Positions 1 to 64,000 of a DNA stretch of 64,000 nucleotides are shown here, piece after piece. A program made the translations under genes and the position numbers. The notes under the pieces are model-generated. The model did no database searches and was not told where the DNA came from. It saw only the letters and a list, made by a program, of their open reading frames with translations. Every line of letters begins with the position of its first letter. Positions within the stretch are counted from its first letter, which is position 1. This DNA comes from Yinghuangia soli (GTDB lineage: Bacteria > Actinomycetota > Actinomycetes > Streptomycetales > Streptomycetaceae), in contig NZ_JAKFHA010000030.1 of assembly GCF_021502675.1 (NCBI RefSeq), positions 1 through 64,000 of the forward strand. Reading direction: 5' to 3'.

Positions 1-273
1 CCCGAGGCCCCGAACCCTGAACCCCCGAAAACAACGGTTCCCCGCCCCACCGCACCCACGTGAACCCCGCCCGCACCACCGCAAGTTCATCCGTCGCGTG
101 CTGAGACATTTGTAATCCACGCGGCCGGGTTCGCAACCCGGGCGGACCGGACGGGCGAACCGCCTGCGGAGAACGAGCGAACATCTCGACACGCCGGTCA
201 TATTTTCTGACAAAAGGGAATCCGTCCTGAGCCATGCGGTTCGCCGCTTGTCACTCATGATCGGAAGTCGTAC
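1..273. other. Noncoding left edge and leader of the Cys/Pro-rich secreted protein gene
   Basis: No convincing coding frame is present. The last 80 bases before the GTG at 274 are less GC-rich than the rest (for example tcatattttctgacaaaa near 197-214), which is the likeliest place for a promoter, but I cannot assign -35 and -10 boxes. Minus-strand frames across this segment read as Gly/Arg-rich shadows of the Cys/Pro gene. Confidence 0.4.
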
Positions 274-609
274 GTGAACGGGTTCGCCAAGAAACTCCTG
301 GTCGTAGCCGCGCTGACCGGCGGTGCACTGACGGTGGGAGGCCAGGCCTTCGCTGCGCCGGCCGCCGCCCCCAGCACGGTCGGCACCTCGGTGTGCTGCC
401 CCTCCCCCACGCCGCCGCAGCACCCCTGCCCGCCGCCGCCGTGCCCGCCGAAGCCCTGCCCGCCGGTGGTCCACATCCCGCCGCCGTGCCCGCCGGTGAT
501 CGTGCTGCCGCCCATCCCGTGCCCCCCGGTAGTGGAGCACCCGTGCCCCCCGCCGCCGTGCCCCCCGCCGTGCCCGCCCAAGCCGTGCCCGCCGCACCAC
601 GGCCACTGA
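274..609 (+). CDS. Secreted Cys/Pro-repeat small protein
   Basis: A 111-residue protein of unknown family. Residues 1-28 form a clear Sec signal peptide: a lysine pair, a hydrophobic stretch, and AFA-A as the likely cleavage site. The mature part is almost entirely Pro and Cys, with about ten CPP triplets, eleven cysteines, and two copies of a block of the type HPCPPPPCPP...KPCPP. It ends in a short His-rich tail (HHGH). The in-frame GTG at 274 is used because the upstream ATG at 257 hits a stop after six codons. A strong hairpin follows at 645-676. The composition suggests a disulfide-rich or metal-binding wall or surface protein, but this is inference; no enzyme motif is present. The opposite-strand frames are Gly-rich shadows. 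Confidence 0.75.
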   Translation: MNGFAKKLLVVAALTGGALTVGGQAFAAPAAAPSTVGTSVCCPSPTPPQHPCPPPPCPPKPCPPVVHIPPPCPPVIVLPPIPCPPVVEHPCPPPPCPPPCPPKPCPPHHGH

Positions 610-644
610 ACCTGACCAGCCGCCCCTGACGGCCCAGGTCCAAA

Positions 645-676
645 GAAGGTGCCGGACCACCAGGTCCGGCACCTTC
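645..676 (+). terminator. Rho-independent-type hairpin after the Cys/Pro gene
   Basis: Perfect 14-bp arms (gaaggtgccggacc / ggtccggcaccttc) around a 4-base loop, starting 36 bases after the stop codon. As is usual in high-GC actinomycetes there is no long U-tract. Confidence 0.8.
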
Positions 677-829
677 GGCATGCCCGCCGCAACTCGGAGA
701 TCCGGCATTCCCACGGCAACTCGTTCACCCGCACCCGCCCCGCAGCGCCGTTCAACTCCCCGCTGCCACAGAGCCCTTCCCCCGACCCACGCCCCCCGAA
801 GACCCAACCACCCCCCACCGCTGCGTCGT

Positions 830-1102
830 TCAGTCCTCGAAGACGTCTTCACGGTGAGGCCACGCAGCCGTGTCAATGAGCGCCTCGGTGAACGCGGGAT
901 CGACATCGGGCAAAGCTCGGAGAAGACGTGCGAACTCGGCACTCTGAGCAGCAGTCATGCCGCCAAGATCCTCCGCCAGCGATTCCAGCCAGATGACGGC
1001 GAATCGAGGTTCAAGGACCTCATCCGGTACGTCCTCGATGGTCCAGGCGAGGTTGACCAAGGCCGTGGCCAACACCTCTGCCAGTGAACGCTTGTCGCTC
1101 AT
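830..1102 (-). CDS. Small acidic hypothetical protein
   Basis: A 90-residue protein rich in Ala, Leu, Asp and Glu, with predicted helices and no signal peptide or membrane segment. I do not recognise the family. The protein composition is sensible (acidic, few Arg/Pro runs), unlike the plus-strand frames over the same bases, which look like shadows. It reads in the same direction as the next hypothetical gene (1178-1582), 75 bases apart, so the two may be co-transcribed. The region sits just outside the left end of the decayed integrative element. Confidence 0.6.
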   Translation of the reverse strand: MSDKRSLAEVLATALVNLAWTIEDVPDEVLEPRFAVIWLESLAEDLGGMTAAQSAEFARLLRALPDVDPAFTEALIDTAAWPHREDVFED

Positions 1103-1177
1103 GCAGCCCCCTGGTCAGTCGATGGCATCATCCACGGTTTCGTGGCTGCACACCTGCCGTGCTCACGCCCAACTGCC

Positions 1178-1582
1178 CTACAGGTCGTCGCCGGGACAGT
1201 CGATGCGCGCAAGGACACCGGACTCTGCGTCCCTCGTCGTCCGAGGGAGGGCGACCTCGCGAAGCTTCCCGTCGATCATCATCCACAGGCCGAAGCAGTC
1301 GTCGTCCTCCACCCGGATCAACACCTGGACGGTGTGCGGGCACGTCCATGGGAGGGCCTCCAGGTCGGCCAGCAGCGCCGGCCGGTCAAGGTGGTCGAAC
1401 GTCCCGACCCAGACGGCCGCCGCCGGGTTCTTCCCGTCCCGGTTCCAATAGGCGCGGGCAGCCCCGTCGGTGACGAGAGTGAACGCCCCGGACCAGCCGC
1501 GAGCGTCGTCGCGATGCGTCAGGGGAGCCATGGCTTCGGCCTGCATGTCGGCACTGACGATGACGTCGGTTATCCGGCTCAT
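1178..1582 (-). CDS. Hypothetical protein
   Basis: A 134-residue soluble protein starting MSRITDVIVSAD. I chose the ATG at 1582 over one at 1615 because a GGGGA ribosome site lies about ten bases before it. The sequence has a mixed alpha/beta look with several Trp residues and the motif VWVGTFDHLDRPALLADLE. No family is recognised and no catalytic signature is visible. It lies upstream of the 830-1102 gene on the same strand and about 110 bases from the left attachment-site remnant. Confidence 0.6.
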   Translation of the reverse strand: MSRITDVIVSADMQAEAMAPLTHRDDARGWSGAFTLVTDGAARAYWNRDGKNPAAAVWVGTFDHLDRPALLADLEALPWTCPHTVQVLIRVEDDDCFGLWMMIDGKLREVALPRTTRDAESGVLARIDCPGDDL

Positions 1583-1692
1583 CGCGCCATTGTCCCCACG
1601 GGAACCGGCCGCCATGGGGAAACGACGAGGAGGCTGTCCGTTGGGTTTGGTGGCCCAACTCCCGCGCTTGTCCTTCGGGTTGGTTCCTCAGA

Positions 1693-1767
1693 GCAAAGCA
1701 AGAGGCCCCTTCGGCGTTCGAGTGGGCCTCTTGGCTGGTGCGCTCGACAGGATTCGAACCTGCAACC
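1693..1767 (-). repeat. Displaced tRNA-Arg 3' end and terminator (attachment-site remnant)
   Basis: Bases 1734-1767 repeat the last 34 bases of the intact tRNA-Arg at 5260-5293 with one mismatch. The preceding 1693-1733 repeats its terminator hairpin in diverged form, and the shared segment gcaaagcaagaggcc is identical in both copies. After 1767 the similarity stops abruptly inside the tRNA, before the anticodon arm. This is what a tRNA-targeting integrative element leaves at its far end: the element restores a whole tRNA at one side and displaces the old 3' end to the other. Confidence 0.85.
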
Positions 1768-1875
1768 ATGCGGCGCTTCCGGCCGGAGTGAACGAGTCTC
1801 CCGTCACCAACGTGACGGTGACACCGCTCCGAGCGAACGTCATTCGATCCTCGGTACGTGGGAAACGACCCGCCG

Positions 1876-2754
1876 TCAGGAGCAGTCGAACACCGTTTCG
1901 TACGGCCTACCAGGGCAGGTGGAACACACGAATACGTAAACTCCCCCGGCATCGCCGAGCACCAAGTCGGTAGGGTTCTTCACTGTGTTCCAGACATCGC
2001 CCCCCGCCTGGTCTTCGACGGGGATCCAGCGAGGGCTGTCTTCACCATCGAACTCGTTGCTCTCGACAGTGATCAGGTGGTCCATCACTCGGCCGCAGGC
2101 ACACCGGGGCCATTGCGGATCCTGGGTCCAGCCCGGGTAACCGCCGAGTTTGACCCCGGGCGCCACTGACAGGTCGTACCAGTACGACCACCCGGTCTCC
2201 TTCTCCAACTCCTCGGCGATCGCCTGCACCTCGTCGGCCTGACTTTGTGTCATGTCGTACGACGGGTACTCCATGACGCGTTCCGGGTGTAGAACACATG
2301 GAACAGGCAGCGCACCGCCATCGGCTCCCTCGGGCGGTTCCGGGAACTCCGTCATGGGGGCGGAGACATCCGCTGAATCCCGCCAAAAGACTTGAGCCAT
2401 CGGGCCGTAGTACGGCGCGTGGTGGAACGGGCACCACAGAACCTGAAGCAGATCCGTACCCGGCGGAAACGGAACATCCGACGAAGCCGGCAAGTCCCGG
2501 GCGTAGACCTGGACGACGGGCACCAACGGCACTGGGCCATCATCGAGCGGCAAAACCCCAAAGTCTTCGTGGTCGTGGGCGCATGTTGGCCACAGCTCGG
2601 TGCTCGGCCACAACAACGGTCCACCCACGGAACTGTCGCAGACCTCTGGGGTACCAACACGGGGGTGCAGCCGCGTTGTCCAGCGCGCCGACGGAAGAAG
2701 CGACGGTATCCAGTTCGCCAGATCGACAGGAATGGACGGCGTAGTCCGAGACAT
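1876..2754 (-). CDS. YwqG/DUF1963-like protein
   Basis: A 292-residue soluble protein. The C-terminal half shows features typical of the DUF1963/YwqG group: a GGYPGWTQDPQWP segment, then PRCACGRVMDHLITVES, and a final CSTCPG pair near the C-terminus that could bind metal together with the earlier CAC cysteines. The N-terminal part carries a WPTCAHDHEDFGVLPL-type segment. The biochemical role of this family is not established. It lies inside the decayed element as the last of a series of minus-strand genes. The start is ATG at 2754. Assignment to the family rests on motif memory, not on a profile search. Confidence 0.7.
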   Translation of the reverse strand: MSRTTPSIPVDLANWIPSLLPSARWTTRLHPRVGTPEVCDSSVGGPLLWPSTELWPTCAHDHEDFGVLPLDDGPVPLVPVVQVYARDLPASSDVPFPPGTDLLQVLWCPFHHAPYYGPMAQVFWRDSADVSAPMTEFPEPPEGADGGALPVPCVLHPERVMEYPSYDMTQSQADEVQAIAEELEKETGWSYWYDLSVAPGVKLGGYPGWTQDPQWPRCACGRVMDHLITVESNEFDGEDSPRWIPVEDQAGGDVWNTVKNPTDLVLGDAGGVYVFVCSTCPGRPYETVFDCS

Positions 2755-2912
2755 CAGTGATGCTCCGTGCTCGTCGGGACAGGCGGAGCGAGCGTACGAC
2801 GAGCCCCCGACAACACACAGGACACGGCTCCCAACTGAAGCGGCTCCGGAGTGCGGTCCTCTCCCGCGAGTTCCCGCAACTCAAAGGCATGATCGGCGTG
2901 AGCACTCCTCGC

Positions 2913-3245
2913 TCATACCGTGCCCATACCGAGCGGGGGTTCCACCGTCCGGCCGTCCAGGACCTCGATCGCCAGTACCGCGGCGCCGGCGCTGTCCACG
3001 TCGAGCCAGAAGACTGGCTCCTCCGTGGGGAGCATGACCATGAGGCCGCTGACGCGTCTTCTGCTGTCCGTGCTCAGGGCTCTGCACGTTGGGGTGCACA
3101 GGCAGCGTCCGTAATAGCGAAGTCCCGCGAACTGCTCGGCGAACGCCTCGTCGCTTTCAGCGTGCAGCATCTTGACGATCTCATCGGTCATCTCCGGGAA
3201 CGCCTCGCGAAACAAGGCCACTTCGCCAATGCTGCGCTCTGCCAT
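2913..3245 (-). CDS. Hypothetical protein in the decayed element
   Basis: A 110-residue protein starting MAERSIGEVALF. A TTG at 3308 would overlap the stop of the upstream gene as TTGA and would add a basic 21-residue extension (MKRHRASEP...); I prefer the ATG because that extension looks non-native, but coupling from the TTG is possible. The middle holds GRCLCTPTCR, with three closely spaced cysteines, followed by a beta-rich end with PVFWLDVDSAG. No family is recognised. It lies in line with the genes upstream (3305-3601) and downstream (1876-2754). Confidence 0.55.
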   Translation of the reverse strand: MAERSIGEVALFREAFPEMTDEIVKMLHAESDEAFAEQFAGLRYYGRCLCTPTCRALSTDSRRRVSGLMVMLPTEEPVFWLDVDSAGAAVLAIEVLDGRTVEPPLGMGTV

Positions 3246-3304
3246 AGGCAAACGGTAGGTCCGCGCCGGTTTCGCGATCACGGGTTCCGAAGCCCGGTGT
3301 CGCT

Positions 3305-3601
3305 TCAAATGTCGACCTCGTTGCCGTGCTTATCCCAGACTCGGGGGAGAACCAGCGCGAAGAACTGGATGGACTCAGGATGGTGCACAACTTCGACCTG
3401 TGGGTCTTGGTCGTTGTTGTCCCATTCCATGGTGACGGTCATGTGTGGCTCCAAGTCCACCTCGGTCGCCCACGGTTCAAAGATCAGCTTCACCGGAGTA
3501 TCCCAGGTGCCAACCGTCATCCGTAAGGGCGTCCGAGTCTTCTGGCCCGTCTCGTCATCCATGAGCATCCTCACCCAATAATGATCGTTGCGCAGCAGCA
3601 T
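3305..3601 (-). CDS. Hypothetical protein in the decayed element
   Basis: A 98-residue acidic, beta-rich protein beginning MLLRNDHYWVRML. A longer start at 3640 would run back into the previous gene and adds a poor N-terminus, so the ATG at 3601 is preferred. The body shows alternating hydrophobic residues (VKLIFEPW, MTVTMEWDNNDQDPQVEVV) and no catalytic motif. It begins right at the end of the 3603-4090 reading frame, so the genes look like one transcription unit. Unknown family. Confidence 0.6.
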   Translation of the reverse strand: MLLRNDHYWVRMLMDDETGQKTRTPLRMTVGTWDTPVKLIFEPWATEVDLEPHMTVTMEWDNNDQDPQVEVVHHPESIQFFALVLPRVWDKHGNEVDI

Positions 3602-3602
3602 C

Positions 3603-4090
3603 TCAGCTGCGTTCCCAGATCGTGAGGCGCATGCGCGCATGGCGCTCGATGCTGGAGATCGCAGTCACGGTGCCTCCCACCACGCGCCCGCCCTCGGTGG
3701 ACAGGCAGGCTTGCGTCCCGGATTCGACGGCGATGGAATCGCCAGTCTTGCCGTGAGTACTGAGTCGTGCGGAGCAGGCCTCGTAACTCAGCGGGATCTC
3801 CTTCGGCAGCGTGACTATGCGCGCGCCGCCGAGCGGCTTCAGGCGGACCGAATCATCGCGCCAGACGCCGGCACCGGCAGACCACGTGCGACCTGGTGGA
3901 GCCTGATCCAGGTCGGTGAACTCGTACATCGCCAGGAGTTCACCCTCCCAACGCACGATGGGCGGTCCGTCGGCACTGGGTGTGTCCCACCTGTGGCGGG
4001 CGCAGCACCTGCGGGTCCTGCCTGCTCGTCGTAGCGGTTGTCTGCAACGTACACCAGAACCGCGATCGTGCCTGGCGATTCCCTCGTCAT
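3603..4090 (-). pseudogene. Hypothetical gene, apparently frameshifted
   Basis: Two overlapping frames on the same strand each look like half of one protein. From an ATG at 4090 one frame reads MTRESPGTIAVLVYVADNRY, a plausible N-terminus. Around 4020-3970 sensible coding passes to another frame, which reads WDTPSADGPPIVRWEGELLA and continues through MYEFTDLDQAPPGRTW to a stop at 3603. The second frame alone could start at ATG 3929 and give 108 residues. A single indel between about 4020 and 3970 would join the two. No family is recognised. This fits decay of the surrounding integrative element, but a sequencing error would look the same. Confidence 0.5.
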
Positions 4091-4250
4091 TCGATCCCCC
4101 GTGTGCCGCGCGACTCTGCGTCGATCCAACCAGAAGGCTTCTTCGCTGTGTCTGGAGCGATGCACACCCTCGCTGCCCGGCGGGTGGGGCCACGCCGTGA
4201 CCGGCGGCCACGCCGCACGCGCGGCGGGGCCCGGCCGAGTCGGGCGACCG

Positions 4251-4270
4251 GCGCGCCGCTTGCGGCGCGC
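4251..4270 (-). terminator. Short GC-rich hairpin downstream of the 4358-4915 gene
   Basis: Nine-bp perfect arms (gcgcgccgc / gcggcgcgc) with a 2-base tt spacer, 88 bases after the stop of the minus-strand gene ending at 4358. The surrounding stretch, roughly 4200-4300, is extremely GC-rich and I see no gene in it. Confidence 0.45.
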
Positions 4271-4357
4271 GGCGCCGTACGCGTGCGCGGATTGACCGCG
4301 GCTCGGAGCGCACCACGCAGCATCAGTCGTCGTACGCCTGTTGGTGCAACCGGCTGC

Positions 4358-4915
4358 TCAGCGCAGGTACAGGGCTGCCCCGGGGATGGTGTCGAACATG
4401 GTGTTGGCCCAGTAGTGCGTTCTGCTGAAGATCGCACGGGACAGGTCCAGTTCACCGACCTGTTGAGGGAGCGTCAGGATTCCCAGGTCGTCGGCACTGA
4501 TGACCCCGTCCGGGCTCAACCGGATCTCTCTGTCGGTGCGTTCCAGATAGCCGATGAGCTCGCGTTGGAGATCCATGGCGGGCCGGCCTATGAGCTCCAT
4601 CCCGTCGAAGGTGACCCGCGGACCGGTTCCTGCGTCGACCGCGACACACGTCAGGGCCGCATCGATGTAGAAGGCGTCGACGTCAGTTTGGTGCATGGGC
4701 CTACCCGCTCTGCGGAACCTCGTGCGGGTCTGAGGGAGCAAGCCGAAGTCGCCAAGGCGCTCGAAAGAACCGCAGACGAACCCTGCTTCGTACATGGCGG
4801 CGACAGCTGTTTCAGGGAGCATCCCGAAGTGCAGCGGGCCGACACGTTCAAGCGCCTTGTACTCCCAGTACGTCTGGTCGGCCTCGGGCGAGCCCGGATC
4901 TCGATCCAGCCGCAT
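4358..4915 (-). CDS. Hypothetical protein in the decayed element
   Basis: A 185-residue soluble, acidic protein beginning MRLDRDPGSPEADQTYWEYK. It includes GPLHFGMLPETAVAAMYEAG, a short alpha/beta N-terminal unit, and a C-terminal part predicting alternating strands (LDLSRAIFSRTHYW). No signal peptide or membrane segment is seen. I do not recognise the family and see no catalytic signature. It is the first gene of the minus-strand set inside the element and abuts the integrase remnant that runs the other way. The composition is natural and the frame is intact. Confidence 0.7.
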   Translation of the reverse strand: MRLDRDPGSPEADQTYWEYKALERVGPLHFGMLPETAVAAMYEAGFVCGSFERLGDFGLLPQTRTRFRRAGRPMHQTDVDAFYIDAALTCVAVDAGTGPRVTFDGMELIGRPAMDLQRELIGYLERTDREIRLSPDGVISADDLGILTLPQQVGELDLSRAIFSRTHYWANTMFDTIPGAALYLR

Positions 4916-4960
4916 GCGTGTACCTCCTGGCTGGCCCGACAGTTGCCTCGGCAGCTGCTG

Positions 4961-5191
4961 CGGGGTTGGTTACCGGAGTTGGCGGCCCTGCTCGTGCGGC
5001 ACCGCGCCGAGCAGAAGAAGGTGAGTGAGCGCCTCGGCGAGGCCTGGCACGAGCACGGGCTGATCTTTCCGAGCAAGGTCGGGACGCCGCTCGCCCCGGA
5101 CAACTTCTCGCACGAAGGCCGGCCGCGGGCACTGGCACCCGCACGAGCTTCAACACTCGGGCGCGTCGCCCCCCGGGAACCCAACTCCTGA
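4961..5191 (+). pseudogene. Tyrosine-recombinase (phage-type integrase) remnant
   Basis: The plus-strand frame reads LPELAALLVRHRAEQKK and then WHEHGLIFPSKVGTPLAPDNF, the segment that in actinobacterial tyrosine integrases precedes the conserved HxLRH box. After FSH the frame breaks. In a neighbouring frame HWHPHELQHSGAS follows, which is the HELRHSGAS box with R changed to Q, and then the sequence jumps to a tail resembling the usual integrase C-terminus. The N-terminal domain, the rest of the catalytic domain and the final Tyr motif are absent. Its position directly beside the tRNA-Arg 3' end is where an integrase gene normally sits. It cannot encode an active enzyme. Confidence 0.8.
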
Positions 5192-5225
5192 GCCTGGCTC
5201 CCAAATTGGCTCCCACCGCAAAGCA

Positions 5226-5257
5226 AGAGGCCCTCTCGGTCATCCGAGAGGGCCTCT
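5226..5257 (-). terminator. Terminator of tRNA-Arg
   Basis: Perfect 14-bp arms (agaggccctctcgg / ccgagagggcctct) around a 4-base loop, starting five bases past the tRNA 3' CCA on the minus strand. A diverged copy of this hairpin is at 1701-1731. Confidence 0.85.
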
Positions 5258-5261
5258 GAGC

Positions 5262-5337
5262 TGGTGCGCTCGGCAGGATTCGAACCTGCAACCTTTTGAT
5301 CCGTAGTCAAATGCTCTATCCGTTGAGCTACGAGCGC
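5262..5337 (-). tRNA. tRNA-Arg (anticodon ACG)
   Basis: A full cloverleaf can be drawn. The acceptor stem is gcgctcg paired with cgagcgc. The D-arm lies around gctcaacggatagagc. The anticodon stem is tttga/tcaaa with loop ctacgga, giving anticodon ACG (read as ICG). The T-arm is gcagg-ttcgaat-cctgc. CCA is encoded, with A as discriminator base. The gene is intact although it is the attachment site of the element on its 3' side, and the 3' end was probably supplied by the element. Confidence 0.97.
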
Positions 5338-5900
5338 TTGTCGTTGCGACGAGAAGAACAATACAGGATCCGTGGCCGGGGCTGAAATCGATTGTCTGAC
5401 TAGGTGGGGATACGGGGTCTGACCTGCGGTTTTTGGTGTGGACGGCGGGGTGGGGAGGGGTTGGCGGGCGTTGGCGGGAAGGTGTCTGCGCGGGGGTCCG
5501 AAGGAAGTTGGAGGGGCGGCAGGTGGTGGGGGTGTACGGCCGCCTAGGGGTGGGCGGGTGCGGAAGGTCGACGGCCGGCGGTGGGGGTGGGTGCGGAAGG
5601 TCGGCGGCCGGCAGTGGGTGGGGTGGGTCGGCGGTGGGCGGCGGGTGGGCGGCCGGCGGTGGGTGGTCGGCGGTCGGTGGGTGGGGCGGGCGTGGGGGTG
5701 GGGAGGGGCTGGGGTGTTCGCTTAGAGCGGAAAGTCGGGTTGGGGTGGGGGTGGGGAGACGTGGGGTTTGTGCGGCATAGATCACATCGGGGGGCGAGGG
5801 GCGATGTGGGGTGGGAGGAAAGGGAGTTGACGGACAATTAGGGCGTGGTGGTACTGAGGGTGGCGGTTTGGGTGCGGAGCGTGGTGGGTGGGGATGCAAA
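5338..5900. other. Gene-free spacer with an extreme G-rich, C-poor strand
   Basis: Between the two tRNA genes there is no believable gene. From about 5430 to 5760 the plus strand is made almost entirely of G and T runs, with dozens of GGG and GGGG tracts and reiterated ggcggtggg / gggtgggcgg motifs. Frames across it are low-complexity Gly/Val/Trp or Pro/Thr runs. The many closely spaced G-runs could form G-quadruplexes on the plus strand. Confidence 0.7.
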
Positions 5901-5931
5901 ACGGCCCGTCCGGTTGGACCGGACGGGCCGT
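5901..5931 (-). terminator. Terminator of tRNA-Ser
   Basis: Perfect 13-bp arms (acggcccgtccgg / ccggacgggccgt) with loop ttgga, followed on the minus strand by a short T run (tttt at 5898-5901 read in reverse). It lies directly downstream of tRNA-Ser. Confidence 0.9.
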
Positions 5932-5937
5932 GAAGTG

Positions 5938-6028
5938 CGGAGGCTCCGGGATTTGAACCCGGGATGGGGTTGGTTACCCAAACCGCATTAGCAGTGCGGC
6001 GCCATAGACCAGACTAGGCGAAGCCTCC
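5938..6028 (-). tRNA. tRNA-Ser (anticodon GCT)
   Basis: A long-variable-arm tRNA of 91 bases. The acceptor stem is ggaggct / agcctcc with discriminator G, the anticodon stem is ccgca / tgcgg with loop ctgctaa (anticodon GCT, reads AGC/AGU), the variable arm is tttgggtaaccaacc, and the T-arm is tcccgggttcaaatcccgg. CCA is not encoded. Confidence 0.97.
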
Positions 6029-6175
6029 ATCGGTGTATCCCGACGGCGGACAGATTACCTGGCCGGTCAACGAGACCGCAAAAAGAATGGGATAGTCGGT
6101 CGTGACATGCCTCGGGGGGACGGGCAGGATGGGCCGTCGGCGGAGTCCAGGGGACGTTGAGGAGGTACGCGCTTC

Positions 6176-9100
6176 GTGAGCAGCAGGCCATCTCGAGGCG
6201 CTGCTCGCCTCGCCGCCATACTCGACGCCCTGCCCGATGCGTTGCTGCTCGTGAACCGGAACGGCACGGTCGTCAACGCGAACGCGATGGCGTTGGAGGC
6301 GCTCGAGGCGCCGGGCACGCCGATCGTCGGGCGCGGGTTGCTGGATCTGCTGCCGACCTTCGACCGCAGCCGCATCCCCGGGTCCGTGCGGATCATGGAC
6401 AGCGGCGAGACGCGGACCAAGCCCACCCGGATGACCGCGCGCCGCACCGACGGCTCGCTCATGCCGGTCGAGGTGACGAGCGCGAACCTGCCGGGGGCGT
6501 ACGACGACGAGCTCCTGATGATCGTGGTGCGCGATCTGACCGGGTCCGTCGATGTGGAGTCCGAGCTGCAGCGGCAGCAGCGGCAGACCGAGATGATCCT
6601 GCGGGCGGCCAGCGAGGGCATCGTCGGCATCGATGCCGACGGGTCGATCGTGCTGGTGAACCCGGCGGCGGCGCGCATACTGCGGCGCCGGGCCGGCGAT
6701 CTGGGCGGCAAGTCGCTGCACGAACTGCTGCAGCCGAAGAAGGCCGACGGGTCGCCGCTGCCGGAGGACGAGTGCCCGGCCCTGGTGACTCTCAAGACCG
6801 GACGCAAGCAGCGGCTGCGCGACCAGGTGCTGTGGCGCGGGGACGGTGAGCCGCTGCCGGTCGAGATGACGACGGCGCCGATCCTGCTCGGCGAGGCCGT
6901 CGTCGGTGCGGTCATGACGTTCACGGACCTGACGCGCGAGCGCGCGCTGGCCGAGCACCGCGAGCAGTTGGCGGAGCTGCTGGACGGCGAGCTGCTGGCG
7001 CGTATCGAGGCGTCCCGGGCGCGGCTGAAGACGTTGGCCGACGGAAGCATCGGCGAGCTCGGCCCCAGTGCGCGCCGCGTGGTGCGCCAGGTGGCGGGCG
7101 AGCTGGAGGAGATGGTCGGCCTCACCGGCGAGGTGCTGGAGCACCAGCGGGGCGAGGCGAAGGACGACGCCGAGCGGACCGCGGCGACCGTCGACGATCT
7201 GCTCGACCGGGCGCTGGAGACGGTGACGTACCCGGCCCGGGCGGCCGGTGTGGAGTTCACCGTGACCGCGGCGCCGGTGGGTGTGCAGGTCGACGTGGAC
7301 GCGATGACACGCGCGCTCGGCCACCTGATCGCGGACACCGTGGGTGCGGGCCCGAAGGGTTCGACCGTGGTCGTCGCGGCCGCGCAGCGCGGTGCGGTGG
7401 CCCGCATCGAGGTACGCGGGCCGGCCAGCCGCGGCAGTTCGGTGCACGTGCCGCTGGCGCGCGCGGTGATCGAGGCGCACGGCGGCACCGTCGAGTCGCA
7501 CACCGTCGAGGGACGCGGCAGCACCTACGTGGTCGAGCTGCCCGCCGACGAGGAGGCCGCCGCCAAGGCGCGCCCCCAGGAGTCCGCGGAGGCGGGCCAG
7601 GACGTACGGGCGCGGGCGCGCAAGCGGGCGCGCACGTCGCCGGCCGTGCGCCCGGGCACCGCGAAGCCGGAGGGCGAGAAGGACGCGGCGAAGGAACCGG
7701 AGAAGGAACCGGCTCCGGACGCTGCGGAGAAGGACGAGGACAAGAGCCAGGACGAGTCGGCGCCGCAGTTGCCCGCGGTGCGTGACAAGGGCGAACTGGA
7801 GCCCCGCGCGCGCCTGGCGCCCGCCGCGGCACCCGTCGTGCCGCCCGCGCCCGGCGTACCGCCGCTGCCCGCCCCCGCCAAGCCGATCGCGCTGCCGGCC
7901 GGCGATTCGGCCGCGCCCGGAAGTGCGCCCAGCGTGCCGCTGGTGCCCGCGTCGGGGCGCCGCGCCGCGCATCGTGCGCTGCCCGCTGCCGCCCCCGAGG
8001 GCGAGGCGGGAAGCACGGGCAACGGGAGCAAGCCGGGCGGCACTTCGGCCCCGGCCGCCGACGCCGCCGGCACGCCTGCCGAGGGCGGCGGGCAGCCCGA
8101 GGACGCCGCGGGCAAGCCGCCGACCGTGCCCGCGAAGGTCAACGGGCACCACACCCGGCACATGGCCCGGGCCCGCCACCACCTGTCGACGCCGCCCGCG
8201 TCCATACCGTCGCAGTCGCGGCCCGGCCTGCCCGGGATGGGCAGCAGGTCGACGAGCGTGCAGGACCGCACCGAGTCCGCGCCGTCCGACATAGCCGACT
8301 TGGCGCCGACCGAGTTGCTCGAACTCCCGGCCGCGGCCCAGCCGCCGGTCGACGCCAATCCTGATGCGCCCACCGCGCTGATGCCGCAGATCCCGCTGCC
8401 CGCCGAGCAGCCGGCGATACCGCCGATGCCGACGACGCCTCCGCCCGTCCCGGGCCAGGAGGCGGGTACGGCTGCGGGCACCGCAGAGGACGCCGCGGCG
8501 CGCCCGCAGATCCCGGGCCGCCGGCGCCGCGCCCTCACGCCGCCGCAGATCCAGCAGCCGCAGATCCAGCAGCCTCAGACCCAGCAGCCGCCGGCCCAGC
8601 CGCAGCACGAGCAGCCGCAGCAGCACGGCCCGCAGGGCTACGCAGCACCGTCCGCGTACCAGGACTTCGGTACGCCGGGCAGCACCGACGAGCCCGCGCA
8701 GCACGCCGGTCCCCCACTGCCGTCCGGTTACCCGGAGCAGCCCGGACAGCCCGGCCAGCCCGGGCAGCCGCCGATGCACCCCGGCACCCACCTGTCGCCG
8801 CAGCCCGCATCGCATCCGACCGCGCCGCCGCCGCTGCCCTCCGGCTACCAGGACCTGGTCGCGCCGAACGGCAGCGCCGCCCCCGAAGCCGCCGCCCACG
8901 CGCAAGAGCAGGCGCAAGCACAGGCCCAAGCGCAGGCACAAGCTCACCAGGAGCAGGCCAGGTCCGCCGATGCGATCGCCCGCGCCGCAGGCCGGCTCGG
9001 CCGGGCCGACCGGCGCGGCCAAGCAGCCCTTGAGGCCGAGGCGGCCCAGGCGGCAGAGGCAGCCGCCGCGCACCAGACCCCCGCGGCCGAGGAAGCAGCA

Positions 9101-10033
9101 CTCGAATACCGCCCGGTGTCCGACCCGCTGCCGCACCGCGTGCCCGGCATCGCGCCGCATCCCGGCACCGTCAACGACCCGGTCACCGGCGCGCCGATCG
9201 CCCTCACCGCCGAGGCCGGCGGCAACGCCGACCTCGCCGCGCTGGAGGCCGACACCCCGCCGCCCGGCGAACTGGCCGCGGTGGACCCGGACTACCCGCC
9301 GATGGTCGCGCCCGCGCCGGACGGCCGGCCGCGCCGCCTGCTGGTCTGGCCGGCCCCGGACGGCCCCACGTCGGGAGCGCTGACCGCACGCGGCTGGGAC
9401 CCGGTGCTGGTGCGTTCCCGCGAAGAGGTCGACGCAGCGGCGCCCGCGCAGCCCGCCGCGCTGTTCGTGGACCCGCTGACCGGTCCGATCACCCGGACCG
9501 CGCTGCAGTCGCTGCGCACCGCGGCGACCGCCGCCGAGATCCCGGTGCTGGTCACCGCGGGCATCATGCAGGCCACCCGGGACGCGGCGTTCGGCGCCGA
9601 CCCGGCGGTCCTGCTGCGCTCCCTCGCGCCCGCGGACAGCGCCGCGCACGCCTCGCGCGTGCTGCTGGTCGAGGCGAACCCCGACATAGCCGCCGCGTTC
9701 ACCGGTTCGCTGATGCGCCGCGGCATGGACGTCGTCCACGTCACCTCGGAGAGCGAGGCGGTGTCGAAGGCGTCCAGCGTCGAGCCGAACCTCGTGGTGC
9801 TCGACCTGATGCTGGTACGCCGCCGCCGGCTCGGCATCGTGGACTGGCTGCGCAACAACCAGCGCCTGCACTCGACGCCGATCGTCGTCTACACGACGGT
9901 CGACATCGCCGAAGAGGACCTGCCGCGCCTGCAGACCGGCGAGACGGTGCTGTTCCTGGCCGAGCGCTCGACGCGCGAGGACGTGCAGCAGCGGGTGGTC
10001 GACCTGCTCGGGAAGATCGCCTCGCTCGTCTGA
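6176..10033 (+). CDS. Giant PAS / degenerate histidine-kinase / receiver-like scaffold protein
   Basis: A 1285-residue protein starting at GTG 6176, with GGAGGT nine bases upstream. Order: PAS domain about 8-120, PAS about 135-260, a helical segment where a HisKA H-box should be but with no H-E-L-R-T motif, then a GHKL-like fold about 350-460 in which the N-box asparagine and the G1 box (DxGxG) are missing. About 600 residues of Pro/Gln/Ala-rich linker follow, including QIQQPQIQQP and AQAQAQAQ repeats. The C-terminus holds two receiver-like units from about 1050 and 1158. The second keeps the acceptor-like Asp (VVLDLML, about 1210), but the N-terminal acidic pair reads LVEANPD. Kinase activity is therefore unlikely; a scaffold or signal-receiving role is inferred. 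It is monocistronic, with a hairpin downstream. Confidence 0.85.
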   Translation: MSSRPSRGAARLAAILDALPDALLLVNRNGTVVNANAMALEALEAPGTPIVGRGLLDLLPTFDRSRIPGSVRIMDSGETRTKPTRMTARRTDGSLMPVEVTSANLPGAYDDELLMIVVRDLTGSVDVESELQRQQRQTEMILRAASEGIVGIDADGSIVLVNPAAARILRRRAGDLGGKSLHELLQPKKADGSPLPEDECPALVTLKTGRKQRLRDQVLWRGDGEPLPVEMTTAPILLGEAVVGAVMTFTDLTRERALAEHREQLAELLDGELLARIEASRARLKTLADGSIGELGPSARRVVRQVAGELEEMVGLTGEVLEHQRGEAKDDAERTAATVDDLLDRALETVTYPARAAGVEFTVTAAPVGVQVDVDAMTRALGHLIADTVGAGPKGSTVVVAAAQRGAVARIEVRGPASRGSSVHVPLARAVIEAHGGTVESHTVEGRGSTYVVELPADEEAAAKARPQESAEAGQDVRARARKRARTSPAVRPGTAKPEGEKDAAKEPEKEPAPDAAEKDEDKSQDESAPQLPAVRDKGELEPRARLAPAAAPVVPPAPGVPPLPAPAKPIALPAGDSAAPGSAPSVPLVPASGRRAAHRALPAAAPEGEAGSTGNGSKPGGTSAPAADAAGTPAEGGGQPEDAAGKPPTVPAKVNGHHTRHMARARHHLSTPPASIPSQSRPGLPGMGSRSTSVQDRTESAPSDIADLAPTELLELPAAAQPPVDANPDAPTALMPQIPLPAEQPAIPPMPTTPPPVPGQEAGTAAGTAEDAAARPQIPGRRRRALTPPQIQQPQIQQPQTQQPPAQPQHEQPQQHGPQGYAAPSAYQDFGTPGSTDEPAQHAGPPLPSGYPEQPGQPGQPGQPPMHPGTHLSPQPASHPTAPPPLPSGYQDLVAPNGSAAPEAAAHAQEQAQAQAQAQAQAHQEQARSADAIARAAGRLGRADRRGQAALEAEAAQAAEAAAAHQTPAAEEAALEYRPVSDPLPHRVPGIAPHPGTVNDPVTGAPIALTAEAGGNADLAALEADTPPPGELAAVDPDYPPMVAPAPDGRPRRLLVWPAPDGPTSGALTARGWDPVLVRSREEVDAAAPAQPAALFVDPLTGPITRTALQSLRTAATAAEIPVLVTAGIMQATRDAAFGADPAVLLRSLAPADSAAHASRVLLVEANPDIAAAFTGSLMRRGMDVVHVTSESEAVSKASSVEPNLVVLDLMLVRRRRLGIVDWLRNNQRLHSTPIVVYTTVDIAEEDLPRLQTGETVLFLAERSTREDVQQRVVDLLGKIASLV

Positions 10034-10064
10034 GCCGGCACGCGGCAAGAACACCGGAACACAC

Positions 10065-10096
10065 TGCGGGGCCCGGCCGACCGGCCAGGCCCCGCA
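10065..10096. terminator. Bidirectional hairpin between convergent genes
   Basis: Nine-bp arms (tgcggggcc / ggccccgca), extended inward by ggcc-gacc-ggcc. It lies between the stop of the PAS scaffold gene (10033) and the stop of the convergent acyl-CoA ligase gene (10122), so it can serve both. Confidence 0.8.
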
Positions 10097-10121
10097 ACGT
10101 ACTTCCCGCCTGCCGCCGGCT

Positions 10122-11768
10122 CTAGCCCAGCGTCACCACGTCCAGCGCGTCGTCGCCGTACTGCTTGCGGATGAGCTTCTTGTCGAACTTGCCGACGCTC
10201 GTCTTCGGCACCGCCTCGACGAGGCTCCAGCGCTCCGGCACCATCCAGCGCGCCACGCGCTCCGCCATGAACGCCTTGAGCTGCTCCAGCCCGGTGTCCG
10301 CACCGGCCCGCAGCACCACCATGGCGAGCGGGCGTTCGCCCCAGCGCTCGTCGGGCACGCCGACCACGGTCGCCTCGGCCACGTCGGGGTGCGCCATGAG
10401 CTGGTTCTCCAGGTCGACCGACGAGATCCACTCGCCGCCCGACTTGATGACGTCCTTGGCGCGGTCGGTCAGGGTCAGGAAGCCGTCCGGGGTGAGCGTG
10501 CCCACGTCGCCGGTGCGCAGCCAGCCGTCGTGGAACCGGTCGCCTTCCACCGAGTCCGAGCCGGTCTCGCCGCCGATGTAGCCGCCCGCGATCCACGGTC
10601 CGCGGACCTCGAGTTCGCCGACCGAGGTGCCGTCGTGCGGCATGACCGACCCGTCCGGGCCGACCAGCCGGGCCTGCACCGAGGCGGGCAGGCGGCCCTG
10701 GGTCACCCGGTACGCCATCTCGTCCGGCCCGGTGACCCCGGCCGGCGGGCGCGCGACGGTGCCCAGCGGCGACGTCTCGGTCATGCCCCAGGCGTGGATG
10801 ATGCGGACGCCGTGCCGCGCCTCGAAGGCCTCCATCAGCGCCGGCGGGCAGGCCGAGCCGCCCACGATGACCTCGCGCAGCGACGAGACGTCGGTCTTGG
10901 TGGCGTCGAGGTGGTCGAGCAGGCCGGTCCAGATGGTCGGCACTGCGGCGGCCATGGTCGGCTTCTCCGCGGCGATCATGGCGGCCAGCGGCTCGGGCTG
11001 CAGGAAGCGGTCCGGCATGAGGATCGAGGCGCCGGACAGCATCGCGGCGTACGGCAGGCCCCACGCGTTGACGTGGAACATCGGCACCACGGGCAGCACG
11101 ATGTCCGCGGTGCCCAGGCCGAAGCCCTCGACCATGCACACCTGCATGCTGTGCAGGTACGTCGAACGGTGGCTGTAGACCACGCCCTTGGGGTTGCCGG
11201 TGGTGCCGCTGGTGTAGCACATCGCGGACGCGGAGCGTTCGTCGATGTCCTCGGCCCACGGGAACTCGGTGGGCCGGCCCGCGATCAGCTCGTCGTACCG
11301 GTGGACCTGCTTGCCCTTGCCCTCCAGCGGCGCGAGGTCGGCGTCGCCGGTCACGATGACGTGCTCGATGGTCTTGAGCGCGGGCAGCGCGGGGGCGAAC
11401 AGCGGGACGAGGCTGCCGTCCACGATGAGGATCTTGTCCTCGGCGTGGTTGGCGATGTAGATCAGCTGGTCGCCGGGGAGCCGCAGGTTCAGGGTGTGGA
11501 GGACCGCGCCCATCGACGGGACGGCGAGGTAGCACTCCAGGTGCTCCTGGTTGTTCCACAGGAACGTCGCCACCCGCTGGTCGCCGTCCACGCCGAGCTC
11601 GCGCAGCGCGTGCGCGAGCTGCGCGGTGCGGCGGCCGACTTCCGCGTACGTGGTCCGGCGCGGCTCGGCGCCGGTCCACGTCACCACCTCGGAGGCGCCG
11701 TGCACTGTCGTGCCGTGCTGCATGATCCTGGTGATCGTCAGCGGCACGTCCTGCATCGTGCTCAGCAT
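10122..11768 (-). CDS. Fatty acyl-CoA ligase (FadD-type, AMP-forming)
   Basis: A 548-residue class I adenylate-forming enzyme that should activate a carboxylic acid, probably a medium- or long-chain fatty acid, to its CoA thioester through an acyl-AMP intermediate. The P-loop [11 protein letters not shown] is at 185-195. The middle contains a GMTETSPLG motif, the hinge region reads GWLRTGDVG then [17 protein letters not shown], and the C-terminal catalytic lysine lies in [11 protein letters not shown]. The start ATG at 11768 has AGGAGGT six bases upstream. It is followed by the efflux gene upstream on the same strand, 90 bases away. The substrate cannot be read from sequence; a link to the nearby side-chain degradation operon is possible but unproven. 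Confidence 0.92.
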
Positions 11769-11858
11769 TACGGGACCTCCTGGGGTCGGCGGCCCGCCGG
11801 CAGTGGCTACCGGCGAGTACGGCGGTACCCAGGATTGTGGTGCCCCGGCGGTGGCTTG

Positions 11859-13562
11859 TCAGCCCCGACTGCCGATCTTTTCCCGGGCAGAACCGGACAG
11901 ATCGACCTCGACAGAATCTGACGCTCCGTCAGGCTCACTTTCCCCCGCGCTACCGGCCTCGTCGCGCGGCCCGGACCCGCCGCCCTGGCCCGCCCCGGAC
12001 TTCGCGGTCCGCCCGCCGCGCAGCGCGACCTCGCGGATCGCCAGCACCGCCAGCAGGCCGGCCAGCGTGACCGGCGCGGCCACCAGGAAGACCGTGTGCA
12101 GGCCCTGCGTGAAGCCGTCCACCACGGCGCTCTGCAGCGGCGCGTCCAGTGCGTGGATCGCGGACGGGCTGCCCAGCAGGCCGTCCATGCCGCCGGCCGG
12201 CGGCGCGACGTGCCGCTCGACCATCAGCTCGGGGATGCCGGACGACAGCTTCGAGCTGAGGATCGCGCCGAGCACGCCGACGCCGACCGCGCCGCCCATC
12301 GAGCGGAAGAACGACGCCGCCGAGGTGGCGATGCCGATGTGCGCGGGGTCCACGTCGTTCTGGATGGCCAGCACCAGGACCTGCGAGGAGAGCCCGAGGC
12401 CCATGCCCAGCACCAGCATGTAGAGCCCGGCGACCGCGAGCGGCGTGCCCAGGGTCAGGGTGGAGAGCAGGAACAGCCCGAGCGCGATCATCGGCAGGCC
12501 GACGAGCGGGAACGCCTTCCAGCGGCCGTACCGGGTGATGAGCCGCCCGGAGACGATCGAGGCGCCCAGCATGCCGAGCACCATCGGCAGCGTCATCAGG
12601 CCCGAGCGGGTCGGGCTCATGCCGCGCACGACCTGCAGGTACTGCGGCAGGTAGATCATCGCGCCGAACATCGCGAAGCCGACCGTGAAGGAGCCCAGTC
12701 CGGCCAGGTTGAACGTCCGGCTGCGGAACAGGTGCGGCGGCAGGATCGGCTCCTCCGCGCGGCGCTCCTGCCAAGCGGCGGCGAGAGCCAGCACCAGGGC
12801 GAGGGCCGCCAGGGTGTACGTCGTACCGGAGTTCCAGGCCCACTTCTGGCCGCCCAGCGACAGCGCCAGCAGGACGGAGGTGACCGCACCGGTGATGAGC
12901 GCGGCGCCCAGGTAGTCGACGTGCACCTCGCGCCGCACGTGCGGGAGCTTGAGGACGCGCTCGACCATGACGAGGGCGGCGACCGCGAACGGGATGCCGA
13001 CGTAGAACGTCCAGCGCCAGCCGAGCGCTTCGGAGCCGACCAGGAAGCCGCCGATCAGCGGGCCGGCCACGGTCGCCACGCCGAACGCGGAGCCGATCCA
13101 GCCGGAGTAGCGGCCGCGGTTCCGCGGGGTGGTGACGTCGGCCATGATCGCCTGGGTCAGCGCGGTGATGCCGCCGACGCCGATGCCCTGGACCGCGCGG
13201 GCGGTGATCAGCTGGCCCATGGTCTGGGAGAGTCCGGCGAGTGCCGAGGACGCCGCGAAGAGGATGAGCGCGAAGCGGAACAGGCGCTTGCGGCCGTACA
13301 GGTCGGAGAGCTTGCCCCACAGCGGGGTCGACGCGGTGGTGGTCAGGAGGCCCGCGCTGGCCACCCAGGCGAGCTGGTCCTGGCCGCCGAGGTCGCCGAC
13401 GATCGTGGGGAGCGCGGTGCTGATGACCGTGCCGGATATGCAGGCCACGAAGAGCGAGACGAGCAGGACGCTCATCACCTTCATGATCTGACGGTGCGTG
13501 AACTCGCCGTCCGGCTCCGCTTCCGGTCTGCCTGACGTGGTGTCACTCGTAGTCGCCGACAT
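11859..13562 (-). CDS. DHA2-family (EmrB/QacA-type) MFS drug efflux transporter
   Basis: A 567-residue integral membrane protein with about 14 hydrophobic helices, preceded by a short polar N-terminus. Family signatures visible are SGTVISTALPTIVGDLGG in the first helix, LWGKLSDLYGRKRLF (motif A), an RAVQGIGVGGI-type motif B, and WIGSAFGVATVAGPLIGG (motif C of drug:H+ antiporters). It exports hydrophobic compounds using the proton gradient; the substrate is unknown. I chose the ATG at 13562 (preceded by GGTGGGA) over the upstream ATG at 13643, because the extra residues look non-native. A near-perfect palindrome at 13640-13666 lies about 80-100 bases upstream and is a likely repressor site. 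Confidence 0.92.
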   Translation of the reverse strand: MSATTSDTTSGRPEAEPDGEFTHRQIMKVMSVLLVSLFVACISGTVISTALPTIVGDLGGQDQLAWVASAGLLTTTASTPLWGKLSDLYGRKRLFRFALILFAASSALAGLSQTMGQLITARAVQGIGVGGITALTQAIMADVTTPRNRGRYSGWIGSAFGVATVAGPLIGGFLVGSEALGWRWTFYVGIPFAVAALVMVERVLKLPHVRREVHVDYLGAALITGAVTSVLLALSLGGQKWAWNSGTTYTLAALALVLALAAAWQERRAEEPILPPHLFRSRTFNLAGLGSFTVGFAMFGAMIYLPQYLQVVRGMSPTRSGLMTLPMVLGMLGASIVSGRLITRYGRWKAFPLVGLPMIALGLFLLSTLTLGTPLAVAGLYMLVLGMGLGLSSQVLVLAIQNDVDPAHIGIATSAASFFRSMGGAVGVGVLGAILSSKLSSGIPELMVERHVAPPAGGMDGLLGSPSAIHALDAPLQSAVVDGFTQGLHTVFLVAAPVTLAGLLAVLAIREVALRGGRTAKSGAGQGGGSGPRDEAGSAGESEPDGASDSVEVDLSGSAREKIGSRG

Positions 13563-13639
13563 GGTCCCACCCCGCATCGTGTGCAAGTCCGCCGATGGGC
13601 GCCACAAGGGGTCGCCTCCGGCACTCACCATTGTTTCGT

Positions 13640-13666
13640 GCAACTAAAGATAGCGGCGTTAGTTGC
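13640..13666. promoter_or_regulatory. Inverted repeat upstream of the efflux gene (candidate operator)
   Basis: Arms gcaactaa and ttagttgc are perfectly complementary, with an 11-base spacer. The two half-site centres are 19 bases apart, about two helical turns, as for TetR or MarR dimers. No TetR gene is adjacent, so the regulator would be encoded elsewhere. Confidence 0.6.
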
Positions 13667-13758
13667 GGCAAGCAACAGATTTACGAGGTGCGGGGGCAGG
13701 TGTGACGCGAGTCGCGCGATGCAAGTCCCCGAAACAGCTACGTACGGGTGAAATACCT

Positions 13759-13779
13759 GGCCAATTCCACCATTTGGCC
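13759..13779. promoter_or_regulatory. Small inverted repeat before the 13804 gene
   Basis: Arms ggccaa / ttggcc with a 9-base spacer, 25 bases before the ATG at 13804. Possible operator; the arms are short. Confidence 0.35.
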
Positions 13780-13803
13780 TAATCGCCGCACACAATACGA
13801 GCC

Positions 13804-14136
13804 ATGTACACGCCCTTCATCCCCCGCCCGCCCGAAGGACCGCTGCGCAGCTTCGACGTCGTGCTGCCGGACGCCCTCGGGCATCCCGCGCTCGGCTTCC
13901 GGGACGGCACCTGGTTCCGCATCGGGCCCGGCCATCCCCCGCTGCCGGTCGGCGCGCGTACCGCGATCCTCGGCCACCCGGACGCCGCCGGGCCCATCGT
14001 GCAGATCATGTGCTGGTGGATGCGGCAGCACCCAGGCCACGGGCATGCCGTCGACCTGGCCACCGAACTGGCCTTGCTGGTCGGCGAGATGACCCGGGAC
14101 CTGGGTGCGCGGCGGCTCGCCCTGCAGGCGCACTAG
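13804..14136 (+). CDS. Hypothetical protein
   Basis: A 110-residue protein starting MYTPFIPRPPEGPLRSF. The N-terminal half is beta-rich with HPALGFRDGTWFRIGPGHPP, and the C-terminal half is a helical segment with MCWWMRQHPGHGHAVDLATE. It has no signal peptide or clear membrane helix, and I do not recognise the family. It stands alone on the plus strand between the efflux gene, which diverges from it, and the convergent DUF1906 gene. The codon third positions are G/C-rich like those of the neighbours, supporting a real gene. Confidence 0.6.
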   Translation: MYTPFIPRPPEGPLRSFDVVLPDALGHPALGFRDGTWFRIGPGHPPLPVGARTAILGHPDAAGPIVQIMCWWMRQHPGHGHAVDLATELALLVGEMTRDLGARRLALQAH

Positions 14137-14163
14137 GCGTTGCGCCGTGTCCTCGGGACAGGT

Positions 14164-14982
14164 TCAGAGCACCCCGACCGGGCCGGCCAGCGCATTGCGG
14201 TCGATGTTCACGGTCACCCCGCCGTACGTCTCCTTGACGTTCCCGGCGTGCTGCTTCACCCGGCGCCCCGGCCACAGGCCGTCGGGGAGCGCCCCGTCGC
14301 CGCTGGTCACCGCCTTGTCGTCCCAGCGCGCGTACCAGACCGCGTCGGGCATGGCGCGCGTGCCGGCGAACTTCACCAGGTCCGCGATACCCGAGCTCAG
14401 GCTGCTGTAGTACCCGGCGACGTAGCCGCGGGCGCGCACCCGGTCGCTCCACGCCGACACGAAGTTGAGCACGTCGCGCCGGCAGTCCGCGTTGCGGTTG
14501 TCGTAGTGCTCCATGTCGAAGTAGACGGCGCTGCCCTTCTTGAAGCCCAGCGCCGCGGCCCGGTCCACCGCGTCGTCCGCCTCCGCCTTGCCCATGTCCC
14601 AGCTGCGCGCCGGGTCGATGCGCGTGGACTTCTTCGTCGTGGTGCAGGACGCCTGGGCGCCGACGTAGAGCGGCAGGAACTCCCAGCCCTGCGCGCGTAC
14701 CTGCTTCACCCACTCGCGGGTCAGGCCCTTGTTGGCGCAGCCGCGGTTGCTGCCGCCGACGTAGATGCCGACCGCCTTGTACGGGGACGCGCGCCACGCC
14801 TTCATGGTCGCCGGGGACGGCGCCTCGCAGGTGTCGAAGGCCGCGCCGGACACCGTCCGCATGCCCTGGGGGCCCTTCGGGGACCGGGCCGCATCACCGC
14901 GCGCCTCGGCGCTGGGCACGGCGAACGCGGTCAGCGCCGCGGCCAAAAGGGCGGCCACGACGGCCCGGTGGGTACGGCGCAC
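14164..14982 (-). CDS. Secreted DUF1906 (Rv2525c-like) glycoside-hydrolase-fold protein
   Basis: A 272-residue protein with a Sec-type (possibly Tat-like) signal: RRTHR followed by a hydrophobic stretch ending AEARGD. The mature part shows the DUF1906 layout: GAAFDTCEAPSPATMKAW at the start, YKAVGIYVGGSNRGCAN, then GWEFLPLYVGAQ, GSAVYFDMEHYD with the conserved D-E pair of the TIM-barrel active site, and ARWDDKAV further on. Family members are cell-wall-associated and proposed to cleave peptidoglycan or glycans. The start is GTG 14982, chosen for the AGAAGGGAGA site just upstream; a further ATG at 15024 falls inside a large inverted repeat and is unlikely. The signal cleavage site and three Cys pairs fit secretion. 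Confidence 0.85.
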   Translation of the reverse strand: MRRTHRAVVAALLAAALTAFAVPSAEARGDAARSPKGPQGMRTVSGAAFDTCEAPSPATMKAWRASPYKAVGIYVGGSNRGCANKGLTREWVKQVRAQGWEFLPLYVGAQASCTTTKKSTRIDPARSWDMGKAEADDAVDRAAALGFKKGSAVYFDMEHYDNRNADCRRDVLNFVSAWSDRVRARGYVAGYYSSLSSGIADLVKFAGTRAMPDAVWYARWDDKAVTSGDGALPDGLWPGRRVKQHAGNVKETYGGVTVNIDRNALAGPVGVL

Positions 14983-14990
14983 GGCCGTCT

Positions 14991-15041
14991 CCCTTCTCGT
15001 ACACACGCTTGCTGGTGCATCCACCGTGTGTACGAGAAGGG
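14991..15041. repeat. 16-bp-arm inverted repeat over the DUF1906 ribosome site
   Basis: The arms at 14991-15006 (cccttctcgtacacac) and 15026-15041 are perfectly complementary, with a 19-base spacer. The proximal arm includes the purine-rich ribosome site of the DUF1906 gene on the minus strand, so mRNA folding could hide that site, or the DNA could bind a dimeric regulator. Confidence 0.75.
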
Positions 15042-15101
15042 GGAAAGTCGGACAATCGGCCCGCGACGCGCGAGCCGATCACCCGTTCGGCACTGCCCGG
15101 A

Positions 15102-15180
15102 GTCAGGACCGGCCCAAGGTCAGGACCGGTCGAGGATCAGGGGCCGAGAATCAGGACTGGCCGAGGATCAGACCCGAGGT
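15102..15180. repeat. Degenerate tandem repeat at the end of the Ltp2-like gene
   Basis: Four to five imperfect copies of a 15-17 base unit of the type gtcaggaccggcccaag, running from the intergenic spacer into the last codons of the 15151-16335 gene. Confidence 0.5.
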
Positions 15181-16335
15181 CGGCACGCCGGTGCCGGCCG
15201 TGACGAGCACGTTGTGCACGTCCTCGACCTGGTTCACCGAGGTGCCGCGGATCTGCCGGACCGCCTCGGCGATGCCGTTCATGCCGTGCAGGTACGCCTC
15301 GCCCAGCTGGCCGCCGTGCGTGTTGGTCGGCAGCTTGCCGCCGTTGCGCAGCAGGTTGCCGTCGGCCACGAAACCGGGCGCCTCGCCGCGCCCGCAGAAG
15401 CCGAACTCCTCCAGCTGCATCAGCACGAACGGCGTGAAGTGGTCGTACAGGACCGCCGTCTGGATGTCGTCCGGGGTCAGGCCCGAGGTCTGCCACAGCT
15501 GCTTGGCGACGACCTGCATCTCCGGCAGGCCGGTCATGTCGTCGCGGTAGAAGCTGGACATCTGCTCCTGGTTGCGCCCGGCACCCTGCGCCGCCGCGTT
15601 GATGATCGCGGGCTTCTGCTTGAGGTCCTTGGCGCGCTCGGCGCTGACGATCACCAGGGCCTGGCCGCCGTCGGTCTCCTGGCAGCAGTCGAGCAGGCGC
15701 ATCGGCTCGACGATCGGCCGGGAGTTCTGGTGGTCCTCCATGGTGATCGGCTTGCCGTAGAACCATGCCTTGGGGTTGGTCGCGGCGTGCGCGCGGTCCG
15801 CGATCGCGACGTGCCCGAACGCCTCGGTGGTCGCCCCGTAGGTGTGCAGGTAGCGCTGCGCGAACATGGCCACCCAGGACGCCGGGGTGAGCAGGCCGTA
15901 CGGCATGTTCCAGCCCAGCTCGACGCCCTCGGCGGTCGGCGTGCGCTCCAGGACACCCGAGCCGAAGCGGCGGCCCGAGCGCTCGTTGAACGCGCGGTAG
16001 CAGACCACGACGTCGGCGATGCCGGTCGCCACGGCCATCGCCGCGTGCGTGACGGTGCCGCAGGCCGCGCCGCCGCCGTAGTGCACCCGGCTGAAGAAGG
16101 TCAGGTCCCCGATGCCGGCCGCGCGCGCGACGCTGATCTCGGGGTTGTTGTCCATGGTGAAGGTCACCATGCCGTCGACCTCGGACGGCGCGATGCCCGC
16201 GTCGTCCAGCGCGGCCCCGACCGCCTCGGCGGCCAGGCGCAGTTCGGAGCGGCCGGAGTCCTTGGAGAACTCGGTCGCGCCGATGCCCGCGATCGCGGTC
16301 CGGCCCTTCAACTTGTCAGCACGGCGCAGGCTCAT
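15151..16335 (-). CDS. Ltp2-like thiolase-fold aldolase (lipid-transfer protein family)
   Basis: A 394-residue thiolase-superfamily protein of the SCP2-thiolase/Ltp group. In steroid degraders Ltp2 cleaves the 17-hydroxy-propionyl-CoA side chain by retro-aldol reaction and works with the DUF35 domain of ChsH2. Visible features: IAGIGATEF at the N-terminus, SRVHYGGGAACGTVTHAA in the thiolase core, LYDHFTPFVLMQLEEFG and HGGQLGEAYLHGMNG. Tyr297 and Tyr348 in the last two segments match the positions of the two catalytic tyrosines described for Ltp2, while the thiolase Cys nucleophile is not in its usual context. ATG 16335 overlaps the stop of the MaoC gene by four bases. Last gene of the five-gene operon. 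Confidence 0.85.
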   Translation of the reverse strand: MSLRRADKLKGRTAIAGIGATEFSKDSGRSELRLAAEAVGAALDDAGIAPSEVDGMVTFTMDNNPEISVARAAGIGDLTFFSRVHYGGGAACGTVTHAAMAVATGIADVVVCYRAFNERSGRRFGSGVLERTPTAEGVELGWNMPYGLLTPASWVAMFAQRYLHTYGATTEAFGHVAIADRAHAATNPKAWFYGKPITMEDHQNSRPIVEPMRLLDCCQETDGGQALVIVSAERAKDLKQKPAIINAAAQGAGRNQEQMSSFYRDDMTGLPEMQVVAKQLWQTSGLTPDDIQTAVLYDHFTPFVLMQLEEFGFCGRGEAPGFVADGNLLRNGGKLPTNTHGGQLGEAYLHGMNGIAEAVRQIRGTSVNQVEDVHNVLVTAGTGVPTSGLILGQS

Positions 16336-16757
16336 GCCGCCCCTCCCGGAAGCGCGACGGTGACGGTGCCCGTCACGTGGTTGCCCAGCTTGTTGGCGCC
16401 GACCACGGACACCTCGACCAGGCCGTCCGCCTTGGCGGTGACCTTGCCGGTCAGCGTCATCGTGTCGCCCGGGTAGTTCGGCGCGCCGAGCCGGATCGCG
16501 ACCTTGCGCAGCTCGGTCTCCGGGCCCGCCCAGTCGGTCACCAGCCGGCCGACCAGGCCGTTGCTGGTCAGGATGTTCATGAAGATGTCCGGCGAGCCCT
16601 TGGCCTGGGCCAGCTCGCGGTCGTGGTGCACGTCCTGGTAGTCGCGCGTGGCGATCGCGGTGGCCGTGATGAGCGTGGCGGTCAGCGGGACCACCAGCTC
16701 GGGGAGCTCGTCGCCGACGTTGACGTCGTCGTACCCGAGGCTGGTCAGGTTGCTCAT
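16332..16757 (-). CDS. MaoC-like hydratase subunit (ChsH1-like)
   Basis: A 141-residue single hot-dog protein. In the mycobacterial igr pathway ChsH1 pairs with the MaoC half of ChsH2 to hydrate the unsaturated three-carbon side-chain CoA ester. The motif TRDYQDVHHDRELA near residue 38 gives the Asp/His of the R-hydratase active site, and DIFMNILTSNGLVGRLVTDW follows as usual. The length matches a one-domain partner and not a full double-hot-dog hydratase. It overlaps the upstream dehydrogenase gene and the downstream Ltp2 gene by four bases each, implying coupled translation and a fixed ratio of subunits. Confidence 0.85.
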   Translation of the reverse strand: MSNLTSLGYDDVNVGDELPELVVPLTATLITATAIATRDYQDVHHDRELAQAKGSPDIFMNILTSNGLVGRLVTDWAGPETELRKVAIRLGAPNYPGDTMTLTGKVTAKADGLVEVSVVGANKLGNHVTGTVTVALPGGAA

Positions 16758-17881
16758 GCCCCTACTCCCTTGGCCTTGCCCTGCGCGAACAGCGCGCCGA
16801 GCGCCGCGAGCTGCTGGATGCCGCTGCCCAGGGTCACGTCGATCTGACGGCCCCACAGGAAGTGGCGGTGGATCGGGTGGTCGATGTCGGAGCCCATGCC
16901 GCCGTGCAGGTGCTGGCACGCGTGCACGGCGCGCTTGCCGCCCTCCGACGCCCACCAGCGCGCGGCCAGCGCCTGCGCGGTGGCCTCCTGGCCCTGGTCC
17001 ATGCGCCACGCGGCTTCCAGGGTGGTGACCCGGATCGCCTCGGTGTCCATGTACGCGTCCGCAGCGCGCAGCATGACGCCCTGCTTGGTGGACAGCGGCT
17101 TCCCGAACTGCTCGCGGGTGGTGACGTATTCGACGGTCCGGGTGAGCGCCTGCGCGCACACGCCGACCTGGAGGCCGGCCAGCGCGACGCGCGCCCGGTC
17201 CACGATCCACGCGGCGGTCGCCTCGCCGTCCGCGACGGCACCGACCGGCCGGGCCGGAGCGCCGGCCAGCACGACGTTGCCGGACGCCCACGGTGCGGTG
17301 GTCGGGGCGGCCTCGACGGTGACGCCGTCCGCCGCCGCGTCCACCACGAAGACCGCGGTGTGCCCGTCGAGCGACGCGGTCACGAGGATGCGGTGCGCGA
17401 CCTGCGCCCACGGCACCGCGCGCTTGACGCCGTCCAGGACGTAGCCGTCGCCCTCCTGACGAGCCGTCACCTTGGGCTTGCCGGGCAGGCCGGCGCCGGT
17501 CTCGGCGAGCGCGCCCGCGACGATGCGCGAGCCGTCCAGCAGGGCCGGCAGCTCCGCCTCGATGTCGCCCTCGGCGGCGAACTCCAGGAGCGGCAGCACG
17601 CCGTAGACGAGCGTGTCGAGCAGCGGCACCTGCGCGGTGAAGCGGCCCTGCTGCTCCAGGAGCAGGGCGAGGCCGACCATGCCCAGGCCGCCGCCGTCGT
17701 GCTTCTCGTCGATGACCGCGCCCATGAGGCCGGCCTCGGAGACGTCGCGCCACAGGTCCGCGTCGAACTCCAGGCCCGCGGCCTTGAGCTGCTTCATGCG
17801 GTCGTGCGTGGCACGCGCCTCGAAAATGTCCCCGGCCAGGCCGGCCAGCGCCTGCTGGTCCTCGGTCAGGTTGAAGTCCAT
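16754..17881 (-). CDS. Acyl-CoA dehydrogenase (FadE28/ChsE1-like subunit)
   Basis: A 375-residue acyl-CoA dehydrogenase. It starts MDFNLTEDQQALAGLAGDIF and ends with REQFGKPLSTKQGVMLRAAD, QHLHGGMGSDIDHPIHR and LWGRQIDVTLGSG, the usual C-terminal FAD/CoA fold. The middle domain is short, and the position of the catalytic Glu reads ARVALAGLQVG with no acidic residue. That is the pattern of the non-catalytic partner in heterotetrameric ACADs such as FadE28-FadE29. It would pair with the 18858-20039 product to desaturate the C3 side chain. It starts two bases after the DUF35 gene ends. In Mycobacterium this subunit gene lies upstream of fadE29; here it sits between the chsH2 and chsH1 homologues. 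Confidence 0.82.
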   Translation of the reverse strand: MDFNLTEDQQALAGLAGDIFEARATHDRMKQLKAAGLEFDADLWRDVSEAGLMGAVIDEKHDGGGLGMVGLALLLEQQGRFTAQVPLLDTLVYGVLPLLEFAAEGDIEAELPALLDGSRIVAGALAETGAGLPGKPKVTARQEGDGYVLDGVKRAVPWAQVAHRILVTASLDGHTAVFVVDAAADGVTVEAAPTTAPWASGNVVLAGAPARPVGAVADGEATAAWIVDRARVALAGLQVGVCAQALTRTVEYVTTREQFGKPLSTKQGVMLRAADAYMDTEAIRVTTLEAAWRMDQGQEATAQALAARWWASEGGKRAVHACQHLHGGMGSDIDHPIHRHFLWGRQIDVTLGSGIQQLAALGALFAQGKAKGVGA

Positions 17882-17883
17882 GC

Positions 17884-18861
17884 TCAGGCCTCCTGCTCGA
17901 CCGGGCGGAAGACCGGGAGCTTCAGATCGGCGTCGTGCTGGACGAATTCCATCGCCACGCGCATGCCGATGCGTACCTCGTCGTGCGGGATGCCGACGAT
18001 GTTGGACAACGTGCGGACGCCCTCGTCCAGTTCGATCAGCGCGACGGCGTACGGCATGTCGAAGGCCGGGAACTTCGGGTAGTGCATCGTCACGTGCGAG
18101 TAGATCGTGCCGCCGCCGGCCGCCTCGATCGTGTCCCACTCCAGCGATGCGCAGTTGTTGCAGCCCGGGCCGAACGGCAGGCGCAGCGTCTGGCACTCGG
18201 TGCAGCGCTGGATGAGGAGCTTCTCCTCGTCGATGCCGTCCCAGAACGGCGCGCTGTCGCGGTTGACCACGCGGCGCGGACGCGGCGGACGCGCCGGCTC
18301 CTTCGGCTTCCGCTTGTGCGGCGTGTAGCGCAGGATGCGGAAGCGGTGCGTGCCGACCAGTGCGCGCTCGCCGTCCTCGGCGGGCACGTAGATGTTGGTG
18401 AGCGTGGTGATGAAGTGGCCGGTGCCGAGACCGGTGGTCTTCTCCTCGGACACCGTCTCGATCATCTGGTCGTACTCGACGACCTCGTCGAGCCGCAGCG
18501 GGCGCACGTACTCCTGCTCGCAGTTGGTGGCCACGACCGAGCCGAAGCCGGCCTCCACGATCAGGTCGTACAGCTTCTGCACCGGGCTGTCCGCGGTGGC
18601 CACGCCGGTCTGCAGACCGCGCATGATCCACACCTGGAGCATGGTGGCCGGCGCGACGATGCCGCCGAAGTGGGTGCTCTTGGCGAACTCCGGGTCGGTG
18701 TAGACCGGGTTCTTGTCGCCCATGGTCTCGGCCCAGTGCCGGATCATCGGGCCGTTGACGGGGTCGAGCGCGACGACGCCGGACTCGGCGTGCACACCCT
18801 CGAACTCCTTCAGCTGCGCGAGGAAGGCGGCCTTCGCGTCCGTCTCTTCTACGTTGGTCAC
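17884..18861 (-). CDS. Two-domain MaoC-DUF35 protein (ChsH2-like)
   Basis: A 325-residue fusion. Residues 1-180 form a MaoC-like hot-dog domain (HFGGIVAPATMLQVWIMRGL; EYVRPLRLDEVVEYDQ). Residues about 205-325 form a DUF35 unit with a zinc ribbon, RCTECQTLRLPFGPGCNNC (four cysteines), followed by an OB fold. This architecture is that of ChsH2, whose MaoC half forms the hydratase with ChsH1 and whose DUF35 half holds the Ltp2 aldolase. The GTG start at 18861 overlaps the upstream stop as GTGA. Between the domains a basic linker (KRKPKEPARPPRPRR) is seen. Together with the Ltp2-like gene, this makes assignment to side-chain cleavage strong. Confidence 0.85.
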   Translation of the reverse strand: MTNVEETDAKAAFLAQLKEFEGVHAESGVVALDPVNGPMIRHWAETMGDKNPVYTDPEFAKSTHFGGIVAPATMLQVWIMRGLQTGVATADSPVQKLYDLIVEAGFGSVVATNCEQEYVRPLRLDEVVEYDQMIETVSEEKTTGLGTGHFITTLTNIYVPAEDGERALVGTHRFRILRYTPHKRKPKEPARPPRPRRVVNRDSAPFWDGIDEEKLLIQRCTECQTLRLPFGPGCNNCASLEWDTIEAAGGGTIYSHVTMHYPKFPAFDMPYAVALIELDEGVRTLSNIVGIPHDEVRIGMRVAMEFVQHDADLKLPVFRPVEQEA

Positions 18862-20039
18862 CGCTTCACCTTCGTCATCCCGAGCCGCACCATGGCGACG
18901 ATCTCGCGCTGGACCTCACTGACGCCGCCGCCGAACGTGTTGATCTGCGCCCGGCGGTTCATCGCCTCCAGGTAGCCGTCGCTGAACGCACCCGGCGACT
19001 TGGGCCGCAGCAGGGCGTCCGGACCGACGATCTCCATGAGGTTCCGGTAGACCTCGATGGCGCCCTCGGTGCCGAAGAACTTCACCCCGGACGCGTCGCC
19101 CGCGTTGAGCGTGTTGTTGCCGACGTCGTGCACGAGCCGCCAGCTGAACATGCGCACCGCGGTCAGCCGGGCGTAGGTCTCGGCGAACTTGAGCTGGACC
19201 CACGGCTGGTCGATGACCCGGACGCCGTCCTCGATCTCGGTGCTCTGCGCCCACTCCAGGACCTCGTTGAAGAAGTCCTCGGCCTGCATGCCGAGCGCGG
19301 CGAGCGCGACCCGCTCGTGGTTGAGCTGGTTGGTGATGAGGTTCCAGCCGCGGTTCTCCTCGTACACCAGGTTGGAGTACGGGACGCGGATGTTGTCGTA
19401 GTACGTCGCGGTGGTGGTCATGCCGCCGACCGTGACGATCGGGGTCCACGCGAAGCCGGGGTCGTTGGTCGGCACCAGGATCATCGTGATGCCCTTGTGC
19501 TTGGGCGCCTCGGTGTCGGTGCGGCAGGCCAGCCAGATCCAGTCCGCGCCCTGCGCGGTGCTGGTGAAGATCTTCTGGCCGTTGATGACCCACTCGTCGC
19601 CCTCGCGGACCGCCTTGGTCTGCAGCGACGCGAGGTCGGTGCCGGCCGACGGCTCGCTGTAGCCGATCGCGAAGATGATCTCACCGGACACGATCTTGGG
19701 CAGGAAGTACTTCTTCTGCTCTTCGCTGCCGTACTTGATCAGCGTCGGGCCGACGGTGTTGAGCGTGACCATCGACACGGGCGCGCCCGCGCGGTACGCC
19801 TCGTCGAAGAAGATGAACTGCATCTCCGGGCCCTTGCCCTGGCCGCCGTACTCGACCGGCCAGCCGATGCCGAGCCAGCCGTCCGCGCCCAGCTGCCGGC
19901 GGATGCGGCGGGTGGTCTCGCCACCGGACTCGCCCTCCGCTTCGAGGGCCGCGCGGACCTCCGGGGTGATCACACGGGCGAAATACTCCCGCAGCTCGGC
20001 GCGCAGGGCGTCCTGCGCAGGTGTTGGGGCGAGATGCAC
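18858..20039 (-). CDS. Acyl-CoA dehydrogenase (FadE29/ChsE2-like catalytic subunit)
   Basis: A 393-residue acyl-CoA dehydrogenase and the first gene of the operon. It shows LGIGWPVEYGGQGKGPEMQ, AIGYSEPSAGTDLASLQTKA, WVINGQKIFTS and DWIWLACRTD, all close to the FadE29 pattern. The likely catalytic base is Glu242 in LNHERVALAALG. Near the C-terminus NTFGGGVSEVQREIVA matches the FAD-binding end. FadE29 with FadE28 forms an alpha2beta2 enzyme that dehydrogenates the three-carbon side chain of steroid CoA esters. The start is GTG 20039 with AAGGAG eight bases before it. The 195 bases upstream carry the promoter and a 10-bp palindrome. Confidence 0.85.
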   Translation of the reverse strand: MHLAPTPAQDALRAELREYFARVITPEVRAALEAEGESGGETTRRIRRQLGADGWLGIGWPVEYGGQGKGPEMQFIFFDEAYRAGAPVSMVTLNTVGPTLIKYGSEEQKKYFLPKIVSGEIIFAIGYSEPSAGTDLASLQTKAVREGDEWVINGQKIFTSTAQGADWIWLACRTDTEAPKHKGITMILVPTNDPGFAWTPIVTVGGMTTTATYYDNIRVPYSNLVYEENRGWNLITNQLNHERVALAALGMQAEDFFNEVLEWAQSTEIEDGVRVIDQPWVQLKFAETYARLTAVRMFSWRLVHDVGNNTLNAGDASGVKFFGTEGAIEVYRNLMEIVGPDALLRPKSPGAFSDGYLEAMNRRAQINTFGGGVSEVQREIVAMVRLGMTKVKR

Positions 20040-20139
20040 GTCATCGGCTCCTTACAACGGGCCCGGCCCGCCTGGCCCGCCGGCCCTGCAGCCCGCGCAC
20101 CACGCAGGTACTTGGCAGAGTCGAATTTCTCCCACCATG

Positions 20140-20149
20140 CAAGAGCTTG
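20140..20149. promoter_or_regulatory. CAAGAGCTTG palindrome upstream of the side-chain operon
   Basis: A perfect 10-bp palindrome 101 bases upstream of the first operon gene. Its core matches CAAG-N2-CTTG, the centre of the KstR2 operator, but the flanking A and T of that consensus are not conserved, so this is only a candidate. Confidence 0.3.
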
Positions 20150-20234
20150 TCAATATCAAGCATCTCGTTCGGGTGCAGCGGCCCGCCGCGGTCTCGAACT
20201 GCGGGTGAGCAGGTCGCGGCTTAGCGTGGTGGGT

Positions 20235-20897
20235 ATGGATACCGATCGGCCCGACGAGCCGGCGGACCTCGGGAAGTCCGCTCCTCCTCCGGAGCCCCCT
20301 CAGCCCCCGCCCCCTCCGCATGAGCCGCCGCCCCTGCCGCACGATGCGCCGCCGGTGCCGCCGCATGAGCCGCCTCCGCCGCCGCCCGAGGCGTTCCGGA
20401 AGTCGGAGCCGCCGTTCGATCTGGCGTCCGACTGGCCGGCCATGGCCGCCATCGTGTGCGGTGCGGTCGCGATCGGGATGATGTTCCTGGACTGGCCCAC
20501 GGCCAAGGTGCTGCGCCGGGAGAGCGGCGACAGCGGGTTCGACCGCAGCCTGATGCCGGCCGCGCCGATCATCCTGGTGATCCTGCTGGTCGCGGTGGTG
20601 GCGGTGGCCGGGTACTCGATGCTGGCCAAGAAGCACTGGCTGCTCTTGCTCGCCGCAGTGCCCGCGTTCGCCGCGCTCATGGTGGTCATCGTGATGATGA
20701 CCACGCTCAGCAAGATCGGGGACGACATCCTCGAATCGATCCCGGGCGGGTCGTTCTCGCTCGGTGCGGGCGCGTGGCTGTGCCTGGTCTTCACGATCCT
20801 GGCGCTGGCCGCGAGCCTGGTGCCGGGGCTGGACCTGCTCAAGCGGCCGGCTCCGGCCGCGCCGCCCGCGGAGTTCCCGCACGCCGACGGCGACTGA
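20235..20897 (+). CDS. Membrane protein with Pro-rich cytoplasmic N-terminus
   Basis: A 220-residue protein. Residues 1-55 are almost purely Pro/His/Glu (PPPHEPPPLP-type runs), probably a flexible cytoplasmic segment. About four hydrophobic stretches follow: around 70-85, 110-128, 134-153 and 180-197. Between the first two is a polar loop rich in Arg and Asp. The C-terminus is a short Ala/Pro tail. I do not recognise the family; the layout resembles many small actinobacterial membrane proteins. The ATG at 20235 is preceded by GGTGGG. It is monocistronic, with a strong terminator directly after the stop. Confidence 0.75.
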   Translation: MDTDRPDEPADLGKSAPPPEPPQPPPPPHEPPPLPHDAPPVPPHEPPPPPPEAFRKSEPPFDLASDWPAMAAIVCGAVAIGMMFLDWPTAKVLRRESGDSGFDRSLMPAAPIILVILLVAVVAVAGYSMLAKKHWLLLLAAVPAFAALMVVIVMMTTLSKIGDDILESIPGGSFSLGAGAWLCLVFTILALAASLVPGLDLLKRPAPAAPPAEFPHADGD

Positions 20898-20914
20898 CCG
20901 GGAATCCCCCAGAA

Positions 20915-20960
20915 CATGCCAGGTGCCCGGCCTTCGTGCGGCCGCCGGGCACCTGGCATG
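20915..20960. terminator. Bidirectional terminator
   Basis: Perfect 16-bp arms (catgccaggtgcccgg / ccgggcacctggcatg) with a 14-base spacer, placed exactly between the convergent membrane-protein gene (ends 20897) and the DUF4291 gene (ends 20964). Confidence 0.92.
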
Positions 20961-20963
20961 CCG

Positions 20964-21611
20964 TCAGTCCCGGGTCGCCCCGATGACCGCGGCGAGGTCG
21001 TCGGCCACCGGGTAGGGACGCTCGGCGGGCAGCAGTGCGGCGGCCGCGGCGCGGTCGCCGGAGCGGACCAGGCCGTGGATCTCGTGGGCCTCCGCACTGA
21101 CGTCGCGGACGCTCACCAGCCACTCGTCGGCGTACGCCCGGGTCGCCCAGCCGGCCAGGCCGAGCTGCAGGGACCGGTGCGCGAGGGGACGCAGGTCGAG
21201 GTCCCGCTCGGGGTCCCACTGGATGCGTACGGTCGTGGCGTGCAGCCGCCGGCCCCATGTGTCGCGGTCCGGGTAGACCTTGCTGTCGAAGTGGCTCAGG
21301 CACGCGCCGGCCAGCGCCGCCTCGAAGCCGGCGCGGGTGATCTCCAGGGCCAGGACGTGCTCCTGGAGCTTCTTCGTGGCCCAGCCGCAGCGGTACATCA
21401 TCCACAGAAAGCTGGGCTTCACCCAGGTCATGCGCTCGCGGCTCCAGGTGTCCGGAAAGCGCCCGCGGGCTGCGGCGTAGCGGGCGATCTGCGGCTTGTA
21501 GGCCTGGTAGACGGTGATCGTCTCGGCGGTGTACGCCGCCCGGATCTGCCGGTTCGGGATGTCCGCGGCCTCGTGCGCGGCGTCCTGGGTCGGATCTTGG
21601 TCAGTGTTCAT
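20964..21611 (-). CDS. DUF4291 family protein
   Basis: A 215-residue soluble protein with the DUF4291 hallmarks: IPNRQIRAAYTAETITVYQA near the N-terminus, then MTWVKPSFLWMMYRCGWATK, and VRIQWDPERDLDLRPLAHRS later. DUF4291 proteins are related by fold to ADP-ribosylation-type enzymes according to remote-homology proposals, but no function is established. The ATG at 21611 was picked because the longer open frame upstream has the composition of a shadow of the plus-strand APH gene. It converges with the Pro-rich membrane-protein gene and shares its terminator. Single gene. Confidence 0.88.
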   Translation of the reverse strand: MNTDQDPTQDAAHEAADIPNRQIRAAYTAETITVYQAYKPQIARYAAARGRFPDTWSRERMTWVKPSFLWMMYRCGWATKKLQEHVLALEITRAGFEAALAGACLSHFDSKVYPDRDTWGRRLHATTVRIQWDPERDLDLRPLAHRSLQLGLAGWATRAYADEWLVSVRDVSAEAHEIHGLVRSGDRAAAAALLPAERPYPVADDLAAVIGATRD

Positions 21612-21775
21612 CTCACGGCCAGTGTGCCGAGCCGGGCGCTCCGCGTTCCACGGAATTAACGCCTGATCAGGAGACTTGCCACCACGCGCCCTTGTTTCGC
21701 GCCCCGCGCGCGGGCCATGCTCGGATGGCCGGTTTTCGGCCGGAGCCGACACGTCGAATCGAGGGGGTGTGCACC

Positions 21776-21907
21776 GTGTCCGATCCCTGCCCGCCGCACG
21801 ACTGGGTGGACTGGAGCGGCAAGAAGCGGTGCCGCCGCTGCGGGGCCACCATGGCGCCGCTCCGCCCGGCACCCCCGCCGCCCGACGAGGGCGGCGACGA
21901 GCCATGA
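21776..21907 (+). CDS. Tiny zinc-ribbon-like protein coupled to the APH-like kinase
   Basis: A 43-residue protein starting at GTG 21776 after a GAGGGGG site. It has CPPH near the start, then WVDWSGKKRCRRCG with a CxxC pair, a layout that could bind one zinc through Cys, His, Cys, Cys. The rest is Pro/Glu-rich. Its stop overlaps the ATG of the APH-like gene as ATGA, so the two are translationally coupled. I do not recognise the family. A longer in-frame start at 21692 would add 28 residues but lacks a ribosome site. Confidence 0.7.
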   Translation: MSDPCPPHDWVDWSGKKRCRRCGATMAPLRPAPPPPDEGGDEP

Positions 21908-22743
21908 CGTTCCAGGTTCCGCCGCCGCCACCGCCGGGATTCCACACCGCGCCCCGCGTCCCGTGGGCCGAGCTGGATCCGGCGGTGCGTTCGAGCGTCC
22001 AGGAAGCCGTCGGCGAGGTCGGCGACACCGCGACGGTGTGGGCCGGCTTCAGCTGCGACTTCGCGGCCGCCCTCGACACCGCGGCGGGGAGCTTCTTCGT
22101 GAAGGGCGTGCGCTGTGAGAACCCATCGGTGGCACAGCAGCTCGTCGAGGCGGCGGTCGCGCCGTACGTCACCGCGCTCTCCCCGCGCCTGGTCCGGCAC
22201 ATCCGCGAATCCCGCTGGGACGTCCTGGTCTTCGAGTGGGTGGACGCCGTGCACGCGGACCTCTCCCCCGGCTCCCGCGACCTGCCGTGCGTCGCGGACG
22301 CCCTGCGCCTGCTCGGCGCGCTGGCCCCGCCCGGCGACGACGTGCCGCTCGCCCCGGTCGCGGACCGCTGGTCCGAGTACCTGGACGCCGCCGCGCTGGC
22401 CATGCTGGACGGCCGCAGCCTTCTGCACACCGACCTCAATCCGCACAACCTGCTGTCCGGCGGCGGCCGGGCCTACGTCGTCGACTGGGCCACCGCGGCC
22501 CGCGGACCGGCCTGGGTGGACGTCGCGCACGCCGCGCTGCGGCTGATGGAGCAGGGCCACACCGCCGCGGACGCGGACGCCTGGGCCCGGCAGGTGCCCT
22601 GCTGGCGCGAGGTGCGGACCGCCGAGCTGGATGCGCTGGTCACCGCGCAGGTGCGGGCCTGGAGCGCGCTGGCCGCGCCGGACGACGCACGCCGCTGCTC
22701 GGCCCCGCTGGTCGCGCTCGGCAGCGCCACCCGGGACCGCTGA
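21904..22743 (+). CDS. Aminoglycoside-phosphotransferase-family kinase
   Basis: A 279-residue protein of the APH/choline-kinase fold. The catalytic loop is LLHTDLNPHNLLS (Asp base and downstream Asn) and the metal-binding motif is VVDWATAARGPAWVD. The N-lobe contains FFVKGVR with the ATP lysine. A Pro-rich cap of about 12 residues starts the protein. Members phosphorylate small molecules; real aminoglycoside resistance cannot be inferred, as most chromosomal relatives in actinomycetes have unknown substrates. It is coupled to the zinc-ribbon gene upstream and converges with the DUF2079 gene, 19 bases apart. Confidence 0.88.
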   Translation: MTFQVPPPPPPGFHTAPRVPWAELDPAVRSSVQEAVGEVGDTATVWAGFSCDFAAALDTAAGSFFVKGVRCENPSVAQQLVEAAVAPYVTALSPRLVRHIRESRWDVLVFEWVDAVHADLSPGSRDLPCVADALRLLGALAPPGDDVPLAPVADRWSEYLDAAALAMLDGRSLLHTDLNPHNLLSGGGRAYVVDWATAARGPAWVDVAHAALRLMEQGHTAADADAWARQVPCWREVRTAELDALVTAQVRAWSALAAPDDARRCSAPLVALGSATRDR

Positions 22744-22762
22744 AGCCGAGGGCGCCCGGAGC

Positions 22763-24202
22763 TCAGCGCACGCGTTCGAGGATCACGAACCGGTGCGCGA
22801 AGACCACTTCGTAGCGCGTGCCGTTGTGCCGGTCCGCGGCCGCCTGCACCAGCGCCTCGCGTTCCTTGTCGTCCCAGCGCGCGGGCTGGTCGAGCGCGAT
22901 GTAGTCGGGCACCACGCCGCCGGTCGCGCCGATCCAGTAGACCTTGGCGCGGGACGGCAGCTGCGAGATGAGGCCGAGGTCGGTCTCCACGGTCGAGCCC
23001 TCGGCGATGTAGGTGAGCGCCGCGTTGGCCGCGGGCAGCCGCGGCGGGGTCTTGTACTCGTCCGGCTCGATGAGCCGCGACGCGGGCAGGAACGCGCACA
23101 GCGCGAGCGAGGCGGCGGCCACCCCGGGGACGACGTCGCGGGCGTACAAGCGCAGCCACGGCCGCGGCGAGCCCTCGGCCAGCCGGATGCCGTCCAGCAT
23201 CGCCATGAAGACCATCGGCATGAGCACCGCGCTGTAATGCCAGTCCTGCCCCCAGTGGTTGGGGGTGTCGGACAGCAGCCGCCACACCAGCGTCGGTGCG
23301 GCGACGACCGCGAGCGGCGAGCGCAAGGCCAGGAATCCGACCGCGCCGAACACCCACAGCAGCGTCTTGACCTTGACGAACGGCCAGACCAAGTCCTTGG
23401 GGAAGCCCTCGAAGATGCCGAACAGCGAGCCGCCGCCCGCGGCTTGGCCCTGCTCGTACACGCCGTGGGGATTGAACCCAGGTATCAGCACGTAGACCAT
23501 CAGCGCCATTGCGACCGCGCTGCCCGCCATGACCGCCGCGCCGAGCTTCCACTGCCGCTGCAGCATCAGGTAGATGCCGACCGCGCCCACGGTCAGCGCC
23601 AGGTCCTCCTTGACCAGCAGCAGCGGCAGGCACCACAGGGCCGCGGCCAGCCAGCGCCGCAGCAGCAGCTTCTCCAGCAGGAAGGCCAGGATCGGCACCG
23701 CGAACGCGATCTCGTGGAAGTCGAAGTCCACGGCCCGCTGCACGCCCCACGACAGGCCGTACGCGATGCCGACCAGCACGCCGCGCCGCGGTCCGAGGAT
23801 CCGGCCGGCCATGCGCGTCACCGGGATGACCGCGAGCGCGAACAGCACGGCCTGCGCGAGCAGCAGCGTGACCGGCGACGGGAAGACCCGGTAGAAGGGC
23901 GCGAGGGTGGCCAGGATCGGCGAGAAGTGGTCGCCGAGCTGGTTCATGCCCGGCGCCCGCACGTCCACGATCGGGGCCTGGAAGTGCGCGTAGCCCTTGA
24001 CCGCCTGCTCGAAGATCGCCAGGTCCCACGACGGGTTCTCGACCCGGCGGAAGCGCAGCACGGATATCAGCGTGTAGATGCCGAAGAAGGCGATCGCGAG
24101 AAGGTACGGAGCAGGCTGCGCGACGATGTCCCGGGGCGGCCGGGGCTTGCTCCCCCCGCGCTGCCCGGGAACGGTTATCGGGCCGATCCGCAACTGCTGC
24201 AC
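22763..24202 (-). CDS. DUF2079 polytopic membrane protein
   Basis: A 479-residue integral membrane protein with around ten hydrophobic helices. It carries the DUF2079 hallmarks near the N-terminus: NPSWDLAIFEQAVKGYAHF, NQLGDHFSPILATLAPFYR and VDFDFHEIAFAVPILAFLLE. The acidic residues in the first loops (DLAIF, GDHFSP, DFHE) recall the active site of GT-C glycosyltransferases, to which DUF2079 is distantly related, so a lipid-linked-sugar transferase role is inferred. The start is GTG 24202; the open frame extends upstream but into the preceding gene. It lies 13 bases after the DUF1838 gene, so the two are probably co-transcribed. Confidence 0.88.
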   Translation of the reverse strand: MQQLRIGPITVPGQRGGSKPRPPRDIVAQPAPYLLAIAFFGIYTLISVLRFRRVENPSWDLAIFEQAVKGYAHFQAPIVDVRAPGMNQLGDHFSPILATLAPFYRVFPSPVTLLLAQAVLFALAVIPVTRMAGRILGPRRGVLVGIAYGLSWGVQRAVDFDFHEIAFAVPILAFLLEKLLLRRWLAAALWCLPLLLVKEDLALTVGAVGIYLMLQRQWKLGAAVMAGSAVAMALMVYVLIPGFNPHGVYEQGQAAGGGSLFGIFEGFPKDLVWPFVKVKTLLWVFGAVGFLALRSPLAVVAAPTLVWRLLSDTPNHWGQDWHYSAVLMPMVFMAMLDGIRLAEGSPRPWLRLYARDVVPGVAAASLALCAFLPASRLIEPDEYKTPPRLPAANAALTYIAEGSTVETDLGLISQLPSRAKVYWIGATGGVVPDYIALDQPARWDDKEREALVQAAADRHNGTRYEVVFAHRFVILERVR

Positions 24203-24215
24203 ACACGTTTCTCTC

Positions 24216-25055
24216 TCACACAGGCGGTTCTTGTCCAATCCCTCCGGGATACCGCTTGCGGAAGTATGTCCAACTTGTCTCGTTCGGCGCCGACCATTCC
24301 TCGGGCGCGTGCGCATAGGACGGGTTGTGCTCGGCGACGTACTTGCGCAGGTGCTCGGGCAGCTCGTCGTACCCGCCGAGCTTGGTGCCGTGGCAGTGGA
24401 AGACCAGCCCGCCAGGCCGGCCGCCCATGCGCATCCACGGCAGCCACGGCGACAGCCGGGCCCACGAGAAGCGGCACGGCACCGAGGCGAGGTCGGCGCG
24501 GTCCAGGTCGGAGCGCCGGCAGAAGAACTGGAACAGCTCGGCGGCCCGGTACATGTCGTCCGCGGAGTTGTCCGGGAAGTCCGCGACCGGCAGCGGCGAC
24601 GGGTACGCCAGCAGGATGTCCTGCGCCCACATCACCTCGTCGCCGACCTCGGTGACCGGCGCCCGCCACGGCCCGCGCGGGCCGTCGAGCAGCAGCTCCA
24701 TGTTCACCGGGTCGTTCCAGATGTGCAGCACCTCGTCCTCGGCGCCGGTGACCGGGTTGGCCCAGGTCGACAGGATCTCCCCGGTGCGCGGGTCCTGGTA
24801 GAAGGCCGCCTCGCGGGCCAGGAACCGGTAGCCGCCGTCGACCTCCTCGATCCGGCCGATGCTGAAGCCCTCGAAGCGGAACAGCTGCCGGAAGTTCTCG
24901 CCGGGCACCTGGGCGTGCACGTTGCCGGTCCACCACACCACGGTGTCCTCGGGCCCGAGGCTCGCGCGGGTGCGGACGAACGCCTTCAGGTTGCCGGCCG
25001 GATCGGCCAGGTCGGCTGCTTCGGTCACTTCAGGGACCTCGGGCGCTTCGGGCAC
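24216..25055 (-). CDS. DUF1838 family protein
   Basis: A 279-residue soluble protein of the DUF1838 family. Visible are TVVWWTGNVHAQVPGENFRQ, LFRFEGFSIGRIEEVDGGYR, WNDPVNMELLLDGPRGPW, and a C-terminal FHCHGTKLGGYDELPEHL. I chose the GTG at 25055 because GGAGGT lies just before it; a TTG at 25085 would add ten residues. The N-terminus is a short acidic Pro/Glu/Val stretch, not a signal peptide. No activity has been shown for the family. It is upstream of the DUF2079 gene in the same direction and diverges from the AMP-ligase gene. Confidence 0.85.
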   Translation of the reverse strand: MPEAPEVPEVTEAADLADPAGNLKAFVRTRASLGPEDTVVWWTGNVHAQVPGENFRQLFRFEGFSIGRIEEVDGGYRFLAREAAFYQDPRTGEILSTWANPVTGAEDEVLHIWNDPVNMELLLDGPRGPWRAPVTEVGDEVMWAQDILLAYPSPLPVADFPDNSADDMYRAAELFQFFCRRSDLDRADLASVPCRFSWARLSPWLPWMRMGGRPGGLVFHCHGTKLGGYDELPEHLRKYVAEHNPSYAHAPEEWSAPNETSWTYFRKRYPGGIGQEPPV

Positions 25056-25143
25056 GGAAGACCTCCGGAATTCGACGTCGGTCAAGACTACTCACGCCGG
25101 TTGGCCGTTGCGCCACGTTGCGGAACGGTGTTTCCATTCTGGG

Positions 25144-26709
25144 ATGACGCTGTATGGCGGCGGTGCCGCGCTCAATATGGCGAACGGTGTACGGGAGTTC
25201 GCGCAGTCCTGCCCGGACCGCGCCGCAGTGGTCGACGGCTCCCGCACACTCACCTACCGGGCCCTCGACGACCGCGCGAACCGCCTGGCCTGCGCACTCC
25301 TCGACTGCGGCCTCTCCCCCGGCGACCCGGTGGCCGTCCTGCTGCCCAACTGCCTGGAGTTCCCCGAGATAGCCACCGGCCTGGCCCGCGCGGGACTGCC
25401 GATGGTGCCGCTCGACCCGCGGCAGACCGCCGCGGAGACCGAGTGGATCGTGCGGCACTCGGGAGCGCGGGCCCTCGTGCTGGACGACGCCCTTGCCGGA
25501 CTCGCCGCGGGCGTGGCCGACGTCGCGGCCCCGGGCGGCGGCAGCGCAGGCGTCGACGTCGTGCTGTCGCTGCGCGGCACGACCGCCGGACCGGCGTACG
25601 AAGGCGTACTGGCCGGTGCCCGCGCGGTCGACCCGCACGTGCCGGTCGGCGACCTGGACATCTTCGGGATCCAGTACACCTCCGGAACGACCGGAAATCC
25701 CAAGGGAGTCCTGGTCACCCATCGCAGCCGCGTGCTGCAGGCGTACCTCGCCGCGCTGGAGTGGGGACTCGGCGCGGGACGCGCCAGCATCGCGGTGGCG
25801 CCGATGTACCACGGCGCCGGCTTCCTCTTCGGCTTCGCTCCGGTGCTCACCGGCGGCACGGTGTCGATGCTGCCGCGCTGGGATCCCGAGGAGATGCTCG
25901 CGATGACCGAACGGGTCGGCGCGCAATCGGTGTTCCTCGTCCCGACCCACGCGCAGACGATCCGCGCGCTGGGCGAGGACGTGCTCGGACGCCATGACCT
26001 GTCCACCCTCGACACGCTCTACTTCAACGTCGCCGCGCTGCCCGTCGCGCTCAAGCAGTGGGTGATGGACGCGTTCCCGAAGTGCGGCGTGCACGAGTTG
26101 TACGGGTCCACCGAGGCCGGCGTGGTCACCAACCTGCGCCCCGAGCACGCGGCCGGAAAGTGGGGCTCGGTCGGCCACGCCTGGTACATGACCGAGGTGC
26201 GGCTGGTCGGCGACGACGGCCTGCCGGTCGGCCCCGGCGAACCCGGAGAACTGTTCAGCAGATCGCCGTTCCTCATGCAGGGCTACCTCGGCGACCCGGC
26301 TGCCACCACCGCCTGCACGACCGACGACGGGTTCCTGACCTGCGGCGACATCGCGGTGGCCGACGACGAGGGCTTCCTGTCGATCGTGGACCGCAAGAAG
26401 GACATGATCATCTCGGGCGGGGTCGACATCTACCCGCGCGAGATCGAGGAGGCCGTCGCCACCCACCCGGCCGTCGCGGAGGCCGCCGTCGTCGGGGCGC
26501 CCGACGAGACGTGGGGCGAACGCATTGTGGCCTACGTCGTGCTGCGGCCTGGGGGTGTCCTGGACGCAACGGCGCTGGACGAGTACTTGCGCCCCCGCGT
26601 CGCGTCGTACAAGCTGCCCCGCGAGCTCCACCTCATCGATGCCTTGCCGCGCAACGCGGCCGGGAAGGTCCTCAAGCGCGCACTGCAGAACTCCGGGCAG
26701 AAGGCCTGA
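25144..26709 (+). CDS. AMP-dependent acyl-CoA synthetase/ligase
   Basis: A 521-residue ANL-superfamily enzyme. The P-loop [11 protein letters not shown] starts at residue 178, LYGSTEAGVVTNL is the A5-type motif, GFLTCGDIAVADDEGF and IVDRKKDMIISGGVDIYP form the hinge, and the catalytic lysine is in PRNAAGKVLKR near the end. It activates a carboxylate as acyl-AMP and joins it to CoA. It resembles the medium-chain or aromatic ligases that occur next to cyclase-like hydrolases. Its substrate is not readable. The cyclase gene follows 121 bases later on the same strand, so they may form one unit. ATG 25144 is used. Confidence 0.9.
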   Translation: MTLYGGGAALNMANGVREFAQSCPDRAAVVDGSRTLTYRALDDRANRLACALLDCGLSPGDPVAVLLPNCLEFPEIATGLARAGLPMVPLDPRQTAAETEWIVRHSGARALVLDDALAGLAAGVADVAAPGGGSAGVDVVLSLRGTTAGPAYEGVLAGARAVDPHVPVGDLDIFGIQYTSGTTGNPKGVLVTHRSRVLQAYLAALEWGLGAGRASIAVAPMYHGAGFLFGFAPVLTGGTVSMLPRWDPEEMLAMTERVGAQSVFLVPTHAQTIRALGEDVLGRHDLSTLDTLYFNVAALPVALKQWVMDAFPKCGVHELYGSTEAGVVTNLRPEHAAGKWGSVGHAWYMTEVRLVGDDGLPVGPGEPGELFSRSPFLMQGYLGDPAATTACTTDDGFLTCGDIAVADDEGFLSIVDRKKDMIISGGVDIYPREIEEAVATHPAVAEAAVVGAPDETWGERIVAYVVLRPGGVLDATALDEYLRPRVASYKLPRELHLIDALPRNAAGKVLKRALQNSGQKA

Positions 26710-26830
26710 CCGCGGCGCCGGCTGCGGCCGCGTGCCGCAGCCCGGTCCGGCACCGCCGGCACCGCCGGCACCGACGGCGCAGCCGGCAACGTACGGCACG
26801 GTCATCGGTCTTCACGCCCTGGGGGAGCAC

Positions 26831-27640
26831 ATGGCGTACATCGACGGATACCGGCTGGCGGGGTCGCGGATCATCGACCTGGCCCAGCCCATGCGCACCG
26901 GCATGCCGCAGTCCGCGAACCATCCGCCGTTCCGGATGGCCCTCGAGCGGCGGCACGGCGACTATGTGCGCACCGACGGCGGTTCGGCGGCGAACGAGGT
27001 GATCGTGACCGGCGGGCACGTCGGCACGCACGTCGACGCGCTCGGGCACGTCTCGCAGGACGGCCTGGTGTACGGCGGGCTCGCGGCCGCCGACATCCAG
27101 AGCCATCAGGGCCTTTCGCAGCTCGGCATCGAGACGTTCGCACCGTACGTCGGGCGCGCGGTGATCCTGGACGTGCCGCGCCTGTACGGGGTGGGCATGC
27201 TGCCGCCCGGCTACGAGATCACCGCCGACGACCTGTCGCGCGCCGAGGCCCTGGCCGGCTCCGACGTGCGGCCCGGTCAGGCGGTGCTGATCGCCACCGG
27301 GTGGTCGCGGCTGTGGGACCAGTACGACGTGTTCACCGGCCTCCGCGACGGGGTCCCGGGGCCGGGGGCGGACGCCGCACGCTGGCTCGCCTCGCGGCGG
27401 GTGCGCGTGGTGGGCGGCGAGACCATCGCCTTCGAGCGCATCGCGCCCGGCATGGGGCACGCCACCTTGCCGGTGCACCGGATCCTGCTGGTCGAGTCCG
27501 GGGTGAACATCGTGGAGACGATGCGGCTGCACGAACTCCTGGACTGCGGGGTGGGCGAATGCCTGCTGATCCTGGCGCCGTTGCCGGTGGTCGGCGCGAC
27601 GGGGGCGCCGGTGCGGCCGCTCGCGATCGTGCCGGCCTGA
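26831..27640 (+). CDS. Cyclase-family (kynurenine-formamidase-like) metal hydrolase
   Basis: A 269-residue protein of the cyclase/KynB family. The metal-binding motif HVGTHVDALGH (His63, His67, Asp69, His73) is intact, and the N-terminus has IIDLAQPMRTGMPQS, another family signature. Near residue 200, VGGETIAFERIAPG and LPVHRILLVESGV follow. Family members hydrolyse amides or lactones with a divalent metal. The start is ATG 26831 with GGGGGAG seven bases upstream. The neighbouring ligase suggests a CoA-linked acid pathway, but no tryptophan-degradation gene is close, so kynurenine is not specifically implied. Confidence 0.88.
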   Translation: MAYIDGYRLAGSRIIDLAQPMRTGMPQSANHPPFRMALERRHGDYVRTDGGSAANEVIVTGGHVGTHVDALGHVSQDGLVYGGLAAADIQSHQGLSQLGIETFAPYVGRAVILDVPRLYGVGMLPPGYEITADDLSRAEALAGSDVRPGQAVLIATGWSRLWDQYDVFTGLRDGVPGPGADAARWLASRRVRVVGGETIAFERIAPGMGHATLPVHRILLVESGVNIVETMRLHELLDCGVGECLLILAPLPVVGATGAPVRPLAIVPA

Positions 27641-27732
27641 GCGCGACCAAATCGCGGTCTGCACGCGGCCTGACCACGGGCCTCGCGCTGCGACCGGCGT
27701 CCCGACGTCCCGGCGTCCGGGTGTCCGGGCGG

Positions 27733-28626
27733 TCAGCCCGTCTTGACCGCCACGATCCCGGTGCCGGGCGCGAAGGCGCCCTGCCCGGCGAGTTCGGTGA
27801 GCCCGTAGAGCATCTTGCCGACGTAGACCTCATCGACCGCGATGCCGTGCCGGGCCTCGAAGTCGGCCGTGAACTCGTGCAGTTCCGGGGTGCTGCGGGC
27901 GTATCCGCCGCAGTGGAAGCCGGTCTCCACACGCCAGTTGCCGGTCGCGGCGCCGTAGGTGCGGCGCTGCAGCTCGGCCACGTCCGCGGTCAGGAAGTCG
28001 CCTTTCAGTACCGCGAATCCGAGTGCCTCCCGGCCCTCCGGCAGGCCGGCGGCCAAGCCCGCGAGCGTGCCGCCGGTGCCGCAGGCGACCGCGATCGCCG
28101 CGTACGGCACGTCGATCTCGGCGGGCAGTTCGGCGCAGCCCCGGACCGCGGCCGGGTTGCTGCCGCCTTCCGGGATCGCGAAGAACTCGCCCAGCTCCTC
28201 GGCCAGTCCGGCCAGGTACTCCGGTTCGGCGCGGCGCCGGTAGGCGGTGCGGTCCACGAAGACCAGGCGCATGCCGCGGTCCGCCGCGAACCGCAACGAG
28301 TCGTTCAGCGGCCGGTCCGCGAGCTCGTCGCCGCGGATGACGCCGATCGTCGCGAACCCGTACCGCGCGCCGGCCGCCGCGGTCGCGCGGATGTGGTTCG
28401 AGTACGCCCCGCCGAAGGTGAGCAGTGTGCGGTGGCCGGCGGCGCGGGCGTCCGCGAGGTTGTACTTGAGCTTGCGCCACTTGTTGCCGGGCAGCTCGGG
28501 GTCGATCAGGTCGTCCCGCTTGAGCCAGAGCCGCAGGCCGCGCGCGGTGAAGCGGTCGTCCTGCAGCTCCTGCAACGGCGAAGGCAGCAGGCCGCGGGGT
28601 GCCGGGGCTGCGACGGGATGGTCCAC
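27733..28626 (-). CDS. PLP-dependent ACC deaminase / D-cysteine desulfhydrase-like enzyme
   Basis: A 297-residue fold-type II PLP enzyme. LPGNKWRKLKYNL near residue 46 contains the Schiff-base lysine (Lys49). TFGGAYSNHIRATAAAG holds the Asn that contacts PLP, and VACGTGGTLAGLAAGLP is the phosphate-binding loop. The enzyme opens or deaminates a small amino acid; D-cysteine desulfhydrase and 1-aminocyclopropane-1-carboxylate deaminase are the two usual annotations and cannot be separated here. The start is GTG 28626. It follows the SigJ gene by 16 bases on the same strand, so the SDR-SigJ-PLP genes form a likely operon. Confidence 0.85.
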   Translation of the reverse strand: MDHPVAAPAPRGLLPSPLQELQDDRFTARGLRLWLKRDDLIDPELPGNKWRKLKYNLADARAAGHRTLLTFGGAYSNHIRATAAAGARYGFATIGVIRGDELADRPLNDSLRFAADRGMRLVFVDRTAYRRRAEPEYLAGLAEELGEFFAIPEGGSNPAAVRGCAELPAEIDVPYAAIAVACGTGGTLAGLAAGLPEGREALGFAVLKGDFLTADVAELQRRTYGAATGNWRVETGFHCGGYARSTPELHEFTADFEARHGIAVDEVYVGKMLYGLTELAGQGAFAPGTGIVAVKTG

Positions 28627-28642
28627 GTCCCTATTGTCCCGG

Positions 28643-29539
28643 TCACTCCCCCGCGGACGGCGGTTCGACGGGCAGGGTGAGCCGGGCCGGCTGGATGCCG
28701 CTCAGCTTGTTCGGGTTGATGGCGACGCGGATCGCGGTGATCTGCCCGTCCACCGACTCGAAGCTGATCGAGCCGATGTTCGCCTCGCCCATCGTGAGCA
28801 GCAGGCCGGGCTCGCCGTTGATCTCGGCGGGCAGCATCTGCACGCCCTGCACCTCGGGCTTGGCGAGCACGCCGAGGAACCAGCGGGCCACGCTCTCCGG
28901 GCCGTGCAGCGGGCGGCGGGCCGCGGTGACCACACCGCCGCCGTCCGACCAGGACGTGACGTCGGGGGCGAGCAGGGCGAGGACCTGGTTCAGGTCGCCG
29001 CCCGCGCAGGCCTCGCGGAACTTGTCGGCGATCTCGCGCTGCTCGGCGGCCTCGGCGGCGAAGCGCGGGCGGCGGGCCTGGACGTGTTCGCGGGCGCGAT
29101 GTGCGAGCTGACGGACCGTCGCCTCGGATTTGCCGATCGCCTCGGCGATCTCGGCGTGCGAGTACCCGAACACCTCGCGCAGCATGAACACCGCGCGCTC
29201 GGTCGGGGTCAGGGTCTCCAGCACGACCAGCACCGCCATCGAGACGGTGTCGGCCAACTCGGCCTCCTCGGCGATATCGGGCGAGGTCAGGATGGGTTCC
29301 GGCAGCCAGGGCCCGACGTACGCCTCGCGGACGACCTGGGCCGACTTCAGCCGGTTCAGACTGAGGTTCGTGACGGTGCGGACCAGGTAGGCCTTCGGGT
29401 GCTCGATGGCCGTCCGGTCCGTCTGGTGCCACTTCAGCCAGGCGTCCTGCACGATGTCCTCGGCATCGGCGACGCTGCCCAGCATCCGGTAGGCGGTCCC
29501 GAACAGCAGACGCCGGTGCTCCTCGAAAACATCGTTCAT
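28643..29539 (-). CDS. ECF sigma factor of the SigJ type with SnoaL-like C-terminus
   Basis: A 298-residue ECF sigma factor. Region 2 reads LFGTAYRMLGSVADAEDIVQDAWLK-type sequence and region 4 has LTPTERAVFMLREVFGYSH plus the HTH segment IAEAIGKSEATVRQLAHRAR. An extra domain of about 110 residues follows (residues 185-298) with the shape of the SnoaL/NTF2 fold typical of SigJ (ECF41), where it modulates sigma activity instead of a separate anti-sigma factor. ECF41 factors often regulate a neighbouring oxidoreductase or COE-type gene; here the SDR gene lies 23 bases upstream in the same operon, which fits that arrangement. Confidence 0.9.
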   Translation of the reverse strand: MNDVFEEHRRLLFGTAYRMLGSVADAEDIVQDAWLKWHQTDRTAIEHPKAYLVRTVTNLSLNRLKSAQVVREAYVGPWLPEPILTSPDIAEEAELADTVSMAVLVVLETLTPTERAVFMLREVFGYSHAEIAEAIGKSEATVRQLAHRAREHVQARRPRFAAEAAEQREIADKFREACAGGDLNQVLALLAPDVTSWSDGGGVVTAARRPLHGPESVARWFLGVLAKPEVQGVQMLPAEINGEPGLLLTMGEANIGSISFESVDGQITAIRVAINPNKLSGIQPARLTLPVEPPSAGE

Positions 29540-29562
29540 GATCGCAACCGTGGCATTACCGG

Positions 29563-30474
29563 TCAGTTTCCGGCAAGAGCGGAAAGGCCGGACACGGGAT
29601 CGGGATAGGTCGGCGCCCAGCCCAGCTCGGTCTTCGCCTTGGCGTTGGAGACGCGCATGTTGACCCGGGTCATGCGGTATGCGTAGGTCATCGGGCGCAT
29701 CAGCACCGTCGGGAGCGTCATCGGCCGCGGGGTGCCGAACGCCTCGGCCACCGCCCGCACATGCGCCCCGAAGCCCATCGGGGTGTCGTCCGCGATGTTG
29801 TACGCCTGCCCCGGCTCGCCGCCCTCGACCGCGAGCGCCACGGCCTCCCCCGCATCGGCCAGATCCACCCACGGCAGCACGCGCCCATGGTCGTTGACCG
29901 CGGGGAGCTTGCGCTTCTTGAGCAGCTCGACCAGCGCATCGGTGCCGCCGGCCCCGTAGAAGAGCCCGAAGCGCAGCGCGATGCCCTCGATGCCCGGGGT
30001 GTTCAGCATGAGGTCTTCCTTGACCCGCATGCCCTCGACGTGGCGCTCGACGGCCGGGTCGCCGGTCGGGCCGAAGAAGTCGTCCTCGGTGATCACCTGG
30101 TCGTGGAAGTCGAGGTAGCCGTAGCCGAAGACCATCGACTCGGCGACCACCCGCCGCGCGCCGACCGCTTCGGCGGCCGCCATGAGGTTCTTGGTGCCCT
30201 CGACTCTCAGATCGTCGGTGGCGTACATGTCCTTGTGCTTCATGGGCGCCTCGCGCAGCGCGGTCGCCGCGTGCACGACGGTGTCGACCTCGAGCCCGTC
30301 GACCGCGCGCAGCAGCGCGTCGCGGTCCATCAGGTCGGCGGTCACGTCGGCAGAGGCACCGCGGCCCAGCCCGATGACGGTGTAACCGCGGCGGGTCAGC
30401 GCCTCCGCGGCGTGGCGCCCCAGGACGCCGCTCGCTCCGGCCAGCAGCACGTTCTTGGTGTCGGTCATGGCCAT
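29563..30474 (-). CDS. NAD-dependent epimerase/dehydratase (extended SDR)
   Basis: A 303-residue extended SDR. The nucleotide-binding motif is LLAGASGVLGRHAAEAL (GxxGxxG). FGYGYLDFHDQ lies where the catalytic Tyr region is expected, but the standard YxxxK is not obvious, so it belongs to the atypical SDRs. It ends with GWAPTYPDPVSGLSALAGN, a typical C-terminus for nucleoside-sugar-like epimerases. Two in-frame ATGs (30474 and 30468) lie close together; neither has a strong ribosome site. It is the first gene of the SDR-SigJ-PLP operon and probably the gene co-regulated with the SigJ-type sigma factor. A CRP-like palindrome lies 38 bases upstream. Confidence 0.85.
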   Translation of the reverse strand: MAMTDTKNVLLAGASGVLGRHAAEALTRRGYTVIGLGRGASADVTADLMDRDALLRAVDGLEVDTVVHAATALREAPMKHKDMYATDDLRVEGTKNLMAAAEAVGARRVVAESMVFGYGYLDFHDQVITEDDFFGPTGDPAVERHVEGMRVKEDLMLNTPGIEGIALRFGLFYGAGGTDALVELLKKRKLPAVNDHGRVLPWVDLADAGEAVALAVEGGEPGQAYNIADDTPMGFGAHVRAVAEAFGTPRPMTLPTVLMRPMTYAYRMTRVNMRVSNAKAKTELGWAPTYPDPVSGLSALAGN

Positions 30475-30511
30475 GGGACAAGTAGCTACCGGCATTCGTG
30501 ACAGGGTGGAA

Positions 30512-30527
30512 TGTGAACCAGGTCACA
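30512..30527. promoter_or_regulatory. CRP-type palindrome TGTGA-N6-TCACA
   Basis: The 16 bases have perfect outer arms TGTGA and TCACA with six bases between, and also fit the looser Streptomyces Crp motif GTG-N6-GNCAC. The site lies in the divergent spacer, 38 bases before the SDR start and 171 bases before the SPFH gene. Confidence 0.55.
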
Positions 30528-30698
30528 CGCCCGAAAAAGGCCTGGGCAGAGGGAGATCCATCGATCTTGGCGTGCCGGGGCAGAGGTACGGATTTCCCCC
30601 TTGGAGCCGGGCCCGCGGCGGGCGCACACTCCGAAGCGACGCGCCGCCTGGCCAGCGTGCATCCCGCCGCACAACGGCGCGCGAAGGGGGAACTTCCC

Positions 30699-32195
30699 AT
30701 GACCATCGGCCTGATCGTGGCGGCAGCCCTGCTGCTGCTGGTGATCATCGTCGTGTTCAAACTGATGTGGCGGGTCGCGGAACCCAACGAGGCATTGCTC
30801 ATCTCGGGGTCCCGGCACCGCACCGAAGGACTCGCCGAAGGACTCGGATTCCGTATCGTCACCGGCCGGGGCACGCTCGTCGTCCCGGGCGTGCAGGCGG
30901 TCCGCAAACTGTCGCTGGACCTGAGGGCCGCGGACCTCGCGGTGGACTGCGTGACCAAGCAGGGCATCCCGGTGCACCTGCGCGGCGTGGTCATCTTCAA
31001 GGTGGGCGACGACTACATCTCCATCGCCAACGCCGCCCGGCGCTTCCTGGACCAGCAGGGCCAGATGGTGGACCGCGTCCACATCGTGTTCGCCGGTCAC
31101 CTGCGCTCCATCGTGGGCGGCCTGACCGTCGAGGAACTCATCCGCGAGCGCGAGAAGTTGACCGAGCAGACCCGGGCCTCCTCGGGTGCCGAGATGGAGA
31201 AGCTCGGGCTCATCATCGACTCGCTGCAGATCCAGGAGATCCTGGACCCGACCGGCTACATCGAGAACCTGGCCCGGCCGCACGCCGCGGCCGTGCAGCG
31301 TGACGCCCGCATCGCGCAGGCGCTCGCCGACCGGGAGGCCACCGAGGCCGAGCAGGAAGCCGAGGCACGCAAGGCCGAGGCGACCCGCAACAGCTGGGTG
31401 CAGCGCACCGGCTACCAGGCCGAGATGGACAAGGCCGCGGCCGAGGCCAAGCAGGCCGGCCCGCTCGCCGACGCGGCGGCCCGCCAGGAGGTCATCGTCC
31501 AGGAGACGCGGGCCGCCGAACTGGAGGCGCAGAAGACCGAGCAGCAGCTGCAGGTCGACGTGCGGAAGCCTGCGGACGCCCAGGCGTACCAGACCCGTAC
31601 GGTCGCCGAGGCGGACCGCGACGCGCGCATCTTCAAGGCGCAGGCCCAGGCCCGGGAGACCGAGCTCAAGGCCGCCGCCGAGGCGCAGCAGGTGAAGATC
31701 GCCGCGGACGCCGCCGCCGAGGCGGCCCGGCTGCGCGGTCTCGCGCAGGCCGACGCCACCCGGGCGGTCGGTTCGGCGGAGGCGGACGCGTCCAAGGCGC
31801 GCGGTCTCGCGCAGGCGGACGCCACCAGGGCGCAGGGCCTCGCGCAGGCCGAGGCGTCCAAGGCCCAGGGCCTTGCCGAGGCGGAGGCCATCCGGGCCCG
31901 CGCCGAGGCGCTGCGGGAGAACCAGGACGCCGTCATCGCGCAGCAACTGGCCGAGAAATGGCCGGAGATCGTGCGGGCTGGTGCGGAAGCCTTCGGCAAC
32001 GTGGACCACATGGTCCTGCTCAACGGCGCCGACGGCATGTCCGACATGTTCGCCAAGGCGCTCACCATGGGCGGCACGGGCCTCGGCCTCGCCCGGCAGC
32101 TGATGAGCGCGATGAGCACGGCAGAAGCGAACGGCACGGCCCCGAAGAACGGCACCCCGGTGGTGCCGGTGCAGATGGACGGCGACAAGTCCTGA
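30699..32195 (+). CDS. SPFH/flotillin-like membrane scaffold protein
   Basis: A 498-residue protein. Residues 4-24 form one N-terminal membrane helix (LIVAAALLLLVIIVVF), then an SPFH/band-7 domain lies about 28-190 with VPGVQAVRKLSLDLR, QGIPVHLRGVVIFKVG and EEILDPTGYIENLARP-like segments. A long Ala/Glu/Arg-rich coiled coil follows from about 200 to 420. It includes near repeats of an ARGLAQADATRA-type unit (residues about 345-405), and a short hydrophobic tail follows. Flotillin-like proteins oligomerise in membrane microdomains. The start ATG 30699 has AAGGGGGA upstream. Single gene, ending in a hairpin. It diverges from the SDR operon across a spacer containing a CRP-like site. Confidence 0.9.
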   Translation: MTIGLIVAAALLLLVIIVVFKLMWRVAEPNEALLISGSRHRTEGLAEGLGFRIVTGRGTLVVPGVQAVRKLSLDLRAADLAVDCVTKQGIPVHLRGVVIFKVGDDYISIANAARRFLDQQGQMVDRVHIVFAGHLRSIVGGLTVEELIREREKLTEQTRASSGAEMEKLGLIIDSLQIQEILDPTGYIENLARPHAAAVQRDARIAQALADREATEAEQEAEARKAEATRNSWVQRTGYQAEMDKAAAEAKQAGPLADAAARQEVIVQETRAAELEAQKTEQQLQVDVRKPADAQAYQTRTVAEADRDARIFKAQAQARETELKAAAEAQQVKIAADAAAEAARLRGLAQADATRAVGSAEADASKARGLAQADATRAQGLAQAEASKAQGLAEAEAIRARAEALRENQDAVIAQQLAEKWPEIVRAGAEAFGNVDHMVLLNGADGMSDMFAKALTMGGTGLGLARQLMSAMSTAEANGTAPKNGTPVVPVQMDGDKS

Positions 32196-32207
32196 CGCGG
32201 AAGACAG

Positions 32208-32241
32208 GTGCGGCTGCGGGTTTTCCACCCCGCGGCCGCAC
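32208..32241 (+). terminator. Terminator of the SPFH gene
   Basis: Thirteen-bp arms (gtgcggctgcggg / cccgcggccgcac) with one G-U pair in RNA and an 8-base loop, followed by ttt. It starts 13 bases after the stop. Confidence 0.8.
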
Positions 32242-32267
32242 TTTGCGTTTCCGGTCGCTCTGCCGGG

Positions 32268-32717
32268 TCAGTCCTGGCGGTGGTGGGCGAGGAGGCGGGC
32301 GAGCATGCCGGTCAGGGCGTCCCGTTCCGCGGCCGAGAGCGGCGCGAGCAGGTCGTCCTGGACCTGGTCGAGCGCCTGGTCCGCGCGCTTCAGCTGCCGG
32401 GCACCCTCTTTGGTGAGCGTCACGATGTTGCGGCGGCGGTCGTCCGGATCGGGGGTGCGCTCGACGAGGGCCTGGCCGGCGAGTTCGTTGAGGGTGGCCA
32501 CCACGTCGCTGCGGTCCATGGCGACGCGGCGGCCGAGGTCGGCCTGGCTGGCCGCCCCGAACTCGTCCAGCGCGGACAGGATCCGGTAGTGGTACCCGCG
32601 GGTGCCGACCGCAGCGAAGCCGTCGGCCGCCAGCCGGTGCGCGTGCACGGCGACCTGGCCGAGCAGCCAGCTGGGCTTCGCGGTCAGGCGTGCGGGTGTC
32701 TTCTCCACGGTCCCCAC
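32268..32717 (-). CDS. MarR-family transcriptional regulator
   Basis: A 149-residue winged-helix regulator. The DNA-binding part is SQADLGRRVAMDRSDVVATLNELAGQALVERTPDPDDRR, given here in part only, with the DDRR wing (residues about 90-96) and helix 3 in VATLNEL. The N- and C-terminal helices form the dimer. The start is GTG 32717. It diverges from the SnoaL-like gene across 79 bases that carry three palindromes of the same form (TTGG-N5-CCAA), so autoregulation and control of the neighbour are likely. The ligand is unknown; aromatic or phenolic compounds are common in the family. Confidence 0.9.
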   Translation of the reverse strand: MGTVEKTPARLTAKPSWLLGQVAVHAHRLAADGFAAVGTRGYHYRILSALDEFGAASQADLGRRVAMDRSDVVATLNELAGQALVERTPDPDDRRRNIVTLTKEGARQLKRADQALDQVQDDLLAPLSAAERDALTGMLARLLAHHRQD

Positions 32718-32724
32718 ATTACAT

Positions 32725-32782
32725 CGTTGGTACTGCCAACGAATCTATGTATTGTTGGTGACGCCAACATTGGAACGGCCAA
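32725..32782. promoter_or_regulatory. Three tandem TTGG-N5-CCAA operators for the MarR regulator
   Basis: The palindromes are at 32727-32739, 32755-32767 and 32770-32782. The first two extend to six-base arms (cgttgg/ccaacg and tgttgg/ccaaca). They fill the space between the divergent MarR and SnoaL-like genes, overlapping the likely promoters of both. Confidence 0.8.
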
Positions 32783-32796
32783 CGAAATGAGGCGTC

Positions 32797-33216
32797 ATGT
32801 CCGCACAGGCTCTGACCACCGACCGCATCGACCTCGCCGACCTGTTCACCCGGCTCGCCGTCCTGCTGGACGAGAAGCGCTGGGACGACGCGGGCACCGC
32901 CTTCACCGGCGACGTGGTGGCGCGGTCGCCCTTGGGGCACGAACTGCACGGCCTCGACCAGGTCATCGCGCACATGCGGAAGGGCGAGGCCGTTGGGGAG
33001 CACACCCAGCATGTGACGACCGACCTGCTGGTGGACGTCGACGCCGACGGCGACCGCGCGGCGGTCTCGGCGAACTCGCTCGTGTTCTTCTACCGCGACG
33101 GCGAACCTCCGTTCCGGACCAGTGGCCTGCGGCTGGTCACCGCCGCGGTGCGGACGGCCGACGGCTGGCGGATCCGCGAGTGGGAGACGAAGCTCCTGTG
33201 GATGCGAGAGGCCTGA
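32797..33216 (+). CDS. SnoaL/NTF2-fold protein
   Basis: A 139-residue single-domain protein with the NTF2-like layout: an N-terminal helix (LADLFTRLAVLLDEKRWDD), then TAFTGDVVARSPLG, GLDQVIAHMRKGE and a strand-rich end RLVTAAVRTADGWRIREWE. Such proteins act as small isomerases, cyclases or ligand-binding proteins. No catalytic dyad can be named with certainty. It is divergently transcribed from the MarR gene and is the probable target of that regulator. The start is ATG 32797. The FAD monooxygenase gene converges on it, five bases apart. Confidence 0.85.
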   Translation: MSAQALTTDRIDLADLFTRLAVLLDEKRWDDAGTAFTGDVVARSPLGHELHGLDQVIAHMRKGEAVGEHTQHVTTDLLVDVDADGDRAAVSANSLVFFYRDGEPPFRTSGLRLVTAAVRTADGWRIREWETKLLWMREA

Positions 33217-33221
33217 GCCGG

Positions 33222-34337
33222 TCAGTCGGGCTGGAAGAACGCCAGCATCGTGCGGGCCGCGTCCGGGGCTGACAGCAGTTCTTGGACGAAGGCGGACTGG
33301 CGGGCCGCAGCGCTGGTGCGGGCGAACATCTCGCCCTCGTACGCCTTGACCGCGGCGGCCTGGTCGTCCGGGTGCGCGGCGAGTGCCAGTCCGAGCAACG
33401 CTCCGTCCAGCAAGGCCTGGTTGGCGCCTTCGCCTACCGGGGGCATCAGGTGCGCGGCGTCGCCCAGCAGCGTGATGTCCGGTCGCGAGGGCCAGGTCAG
33501 GCCGACCGGGAGTGTGGTGATCGACCAGGTCTGGAGCGCGTCGCCGCAGGCCTCGATCAGCGCAGTGCAGCGCGGATGCCAGTCGGCGAACAGCGCCGTC
33601 AACTGTGCTCGGGCGGTCGCCGGTTCGTCGAGGGCGATGCCCTGTTCGGCAAACCAGTCTTCGCCGGTGTCGTAGAAGCTGAGGTAGACGCGTATGCGGC
33701 CGTTGCCGTTGCGCTGCGCGGCCAGGGACTGCCGGTCGCCGAGCACCCAGTAGTTGCCGCGTCCGACCATGGCCGCGAGGTCGGGATGGGTGTTGTCGGC
33801 GTCGGATATGCCGAGTTCCACGATGTGTTGGCCGACGTGGGCCGGCTGCGCATCCGTCAGCAACGGGCGCACTCGGGAACGGGCACCGTCGGCGCCGACC
33901 AGCAGGTCGTACGCGGCGGTGCTGCCGTCGGCGAAGCGCAGGACGCCGTCGGCGGCGGACTCGAAGGTGCTTCCCCAGCGCACGGTTCCCTCGGGGAGGG
34001 AGTCCAGGAGCAGGGCGCGCAGTTCGGTGCGTTCGACCTCCGGACGCGCGAGCGGCGCGTCGTCGGGGGTGTCCTCTTGGAGCAGCAGCGTGCCGTCCGG
34101 CTCCAGAAGGCGCAGGTCCTGGCCCTCGCCGCGGGCGATCGCACGGAAGCCGTCGATGAGGCCCGCCTCGCGCAGCGCGCGCTGGCCGGTCCCTTCGTGG
34201 ATGTCGAGCATGCCGCCCTGGGTGCGCCAGGCGCGCGAGGGTTCGCGCTCGTACACGGCGGATTCGATGCCGTGCACGTGCAGAACCCGGGCGAGAGCCA
34301 GGCCGCCCAGCCCGGCTCCGACGATTGCGATGGCCAT
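33222..34337 (-). CDS. FAD-dependent monooxygenase (TetX-like group)
   Basis: A 371-residue class A flavoprotein hydroxylase. It starts with the dinucleotide motif IAIVGAGLGGLALARVLHV, has the arginine of the DG-type motif in LLVGADGARSRVR, and GDAAHLMPPVGEGANQAL for ribityl/phosphate binding of FAD. The overall shape matches TetX-like oxidases that hydroxylate aromatic or polyketide compounds with NADPH and oxygen. Resistance to tetracycline is not proven. The ATG at 34337 has GAGGAGG. It is divergent from a TetR-type regulator 69 bases away, with two operator palindromes between, so it is probably induced by its own substrate. Confidence 0.9.
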   Translation of the reverse strand: MAIAIVGAGLGGLALARVLHVHGIESAVYEREPSRAWRTQGGMLDIHEGTGQRALREAGLIDGFRAIARGEGQDLRLLEPDGTLLLQEDTPDDAPLARPEVERTELRALLLDSLPEGTVRWGSTFESAADGVLRFADGSTAAYDLLVGADGARSRVRPLLTDAQPAHVGQHIVELGISDADNTHPDLAAMVGRGNYWVLGDRQSLAAQRNGNGRIRVYLSFYDTGEDWFAEQGIALDEPATARAQLTALFADWHPRCTALIEACGDALQTWSITTLPVGLTWPSRPDITLLGDAAHLMPPVGEGANQALLDGALLGLALAAHPDDQAAAVKAYEGEMFARTSAAARQSAFVQELLSAPDAARTMLAFFQPD

Positions 34338-34350
34338 GCCCGCCTCCTCG

Positions 34351-34381
34351 ATACACTGTATTCTCACGATACAGCGTATCG
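34351..34381. promoter_or_regulatory. Two ATAC-N3-GTAT operators between monooxygenase and TetR
   Basis: ATAC-act-GTAT at 34351-34361 and ATAC-agc-GTAT at 34369-34379, the second within a longer cgatac / gtatcg palindrome (34367-34381). They are spaced 18 bases apart, with a further half site (GTAT) at 34393. The arrangement resembles GTAC-N3-GTAC operators of Pip/PqrA-type TetR proteins, though the outer base differs. Confidence 0.75.
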
Positions 34382-34406
34382 GCCAGACCGCTGTATCGTC
34401 TGCCGC

Positions 34407-35087
34407 ATGTTGGTGTGGGAGCGGCCGGAGCCGCCGAATCGACCGGTACCGGGTCCGCTGAGCCGGGAGCGGATCGTCAGCGCGGCGCTGGAGCTGGCCG
34501 ATGCGGACGGCCTGGAGGCGGTCTCCCTGCGCAAGGTCGCCGCCGCGCTGGAGGTCGGACCGATGCGGCTGTACGGCTACATCGCCACCAAGGACGAGCT
34601 GCTCGACCTGATGACCGATGCCGTGTACGCGGAGATCCGGCCGGCCGGCGACGACTGGCGCGAGGTGCTGCGCTCGCTCGCCGAGTCCACTCGGCAGGCG
34701 GTCCACCGGCACGAGTGGCTGGCCGACCTGATCGGCGGCCGTCCGCAGCTGGGGCCGAACGCGATGGCCCGCGGCGAGGCGGTGACCGCAGCGCTGGGGA
34801 ATGTCGGCGTGGACATGGTCATGCCGGTCGTCTCCGCGGTCGACGCGTACGTGATCGGAGCCGTACGCCGCGAGATCGCCGAACTCCGCGCCGAGCGGGC
34901 CACCGGGTTGGACAAGGAGCAGTGGCAGGCCGCGTACGGGCCGTACCTGGAAAGGTCCTTCGCCACGGGCAGGTTCCCGGCACTGGAACACGTCGTGCGC
35001 GAGGGCGCGCACCTGGATGCGGACGAGACCTTCCGGATCGGCCTCGACTTCGTCCTGGACGGCATCGGGGCCCGCCTCCAGGCTTAG
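34407..35087 (+). CDS. TetR-family regulator (TetR C-terminal class)
   Basis: A 226-residue protein. The HTH is at residues about 20-65 (RERIVSAALELADADGLEAVSLRKVAAALEVGPMRLYGYIATKDEL, partly cited), a form typical of regulators with the TetR-type C-terminal ligand domain. It controls the divergent monooxygenase gene most probably, because the intergenic region carries tandem palindromes. The C-terminal part has a helix with TGLDKEQWQAAYGPYLERSF and a final dimer helix. The ATG at 34407 was chosen. Its last bases overlap the convergent membrane-protein gene by four bases. Confidence 0.9.
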   Translation: MLVWERPEPPNRPVPGPLSRERIVSAALELADADGLEAVSLRKVAAALEVGPMRLYGYIATKDELLDLMTDAVYAEIRPAGDDWREVLRSLAESTRQAVHRHEWLADLIGGRPQLGPNAMARGEAVTAALGNVGVDMVMPVVSAVDAYVIGAVRREIAELRAERATGLDKEQWQAAYGPYLERSFATGRFPALEHVVREGAHLDADETFRIGLDFVLDGIGARLQA

Positions 35088-35470
35088 ACGGCCTCCCAGT
35101 TACGCAGGTCGACGACGAGTTGCACGACAAGGGCGACCCACAATCCGATCGCTGACCACATCGCCCCTCGGGCTGCCCCGAGGGCGCTATTGCGCTGCAT
35201 CCAAGCGGCGACCACCGTGCCCGACACCGTCCCTGCTGTCGGCGCCCCGAAGAGCACCAAGGCAATGGTCGACAGTTCCTGCTTGGTCCGGTGGTTGGCT
35301 TCCCAGTCGTAGTTGCTCTTGTGCTCCACCGCGTTATTGGCGGCCAAGAGGAAGAAGACGACCAGCGGGACCAGCAGTGCGACGGAGACCGCCCAGGCCC
35401 TGACCACCTGCCGATGCTTCCGCGCGTCCTCGTCCAAGGCCGCACCGATACCGATTCCCCCATCGATCAT
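35084..35470 (-). CDS. Hypothetical membrane protein
   Basis: A 128-residue protein with about three hydrophobic segments: VVRAWAVSVALLVPLVVFFLLA, a middle stretch around TIALVLFGAPTAG, and a C-terminal AIGLWVALVVQLVVDL. The N-terminus is polar (MIDGGIGIGAALDEDARKHR) and stays in the cytoplasm by the positive-inside rule. I chose ATG 35470 over ATG 35530, because the longer N-terminus has Arg/Gly-rich shadow composition. Unknown family. It converges with, and overlaps by four bases, the TetR gene. Confidence 0.65.
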   Translation of the reverse strand: MIDGGIGIGAALDEDARKHRQVVRAWAVSVALLVPLVVFFLLAANNAVEHKSNYDWEANHRTKQELSTIALVLFGAPTAGTVSGTVVAAWMQRNSALGAARGAMWSAIGLWVALVVQLVVDLRNWEAV

Positions 35471-35713
35471 GCGCCCAGTCTTCCCGGACCACCCCGCTCG
35501 GAGGCGTCCCCGCGCATTCCGGATGATCAAGAAAGCACGCCGCCCACCAGACCTTCCGTGTCGGACCCGGTGACTCGACGTTCGCCGTGGCCATCCTCAT
35601 CGCGATGATCACGGACGCAGCCGAGGACGACGGCTCGAGCGCGCAATCCCCTGCCGGTCGCGGCGAACGCCGCCGCCCGGCGCGTCGCGGACACGACCTT
35701 GTAGCGTCCTGGC

Positions 35714-36706
35714 GTGGAGTTGCGTCAATTGCGGTACTTCCTGGCCGTCGTGGAGGAATGCCATCTGACCCGGGCCGCTGAGGGACTGGGCATCCGGCCG
35801 ACGTCTCTCAGCCAGCAGATCATCGCGCTCGAACGCGAGCTGGGCGCCGCACTGTTCGTACGCACTCCCGCAGGCATGTCGCCCACCGACGCGGCGCGGC
35901 GGCTCGTACCCGACGCCCGCGCGGCGGTCGAGGCTGCGGCGCGGGCAGCGAAAGCGGTACGCGGCCGTCCCTCCCCCGTCCGAGCCGCCGTCACGCCGGG
36001 TACGCCGCCTTGGGTCGCCGACGCGCTGTGGCGCGCTGCCGGTGCTGCCGCGCCCGAGGTTGCCGACCTGCAGACCGCAGACCAATTGGCGGCCCTGCAG
36101 GACGGGCGACTGGATGTCGGCGTCGTACTGCTCCCCGAGGACGTCGGCGGCCTCGCGTGCGTCACCGTCGCGGACGCCGAGCTGGGGGTCGTCGTCGCCG
36201 ATGCCCACCCGCTCGCCGATTGGGGCGAGGTGTCGTGGTCGGACCTCACCGGAAACGCGCTGCTGTGGTTTCCGAGGACCGCGGCACCGGGGTATCACGA
36301 CGCGACGCGCGAGGCGTGGGTGCAGGGCGGCTGGACTCCTCGCGAGATCCGGTGCGGATCACCCCGGCGATCGCTGTTCCGTGCGGAACTGGCCGCCGGT
36401 GCCCGGGACGCCGACGCGGTCGTGGCGCTGCGCCCGGCCTGGGACGTCCGCGCGGGCGACGGGCTGGTGTGGCTACGGCTGCGGAGCCCGGTGGTCCCGC
36501 GCATCCGCCACGGCCTCGTCTGGGATCCGCGCGATCTGTCGGTGGCGCAGTACGCGGGCAGGGCCACCGAACTGCTGTCTGAGGCAACGCCGCACGAGTA
36601 TGCGGCGATGCCTCGTGGACACGCCTCGGCAGAGGCGGCTGTAGTGGCGCGCGAAGGGGCTGCACCGCGCGAGGCCGCGGGCGGCCGCAGCGAGCCCTGC
36701 GCCTGA
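35714..36706 (+). CDS. LysR-family transcriptional regulator
   Basis: A 330-residue LysR protein. The winged HTH is at residues 1-60: ELRQLRYFLAVVEECHLTRA followed by EGLGIRPTSLSQQIIALERE. The effector domain spans about 90-290 with VADLQTADQLAALQDGRLDV where the ligand pocket begins. A tail of 35 residues (AEAAVVAREGAAPREAAGG) is longer than usual. The start GTG 35714 fits the N-terminus of the family. LysR proteins usually control a neighbouring divergent gene; here the region to the left (35471-35713) has no gene, and the DUF6506 gene follows 33 bases downstream, so it may be the target. Confidence 0.85.
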   Translation: MELRQLRYFLAVVEECHLTRAAEGLGIRPTSLSQQIIALERELGAALFVRTPAGMSPTDAARRLVPDARAAVEAAARAAKAVRGRPSPVRAAVTPGTPPWVADALWRAAGAAAPEVADLQTADQLAALQDGRLDVGVVLLPEDVGGLACVTVADAELGVVVADAHPLADWGEVSWSDLTGNALLWFPRTAAPGYHDATREAWVQGGWTPREIRCGSPRRSLFRAELAAGARDADAVVALRPAWDVRAGDGLVWLRLRSPVVPRIRHGLVWDPRDLSVAQYAGRATELLSEATPHEYAAMPRGHASAEAAVVAREGAAPREAAGGRSEPCA

Positions 36707-36739
36707 GCCGCGCCGGGGCGAGTCCGGGAGGCGTACGCC

Positions 36740-37036
36740 ATGGCACTGACCGCGTGGGGCTTCATCTACACCGCATCCGGTTCCGACCCGGCCGCGGAGA
36801 CCGTGGTCGAGACGCCGTCCTGCCGCTCCGTGTTCGTGGGCGTGGACCGCCCCGACCAGGCGCCGGACGTCGCTCGCCGCCTGGTCGCGGAAGGCGCGCA
36901 ACTGATCGAACTGTGCGGCGGGTTCGGACCGGTGTGGACCGCCCGCGTGATCGAGGCCGTCGAGGGGGCCGTACCGGTGGGTGCGGTCGGCTACGGCCCG
37001 GAGGCGGTGGACCAGGTGCACGCGATATTCGCCTGA
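36740..37036 (+). CDS. DUF6506 family protein
   Basis: A 98-residue small protein starting MALTAWGFIYTASGSDPAAE. Key segments are TVVETPSCRSVFVGVDRPDQ, LVAEGAQLIELCGGFGPVWTA and VPVGAVGYGPEAVDQVHAIF. The glycine-rich GFGP and the alternation of short strands and helices suggest a small alpha/beta fold. The function is unknown. It lies 33 bases after the LysR gene on the same strand, so the two are probably in one transcript. It is intact and typical in length. Confidence 0.8.
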   Translation: MALTAWGFIYTASGSDPAAETVVETPSCRSVFVGVDRPDQAPDVARRLVAEGAQLIELCGGFGPVWTARVIEAVEGAVPVGAVGYGPEAVDQVHAIFA

Positions 37037-37127
37037 CGAGCTTGCTGCGGGCTCAGCGGCGCGGAGCCCGTCGGTCGTCCGTGATAGTCACATGGCCCGA
37101 CCATCGCCGACACCGGAGGAGTTCGTG

Positions 37128-38498
37128 ATGTCGTCGCTCTACGACCTCGCGGCATGGGAACCCGTGTTGCGGATCATCCGGGCCAACAACCCGAACAGAC
37201 TGACCGGGCCGCGCGGTTACGTATCCGGAAGGATCAGCCCGGAGTCGACGAGCCTGCCGGCGGAGGAGGAGTTCCGGCCACCGGCGTCAGAGCAGGCCAT
37301 CGAGGCGGATGCCGTCGGGCGCATACTCGGCCTGCTCGGCGAGGTCGGCGCCGACGGCATCTCCTACCGGGTGACGATCGCCGCCGACGGGCGGACCGTG
37401 ATGCGCCTGAGCAATCCGAGCCCTGCGGTGGAGCATGGCCTAGGGCCGTATCCGGGAGCACTGGTCCTGGTCGAGGGTGCCGTCCCGGAGCCGTGGCGGC
37501 GCTTGCCGGAACCGAGGCCCGACGCCGGACCTTCGTCCTCGGTGGACCTCGAGCTCCTGGAACGGACCCTCCGCGAGAGAGTCCCGGACGCAATCGGTGC
37601 CACCGACGCCGAGGTCGCCGCTGCGGAGGCCCGTCTGGGTGTTCCTCTGCCCGACGAACTCAAGGTGCTGTACCAGGTGACACGCGCGCGTTGGCAGGAT
37701 CTGGCGCACGACGACGACGCGGATGAGCGCATGTCGCAAGCGGTCTGCTGCGAGCTCTTCCCGCTGGATGAGCTGTACATAGCCGACCCATCGTCCCGTC
37801 CGGACCACTGGCAGTTCGGAGCCAAAGACGCGGTGGTCACACCCCCGGATGCCGCCGTGCAGGGGCTGGTCGGTTCGCCCGGCTGGATCGCCTTTGCCGA
37901 CAATGGCGGGGGCGACCGGTTCGCCGTCGACCTCACTCCTGGACCACGCGGGCACGTCGGCCAGATCATCCTCATCGATCACGAACTCAGCGTCGGCGCC
38001 GACCTGGTCGCCGCTTCCCTCACCGACATGATCGTCCACCGCCGCAACCGCGCCGACCGCAGACCGGAAGCGGACTCGGACGCAATGCCCGTCGTGGCCC
38101 ACGTCAACTCCGGGAACATCAGGAGCATCGAGGCCGCAGTGCACGACGGGCTCGAGGTATTGAGCATCGGCCACTGGGACGGCGCCCCGTTCCACCTCAT
38201 CGCCGCGCATGGCCTGCCGCGATTGCGAACCCTGTACGCGACCCCCGGAACGCTCGCCGATCCGTTGGAGGTCGCCGAGCTTACGGGCTTGGAGTTCCTG
38301 GCGCTCGGACCGGACGACTGGCGGCTGCTCCTCGACGCCTCGGCCGTCCCGAAAGGGCTGTCCGCTGCTGAAGTCATCGTCTTCGGCCAACCGGACCCCG
38401 GCCCCATCACTGCGCTCGCGAACGAGATCCTCGGCCTGTGGGGCCGGCCCGCGATCATCGACGCCGTCCTCGAAGGACGGATCTCCGCCGCGGAATGA
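37128..38498 (+). CDS. SMI1/KNR4-family protein with C-terminal repeat region
   Basis: A 456-residue protein. Residues about 150-300 form an SMI1/KNR4 domain: DAEVAAAEARLGVPLPDEL then VLYQVTRARWQDLAHDDDAD, and PGWIAFADNGGGDRFAVDLTP near its end. An N-terminal region of about 130 residues of unknown nature precedes it, and a C-terminal part of roughly 150 residues (NSGNIRSIEAAVHDGLEVL, then LPRLRTLYATPGTLADPL) looks like a short leucine-rich-repeat unit. SMI1/KNR4 proteins are widely used as immunity proteins against polymorphic toxins, but no toxin gene lies nearby. ATG 37128 is used; a GTG immediately before it (37125) is possible. Confidence 0.85.
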   Translation: MSSLYDLAAWEPVLRIIRANNPNRLTGPRGYVSGRISPESTSLPAEEEFRPPASEQAIEADAVGRILGLLGEVGADGISYRVTIAADGRTVMRLSNPSPAVEHGLGPYPGALVLVEGAVPEPWRRLPEPRPDAGPSSSVDLELLERTLRERVPDAIGATDAEVAAAEARLGVPLPDELKVLYQVTRARWQDLAHDDDADERMSQAVCCELFPLDELYIADPSSRPDHWQFGAKDAVVTPPDAAVQGLVGSPGWIAFADNGGGDRFAVDLTPGPRGHVGQIILIDHELSVGADLVAASLTDMIVHRRNRADRRPEADSDAMPVVAHVNSGNIRSIEAAVHDGLEVLSIGHWDGAPFHLIAAHGLPRLRTLYATPGTLADPLEVAELTGLEFLALGPDDWRLLLDASAVPKGLSAAEVIVFGQPDPGPITALANEILGLWGRPAIIDAVLEGRISAAE

Positions 38499-38647
38499 GA
38501 CCGCGAACGATGCACTGGCGTCCCGTTGCGGTGCGGGCTGTTCCTGGGGGACTGCGGCGGTTGGGCGTCGGGGGCCCAGGGTCGGCAGGGAGGGCGATCA
38601 CGGCGAGGGGGATCATGGTCGGTCAGTGACCGACGAGGGGAGGCCAC

Positions 38648-41185
38648 GTGGCCGACGGCGTCCAGGACGTGCTGTGGCTCGCGGGTCGCGAACTCGGCGC
38701 GAGCGTGCTCGGCCGCGAGCATTTGCGGCGCGACCCGCAGCCGTCCGGCACCCCGCCCGTCCGGACCGAGTCGGCGCCTTCCCCGGCATCGGTCGAACAC
38801 GCGGTACGCGACGGCCGCTTTGCGTTCCCCGGCCGGCACCGGAAAGGCGACTGGCGAGCGGTCCGCCCCGGGGACCGTGACCTGCTGCTTCGGCTCTTGG
38901 AACGCGACGACCCGGAGCTGAACGCCTCTCTGTTCCGCTCCTCGGACTGGCCCGCGCTGCGCATGGCGGTCCTCGCGCAGCGCCGCTTCACGCCGCACCG
39001 CGGCGAACCGCGGCCGACCACCGCGCCGTGGCCGTTCCCCGACCCGTGGGGACCCGCCGATCCCCTGCCGCCTGCGGCGGCGGGCGGCGTCGGTGTCCCC
39101 GCCCGCGAGACGCTCCCGCTCCCGCTCGCCTCGTCGCTGCGGTCGTACGTCCTCAACAGCAACCGGCGCTCCGACGCCCAGGCCGCGCTCGCCGCAGCCG
39201 ACCCGGACCTCGCCATCCGCGCGCTGATGCGCGGCGTGCCCGGCGGCATGCACGGCGGCCGCTTGGCCCGGCTCCGGGCGGCGGTCACGCTGTGCGCGGC
39301 CGGCCGGGTGGGCGAACTGCGCCTGGTCCTCGACACCGCCCCGCTCGATCTGCCGGGCATCCCGCCCGAGGTCGTACGCGACGAACTCCTGGGCATCCGG
39401 CCGCCGGACCGGCTGCGCAGGCTTCTCGCGGCCGAGCACGGTCCGGACGCGTTCATCGCCCGGCTGCGTGCCGCCCTGCGGATCCCGTACGCCCGGTCGG
39501 TGGTCAAGGCCGTCCTGGAACCGCCGTGGGAGGACGTCGCCGCCGCGCACGACCGGGAGCCGCTGCCGTGGCCGGCGGCCGTGGCGCTCGTCGAACATCC
39601 GCGCTGCCCGGCGCCGTTGCTGGGCAGGTTGGTCGCGATCCATCCGCGCGCCACGATGCGGGTGGCCCGCCCCGGGCCCGAGACCTCGGCGCGGTGCGCC
39701 GCGTTGGGCGAAGACCAACTCACCAAGCAGGTCGTGTTGCGCGGTGTCGCGACGGGTGCGCTGACCGCGGACGACCTGACCGCCCGCATAGGGCCGGCCC
39801 GGATCGCGCTCACCGCGCTCGTCGACGGCGAAATAGGCAGCGTCGCCACGTGCACGGTGGCCGCCGGCACCATCCGATCGATGCTCGCGCAGGCGGGCGA
39901 CAAGGACTCGGGCGTATGGCGCACGGTGTTCACGATGCTGCCGCACTACGACGGCACTGTCGCCGAACTGCTGGACGAGGCGGCAAAGCATCCGCGCCGC
40001 GACATCCCCGCGGGTCCGGACCGCGGACCGGACGCGCCACCGTCCTTGGGACGGCAGGCCGCATGGGCGTACGCGACCCTCATCGGACTCCTCGGTCCGG
40101 AACACGTCGGCAGCGCCCTCGACTTCCTCGACGACCGCGGGCTCGCATCGCTGGCCCGAACCCCGGGCGTCCCGCGGCAGATCGCCGACCATGTGCTCGC
40201 CCACGGCGGTCCCGCCGCACGCCTCTCGCTCGCCGCCAACCCGGCGATCCATGTCGACGCCCTCGAAGCGCTCGTCCTCGGCAGCGGCGACCCTGCGGTC
40301 GCGTCGGCGGCGTACCGGAACCCGCGCTGTCCGCACACCTTGCGTCGGCACATCATCTCGGCGGACGTGTTCGACGACGCGCTGCGCGCCGAACTGCCCG
40401 ATGATGCGCACGCGTTCTGGCACCGGCTGGCGTCCCCCGACCTTGCCCAGCTGCTCCGGGTCGCCGACGCGTACGGCGACGGCAGGCATCCCGTGCGCCT
40501 GCGCGCCGCGTACCGGATCGCCGACCTGCACGGAACGGACGCGCTCCCGGGTTCGTGGGACAACCCCGAGATCGTCCAGGCCCGCGACAGCGGCGACATC
40601 AAGCCCTTGCGAGAGGCGGTGCGCGACCTGGACGCGCGGCAGCTTGCGGCGGTGCGCGGTGGCGGCACACTCCGGCTGTTCCGGACCCCGGACGAGATGG
40701 AGGCGGTCACCGACCCCGGCCTCGACTGGGGGTCGGTGACCGCCGTCGACCGGGCCGGGGAACTCCGCGACTACCTCCTCAAATACCTGCTGGCGCGCCA
40801 CGACTGCCCGGTGGAGTGGGCCCGCGACGTCCTCGTCGACCCGCCGCGGCCGCGAACGAGCCCGGCCATGCGGGGCCCCGTCATGGCCCGGTATCGCGCT
40901 TTGGCGGTCGAGGAGATGCGGGCCGGCCCGGTCTCTTGGGACGACCCCGCCGCCGTGCTGGCCAGTGGAGCGGCCGACCCCGCGGAGTTCCTCGCCGCCA
41001 CGCGCGCCGCGCAGACCGTCACCGCCGCAGTCGGCCACCTCCCGCTCGCCCGCGCCGCGGCCCGGCTGCTCCACGACGAACTCGGGGACCGCGTGGACTC
41101 CTGGGTGGTACTCGTCCGGCTGCTGCAAAACGATCCGCAGGCCACCCTGCCGGAACTGGCGGCCGCGGCAAGGGCGGCCACCTAG
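38648..41185 (+). CDS. Large alpha-helical repeat-like protein of unknown function
   Basis: An 845-residue protein with no recognised domain. From about residue 170 to the end it is a series of Leu/Ala/Asp/Arg-rich amphipathic helices with recurring phrases such as RNPRCPHTLRRHI, VEHPRCPAPLLGRLV and NPAIHVDALEAL, each HP(R)C-P-x-x-L-type. That suggests an array of alpha-solenoid repeats (HEAT- or leucine-rich-variant-like). The N-terminal 120 residues are Pro/Arg-rich. No signal peptide or membrane helix is seen. GTG 38648 follows GAGGGGAGG. It stands after the SMI1/KNR4 gene (149 bases). A protein-interaction scaffold is the inference; no enzyme motif is visible. Confidence 0.8.
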   Translation: MADGVQDVLWLAGRELGASVLGREHLRRDPQPSGTPPVRTESAPSPASVEHAVRDGRFAFPGRHRKGDWRAVRPGDRDLLLRLLERDDPELNASLFRSSDWPALRMAVLAQRRFTPHRGEPRPTTAPWPFPDPWGPADPLPPAAAGGVGVPARETLPLPLASSLRSYVLNSNRRSDAQAALAAADPDLAIRALMRGVPGGMHGGRLARLRAAVTLCAAGRVGELRLVLDTAPLDLPGIPPEVVRDELLGIRPPDRLRRLLAAEHGPDAFIARLRAALRIPYARSVVKAVLEPPWEDVAAAHDREPLPWPAAVALVEHPRCPAPLLGRLVAIHPRATMRVARPGPETSARCAALGEDQLTKQVVLRGVATGALTADDLTARIGPARIALTALVDGEIGSVATCTVAAGTIRSMLAQAGDKDSGVWRTVFTMLPHYDGTVAELLDEAAKHPRRDIPAGPDRGPDAPPSLGRQAAWAYATLIGLLGPEHVGSALDFLDDRGLASLARTPGVPRQIADHVLAHGGPAARLSLAANPAIHVDALEALVLGSGDPAVASAAYRNPRCPHTLRRHIISADVFDDALRAELPDDAHAFWHRLASPDLAQLLRVADAYGDGRHPVRLRAAYRIADLHGTDALPGSWDNPEIVQARDSGDIKPLREAVRDLDARQLAAVRGGGTLRLFRTPDEMEAVTDPGLDWGSVTAVDRAGELRDYLLKYLLARHDCPVEWARDVLVDPPRPRTSPAMRGPVMARYRALAVEEMRAGPVSWDDPAAVLASGAADPAEFLAATRAAQTVTAAVGHLPLARAAARLLHDELGDRVDSWVVLVRLLQNDPQATLPELAAAARAAT

Positions 41186-41405
41186 GTATGGCTACGGCCG
41201 GTTGCCTTCGAGTCATCACTCGGCCCGGACGTGGACGGTGGCGGACCCGGTCGGGAGCGGCGGTGCGTCGCCGCGTTGTACGGCGGTAGCCGCCGCCGAC
41301 CACCCCGCCGCGGCGACCGATCCGGCAACAGGGCACGATCCGTGCCCGCGGCACGCCACTCAACCCCACACACCATCCACCGATCAGATGATCCGAGGAA
41401 CCGGC

Positions 41406-42728
41406 CTAGGCCGGCTCTACCCCTGCCGGGGCGGGTTCGGCGTTCACTTTCCTGCGGTCGAGGAAGGTGACGGTCAGCAGGGCGGTGACGGACGCGATGA
41501 TCAGGATGGGCATCAGATCGGTTGCGTCGTCGCCGAGGAGGGCGGCGGCCAGGACGGTGGCGGTGATCGGGAGGCGCGTCGCAGCCACGCCTGACGCGCA
41601 GATACCTGCGGCCAGGGCCGGGGCCATGCCGAAGCCTGGCAGCGCGCCGCACGCGATGCCGACCGCGGAGCCGATCATCAGCGCCGGGAAGATCGGGCCG
41701 CCGCGCAGGCTGCCGAGTGCGATGCCCCAGCCGATCATCTTGGCCAGGATGAGCGCGACGAGCGCGAGGATGCTCCACGCTTCGGGCTCAGCGGCGAGGA
41801 GTCCGACGGTCGTCTGGCCGGAGAGGGCGACCTCCTCCGGGGACCGGTCGGCGATCAGCGCGTACGCGGTGATGCAGACGCCGATGGCGACCGCGCACCC
41901 GAAGATGCGCGGGCCGGACAGCTTCGTCCACGCCTCGGTACGTCGGCCGACCGCGAACCCGGTGGCGATCAGGACCGCGACCAGGACGGCCATCGGGATG
42001 CCCCACAGGAAGTCCCCGGCGTCGGGCAGCCCGGCCGGGGGCTTCTCGGGGAGCGACAGCGCACCGATCTTGAGCCCGGTCCAGTGGCCGAAGCCGGTGA
42101 AGACCAGGGCGCCGATGCCGCAGGCGAGAAGGCAGGGGACGATCACGAGCATGCGGGCGGGGCCGGCGAGGGCGACGCCTTCCAGGACCATGACGGCCGG
42201 GATCAGCGGGCTCCCGAAGATCGTGGCGATACCGGCGGTCGAGCCCGCGTTGCCCAGGACCGTGGCGGCCTTGGGGTTCGCGGCCCGCTTCGCGGCGGGC
42301 AGGGCCAGGAGGGCGACGGCACTGCCCAACGCCATGAGCGGTGCCTCGGGGCCGAGCATCACGCCCAGTGGCAGACAGGCGATGGCCGCGAGCGCGACGC
42401 CCGGGGCCTCTTTGGGGACGATCGGCGGTCCGCCGAGGCCGTGGACCGGGACGTGTCCACCGTGCCCCGGCATGCGGGTGATGATCGGTACGGCCAGCAG
42501 TCCGGCGAGAGTCAGGGTCGGGAGTCCCCACCACCAGGGCGCCCGGTCGTAGCCGAGGGCGTCCGGCGCCGACTCCCAGATCCAGTGCTGCAGTTCGTGC
42601 ACGAACCCGACGAACCAGAACGCGACGAGCGAGACGGGAATGCCGACGAGCGCGGAGAGCAGCAGGAGCTTCAGTGCCCGCCGGTCGGTCAGGAGACTCT
42701 GAAGCGTCGGCGCCTGCGGCTCGCTCAT
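41406..42728 (-). CDS. ClC-family chloride channel / anion transporter
   Basis: A 440-residue ClC protein with about ten membrane helices. The selectivity segments can be found: LGVMLGPEAPLMALGSA (GPEAP, resembling the G(K/R)EGP motif), GNAGSTAGIATIFGSPLIPAVM, and GSLRGGPIFPALMIGSAVG (GGxFxP-like). The exchanger or channel mode cannot be decided: the usual gating glutamate occurs as the E of GPEAP, in line with transporter-type ClC. The ATG at 42728 has a GGGGA site; an upstream ATG at 42761 is possible. It sits alone between the repeat-protein gene, which converges, and the ATPase gene. Confidence 0.9.
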   Translation of the reverse strand: MSEPQAPTLQSLLTDRRALKLLLLSALVGIPVSLVAFWFVGFVHELQHWIWESAPDALGYDRAPWWWGLPTLTLAGLLAVPIITRMPGHGGHVPVHGLGGPPIVPKEAPGVALAAIACLPLGVMLGPEAPLMALGSAVALLALPAAKRAANPKAATVLGNAGSTAGIATIFGSPLIPAVMVLEGVALAGPARMLVIVPCLLACGIGALVFTGFGHWTGLKIGALSLPEKPPAGLPDAGDFLWGIPMAVLVAVLIATGFAVGRRTEAWTKLSGPRIFGCAVAIGVCITAYALIADRSPEEVALSGQTTVGLLAAEPEAWSILALVALILAKMIGWGIALGSLRGGPIFPALMIGSAVGIACGALPGFGMAPALAAGICASGVAATRLPITATVLAAALLGDDATDLMPILIIASVTALLTVTFLDRRKVNAEPAPAGVEPA

Positions 42729-42784
42729 GTGTGCGTCCCCGTCTGTCCGGTTCACTGCCATATCCGAGGCAGTAAATCAGACAT

Positions 42785-43240
42785 TCAAGGCAAATCATCC
42801 GATCGGCACTCCGGCAGCGCGAGAGCGAAACGGACGGCTTTTCCGTAGCGCGAGGGCTCGATCCAGCAATGCGAGGTGAGCGCGGCGACGACCAGGAGCC
42901 CGCGCCCGTTCTCGGCGCCGGCCGGGACGTCCGAACCAGGCAGCTCGAAGGCCACCGCCCCGCAGTCGTGCACGGAGCCGGACAGGATGCGGAGGTCTTC
43001 CAGGAGCGTCAACGTCAGCCGGATCGGCGACCCGGTCGCGTGAAGGAGGGAGTTGGTGACGAGTTCGCTGACGACCACCAGCACGTCGTCCGCGCTTTCG
43101 TCGGGGACGGACACCTCGCGGCCGAGGCACCCCCGTACGGATTTGCGGATTTCGCGGACAAGTTGCGGGCCGGCGGGCCGGAACTCCTGGTCGAGAAGGG
43201 TGCGGCCGCCGGACGGACAAGCGGCAAGGGCTGTGGACAT
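42785..43240 (-). CDS. Anti-sigma-type (RsbW/HATPase) regulatory protein
   Basis: A 151-residue GHKL-ATPase of the type found as single-domain serine kinases or anti-sigma factors. The N-box is VVSELVTNSLLHA, and the ATP lid glycines are in ENGRGLLVVAALTSHC. The usual N-terminal segment ends with REIRKSVRGCLGREVSVPDE. Such proteins in Streptomyces are numerous and often sit beside XRE/DUF397 genes. The start ATG 43240 has GGGAGG six bases before it. It diverges from the XRE-DUF397-graspetide operon; the spacer between them carries two palindromic motifs, suggesting linked control. Confidence 0.85.
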   Translation of the reverse strand: MSTALAACPSGGRTLLDQEFRPAGPQLVREIRKSVRGCLGREVSVPDESADDVLVVVSELVTNSLLHATGSPIRLTLTLLEDLRILSGSVHDCGAVAFELPGSDVPAGAENGRGLLVVAALTSHCWIEPSRYGKAVRFALALPECRSDDLP

Positions 43241-43270
43241 GCGGCCTCCCGGGCCGGTCAACACACGCTG

Positions 43271-43288
43271 AGTGACTGGCTGTTCACC
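43271..43288. promoter_or_regulatory. BldD-like box AGTGA-N8-TCACC
   Basis: AGTGA at 43271 and TCACC at 43284 are the inverted halves of the published BldD consensus, separated by eight bases. It lies between the divergent ATPase and XRE genes. Confidence 0.4.
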
Positions 43289-43302
43289 AGGACGATACAT
43301 TG

Positions 43303-43318
43303 CGCGTAACGTTACGCG
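43303..43318. promoter_or_regulatory. 16-bp perfect palindrome in the XRE promoter region
   Basis: cgcgtaac followed by its exact complement gttacgcg, with no spacer, 112 bases before the XRE start. It is a candidate operator for the XRE/DUF5753 protein itself. Confidence 0.6.
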
Positions 43319-43429
43319 TCACCAAACGCGATATCTCACCCGGAAGGGAACGCTGTGGACGCGCGGGCACCGACTGCCGCGCGGGTGGGGCAAGATGCAC
43401 GGGCAGGCTTCGATCAGAGGGAGTGTGCG

Positions 43430-44266
43430 GTGGCCCTGGCACCGACCTATGCGCGGCGCGAACTCGGCGCCGAGCTCAAACGGTTGCGCGAGGCCGCGCG
43501 GCTGACACAGGCGGTCGTGGCCAAGGCGCACAAGTGGAGCACGGCCAAGATGATCCGCCTCGAAGGCGGCTTGGTGACGCTGACGCTCCACGACCTGCAT
43601 CTGCTCGCCGACTTCTACGGAGCCGACGAGGACGAACGACTCACTCTGATCGAGCTGATGGAGCGCGCCGAGGAGGGTCAGTGGTGGCACGCATACGGCC
43701 GGATCGTGCCCCTGGTCCTCGACGAATTCCTGGCTCTTGAGGCGCAAGCGGCGAGCATCAGCAATATGCAGATGACGACAGTCCCCGGACTGCTGCAGTG
43801 CCGCAGCTACGCCGAGGCCATGTTCAGGAACGCGGCCAAGGTCCCAGACCCGGATGATGCCGCAGCGCTCGTGGATCTGCGCATGAAGCGCCAACGAGTG
43901 CTCAGCGAAGGCACGGCCTTCGACGCAACCATCAGTGAAGTCCTTCTGCTGCAGCCCATGGGCGGACGCGAGGTCCTCAAAGACCAACTCGCCCACCTGG
44001 CAAGGATGGCGGAGCTCCCCAATGTCACCATTCGCGTCGTTCCGCTGAGCACAGAGCAACCGCTGACCATCGGCGGTCTCATCCTCTTCGACTTCGCTGA
44101 CCAGGCGACGCCCGTTTCGTACACCGAGGATTTCGGCGGCATCACACCGCATCACAACCAGATCGATGTGCGGCGCCATCGTCGAGAGGCCGACCGTGTC
44201 AGGAGCATGGCGTGGTCACCGGAAGAGTCCCTGACCAACATCCAAGCGAGGCTGCGAGAACTATGA
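43430..44266 (+). CDS. XRE-family regulator with DUF5753 domain
   Basis: A 278-residue protein: an XRE HTH at residues about 10-65 (RRELGAELKRLREAARLTQ, then KMIRLEGGLVTLTLHDLHLL) and a DUF5753 domain to the end (NMQMTTVPGLLQCRSYAEAM, LLLQPMGGREVLKDQLAHLA). It is the WhiJ-like partner of the next gene, DUF397. The GTG at 43430 was chosen over the ORF's first codon because GAGGGAG lies just upstream. The next start overlaps by four bases. In Streptomyces this pair often acts as a developmental or metabolic repressor system. It precedes the graspetide genes in the same direction and may control them. Confidence 0.9.
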   Translation: MALAPTYARRELGAELKRLREAARLTQAVVAKAHKWSTAKMIRLEGGLVTLTLHDLHLLADFYGADEDERLTLIELMERAEEGQWWHAYGRIVPLVLDEFLALEAQAASISNMQMTTVPGLLQCRSYAEAMFRNAAKVPDPDDAAALVDLRMKRQRVLSEGTAFDATISEVLLLQPMGGREVLKDQLAHLARMAELPNVTIRVVPLSTEQPLTIGGLILFDFADQATPVSYTEDFGGITPHHNQIDVRRHRREADRVRSMAWSPEESLTNIQARLREL

Positions 44267-44451
44267 CCGAGACCTACTGGCGGAAGTCGTCCTACTCCGG
44301 TGCACAGGCGTCGGACTGTGTTGAGGTCGCACCGCTAAGCCAGGCAACTGGTGTACGTGACAGCAAGTCCCCCACCCTCGGCCACCTCGAACTCACGCCG
44401 GCCACCTGGGACGCATTGCTCGACGAACTCAAGGGCACCTCTGTACCGTGA
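44263..44451 (+). CDS. DUF397 protein
   Basis: A 62-residue protein of the DUF397 (BldB/WhiJ-associated) family. It begins ETYWRKSSYSGAQASDCVEV, the characteristic start WRKSSYSG...CVEV, and ends LELTPATWDALLDELKG, matching the family's WxxF/L pattern. It overlaps the XRE gene by four bases (ATGA), so the two proteins are made together, as is usual for this regulator-modulator pair. Length is typical. Confidence 0.92.
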   Translation: MTETYWRKSSYSGAQASDCVEVAPLSQATGVRDSKSPTLGHLELTPATWDALLDELKGTSVP

Positions 44452-44457
44452 TAGTGC

Positions 44458-44483
44458 GTCACGCAACGACTCCGTGGCGTGAC
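44458..44483. repeat. Short inverted repeat between DUF397 and the graspetide precursor
   Basis: Arms gtcacgc / gcgtgac with a 12-base spacer, just after the DUF397 stop. It may be a weak terminator, an attenuator or an operator for the downstream RiPP genes. Confidence 0.4.
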
Positions 44484-44547
44484 TTACCGGTGCCGCCGAG
44501 CCGGGACGTCGGAGTCAGCGGCACCAAGGCAAAGGGATGAGTGACCC

Positions 44548-44799
44548 ATGACATCAGCTCAGGTCCCTTGGGCACTCCGACTGGTCACGGACCGACTGCC
44601 GGTCGGACCCCCGGAGTACGCCTCCGTAGTCCTCGACCCGACTACGCAAATGGCCCGCTACACCGATGCCGACGGCGTCGTCGTAGAGATGGGCGAGCGT
44701 GGCACCTCACGTACCCGCGGCACTGCCTCGATGTCCGGTGGCGGCGATGGGAATAGCCCTCAAACCCAGTCGCAGGACGACAATACGACCGACTACTAG
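44548..44799 (+). CDS. tgmA: Graspetide (ATP-grasp-modified RiPP) precursor peptide
   Basis: An 83-residue peptide with the pattern of ATP-grasp-target RiPP precursors: a leader containing PWALRLVTDRLPVG and the conserved-looking YASVVLDPTTQMARYTDADG stretch, then a core rich in Thr/Ser and Asp. Hydroxyl donors are Thr53, Ser54, Thr56, Thr59, Ser61 and Ser63; a GGGDGNSP turn occupies 64-71; acid acceptors are Asp77, Asp78 and Asp82. Esters between the two arms would give a stem-loop. Asp67-Gly68 at the tip is the type of site converted to aspartimide. The ATG has AAGGGA about ten bases before it. The maturase and methyltransferase genes follow directly. The family call is from motif memory. 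Confidence 0.88.
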   Translation: MTSAQVPWALRLVTDRLPVGPPEYASVVLDPTTQMARYTDADGVVVEMGERGTSRTRGTASMSGGGDGNSPQTQSQDDNTTDY

Positions 44800-44812
44800 T
44801 CGGACTGATCAC

Positions 44813-45814
44813 TTGGCATCGACCGTCCTCGTACTCACTGCCCTCGAGGACATCACCGCTGATCTCGTTGTCGGCGCCCTCAACGATCGCGAAGTCGCAG
44901 TGATGCGATGCGATCCGGCGGATATCGGGCGGGGGCTGTCCTTCGCCGGTTCGATCGGCGCAGGCACGGCTGCATGGAGCGGGCGGCTGCGCACAGCAAG
45001 TCGCAGCGTGGAACTTGAGGATGTGGCGTCCGTCTACTACCGGCGGCCCACTTCGTACTCCGACCGATATGCCGACCTCCCCGCACAGGCCCGTGACTTT
45101 GCCACGGCAGAGGCACGTCACGGGCTCGGCGGCCTTCTGCACAGCATCCCTGGAGCTCGATACGTCAACCATCCGGCTGCGGTCGCCCGTGCCGACTTCA
45201 AGCCGGCGCAGTTGCAACTCGCTGCCCGTATCGGATTGCAGGTTCCGCCGACGTTGGTGACCAACGACGTCGATGCCGCCCGCTCATTTGCGGACGAACA
45301 TGGGCCAGTGGTCTACAAGACGTTCCGTGGTCTTCCTCCGGGAACCGATGGCGGGGCCGGGGCCATCTGGACTCAGCGCGTAGCCAGCGAAACCTTTGAC
45401 GAGGCCATCTCGGTCACGGCGCACATGTTCCAGGCCGAGATCCCGAAGGCATGCGACGTACGCATGACGGTCGTCGGCCGACAAGTCTTCGCCCAGCGCA
45501 TCATCGAACCAAACGGCGAGCTCGATTGGCGACGCGGCCGATGGGACGACCTGCGCTATGAGCCGGTTGTGGTGCCCCAGGTCATCAAGGCTGCTGCCCT
45601 CGACTTCCTCGGATCGATGCATCTCGCCTTTGGATGCTTTGACTGCGCACTCTGTGGATCGGCAGTCAGCCCGGAGTCGTGGTGGTTCATCGAGTGCAAC
45701 AGCAATGGCCAGTGGGGCTGGCTTCCGGACTTCAAGGACATCGCTGAAGCCTTCGCCGACCTCCTCGCACCTTCTCTTCCATGGCAACACCCGAACGGAG
45801 ACCGCGGCCGATGA
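44813..45814 (+). CDS. tgmB: ATP-grasp peptide maturase (ester-forming graspetide ligase)
   Basis: A 333-residue ATP-grasp ligase that should activate Asp/Glu side chains of the precursor with ATP and join them to Thr/Ser hydroxyls. It starts VLVLTALEDITADLVV and contains YYRRPTSYSDRY (75-86), the hallmark of this maturase group. Further features are Lys169 in VVYKTFRGLPP, DVRMTVVGRQVFAQRI (215-230) and Glu294/Asn296 in FIECNSNGQWGW for metal binding. I chose TTG 44813 because it gives the expected N-terminus 13 bases after the precursor stop; ATGs upstream lie inside the precursor in another frame. The methyltransferase gene overlaps its stop by four bases. Confidence 0.92.
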   Translation: MASTVLVLTALEDITADLVVGALNDREVAVMRCDPADIGRGLSFAGSIGAGTAAWSGRLRTASRSVELEDVASVYYRRPTSYSDRYADLPAQARDFATAEARHGLGGLLHSIPGARYVNHPAAVARADFKPAQLQLAARIGLQVPPTLVTNDVDAARSFADEHGPVVYKTFRGLPPGTDGGAGAIWTQRVASETFDEAISVTAHMFQAEIPKACDVRMTVVGRQVFAQRIIEPNGELDWRRGRWDDLRYEPVVVPQVIKAAALDFLGSMHLAFGCFDCALCGSAVSPESWWFIECNSNGQWGWLPDFKDIAEAFADLLAPSLPWQHPNGDRGR

Positions 45815-47022
45815 ACTCATCTCCGGGCCGACTCGACGACCTCGACGCCGATGCCGCAGAGCTGCGTGAGCAGCTCGGCGCGTCGCTCCTCGCCGATGGC
45901 GTGCTCGGCGACCCGGCCTGGCGCAAGGCCGTCGAACGGGTCCCTCGGCACCTGTTCACACCCGGCTTCTACCTGCCCGGGGGCGAGCGCGACGCGTACG
46001 GACTACCCCTCTGGGAACCCGTCACAGCCGTACGCGACTACCAGCGTTGGCTTTCCGCTGCGTACTCCGACGCCACGCTGATCACGCAGTTCGACGGGAC
46101 GGAACCGGATTGGGCAAGCGCCGCCGTACGTCATGGCGGCGTCCCCACCTCCTCGTCGACGTTGCCATCGCTGGTGGTCCGCATGTGGGACGACGCCGAA
46201 ATCGACGACGGACACCACGTGCTGGAGATCGGCACCGGCGCCGGCTACTCGACCGCGCTTGCCTGTGACCGCCTCGGCTCCGGACTAGTCACTTCTGTCG
46301 AGGTGGACGCCCGTCGCCTCGACCAAGCGGCAGACTCCTTGTACAGCTGTGGCTATGTCCCCAGCTTGGCTGTCGCCGACGGAGCGTACGGCTATTGGCC
46401 GGAAGCACCGTACGACCGGATCGTCGCGGCGTGCTCATTCCGCCACATCCCCCCGGCCCTCATCGCGCAGACCCGCCCCGGCGGGAAGATCCTCGTCACT
46501 TTGGGAGGGTGGCTGCATGGGTACGCCCGTGTGCTGCTGACCGTGAGCGAGGACGGCACCGCGGACGGGCCTCTCCTCGACGGAACCGTTTCCTTCATGC
46601 CCGCCCGCACGCACGCGGCACCCGCCTTTGGTGATCCGGCCCGTTGGGCCGCCCGCATCACCGGCGCCGCACGGACGCCCCGGCACACCCCGGAACGTTT
46701 CAGCGCTCCTACCGACCAAGCGTTCCAGTTGCGGTATCTCGTCCAAACAGCGGTGCCGAACGCACAGACCATTGCCCTGGGAGACACCACGTACCTCGTC
46801 GATGTCGTGAGCGGCTCCGCGGCGACTCTCACACGGGACGGCGATCGCTGGCAGGTACGGGAGTCCGGGGCCTTGAAGCTCTGGGACCGCGTCGAGGACG
46901 TGCTGGACGCCTACGACGCTGCCGGCAGACCCCGCCTGGACGCCTTTCGACTGCACGTCGGACCTGACGGGCAGACCCTGCGGCATCCTCAGATGCCGCC
47001 GCTGACCTTGCCATTCGACTGA
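45811..47022 (+). CDS. tgmC: PIMT-like methyltransferase of the graspetide system
   Basis: A 403-residue SAM-dependent methyltransferase related to protein-L-isoaspartate O-methyltransferase, with a long extra C-terminal domain. The SAM motif is HVLEIGTGAGYSTALACDR (about 136-154) and VPTSSSTLPSLVVRMWD matches the substrate-side motif of the family. In the studied fuscimiditide and amycolimiditide systems this enzyme methylates an Asp in the cross-linked peptide, which then closes to an aspartimide. Start ATG 45811 overlaps the maturase stop (ATGA); an upstream ATG at 45781 would enter the maturase reading region. It closes the operon; the convergent serine-hydrolase gene ends 18 bases later. 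Confidence 0.92.
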   Translation: MNSSPGRLDDLDADAAELREQLGASLLADGVLGDPAWRKAVERVPRHLFTPGFYLPGGERDAYGLPLWEPVTAVRDYQRWLSAAYSDATLITQFDGTEPDWASAAVRHGGVPTSSSTLPSLVVRMWDDAEIDDGHHVLEIGTGAGYSTALACDRLGSGLVTSVEVDARRLDQAADSLYSCGYVPSLAVADGAYGYWPEAPYDRIVAACSFRHIPPALIAQTRPGGKILVTLGGWLHGYARVLLTVSEDGTADGPLLDGTVSFMPARTHAAPAFGDPARWAARITGAARTPRHTPERFSAPTDQAFQLRYLVQTAVPNAQTIALGDTTYLVDVVSGSAATLTRDGDRWQVRESGALKLWDRVEDVLDAYDAAGRPRLDAFRLHVGPDGQTLRHPQMPPLTLPFD

Positions 47023-47042
47023 CCTCGGCGACCTTGAGGTCA
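47020..47042. terminator. Small hairpin between the graspetide operon and the serine-hydrolase gene
   Basis: Seven-bp arms (tgacctc / gaggtca) with a 9-base loop, spanning the end of the methyltransferase gene and the last codon of the convergent serine hydrolase. Confidence 0.45.
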
Positions 47043-47963
47043 ATCGCTGACGGCTTCGGCCGCGGCTTCGGCGGCTGTCTCTACTTCGGCGACGCCTGCG
47101 TCCATGGTGCTGTGGCTGTCGGACAGCACTGCCACGAGGAGTTCGTGGCCTTCGTGGGTGATCCGGCCGATGCTGTTGATGACCCATAGGCCGGTGGTGC
47201 TGCGCGGTAGCCAGCCGTTCTTCAGGGCCGTGGTGCCTTGGTCCGCGGCGGCGGAGACTCCCCAGGCCTGGTCGGTGGCCACCGACTCCATCAGGCCCAC
47301 CGCGTACTCCCGCGAGTCCGCGTCCAGTGCGGATGACTCCGCGGTCAGGGCGACCAGGAGGTCTATCTGGTCGCCGACTGTGGTCGTGGTGAGGCCCCAG
47401 GACTCGGCGGATGGGGTCGTCTCGGTCAAGCCCAGACGGGTGTTGGCGGCTTCGAGACCGTCTGCGCCGCCGACTTCCTTCCACAGCGTGGTGGCTGCGT
47501 CGTTGTCGCTTTGGCGGATCATTGCGGACGCTGACGTCCGTTCCGCGGTGGTGAGGTCGCGGGACTCGTCCTGGGCCTGCAGCAGCAGCGCGGCCAGGAT
47601 GTCGACCTTGGCGATGCTGGCCGAGACGTACTCACTGTCGCCGTTGGCCTCGGCTGTACGACCGGTCTCGGGGTCGAGTACGGCCACTGAGAGGTTGTCG
47701 TTGGCGACCGCAATCTTCGGCGCGCCGCGTACGGCGGTCGACGGCTCGGCCGTGGCCGACGGTTCGGCGGTGGCGGCAGCGGCGGTCGGCGACGACTCCG
47801 TTGCGGCGGTCGGGGAGGAGACCGTGGCGCTGACCACCGCGTCCCCCGCGTCCACCCGCCCGGCCGGCGTCACGAACAGCACGGCCAAAGCGGCCACAAG
47901 GCTCAGCACCCCGACCAGCAGCATCGTCGACGCCTGCGTCCAAGGCCTGCGTATCCGGCTCAT
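47040..47963 (-). CDS. Secreted serine hydrolase (class A beta-lactamase-like fold)
   Basis: A 307-residue protein with an N-terminal membrane or signal segment (about 12-35, TMLLVGVLSLVAALAVLFV), then a long Ser/Thr/Ala/Pro linker (40-80). The catalytic domain has SIAK (Ser116/Lys119), SDN (152-154) and KNG at 248-250 in place of the usual KTG. The Glu166-type acid of real class A lactamases is not obvious. It is therefore likely a penicillin-recognising serine hydrolase of unknown substrate, possibly wall-associated, and not a proven lactamase. It converges with the graspetide operon and diverges from the HAD gene. Confidence 0.82.
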   Translation of the reverse strand: MSRIRRPWTQASTMLLVGVLSLVAALAVLFVTPAGRVDAGDAVVSATVSSPTAATESSPTAAAATAEPSATAEPSTAVRGAPKIAVANDNLSVAVLDPETGRTAEANGDSEYVSASIAKVDILAALLLQAQDESRDLTTAERTSASAMIRQSDNDAATTLWKEVGGADGLEAANTRLGLTETTPSAESWGLTTTTVGDQIDLLVALTAESSALDADSREYAVGLMESVATDQAWGVSAAADQGTTALKNGWLPRSTTGLWVINSIGRITHEGHELLVAVLSDSHSTMDAGVAEVETAAEAAAEAVSD

Positions 47964-48064
47964 GATCCGACACTCGCGACGCTCCCTGGGCGCGCGGTGA
48001 GTGCCGTCTTAACGGCGGATGAGAAAGACTGCCCGGGGCAGGTCAAGGCGATCTTGGAGGTTCT

Positions 48065-48547
48065 GTGGCGCGGCAGTCGGTGGCGGTGTTCGATCTGGAC
48101 GGCACGTTGGCGGACACCCGGCATCGCCTGCGGTACCTCGACACCCGGCCCAAGAACTGGGACGCCTTCTTCGACGCGGCCAAGCTCGACGCCCCGCTGC
48201 CCAAGGGCGTCGCCCTCGCGCTGGCCAGTGCCGAGGAGCACGAGATCGCCTACGTGACGGGCCGCCCCGAGCGCTGCCGCCGCGACACCGAGGCCTGGAT
48301 CGCCGAACACGGCCTTCCGACCGGCCGGGTCTGGATGCGCGGCAGTCAGGACCGGCGCCCGGCAAAGACCGCCAAGCTCGAACTGCTGCGGCGGCTCGCC
48401 AAGAAGCAGGACGTCGCCCTGGTCGTGGACGACGACGCGCTGGTGTGCGACGCGTACCGCAAGGCCGGCTTCACCGTCGTGCAGGCCGACTGGATGCCCG
48501 CCTCGCCGGTCCTGTCCGAGGCGCAGGACGCCGAAGGCCGTACCTGA
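48065..48547 (+). CDS. HAD-superfamily phosphatase-like protein
   Basis: A 160-residue HAD protein. Motif I is VAVFDLDGTLADTRHR (the first Asp is the nucleophile). Motif II is around IAYVTGRPERCRRDTE (T of the family), and motif IV is VVDDDALVCDAYRKAGF. The short cap and the TGRPE segment resemble the PNK-3'-phosphatase-like or polynucleotide-phosphatase group. The start is GTG 48065 with GGAGG directly upstream. The substrate is unknown. Single gene; it converges with the conservon, four bases apart. Confidence 0.85.
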   Translation: MARQSVAVFDLDGTLADTRHRLRYLDTRPKNWDAFFDAAKLDAPLPKGVALALASAEEHEIAYVTGRPERCRRDTEAWIAEHGLPTGRVWMRGSQDRRPAKTAKLELLRRLAKKQDVALVVDDDALVCDAYRKAGFTVVQADWMPASPVLSEAQDAEGRT

Positions 48548-48551
48548 CCCG

Positions 48552-49115
48552 TCAGGGTCTGAAGCGCCCTGCGCCGGCCACCGTCTGCATGGCGAGGACC
48601 CGGTCGATCAGGCACACGAGAGCGTTCTTGACGGAGTCCCGGCGGCGGGCGTCCAATTCGACGATGGGGACGGCCGGGTCGATGCCGAGTGCCTCGGCCA
48701 CTTCGTCCAGGTCGAAGCGGCCGCCGGTGTCGAAGACGTTGACCGCCAGCAGGAACGGGATGCCGCGTTCCTCGAAGTAGTCGACCGCCGGGAAGCAGTC
48801 CTCGATGCGGCGGGTGTCGACCAGGACCACCGCACCGAGCGCGCCCTCGACCAGGTCGTCCCAGAGGAACGCGAAGCGGTCCTGCCCGGGCGTCCCGAAC
48901 AGGTAGAGGATCAGGCTCCGGTCCAAAGTGATGCGGCCGAAGTCGAGGGCCACGGTCGTGGTGGTCTTCGCGTCGACGCCGGTGACGTCGTCCACGCCGA
49001 TCGAGACCTCGGTCATCGCGGCCTCGGTGGCCAGCGGGTCGATCTCGGAGATCGCGCCGACGAACGTGGTCTTCCCGACGCCGAACCCGCCGCTCACCAC
49101 GATCTTCACCGACAT
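48552..49115 (-). CDS. cvnD: Conservon GTP-binding protein CvnD
   Basis: A 187-residue small GTPase of the Ras-like bacterial group. The P-loop is GGFGVGKTTFVGAI (GxxxxGKT), switch II is LFGTPGQDRFAF, and the base-specificity motif is LLAVNVFD (NVFD replacing NKxD). The last gene of a four-gene conservon (A sensor, B roadblock, C DUF742, D GTPase), which forms a G-protein-like signalling complex at the membrane. The ATG at 49115 is 10 bases after the cvnC stop. Function in most conservons is unknown; some influence development and antibiotics. No P450 gene (cvnE) follows. Confidence 0.92.
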   Translation of the reverse strand: MSVKIVVSGGFGVGKTTFVGAISEIDPLATEAAMTEVSIGVDDVTGVDAKTTTTVALDFGRITLDRSLILYLFGTPGQDRFAFLWDDLVEGALGAVVLVDTRRIEDCFPAVDYFEERGIPFLLAVNVFDTGGRFDLDEVAEALGIDPAVPIVELDARRRDSVKNALVCLIDRVLAMQTVAGAGRFRP

Positions 49116-49125
49116 CGGCGCTTCG

Positions 49126-49623
49126 TCATAGTGCCCGTACAAGGTCCCTGATCCTCTCGATGGTGTGGACCGGCATGCTCTCCGCCCGGGGTGTCTCGTG
49201 GCAGAACACGAGGTTTCCGGCGAGCAGGTCGCCGATGACGACCCGGGCAACACCCACGGGGACCCGCATCGCCGCCGCGATCTCCGCGACCGAGCACGGC
49301 TGTTGGCACAGCTCCACGACGCGCCGGGCCTCGAAGGCGAGCGGGGCGGAGAGCGCCGCGGGCAGGGCCCGGATCAGGGTCTCCAGGCGAAGGCCGTCGG
49401 CAAGCGGCGACGTGCGGCCGCCGGTGATGATGAACGGCCTTATGTACGCGTCGGCGTCGGCCAGTTCGGAGTCTGCCCCCGGTGCGTCGTACGGGCCCTG
49501 GCCGTACACCTCGGGATCGGGCGACGGCTCCGGATAGCTCTCGGTGTACCCGTACGTGTATCCCCCGGTGTCCGCCTCGAACGGCCGCCGGGGTACGAAC
49601 CAGCCTGCGTCGCTGTTGCTCAC
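49126..49623 (-). CDS. cvnC: Conservon DUF742 protein CvnC
   Basis: A 165-residue DUF742 protein. The N-terminal half is a Tyr/Pro/Asp-rich disordered region (GYTYGYTESYPEPSPDPE), and the C-terminal half is a winged-helix-like domain: DAYIRPFIITGGRTSPLADG, LRLETLIRAL, then VELCQQPCSVAEIAAAM and PVGVARVVIGDLLAGNLV. It is thought to link the roadblock protein to the GTPase. The start is GTG 49623. It follows cvnB by 7 bases on the same strand. Confidence 0.92.
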   Translation of the reverse strand: MSNSDAGWFVPRRPFEADTGGYTYGYTESYPEPSPDPEVYGQGPYDAPGADSELADADAYIRPFIITGGRTSPLADGLRLETLIRALPAALSAPLAFEARRVVELCQQPCSVAEIAAAMRVPVGVARVVIGDLLAGNLVFCHETPRAESMPVHTIERIRDLVRAL

Positions 49624-49630
49624 GGCAGCC

Positions 49631-50059
49631 TCATCGCGGCAGCACCCGCCTCAACTCGGAGATCAGCGCAGGTGTCAGCAGCGTCCCCGCGCGGTCCGCG
49701 AGCACGGCGATCTCGTAGCCGATCAGGCCGATGTCGGCGCCGCGGTGCGCCAGCACGCCGATGCAGCTGCCGTCCGCGATGGTCGAGACGAGCAGGAACC
49801 CGCGGCGCATCTCGATCATGATCAGCTTGAGGCCGTCGAACTCGTAGCGGCGGGAGGCGCTTCGGGCCAGCCCGGTGAGTCCGGAGACGACCGCGGACAG
49901 ATGGTCGGCCTCGGCCCGGTCGAGGCCCGCGGACATCGCGATGAGGAGGCCGTCCGACGACACCGCGACCGCGTCGCGTACGCCGTCGGTATCCCGGACG
50001 AAGTTGGCCAGCAGCCAGTTGAAGGCCTGGGGATGGCCGGTCTGCAGTTCGGCGGTCAC
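49631..50059 (-). CDS. cvnB: Conservon roadblock/LC7 protein CvnB
   Basis: A 142-residue roadblock/LC7 protein. It begins with a helix FNWLLANFVRDTDGVRDAVA, then VSSDGLLIAMSAGLDRAEAD, the family signature, and ends IGLIGYEIAVLADRAGTLLT. Roadblock proteins act as GTPase-activating or dimerising partners of the MglA/CvnD-type GTPase. The GTG start at 50059 overlaps the cvnA stop (GTGA), so CvnA and CvnB are co-translated. Confidence 0.92.
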   Translation of the reverse strand: MTAELQTGHPQAFNWLLANFVRDTDGVRDAVAVSSDGLLIAMSAGLDRAEADHLSAVVSGLTGLARSASRRYEFDGLKLIMIEMRRGFLLVSTIADGSCIGVLAHRGADIGLIGYEIAVLADRAGTLLTPALISELRRVLPR

Positions 50060-52407
50060 GGACCCTCCTGTTGTGGTGTCGGGTACGGGAAGTCGGGGGT
50101 ACTCGGCGGATCAAGGCGGTAAGGGGCCTGGGTGACGGTGCCGAACTCGGCGACCTCGCCCCGCAGATGGCCGCCCCGGAAGGCCGACAGCATGCTGCGG
50201 ACGTCCTCCGGGGACCGCTCCTCGACCGGCTCCTGGGGAACGGGAGCCTGGGCCGCGGGCGGCGGTGCGACTCGGCCGCGCGGGACGCGCTTCGTCAGCC
50301 CGTTGCGGGTGCGTTGGACGGGAGCGGGTGCCGCCGGGGGCGCCGCGTACGGCTCGGCGGGTGCGAAGTCAGCGGACTGATAGGACTGTTCGTCGGGCTG
50401 GACGTCACCAGGAGGCGGCAGCAGTGCGGTGGTGCCGGCGTACGGTCCTTGGACAGGCCCGGACGTCGCCCCGAGCGCGGCGGCCGGGGAAGGTCCCAGC
50501 GGCCGGGGCCCGACCGGTGCGAGCTGCGGTGCCGCCTCCCGCGTCGGATCCGCCAGCACCGCCGGAGGCAACTGCACCCGGGCGGTGATGCCGGCCACCG
50601 GGGACTCCCCGATGTGGACCTCCGCGCCGAGGCGCTGCGCGAGGCGGCCGACCACGTAGTGGCCGAGGTTGCGCGTGGGGGCGTCGAGGAAGTCGACCCG
50701 CCCCGAAAGGCGGGCGTTCGCGGTCTCCACGGCGTCGGCGCTCATGCCGACGCCGTGGTCGATGACCGCCACCAGGTAGCCGTTCCCGACCCGTCGGCCG
50801 TAGATCTCGACCTCGACGTCGGGCGGCGAGAACGCCAGCGCGTTCTCGACCAGTTCGGCGAGGAGATGGGCCAGTTCGGCCACCACGGTGCCGGCCACGG
50901 AGATCTCGTCCATCCGCCGCAGCACCACCCGGCGGTAGTCCTCGACCTCGGACAAGGCGGCCCGCACCACGTCGGTGATGTGCAGCGGCGCCGCGCTGGG
51001 CCGCTGCCCGGCCTCGCCGACCAGGATCAGCAGGCTTTCCGCGTTGCGGCGCATGCGGGTGGCCAGGTGGTCGAGTTCGAAGAGGTTGCCGAGTGCGGTC
51101 GGATCGGCTTCCTCGTGTTCGAGGCGGCTGATGAAGCCGAGCTGGCGCCGGACCAGGTTCTGGTTGCGGCGGGCCAGGTTGACCAGCGAGTCGGTGGTGT
51201 TGCGGCGCAGGACGGCCTGTTCGGCGGCGAGTTCCACCGCGGTGTCCTGCACACGGCCGAACGCCTCGGCGACCGCCCGGATCTCGCGTCCCGAACGCGG
51301 CGGCACGGCGACCGGCCGGGGCTTGTCGATACCGTGCGCGCCGGTCCGCAGCCGGGCGACGACCTCCGGAAGCCGCTGCGAGGCCAGCGCTTCGGCCTCG
51401 GCGGCCAGCAGCGTGAGCGGGCGCGTGATGGACCGCACCGCGATCAGGGTCAGCGCCACTTCGCCGACCACCAGCAAGGCGGCGAAGACGAGGTACGCCA
51501 CCAGGTCCGACGACGCCTCGTCGCGCAGGTCCGCGGACCGCTGCCGGATCTCCTCGCCGGTCGACTGCTGCACGGTCCACATGCCGTCGATCACCGTGGT
51601 CATCGACGCCCACCACGCCGCCGGATCGGTCCCGGCGAGAGTCCGGCCGTCGGGTGCGGCCAGGGCGATCTGCTCGGTCTGCAGGGCCTGCTGGGCGGCC
51701 GGCGAACGCAGCACCGCATCGGCGCTTTCCCGCTGCGCGGCGGTGGCGCTGCGCCGGAACCGGGCCAATGCCGCCTGGTGGGTGGCCTTGATCTCGGCGA
51801 ATGCCTGGTACTCGGCGCCCTTGAACTTCCCCGCGCTCAAAACGCCGTTGAGGAATCCGCGGCCCCGCGCGGCGGCCTCCTTGGCATCGCCGAGCGCGGT
51901 CAGCGCGTCGAGGCCGCGGAGCAGTTGCGTATCGCGCGTGCGGCTCGGGGCGGCGCCGGCCTCGACCAACTCGGCGATGCCGTCCGTGAAGTACGCGAAC
52001 GTCGGGTCGCGCTGCGCCTCGCCGGTGTCCGCCTTCGCACGGATCTCGGGCAGCCGGGCCCAGCGGTCGCGGGCCGCGTCGAGACCCGCGCGGTCCAGGC
52101 CCGCGGTCTCCGCGGAGAACCCGGAGAGGGCCCGGTCGGTGCGGGCGCGCTGCTCGTCCAGCGGCTTCCGGTAGTCCGCGCGGCCGGCCAGCAGGCCGTT
52201 GGTCAGGCCGCGTTCGCGCTGGAGTTCGTGGACGACGGCCTGGGCCCCGATCACCAGGTCCACGTCGTCCGCGGTGCGCTCCGCCTGCCGGTACGCGTCC
52301 AGCTCGGCGGCCGCCAGGACGCCGAGCAGGACGAGCACCGCGGCAAGCGCCAGGGCCAGCACGGTGACCAGGCGTCCGCGGATCGTCGCGGGGCGGAATT
52401 TCCTCAC
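50056..52407 (-). CDS. cvnA: Conservon sensor CvnA with nitrate/nitrite-sensing domain and HATPase
   Basis: A 783-residue membrane sensor. After a TM helix at about 13-33, a periplasmic nitrate- and nitrite-sensing (NIT) domain covers about 40-300, with HELQRERGLTNGLLAGRADY, a typical motif of NIT domains. A second TM helix (YLVFAALLVVGEVALTLIAV) and a HAMP-like region follow. A dimer helix leads to a GHKL ATPase at about 480-620 with ELVENALAFSPPD as N-box and VIDHGVGMSADAV as G1. The last 150 residues are Pro-rich and ordered only at the tail. In this class the H-box is degenerate, so it signals through CvnB-D. ATG 52407 start. First gene of the conservon. Confidence 0.92.
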   Translation of the reverse strand: MRKFRPATIRGRLVTVLALALAAVLVLLGVLAAAELDAYRQAERTADDVDLVIGAQAVVHELQRERGLTNGLLAGRADYRKPLDEQRARTDRALSGFSAETAGLDRAGLDAARDRWARLPEIRAKADTGEAQRDPTFAYFTDGIAELVEAGAAPSRTRDTQLLRGLDALTALGDAKEAAARGRGFLNGVLSAGKFKGAEYQAFAEIKATHQAALARFRRSATAAQRESADAVLRSPAAQQALQTEQIALAAPDGRTLAGTDPAAWWASMTTVIDGMWTVQQSTGEEIRQRSADLRDEASSDLVAYLVFAALLVVGEVALTLIAVRSITRPLTLLAAEAEALASQRLPEVVARLRTGAHGIDKPRPVAVPPRSGREIRAVAEAFGRVQDTAVELAAEQAVLRRNTTDSLVNLARRNQNLVRRQLGFISRLEHEEADPTALGNLFELDHLATRMRRNAESLLILVGEAGQRPSAAPLHITDVVRAALSEVEDYRRVVLRRMDEISVAGTVVAELAHLLAELVENALAFSPPDVEVEIYGRRVGNGYLVAVIDHGVGMSADAVETANARLSGRVDFLDAPTRNLGHYVVGRLAQRLGAEVHIGESPVAGITARVQLPPAVLADPTREAAPQLAPVGPRPLGPSPAAALGATSGPVQGPYAGTTALLPPPGDVQPDEQSYQSADFAPAEPYAAPPAAPAPVQRTRNGLTKRVPRGRVAPPPAAQAPVPQEPVEERSPEDVRSMLSAFRGGHLRGEVAEFGTVTQAPYRLDPPSTPDFPYPTPQQEGP

Positions 52408-52538
52408 GGCACCGCATACAAGCAGTCCGGATATTCCGCTGACAATGCCGGGCGCGACGATATCGGGGCGGATCGCCCATTAATTATTCTCGACGTTTCC
52501 CGGGGCCCGGTCGCGAGATTTCGATTACGCCGCGGAAA

Positions 52539-52733
52539 TCAGCGGGAAACCTGCTGGTCATGAGAAATTCCGGAGCGGATCAAGGCGACGAAACCGATAA
52601 CCACGATGGTTCCGATCAGCAGCTTGACGATGAAGCCCAGGAAGGTCCCGATCACCCAGACGAGAAGAGCACCGACCAGCAGCAGGACGAGAGCCGGTAC
52701 GCCGATGCGCAGCCACGCAGGTACTTCACCCAT
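52539..52733 (-). CDS. Small membrane protein
   Basis: A 64-residue protein with two hydrophobic helices: WLRIGVPALVLLLVGALLVWVI and FIVKLLIGTIVVIGFVALI. They are separated by a few residues, and the ends are polar. Many actinomycetes have such a hydrophobic protein of unknown function near stress genes. ATG 52733 with GGGAG five bases upstream is preferred over the GTG at 52745. It ends before the conservon promoter region (52408-52538). Confidence 0.7.
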   Translation of the reverse strand: MGEVPAWLRIGVPALVLLLVGALLVWVIGTFLGFIVKLLIGTIVVIGFVALIRSGISHDQQVSR

Positions 52734-52755
52734 GGCATCTCCCACACGAAGTCGC

Positions 52756-52822
52756 GGACGGTTGGACTCGAACGGTTGGACTCGGACGGTCGGACTCGGA
52801 CGGTTGGTCCGGCGGTTGACTC
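52756..52822. repeat. Tandem 14-bp repeat upstream of the small membrane protein
   Basis: Three near-identical 14-base units (ggacggttggactc, gaacggttggactc, ggacggtcggactc), then two truncated copies. It lies 23 bases upstream of the small membrane protein start. Either regulatory or a slippage product. Confidence 0.7.
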
Positions 52823-52908
52823 GAACAGGTCATCCGTTATCTGCCCGTTACCGTGGACGCCATGCCTCCCGATCCGGTTCCCGCCCCGCGGTGACGGGTC
52901 CGGGCAGG

Positions 52909-53568
52909 TCAGACCGGCCAGGCCTCGCGGCGCCAGGCCGCGTCCCAGAACATCCACTCGTAGCGCGACGTGGTGACGAAGTGCTCGATCACCTTCGCCC
53001 GCTCCACCGCGGACAGCTCCGCACCGATGCGGTCGGTCAGCTCCAGCACGGCCCGGACCGTGGACTGGAACTCCTCGTCCGCGTAGGTCGAGATCCAGCG
53101 CGCGTACAGCGGGTCCGGCGAGGACTTCTCCAGCAGCGCCTCGCCGACCCGGGCGTAGATCCAGTAGCAGGGCAGCACCGCGCCCAGGCCCTCGGCGAAG
53201 GAACCGCCGTAGACGGTCGCCAGCAGGTAGCTGGTGTACGCCCGGGTCGAGGGCAGCACCGGCTCGCCGGCCGCCTCGTCCGCCGAGCTGCCGTACGCCG
53301 CCATGAACTCGGCGTGCATGGCCTGCTCCGCGGCGATCGCCCCGGCCGCGTCGGAGGCGAACTGCCGCACGGTGTCGTCGTCCGGTGCCTTGGCCGCGCA
53401 CACCGCGAGCGCGCGGGCGTAGTCGCGCAGGTAGTGCGAGTCCTGGACCACGTAGTGCCGGAAGGCCTCGGCCGGGAGCGAGCCGTCGGTGAGGCCCTGC
53501 AGGAACGGGTGGGCCAGGATCTCCGCGTAGATCTCGTCTATCGCGGACCACAGCTCGTCACGGAACAC
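52909..53568 (-). CDS. tenA: TenA-family aminopyrimidine hydrolase (thiaminase II-like)
   Basis: A 219-residue TenA/thiaminase-II family protein. The core shows HYVVQDSHYLRDYARALAV with Asp43, QAMHAEFMA, and the nucleophilic cysteine Cys134 in AVLPCYWIYARVGE; a Glu pair near EYARWISTYADEEF completes the pocket. TenA salvages the pyrimidine half of thiamin by releasing ammonia from aminopyrimidines. A single gene on this strand; no other thiamin gene lies close and no TPP riboswitch is visible upstream (53569-53713). GTG 53568 start. Confidence 0.88.
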   Translation of the reverse strand: MFRDELWSAIDEIYAEILAHPFLQGLTDGSLPAEAFRHYVVQDSHYLRDYARALAVCAAKAPDDDTVRQFASDAAGAIAAEQAMHAEFMAAYGSSADEAAGEPVLPSTRAYTSYLLATVYGGSFAEGLGAVLPCYWIYARVGEALLEKSSPDPLYARWISTYADEEFQSTVRAVLELTDRIGAELSAVERAKVIEHFVTTSRYEWMFWDAAWRREAWPV

Positions 53569-53641
53569 GCGGGCGGCACCTTTCTCTCGCTTCGGTCGCG
53601 TCGGTCGCTTGGGTACGGCATCACCCTAACCGGGCAGGTCC

Positions 53642-53683
53642 GCGGCCCCGGGTGTGCAGTCGGCGGCCCCGGGTGCGCAGTCG
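53642..53683. repeat. Two direct copies of a 21-bp unit
   Basis: Units 53642-53662 and 53663-53683 differ at one base; they begin gcggccccgggtg and end gcagtcg. They lie in the spacer between the TenA start and the cupin stop. Confidence 0.7.
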
Positions 53684-53713
53684 GGGGCGCGGTCGGTGCG
53701 GTCCGGGATGCAC

Positions 53714-54031
53714 TCAGCCTTCCGGCGGCGAGAAGAACACCAGCACGCGCAGCGGCTCGGTGACGCGGTGGAAGCGGTGCTCGACGTGCGCCGGCACGAA
53801 GACGACGCTGCCGCGGGCGACGTCGGTGGCCTCGTCCCCGACGGTCAGCGCGGCGCGGCCGCTGATCACCACGTACACCTCGTCCTGCGCATGCGGCTTC
53901 TGGGTGTCGAGCTCGCCGGGTTCGAGGGCGTAGAGGCCCATCGAGAAGTGCCGTTCGTTGAGGAAGCGCAGATACGCCCCCCGCTCGCGGGCGCGCTCCA
54001 GGTCCAGATCGTCGAGTCGGAACGCCTTCAC
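53714..54031 (-). CDS. Cupin-2 domain protein
   Basis: A 105-residue single cupin. It has HAQDEVYVVISGRAALTVGD, the first cupin motif with His, Glu and Tyr, and VVFVPAHVEHRFHRVTEP, the second with the ligand His. The start is GTG 54031 (N-terminus KAFRLDDLDLERARERGAYL), chosen because of the GAAGGGGT site. Cupin-2 proteins bind a metal and act as dioxygenases, isomerases or sensors; which one cannot be said. The beta-barrel core is complete. Single gene on the minus strand; it diverges from the holin-like gene. Confidence 0.85.
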   Translation of the reverse strand: MKAFRLDDLDLERARERGAYLRFLNERHFSMGLYALEPGELDTQKPHAQDEVYVVISGRAALTVGDEATDVARGSVVFVPAHVEHRFHRVTEPLRVLVFFSPPEG

Positions 54032-54156
54032 GCGGCGCCACCCCTTCGGCTCGGCCGGCCCCCTCGCGGGCCGGTGCGCCCCGAAGATACGACACACGCG
54101 CAGGCCACGCCGGGCTGCGCCTCCCTTAGCCGGTCCGTACCTGACACGATGCGGTC

Positions 54157-54531
54157 ATGAAGAGCCTCCTCATCAAACTGATCGTGAACGCAGCGGCGAT
54201 CTGGATCACCGCCGTCGTGGTCGACGGGGTGAACATCACCGGTGACTCGTGGGGCAACAAGGCCCTCACGGTGCTGTTCGTCGCGCTGATCTTCGGCGTG
54301 GTCAACGTGATCATCAAGCCGATCGTCAAGCTGTTCTCGCTGCCGCTGTTCATCCTGACGCTGGGTCTGATCACCTTTGTGATCAATGCGCTGATGCTCT
54401 GGCTGACGTCGTGGATCTCCGACCAGCTCGACCTGAGCTTCCACGTCACCGGCTTCTGGCCGGCGCTCCTCGGCGCCCTGGTCATCTCGATCGTGAGCTG
54501 GTTCCTCAACCTGGTCCTGGACCGCGACTGA
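54157..54531 (+). CDS. Phage-holin-4-2-like (DUF360-type) membrane protein
   Basis: A 124-residue protein with four hydrophobic helices: LLIKLIVNAAAIWITAVVV, LTVLFVALIFGVVNVIIKP, LPLFILTLGLITFVINALML and WPALLGALVISIVSWFLNLVL. Conserved elements of the family are the GNKALTVLFVALIFGVVNV segment and the polar IIKPIVKLFSLP loop. The name comes from a phage family, but chromosomal copies are common in actinobacteria and are not lysis genes by themselves. ATG 54157. No partner gene is visible. Confidence 0.85.
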   Translation: MKSLLIKLIVNAAAIWITAVVVDGVNITGDSWGNKALTVLFVALIFGVVNVIIKPIVKLFSLPLFILTLGLITFVINALMLWLTSWISDQLDLSFHVTGFWPALLGALVISIVSWFLNLVLDRD

Positions 54532-54590
54532 CCCGGCCCGGCCGGACCCCGCGGCCCGGCCGGCCGTGGAACCCAACTCGTCGGTAGCGG

Positions 54591-54606
54591 TGTTTCACGT
54601 GAAACA
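54591..54606. promoter_or_regulatory. parS site (ParB-binding palindrome)
   Basis: TGTTTCACGTGAAACA, a perfect 16-bp palindrome identical to the consensus bacterial parS (Streptomyces form GTTTCACGTGAAAC). It lies in the intergenic region between the holin-like gene and the PLP lyase gene, 51 bases before the latter. Confidence 0.92.
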
Positions 54607-54656
54607 TCGTCCGCACGGGTGATCATCGGATGATCCGATCCCGAGGGAGCGACGCC

Positions 54657-55766
54657 ATGCCGTCCGAAGGAACTCGCGCTGTACACGCGGGACTTCCGCC
54701 GGCCCACCCGGACCGGCCGTTCCTCGACGGCCCCGTGTTCGCGGGCACCTACCACCAGATCGGCGACCCGACCGGCCCGTACGCCTACGGCCGGTACGCG
54801 AACCCGACCTGGGCGGCCCTCGAATCCGCCGTCGCCGAACTCGAAGGCGCCGCCGACGCGGTGGTCTTCGCATCCGGCATGGCGGCGGTCTCCGGCACGC
54901 TGCTCGCCCTCGCCGAACCCGGGCACATCGTGGTGCTGCCCTCGGACGGCTACCCGGCCACCCGCACGGTCGGCGCCCACCTGGCCGCCCGCGGCGTGAC
55001 CGTGCGCAGCGCCCCGACCGCCGGCGACGCCCAGGCCGCCGAGCTGGCCGGGGCCGACCTGCTCTGGCTGGAGACGCCGTCCAACCCGGGCCTGGACGTG
55101 TGCGACATCGCCCGGCTGGCCGGACTCGCGCGCGCCGAAGGCGCCCTGGTCGCGGTCGACAACTCGCTGGCCACGCCGCTCGGCCAGCAGCCGCTGGCCC
55201 TCGGCGCCGACATCTCGGTGGCCAGCGGCACCAAGGCCCTCACCGGGCACAGCGACATCCTGCTCGGCTACGTGGCCTGCGCGGACCAGGCGGTGGCCGA
55301 CCGGATCCGCGGCTGGCGCACGCTGACCGGCGGCATCCCGGGGCCCATGGAGGCCTGGCTCGCGCACCGCTCGCTCGCCACCTTGCACCTGCGCCTCGAC
55401 CGGCAGGCGGCCAACGCCCTCGCACTGGCCGAACTCCTCACCGCCCGGCCCGAGGCCGCGGACGTCCGGCACCCCGGGCGGCCCGGCGACGCGGCCCACG
55501 AGCTCGCGTCCCGGCAGATGCGGCGCTTCGGCTGCATCGTGTCCTTCACCCTCGCCGACACGGCGACCGCGGAGCGCTTCCTGGACGCCCTCGAACTGGT
55601 CGCGGAGGCCACCAGTTTCGGCGGCGTGCACAGCATCGCGGAACGCCGCGGCCGGTGGCCCGGCGACGACGTCCCGCCCGGTTTCGTGCGCTTCTCGGTG
55701 GGCTGCGAGGACACCGAGGACCTGCTCGCCGACGTGGTGGATGCGCTGGGCAAAGCCTGCGGCTGA
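54657..55766 (+). CDS. Cys/Met-metabolism PLP-dependent lyase (cystathionine gamma-lyase-like)
   Basis: A 369-residue fold-type I PLP enzyme of the CGS/CGL group. It has YAYGRYANPTWAALESAVAE, ADAVVFASGMAAVSGTLLAL, ADLLWLETPSNPGLDV (Asp/Asn contacts with PLP), and the Schiff-base lysine in SGTKALTGHSDILLG. The C-terminus has ATSFGGVHSIAERRGRWPG. It breaks or makes C-S bonds in cysteine, homocysteine or methionine metabolism; lyase or synthase cannot be separated. ATG 54657 was chosen because GAGGGAG lies just before. A parS site lies 51 bases upstream. The LysR gene follows after a 311-base spacer. Confidence 0.9.
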   Translation: MPSEGTRAVHAGLPPAHPDRPFLDGPVFAGTYHQIGDPTGPYAYGRYANPTWAALESAVAELEGAADAVVFASGMAAVSGTLLALAEPGHIVVLPSDGYPATRTVGAHLAARGVTVRSAPTAGDAQAAELAGADLLWLETPSNPGLDVCDIARLAGLARAEGALVAVDNSLATPLGQQPLALGADISVASGTKALTGHSDILLGYVACADQAVADRIRGWRTLTGGIPGPMEAWLAHRSLATLHLRLDRQAANALALAELLTARPEAADVRHPGRPGDAAHELASRQMRRFGCIVSFTLADTATAERFLDALELVAEATSFGGVHSIAERRGRWPGDDVPPGFVRFSVGCEDTEDLLADVVDALGKACG

Positions 55767-55974
55767 CCAAGATCACGTCAACCCTCGACGGTTTCCGGTC
55801 AATACCCCAGGATCCGGTGCACAACGACTTGTTCGCGATCCTGGGCGCGTCAAGGATGACACTGGCCCCTCCGGGGTCGAAACTTCTCTCGACGCACCGC
55901 AGGACGCGCCCCAGGGGCGGGCGGCCCTGCGCGGCGCCGGCGGGACGGGGGCGATCGGCCGACGCGGTCGGACG

Positions 55975-56065
55975 TGTCGGGCAGGTCGGGCAGGTCGGGC
56001 AGCACAGGCGGAACCAGCAAGTCGAGCGGGTCGGGCGGGTCCGGCGGGTCGAACAGGTCGAACGG
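55975..56065. repeat. Reiterated ggtcgggca motif in the spacer before the LysR gene
   Basis: The 311-base spacer 55767-56077 contains no clear gene. Its right half has repeated short units: about three copies of ggtcgggca then degenerate ggtcgaaca / gggtccggc copies. It ends only a dozen bases before the LysR start. Confidence 0.6.
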
Positions 56066-56077
56066 CAAGGGGGGTCA

Positions 56078-56974
56078 GTGGATCTGACGTTGCTGCGCAC
56101 CTTCCTCGCCGTCCACCGGGCCGGATCCTTCACCCGAGCCGCGCACTTGCTCGACCTGTCGCAGCCGGCCATCACCGCGCAGATCCGCAGCCTCGAGAAG
56201 CAGGTCGGCCGCCAGCTGTTCCAGCGGCTGCCGCGCGGCGTCACGCCGACCACGGTCGCCGACGAACTGGCCGCCAAGCTCGCCCCGCACCTGGACGCGC
56301 TGGAGGAGATCACCGCCCGCGACGTGCTGGGCACCGATCCGCTGCAGCACACCGTGCACCTCGCCGGACCGCCCGAGATCACCAGCCGCCGCGTGCTGCC
56401 CGCACTCGCCGACCTGGTCCGCCGCGGCCTGCGGCTGCGCGTCACGCTGGGCGCCGGCGAAGACCTGCTGGCCGGACTGGCCGCGGCCCGGCACGACATC
56501 GTGGTCTCCGACCTGCGCCCGCGCGGCCGCGGCATCTCGTCGACGCCGCTGGCCGACGAGGAGTACGTGCTGGTCGGCGCCCCGCGCTGGGCCGAACTCC
56601 TGCCCCGGCGCCGGATAGAGGCCGGCGGTCCGACCGCACTGGACGGCGCGCCGCTCATCTCGGACAGCGAGGACCAGCCGCTCGTGGAGCGGTACTGGGC
56701 CAGCGTGTTCGACACCAAGCCCACCTCGCCCGCCGGGCTGGTGGTGCCGGACCTGCGGGCGGTGCTGGACAGCGTCCGGGCCGGGGCCGGCATCGCGGTG
56801 CTGCCGCGCTACCTGTGCGCCGAGTCGCTCGCGGACGCCTCGCTGGTGCCGCTGCTCGAACCCGAGATCCCGCCGCTGAACACGCTGTTCCTCGCGGTGC
56901 GCACCGGCGAGCTGAGCCGCCCGCACCTCGCCCAACTGCACTCCCGGCTGGTCGCCCGCGCCGCGGACTGGTGA
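56078..56974 (+). CDS. LysR-family transcriptional regulator
   Basis: A 298-residue LysR protein. The HTH spans residues 1-60: LTLLRTFLAVHRAGSFTRAA, then DLSQPAITAQIRSLEKQVG. The effector domain begins near 90 with HTVHLAGPPEITSRRVLPAL and ends with GAGIAVLPRYLCAESL. The start GTG 56078 fits the family, with AAGGGGGG just before. The gene lies downstream of the PLP lyase in the same direction, so a control link with sulphur metabolism is possible. No divergent partner is next to it; the NUDIX gene to its right converges. Confidence 0.88.
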   Translation: MDLTLLRTFLAVHRAGSFTRAAHLLDLSQPAITAQIRSLEKQVGRQLFQRLPRGVTPTTVADELAAKLAPHLDALEEITARDVLGTDPLQHTVHLAGPPEITSRRVLPALADLVRRGLRLRVTLGAGEDLLAGLAAARHDIVVSDLRPRGRGISSTPLADEEYVLVGAPRWAELLPRRRIEAGGPTALDGAPLISDSEDQPLVERYWASVFDTKPTSPAGLVVPDLRAVLDSVRAGAGIAVLPRYLCAESLADASLVPLLEPEIPPLNTLFLAVRTGELSRPHLAQLHSRLVARAADW

Positions 56975-57011
56975 ACGGCCGCCCCCGTACGGCCTCGCCC
57001 ACCCGCCTGCC

Positions 57012-57476
57012 TTACTGCAGGTCGCGGGCCAGCAGCGTGAGGATGCCCTCGACGTTCGCGGTCAGATAGGCGGCCAGGGTCGCCGGGACGACGTCGACGG
57101 TGGCCAGGCCCTCCGGCGTGAAGGGCACCCGGACCACCTCGTACATGCCGTTCGGCTCCTCGACCTCGGGCCCGTGCCGCAGCGCCGGGTCGATCGACTC
57201 CAGCCGACAGGCGAAGAAGTGCTGCACCTTCACGCCGCCGCCCGGCTCGGGGACGGTGTCCACGAACGCCGGGACGCTCTGCGCGAGTTTGGCGCCGAGC
57301 TCTTCGAGCACCTCGCGGCGCAGGCCCTCGGTCACCGTGGTGTCGCCCGGCTCCACGCCGCCGCCCGGGGTGATCCAGTACGGCGTCGCGCCCGGCTTGG
57401 TGCGCTTGATGAGCACCAGGCGGTCCTCGTCGTCGAGCAGGATCGCGCGAGCCGTCCGTTTGACCACTTCCCGCAT
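57012..57476 (-). CDS. NUDIX hydrolase
   Basis: A 154-residue NUDIX protein. The box is recognisable as GGGVEPGDTTV then RREVLEELGA, with one residue more between the Gly and Arg parts than in MutT. It starts at ATG 57476 (REVVKRTARAILLDDEDRLV), preceded by GGGAG; an ATG at 57545 would add 23 residues. NUDIX enzymes hydrolyse nucleoside diphosphates linked to other groups; the substrate is open. It converges with the LysR gene and lies 107 bases from the response-regulator gene's stop. Confidence 0.87.
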   Translation of the reverse strand: MREVVKRTARAILLDDEDRLVLIKRTKPGATPYWITPGGGVEPGDTTVTEGLRREVLEELGAKLAQSVPAFVDTVPEPGGGVKVQHFFACRLESIDPALRHGPEVEEPNGMYEVVRVPFTPEGLATVDVVPATLAAYLTANVEGILTLLARDLQ

Positions 57477-57583
57477 GTGCGCTCCCAGGCTGTCCGGAAT
57501 CCTCGAGACCCTGAACAGATCATTCCGATCCGGCAGCCGGTTCATGCGCCCGATCTTCGGCCGGAGGCCGCGGACCGTCCCGG

Positions 57584-58255
57584 TCAGCCGGCCTGCGGTC
57601 CCGGCCGCACCACGCCGGACTCGTAGGCGATCACCACGAGCTGCGCGCGGTCGCGCGCCCCGAGCTTCACCATCGCGCGGCTGACGTGCGTCTTCGCGGT
57701 CAGCGGCGAGACGAACAAGTGCTCGGCGATCTCGTCGTTGCTCATCCCGGACGCGACCAGCGCCAGCACCTCGCGCTCCCGGTCGGTCAGCGCGGTCAGC
57801 CGGTCCGGGGTGGCCACCTTCGGCTCCGGCTGGGCCAGGAACCGGCCGACCAGCGCCCGGGTGGCGCCGGGCGAGAGCAGCGACTCCCCCGCGGCGACCG
57901 TCTTGATGGCGCGCAGCAGGTCGGCCGGCTCGGTGTCCTTGACCAGGAAGCCGCTGGCCCCGGCGCGCAGTGCCTCGAAGACGTAGTCGTCCACCTCGAA
58001 GGTGGTCAGCACCAGCACCTTCACGCCCGCGAGGTCCTCGTCGCCGACGATGCGCCGGGTGGCCTCCAGTCCGTCCATCTCGGGCATCCGGATGTCCATG
58101 AGGACGACGTCCGCCCGGGTCTCGCGGGCCATCTTCACCGCTTCGGCGCCGTTCGCCGCCTCGCCGACGACCTCCAGCTCCGGATCGGAGCCGATGAGCA
58201 CCGTGAACCCCGCACGGACCAGCGACTGGTCGTCCGCGATCAGCACCCGAACCAT
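57584..58255 (-). CDS. NarL-type response regulator (first pair)
   Basis: A 223-residue LuxR-type response regulator. The receiver has VRVLIADDQSLVRAGF (acidic pair), DVVLMDIRMPEMDGLE with the phospho-Asp, and FLVKDTEP with the Lys. The C-terminal LuxR HTH reads LTDREREVLALVASGMSND then SPLTAKTHVSRAMVKLGA. It pairs with the histidine kinase gene upstream; ATG 58255 overlaps the kinase stop by 16 bases, so the two are co-translated. Together with the MMPL gene, it forms a likely unit for envelope-stress or export control. Confidence 0.93.
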   Translation of the reverse strand: MVRVLIADDQSLVRAGFTVLIGSDPELEVVGEAANGAEAVKMARETRADVVLMDIRMPEMDGLEATRRIVGDEDLAGVKVLVLTTFEVDDYVFEALRAGASGFLVKDTEPADLLRAIKTVAAGESLLSPGATRALVGRFLAQPEPKVATPDRLTALTDREREVLALVASGMSNDEIAEHLFVSPLTAKTHVSRAMVKLGARDRAQLVVIAYESGVVRPGPQAG

Positions 58256-59577
58256 TTGTCTCCCTCGGTCTCGGCTTTTTCGGCCGTCTCGGTCTTGAGC
58301 GGCGTGCCGTCGGTGGGCAGCAGGGCGGTGACCGCGTAGCCGCGCGCGGCGGCCCGCGGCCCCAAATGCAGGGTGCCGCCGACCGCGGCGGCCCGTTCGC
58401 GCATGCCCAGCACGCCGTGCCCGGTGCCCGAACCGGGCGCCTCGGCGGCGCCGCGCCCGTCGTCCACGATCTCGGCCTCGACGGTATGCGCGCAGTACAG
58501 GATCCGGACCTCGGCGCGCGCCCCCGGACCGGCGTGCTTGACCGCGTTGGTCAGCGACTCCTGCACGATCCGGTACAGCGCCAGGCCGACGGGTGCGGGC
58601 AATTGCCGCGGCGTCCCGGACACTTCGAGCAGCACCGGAAGACCGGCGTTGCGGTACGAAGCGACCAGCCCCTCGATGCCGTCCGCGCCCGGGGTCGGCT
58701 CGGTGGGGTTGTCGGTGTCGCCGTCCTGGCGCAGCACGCCCAAGGTGGTGCGCAGCTCGGCGAGGGCGTCGCGGCTGGCCTCCTTGATGTGCACGAGCGC
58801 CTGCTTGGCCTGGCCGGAATCCTGGTCGATGACGTGCGCGGCGACCCCGGCCTGGATGTTGATCATCGCGATGCTGTGCGCGACGACGTCGTGGAGCTCG
58901 CGGGCGATGCGCATGCGCTCGGCGGTGACCCGGCGCCGGGCCTCCTCCTCGCGCTCCCGGTCGGCGCGGGCGAGCCGGGCCTGGACCTCGGCCCAGTACG
59001 CGCGCTTGGCACGGACCGCCTCGCCGACCGCGACCGGCAGGTAGAGCCACACCACCGACAGGTAGTTCTCCGGCCGCAGGAACGAACTGCCCAGGACCGC
59101 CAGCCGGATCACGGTGTGCGCGACCGCCACCGCCGAGGCGATCCACAGCGAGCGGCGCAGCCCCTCGCGGGACGCGACGGTGTAGAGCGCGATGAGGGTC
59201 GGCAGCAGGATCGAGCCGTCCCGGCCGTTGGCGGCCAGGTAGACCAGCTGGCCGATCTCGGTCAGCGCCAGCACCCACAGCGGATGCCGCCGCCGGAACA
59301 GCAGGACCAGGCAGGTCAGCACCGCGATGGCCAGGTTCAGCGCGTCCGGGTGCCCGGTCACGTTGGCGTGCTTGCTCGGCTGGGCGAGCGCCCCGCCGAT
59401 GACCGCGGCGATGGTGAACCCGGTCAGCAGCACGTCCGAGACCCACGGGTGGCCGCGCAGCGCCTGCAGCTTCCCGGCCCACGGCGAACCGCTCCAGAAC
59501 GGCCCCGCGGCGGAGCCGTCCGCGGACGCAGGAAGGCCCCGCGCGTCGTCGCGCACGGGGCCTTCCTGCACCTTCAT
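58240..59577 (-). CDS. Sensor histidine kinase, NarL/DesK type (first pair)
   Basis: A 445-residue histidine kinase. The N-terminal half has about five TM helices and no large extracellular loop, so it probably senses a membrane signal. The dimerisation helix is MRIARELHDVVAHSIAMINI with the phosphoacceptor His. The HATPase has TNAVKHAGPGARAE (N-box) and EIVDDGRGAAEAPGSG (G1). ATG 59577 with GGGAGAA is preferred over the GTG at 59589. It lies 45 bases after the MMPL gene on the same strand. Confidence 0.92.
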   Translation of the reverse strand: MKVQEGPVRDDARGLPASADGSAAGPFWSGSPWAGKLQALRGHPWVSDVLLTGFTIAAVIGGALAQPSKHANVTGHPDALNLAIAVLTCLVLLFRRRHPLWVLALTEIGQLVYLAANGRDGSILLPTLIALYTVASREGLRRSLWIASAVAVAHTVIRLAVLGSSFLRPENYLSVVWLYLPVAVGEAVRAKRAYWAEVQARLARADREREEEARRRVTAERMRIARELHDVVAHSIAMINIQAGVAAHVIDQDSGQAKQALVHIKEASRDALAELRTTLGVLRQDGDTDNPTEPTPGADGIEGLVASYRNAGLPVLLEVSGTPRQLPAPVGLALYRIVQESLTNAVKHAGPGARAEVRILYCAHTVEAEIVDDGRGAAEAPGSGTGHGVLGMRERAAAVGGTLHLGPRAAARGYAVTALLPTDGTPLKTETAEKAETEGDKWFGC

Positions 59578-59622
59578 GTCTTCTCCCACTGCTCTGTCAT
59601 ACAGCGCCGGAGGCGCCCGGGG

Positions 59623-61857
59623 TCACCTGCCCCCGCCGACGAGCACCGACTCGCGGTCCTCGCCGTGGCCGCCCTGGCCGCCGCTGCCGTGGCCCGCCTT
59701 GGGCCGGTCCGCGTGCCCCGGCCACCAGGCGGCGTGGCCGATCAGCGCGGTCACCGCCGGGACCAGGAACATGGACATCACGAACGCGGAGATGCAGATG
59801 CCCACGGAGACCGCGAAACCCATCTCCGTCATCATGCTGATTCCCGCGAACATGAGCGAAGCGAACGTCCCTGCAAGGATGACACCCGCGGCGGCGATCG
59901 ACGGCCCGGCGTGCTCGACCGCGAGAGCCGCGGCCTGGCGCGGTTCGTGGCCCTCCTGGGCCTCCTCGCGCAATCGGGCGACCATGAGGATGTTGTAGTC
60001 CGTGCCGATGGCGACCACGAACATGTAGATCATGATCGGCAGCATGAACATCACGCCCGCGTGGTCCAGCATCATCTGGAACACCAGCACCGTCGCGCCC
60101 AGGGTCGCCGCGTAGCCGAGCACCACCGCGAGCATCAGGTACCACGGGGCCACGAAGCTGCGCAGCAGCGCCGCGAGGATCAGCGCGATCAGCAGGCCGG
60201 CCACCGGGAAGATGACCTTCATGTCGCGGTTGGTGGCCGCGCGCACGTCGGTGAACGACGCGGTGGCGCCGCCGACCATGACATCCGTGCCGGCCGGAGC
60301 CTGGGCATCGGCGGCCGCGCGCAGCGGGCCGATCGTGTCGAGGGCCTCGTTGGTGTACGGGCTCTCCTTCAGGACCAGCTTGATCTCCGCGGCGGTGCCG
60401 TCGGCACTGAACTTGGCGTACGTCCGCTGCCCCTCCGGGACCTCGGGGTTCACCGCGCTCAGCGCGCCGACGCCCTCGGCGTCCTTGAGCTTCTTGGCGA
60501 AGTCCTCGACCGCGCCCTTGTCGAGCGGCGCGCCGTTCTCGGACTTCACGTAGACCTGGGTCGGGTTGAGCATGCCGGCCGGGAACCCGGTCTGCATGTC
60601 CTTCATCGCCTTGGCCGACTCGGTGCTGCCGGGCAGCGCGCTGATCTGGTCGTAGTCGGCCTTGAAGCCGAGCACGCCGGACGCGAGCGCGACCATCACG
60701 GCACCGGAGACGACCGCGACGGCGACCGGGCGGCGGCCGACCACGCGGCCCATCCGCTGGAACGAGGTGCCCTCGGGCTGCTTCTGCCAGTTCTTGGACG
60801 GCCAGAACACCTTCGGGCCGAGCAGCGAGACGACCGCGGGCACCAGCGTGAGACCGGCGACCGCCATGACGATGACCGCGATGGCCAGGCCCGGGCCCAT
60901 CGACCGGAAGTTGCCGAGGGTGGCCAGCAGCATCGCGCCGAACGCGATGACGACCGCGCCGGCCGCCGAGGCGATGGCCTCGCCGACCCGCTCGACGGCC
61001 ACGATCATGGCCTGCTTCTTGTCGTCGCCGGCCCGCAGGCGTTCGCGGTAGCGGAACAGCAGGAACAGGATGTAGTCGGTGCCGATGCCGAACAGCACCA
61101 CGATCAGCATGGTCTGCAGCGACTGCTCGACCTCGAAGCCGAAGATCTTGCCGGCGATCGCGATCACCGCCGGGGCCACCGCGGCGACCAGGCCGACCAC
61201 CACGATCGGCATGAACGCGGCCACCGGGCTGCGGTAGATGAGCAGCAGCAGGACGATGATCAGCACGATCGTCACGATGCCGACGATCGCCTCGGCCTTC
61301 TTGAAGGCGTCCTCGTTGTCCAGCATCATCGCCGGGCCGCCGGTGTAGCCCACCTTGAGGGCGGTGCCCTTCATCAAGGGCTCGGTGGCCTCGCGCAGTT
61401 CCTTGACGGCCTCGTTGACCTGCTTGTCCTCGGCGTTGCCCTTGATGGTGACGTTGCCGAGCTGGATCAGCCGGTTCCCCGACACCTCGCCCGCCGCCAT
61501 CGACGTGACCGTGCCGGGCTCGGCCTCGGTACCGGGCGCCGGGGTCTTGGCGTGCCCGGCGGCCAGTTCGCCGACGATCCGCTTGACGTCCGCGGAGTCC
61601 GCATCGGTCAGCGCGGCGCCGTCGGCGCGCTTGAAGACCATCAGCGCGCTCTGGTCCTGGGACTGCGGGAACTGCTTCTCGGCGAGGTCGGCGGCCTGGA
61701 CGGACTCGTACTTCGAGGGCAGGAAGCTCGCCGTGTCCTGGTTGGTGATATCCGACAGCTTTGGCGCGAAAGCCACCAGGGCGACCGCGGCCACGAGCCA
61801 CGCGGCGATGACCTTCCAGGGATGGTGGACGACGAGCCTTCCGAGTCGTCCGAACAT
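59623..61857 (-). CDS. MMPL-family (RND) transporter
   Basis: A 744-residue MMPL transporter with two repeats, each with an extracytoplasmic domain and about five TM helices. The hallmark segments are TMLIVVLFGIGTDYILFLLF in the first half and IYMFVVAIGTDYNILMVARL in the second, each with the G-T/I-D-Y proton relay motif. It exports lipids or hydrophobic compounds across the membrane using the proton gradient. It is flanked by two two-component systems; the right-hand pair ends 226 bases upstream of it, and the left-hand pair is 45 bases downstream. A perfect 24-bp palindrome lies at 62013-62036, 156 bases before its start. ATG 61857. Confidence 0.93.
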   Translation of the reverse strand: MFGRLGRLVVHHPWKVIAAWLVAAVALVAFAPKLSDITNQDTASFLPSKYESVQAADLAEKQFPQSQDQSALMVFKRADGAALTDADSADVKRIVGELAAGHAKTPAPGTEAEPGTVTSMAAGEVSGNRLIQLGNVTIKGNAEDKQVNEAVKELREATEPLMKGTALKVGYTGGPAMMLDNEDAFKKAEAIVGIVTIVLIIVLLLLIYRSPVAAFMPIVVVGLVAAVAPAVIAIAGKIFGFEVEQSLQTMLIVVLFGIGTDYILFLLFRYRERLRAGDDKKQAMIVAVERVGEAIASAAGAVVIAFGAMLLATLGNFRSMGPGLAIAVIVMAVAGLTLVPAVVSLLGPKVFWPSKNWQKQPEGTSFQRMGRVVGRRPVAVAVVSGAVMVALASGVLGFKADYDQISALPGSTESAKAMKDMQTGFPAGMLNPTQVYVKSENGAPLDKGAVEDFAKKLKDAEGVGALSAVNPEVPEGQRTYAKFSADGTAAEIKLVLKESPYTNEALDTIGPLRAAADAQAPAGTDVMVGGATASFTDVRAATNRDMKVIFPVAGLLIALILAALLRSFVAPWYLMLAVVLGYAATLGATVLVFQMMLDHAGVMFMLPIMIYMFVVAIGTDYNILMVARLREEAQEGHEPRQAAALAVEHAGPSIAAAGVILAGTFASLMFAGISMMTEMGFAVSVGICISAFVMSMFLVPAVTALIGHAAWWPGHADRPKAGHGSGGQGGHGEDRESVLVGGGR

Positions 61858-62012
61858 GCTGTCTCCTTCGTGCTGCAGTTCCGCGCGCGCGGGTGGGCAG
61901 CCTAGAAGCTAGACAGCGATGTGGGCTCTACACAACGCGAAAAGGCGCAGGTCAGAGAACTTCCGCCCGGTGTATGAGAGGGCCGCACGCCGTGTGCAGA
62001 AGCGCGCGTGCG

Positions 62013-62036
62013 GGGCTACTCCCGCGGGAGTAGCCC
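62013..62036. promoter_or_regulatory. 24-bp perfect palindrome upstream of the MMPL gene
   Basis: Twelve bases (gggctactcccg) followed directly by their exact complement. The symmetry without a loop suits a dimer-binding operator, for example for one of the flanking NarL-type regulators; it could also form a terminator hairpin after the response-regulator gene ending at 62084. Confidence 0.75.
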
Positions 62037-62083
62037 GAGGTCGTCCCGGAGAACGAAAGTCCGTTTTGCCACCGTGTGGTGCG

Positions 62084-62728
62084 TCACGCACTCAAATACG
62101 CCAGTACGGCCAGCACCCGGCGGTTGTCGTCGTCCGAGGCCATGATGCCCAGCTTCCCGAAGATGCTCGTGGTGTGCTTGCTCACCGCACCCTCGGACAC
62201 GAACAGCTGCTTGGCGATCGCGGCGTTGGAGCGGCCCTCGGCCATCAGCTCCAGGACCTCGCGCTCGCGCGGGGTCAGCTGCCCCAAGGGCACCGCCTCG
62301 GTGTTGCGGCTGAGCAGCTTCGCGATCACCTCGGGGTCCATCGCGGTGCCGCCGCCGGCCACCCGGCGCACCGCCTCGACGAACTGCCCGGTGTCGAACA
62401 CCCGGTCCTTCAGCAGGTAGCCCACCCCGCCCGAGCCGTCGGCCAGCAACTCCCGGGCGTACAGCTGCTCGACGTACTGCGAGAGCACCAGCACCGGAAG
62501 GCCCGGGACACGCCGGCGGGCCTCCAGGGCGGCCTGGAGGCCCTCGTCGGTGAACGTGGGCGGCAGCCGTACGTCCACCACCGCCACGTCGGGTGCCAGT
62601 TCGGTCAGGGCCTTGAGCAACTCCGGCCCGTTGTCCACCGCCGCGACGATCTCGAAGCCGTGCGCCTCGAGCAGCCGCACCAATCCGTCCCTCAGGAGGG
62701 CGAGGTCTTCGGCGAGGACAACACGCAC
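62084..62728 (-). CDS. NarL-type response regulator (second pair)
   Basis: A 214-residue response regulator. The receiver starts VRVVLAEDLALLRDGLVRLL, has DVAVVDVRLPPTFTDEGL with the phospho-Asp, and YLLKDRVF with the Lys. The LuxR HTH reads LTPREREVLELMAEGRSN, then SEGAVSKHTTSIFGKLGI. GTG 62728 with GGAG just upstream overlaps the kinase gene by 37 bases. It is probably the regulator of the MMPL operon given the position and the palindrome that lies between them. Confidence 0.93.
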   Translation of the reverse strand: MRVVLAEDLALLRDGLVRLLEAHGFEIVAAVDNGPELLKALTELAPDVAVVDVRLPPTFTDEGLQAALEARRRVPGLPVLVLSQYVEQLYARELLADGSGGVGYLLKDRVFDTGQFVEAVRRVAGGGTAMDPEVIAKLLSRNTEAVPLGQLTPREREVLELMAEGRSNAAIAKQLFVSEGAVSKHTTSIFGKLGIMASDDDNRRVLAVLAYLSA

Positions 62729-63981
62729 GGCAGCTCCATGGTGACCGTCGTCGGGCCGCCCCGGGGGCTGTCCAGGGCGAGGGTCCCGTCGAATGTACCG
62801 AGCCGGCGTTCGATCCCGCGAAGTCCGGTGCCCTTGTCCAGCGCCGCGCCGCCCCGGCCGTCGTCGGTCACCTCGATGCGCAGCCGGCCCGCGCGGTAGC
62901 GCACGTCGACCCACACGTTGCGGGCCTGCGCGTGCTTGGCGGCATTGGTCAGCACCTCGTTGACCGCGAAGTACCCGGCCGACTCGACCGGCGCCTCCAG
63001 GCGGCCCGGCAGATCCACCGACACCTCGACGTGCAGCGGGCTCTCCAGGCCGAGCGCGCGCACCGCATCGCCCAGCCCGCGGTCGGCGAGCACCGGCGGG
63101 TGGATCCCGCGGACCAGGTCCCGGAGTTCGTTCAGCGCCTTCGCGGACGCCTCCCGCGTCTCGGTGAGCAGCGCGCGGGCCGCCTCCGGGTTCGTCTCCA
63201 GCAGCGCCTCCGCGGCCCCGAGGTTCATGCCCATCGCGACCAGCCGGGCCTGCGCACCGTCGTGCAGATCCCGCTCGATGCGCCGCAGTTCGGCCGCCGA
63301 AGCGTCCACGGCCTCGCTGCGGGTGTCGGTCAAGTGCCGCACCCGCAGCTCCATTTCGGCCTTCCGGGTGGGGGCCAGCAGGGAGCGGGTGAACAGCGCG
63401 TGGGCGCGCAGCATGTACGGGGCGATGAAGAAGCCGAACACGATGTACGCGAGGCCGAGCGGCACCGCGAGCACGGCCATTCCGGCGCTGTCCACCTTGA
63501 GGAACGTGTACCAGCCGGAGTCGCCCGCATCGATCAGCGTCTCCCACAGGAACGGCTGCAGCAGGCCGAAGACGCCCTGCGCGATGAAGCCGAGCGGCAG
63601 GATCGCCAGTGCCAGGCCCACCGCCAAGTCGGCGAGGCTCCACAGCAGATCGCGCCACGTGGCCGGGTCGCCCAGCATCCAGCGGGTCCGCTGCACGACG
63701 CCGGGGATGCCCCGGTCGAACTTCGGCGCGGGGCGGTACGGCCGGGCGATGTGCACGCCCGTCCACGCCTCGGCGCGGCGCCGGGAGAAGTCCGCCAGCC
63801 CCCGCGTCGCGGTGATCAGCACCGGCAGCACCAGGACGCCGATGCCGATGACCATCAGCGGCAGGAACGTGACGGTCAAGCAGAACAACGCAAGCGCAGG
63901 CACCATCGTCGGCACCAGGGCCAGACCGCGCAGCGCGGCGATCCCCCGGTCCCGGATGCCGACCCCGGCTCCTGCACTCAT
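62692..63981 (-). CDS. Sensor histidine kinase, NarL-type with sensor domain (second pair)
   Basis: A 429-residue kinase. The first 220 residues hold two pairs of TM segments around a sensor domain (ALFCLTVTFLPLMVIGIGVL near the N-terminus, then FDRGIPGVVQRTRWMLGDPA and a second hydrophobic part). The dimerisation segment is RRIERDLHDGAQARLVAMGM with the His. The HATPase has NEVLTNAAKHAQARN (N-box) and VTDDGRGGAALDKGTGLRGI (G1). Its start ATG 63981 has GAGGAGG. It overlaps the response regulator gene, so they act together. Confidence 0.92.
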   Translation of the reverse strand: MSAGAGVGIRDRGIAALRGLALVPTMVPALALFCLTVTFLPLMVIGIGVLVLPVLITATRGLADFSRRRAEAWTGVHIARPYRPAPKFDRGIPGVVQRTRWMLGDPATWRDLLWSLADLAVGLALAILPLGFIAQGVFGLLQPFLWETLIDAGDSGWYTFLKVDSAGMAVLAVPLGLAYIVFGFFIAPYMLRAHALFTRSLLAPTRKAEMELRVRHLTDTRSEAVDASAAELRRIERDLHDGAQARLVAMGMNLGAAEALLETNPEAARALLTETREASAKALNELRDLVRGIHPPVLADRGLGDAVRALGLESPLHVEVSVDLPGRLEAPVESAGYFAVNEVLTNAAKHAQARNVWVDVRYRAGRLRIEVTDDGRGGAALDKGTGLRGIERRLGTFDGTLALDSPRGGPTTVTMELPCVLSSPKTSPS

Positions 63982-64000
63982 GATCGTTCCTCCTCGGGTC

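Follow-up and report, generated by a model that had tools for sequence, protein, structure and literature searches.

Group 13 graspetides, or graspimiditides, are known from four characterised products and from 962 to 1,432 predicted clusters, depending on the survey (PMC13001092, PMC10787088), and 99% of the 1,326 clusters in one survey come from Actinomycetota (PMC13001092; PMC10787088). In the parts of these reports drawn on here, the characterised products carry Thr-Asp esters in a stem-loop, with a methylated loop Asp and then a Gly (PMC13001092; PMC10787088), the Gly being present in all four (PMC13001092). Ring formation in most graspetides begins at the inner acceptor and proceeds outward, the exception in the cited account being ThfB, with which either ring can form alone (PMC12291112). 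The same account describes an engineered fuscimiditide in which a C-terminal Ser-Asp together with a Thr at position 1 gave a third ester (PMC12291112). The precedents disagree on how much of the stem the methyltransferase needs. Formation of the amycolimiditide aspartimide requires at least two of the four cross-links, and methylation of pre-amycolimiditide lacking one cross-link can slow about 10-fold (PMC13001092), whereas SsfM is described as inefficient on SsfA carrying fewer than all five esters, the fifth of which has been suggested to lie at the C-terminal carboxylate (PMC10787088). Leaders of graspimiditides have been taken off with trypsin, and as far as the cited account goes the native step is apparently undetermined for any of them (PMC12291112).

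Operon layout and protein families

The window, by which we mean the whole stretch of DNA analysed, comprises positions 1 to 64,000 (forward strand) of contig NZ_JAKFHA010000030.1 in the Yinghuangia soli assembly GCF_021502675.1. It contains a precursor gene, an ATP-grasp maturase (the ligase) and a PIMT-like methyltransferase, whose coordinates, with the 13-base junction and the 4-base overlap, reproduce those of an initial annotation made from the letters of the window (Table 1).

Table 1. Features of the precursor-ligase-methyltransferase locus, in window coordinates.
Feature	Position	Strand	Details
Precursor gene	44548..44799	+	83 aa, ATG start, TAG stop; TIGR04186, PF14408
Leader region, predicted, residues 1-51	44548..44700	+	Conserved family region; leader/core boundary putative
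Core, predicted, residues 52-83	44701..44796	+	GTSRTRGTASMSGGGDGNSPQTQSQDDNTTDY; column counts over 119 listed relatives
Asp67-Gly68, predicted methylation/aspartimide site	44746..44751	+	D67 and G68 in 119/119 listed relatives
TAG stop	44797..44799	+	Sense codon there in relatives: GAG 28, GAA 8, CAG 1 of 37
Remnant TCG GAC TGA, in frame	44800..44808	+	Former C-terminal end and stop, from DNA comparison with relatives
Retained TGA	44806..44808	+	Four bases before the ligase TTG
Precursor-maturase junction	44800..44812	+	13 untranslated bases
ATP-grasp maturase	44813..45814	+	333 aa, TTG start; TIGR04187; PDB relative 9bou_A
Maturase-methyltransferase junction	45811..45814	+	4-base ATGA overlap
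PIMT-like (PAMT) methyltransferase	45811..47022	+	403 aa, ATG start, extra C-terminal domain (predicted); TIGR04188

Screened against curated profiles, the precursor scored 66.7 bits with TIGR04186 (cut-off 25), the maturase 383.3 bits with TIGR04187 (cut-off 350) and the methyltransferase 424.9 bits with TIGR04188 over residues 23-389 (cut-off 380). The Pfam scores of the operon were 72.5 for PF14408 (cut-off 25), 32.5 for PF21068 (cut-off 27) and 72.4 for PF01135 (cut-off 20.3). The curated profiles therefore recognise all three elements of group 13, namely the precursor, the adjacent maturase and the adjacent PIMT-homologous methyltransferase, and by these family assignments the trio is a group 13 graspetide (graspimiditide) operon. 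The ester-then-aspartimide pathway proposed initially matches what the three assignments would predict; that proposal had been staked on the maturase belonging to the ATP-grasp peptide-ligase families, and the profile scores place it there. A microviridin maturase of the MvdC/MvdD kind was rejected, with 137 and 130 bits against equivalog cut-offs of 425 and 475, respectively. Likewise rejected was a pamtide system, in which a PAMT is the only enzyme, since the ATP-grasp maturase sits between precursor and methyltransferase.

The core had been described as unrecognised and the peptide as new, and neither description is supported by the searches. The precursor is matched by 180 other proteins, 119 of them listed at 68-83% identity, while among about 8,000 candidates scored for each enzyme the maturase had 587 matches (62-68% identical among those listed) and the methyltransferase 1,161 (66-70%). 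By this similarity the operon is one more member of a large published group.

Among solved structures, the sequence relatives of the maturase were 9bou_A (E 6.5e-42) and also 5ig8, 7mgv, 7m4s and 5ig9, all ATP-grasp ligases of graspetide type. The methyltransferase is related by sequence to protein-isoaspartate methyltransferases. Its structural model has a confident C-terminal domain and a poorly predicted N-terminal half; the best fold match of this low-confidence model was Thermotoga PIMT 1DL5, across both domains, and the extra C-terminal domain that is a group 13 trait appears to be present. At the putative place of the WXXXGXP motif reported as typical near the C-terminus, the window reads YDAAGRP. 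Tyr occupies the presumed Trp place in 116 of 120 subfamily sequences, the window included; this Tyr is the rule across the subfamily and was dismissed as an oddity of the window.

Genomic neighbourhood

A Pfam scan of 13 neighbouring ORFs, two of which were matchless, named no exporter or peptidase, in agreement with the initial report of none in the operon. HTH (DUF5753) and DUF397 genes lie directly upstream of the operon (43355-44451). This pair was rejected as a general part of the operon because same-strand DUF397 genes are rare upstream of the relatives' loci. By motif search, a same-strand DUF397-like protein was found within 1.5 kb upstream at 1 of 37 distinct close-relative loci, that of the window, and by BLAST within 1.7 kb upstream at 3 of 78 maturase loci (duplicates kept, window copies excluded), one from the window's genus (L014) and two from Nonomuraea (L055, L056). 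Opposite-strand DUF397 genes were upstream at 8 others of the 78, and in the motif search the close Streptomyces relatives had none directly upstream. The gene is either there by chance or a lineage-bound regulator.

GC3 is 0.72-0.80 for the operon and the two preceding genes, against a median of 0.92 in 25 long window ORFs that had been selected on the basis of a high GC3. A gene for an ATPase-like protein preceding the HTH/DUF397 pair also has a GC3 of 0.80, and the flanking genes for a ClC-type channel (0.91) and a HAD-type protein (0.94) are higher. These values hint that 43355-47022, the pair together with the operon, is possibly one acquired stretch.

On the minus strand, 47040-47963 encodes a Beta-lactamase2 domain (PF13354) that scores 36.6 bits against a cut-off of 200 for true class A enzymes. 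Further along the same strand, 48552-52407 encodes a small GTPase-like protein, a Roadblock/LC7 protein and a sensor kinase with a NIT domain, a group which we take to be conservon-like.

No second precursor of the same family scored above the profile threshold in the window's genome. A second graspetide-like pair lies there at L088:4278-5412 (G000:C7, about 122,277-123,411), comprising a 72-aa ORF that ends KKDDD (TIGR04186 17.3 bits, cut-off 25) and, directly after it, an ATP-grasp maturase (TIGR04187 200 bits, cut-off 350). Contigs C36, C45, C23, C1 (two), C78 and C73 of the same genome carry seven more TIGR04188-like methyltransferases at 200-276 bits (cut-off 380), possibly belonging to other PAMT systems.

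The predicted core and the shortened precursor end

The precursor belongs to a subfamily (PF14408, TIGR04186; mostly Streptomyces, as are most of the listed named relatives) whose members end in DDNTTDYESD or nearly so. The search returned 181 matches with the window included, and the alignment and column counts given here are those of the 119 listed relatives, 61 of the 181 falling outside this set. The candidate donors in the core are T53, T56, T59, S61 and S63 and the candidate acceptors D77, D78 and D82, their pairing being putative. T59, S63, D67, G68, D78 and D82 are kept in all 119 listed relatives, D77 in 118 and T56 in 117, and position 53 is Thr or Ser in every one. The Thr/Ser donors, Asp acceptors and loop Asp expected of a group 13 core are thus all present and conserved. 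Just before the core, the window has E for K at residue 50 (0/119 listed relatives) and R for H at residue 51 (1/119). Moreover, the ligase starts with TTG; the listed relatives, inspected by eye, mostly have ATG or GTG there. Together, these unusual residues and the TTG start may reflect weakened selection or expression.

The main departure lies at the C-terminus. The 119 listed relatives run three residues further, through -ESD, whereas the window precursor ends at Tyr83. Their last residue is Asp in every case, with Glu (116) or Ala (3) two places before it, and this final Asp is absent from the window precursor. In the DNA of the relatives the reading frame passes the codon equivalent to the TAG and ends at a TGA, which is retained in the window. 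By this comparison the window precursor is cut three residues short relative to its full-length relatives. The 13-base junction exists because the TAG ends the frame early while the relatives read on to the later TGA; its reported length was right, but it is not a simple spacer, as it was created by the TAG and holds the old end of the gene. Similarly, the operon was initially called complete and its product equivalent to known ones: the three genes are indeed there, but completeness is doubtful, since the precursor is without the last three residues of all 119 listed relatives.

The stop was seen in the window alone. It occurs at the equivalent codon in 0 of 37 other distinct full-ended DNA copies, a count for which the search pattern itself demanded the tail; in 39 other DNA rows (duplicates included) found without this demand, the tail was present in all. 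A profile search of 394 same-family genomes, which reads through stops, matched the precursor in 122 and placed 18, the window's included, in the same subfamily (155 bits or more). One of these genomes (G009) agrees over the stretch compared with the named record of Wenjunlia vitaminophila (L016 and L067 against L053), which places the window's genome in the family of Wenjunlia, the Streptomycetaceae. Only the window's copy among the 18 subfamily genomes has a stop inside the precursor, the other 17 having none. This count leaves out partial matches in G329 (100.9 bits) and G008 (77.3 bits), which fall short of the core's end, and ten weaker listed matches with an internal stop, which are distant precursors with other tails whose true end the profile may overrun. 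One further subfamily genome, from a second draw of 293, had no TAG inside the precursor. More distant family precursors carry other ends, and the -ESD end is a trait of the subfamily, not of graspimiditides at large. In the available literature on graspetides and graspimiditides, a search for premature stops or truncation turned up no report of a naturally shortened graspimiditide precursor.

Predicted product

We favour a working operon of graspimiditide type, in which the early-stopped precursor likely gives one ester ring fewer and a predicted aspartimide at Asp67-Gly68; from the sequence evidence, we put the chances of this at about even. Once bound to the leader, the ligase would activate one acceptor after another (Asp77, Asp78, Asp82) and link each to a donor among Ser61/Ser63, Thr59, Thr56 and Thr53; the resulting nested esters would change the mass by about -54 Da. 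The lost final Asp was likely an ester acceptor, and in a nested arrangement it would pair with T53, the outermost donor, so that the outermost ring would stay unclosed. Three esters are predicted because nested pairing leaves out the ring of the lost Asp, and because the fuscimiditide extension provides a precedent for the reverse change. The inner rings should survive the loss of the last acceptor, since rings form from the inner acceptor outward. If the shorter stem is tolerated, the methyltransferase would methylate the loop Asp67, whose methyl ester would then cyclise to an aspartimide (another -18 Da) able to open to isoaspartate. A stem one ring short might block this step, given the inefficiency of SsfM and the roughly 10-fold slower methylation of pre-amycolimiditide. 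As the pairing is putative, the lost Asp may also have lain outside any ring.

It is quite unlikely, in our estimate, that the C-terminal carboxylate of Tyr83 stands in for the lost Asp, so that a side-chain-to-tail ester completes the outermost ring; such a linkage has so far only been postulated, for SsfA, in the cited part of that report (PMC10787088). If it does, one stop codon would have re-engineered a natural graspimiditide.

Alternative readings of the stop

The truncation is known from one genome and would be explained equally well by an error in the sequence or by an allele that lost its function recently. Besides the favoured ring-poor working variant, we therefore keep recent loss of function and sequencing error as readings.

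Loss of function, which we regard as possible though doubtful, would mean that the operon is decaying, with a recent stop leaving the peptide unfinished (without the aspartimide, or with no product at all) while erosion has not yet reached the enzymes. Such decay happens: a same-subfamily precursor in G329 (L076, C60 about 19,487-19,669) has lost its core, its frame passing, just after the core start, into unrelated sequence that ends at a stop. Because of this broken precursor, loss of function gained weight and the working variant lost some. At L077, the core was not detected in the search made there. The nine bases of the old end, still unchanged in the window, bear on the age of the stop. 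Had they evolved neutrally along the entire branch leading to the window (dS about 0.53-1.06), the probability of no change would be about 7e-5 to 0.009, a rough estimate, because dS approaches saturation and the nine bases adjoin the start of the ligase gene. With such low odds of neutral retention, the stop is probably recent, or else its nine downstream bases are still used; a recent stop agrees with decay, as do the TTG ligase start and the unusual residues 50-51. Furthermore, SsfM requires all five rings, according to the cited part of that report (PMC10787088).

For the ligase, mean pN/pS was 0.38 between the window and its relatives and 0.395 among 37 relatives themselves; for the methyltransferase, the values were 0.375 and 0.346 (19 relatives), the window ranking sixth of 20, and both sets include duplicate loci. 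At near-invariant columns of 120 sequences for each enzyme, the window has the most departures in the ligase (6, the next having 4) and is joint third in the methyltransferase (5, the highest being 6), counts confounded by distance, as the window is a distant row, which alone raises them. The departures and the methyltransferase value a little above the relatives' mean lean towards decay; against it, the reading frames of both enzymes are uninterrupted, their scores exceed the cut-offs and the ligase pN/pS is not raised, although a very recent event would show nothing here. On these grounds decay of the enzymes was set aside, and they appear to show little sign of loosened constraint.

A sequencing or assembly error, which would make the true codon a sense codon and the operon an ordinary full-length member, seems unlikely. 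The truncation is a single-base difference in one contig of one genome, with the downstream end intact, which would suit an error, but the assembly is of good quality apart from this (96.25% complete, in 91 contigs) and all three genes form open reading frames. Read-through of the TAG, by which one gene would yield both a short and a full-length precursor, would fit the in-frame TCG-GAC-TGA behind it, kept beyond what neutral drift along the branch would permit. It is very improbable, as a recent mutation accounts for the same retention, the ligase start region may be what preserves these bases, and TAG ends 3 of the 30 window ORFs tallied, the precursor included, making general suppression unlikely.

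Relation to characterised graspimiditides

The initial annotation was right about the pathway, overstated the novelty and overlooked the stop, a detail that likely changes the product. As an operon, the locus is one further case beside over a thousand predicted graspimiditide clusters. Its useful part is the shortened precursor, in which the end of the stem is missing while both enzymes are intact. It probes whether the last acceptor fixes the number of rings, whether a C-terminal carboxylate can serve the ligase as an acceptor and whether the methyltransferase depends on an entire stem, the point on which amycolimiditide and SsfA differ.

In the cited part of its report, the SsfA/SsfB/SsfM system of Streptomyces sp. 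F-3 has the same trio as the window, an Asp-Gly methylation site, acceptors within the C-terminal dozen residues and a PIMT homologue with a C-terminal domain; its core fragment ends at residue 97 and carries five esters, whereas the window precursor has 83 residues (PMC10787088). Only three Asp stand in the last dozen residues of the window precursor, against the five SsfA esters, one of them postulated to involve the C-terminal carboxylate. Albusimiditide is reported to have four esters. A Streptomyces graspimiditide from S. albus J1074, it is described as having the gene structure of amycolimiditide (PMC13001092). Amycolimiditide and fuscimiditide, as far as the cited accounts describe them, share with the window the trio of precursor, ATP-grasp ligase and PIMT homologue, and their products have a nested stem of four and two Thr-Asp esters, respectively, with an aspartimide in the loop (PMC13001092, PMC12291112). 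Fuscimiditide, of 22 residues, is described as ending in the acceptor Asp22, and it is an end of this kind that, judged by its subfamily, the window precursor no longer has.
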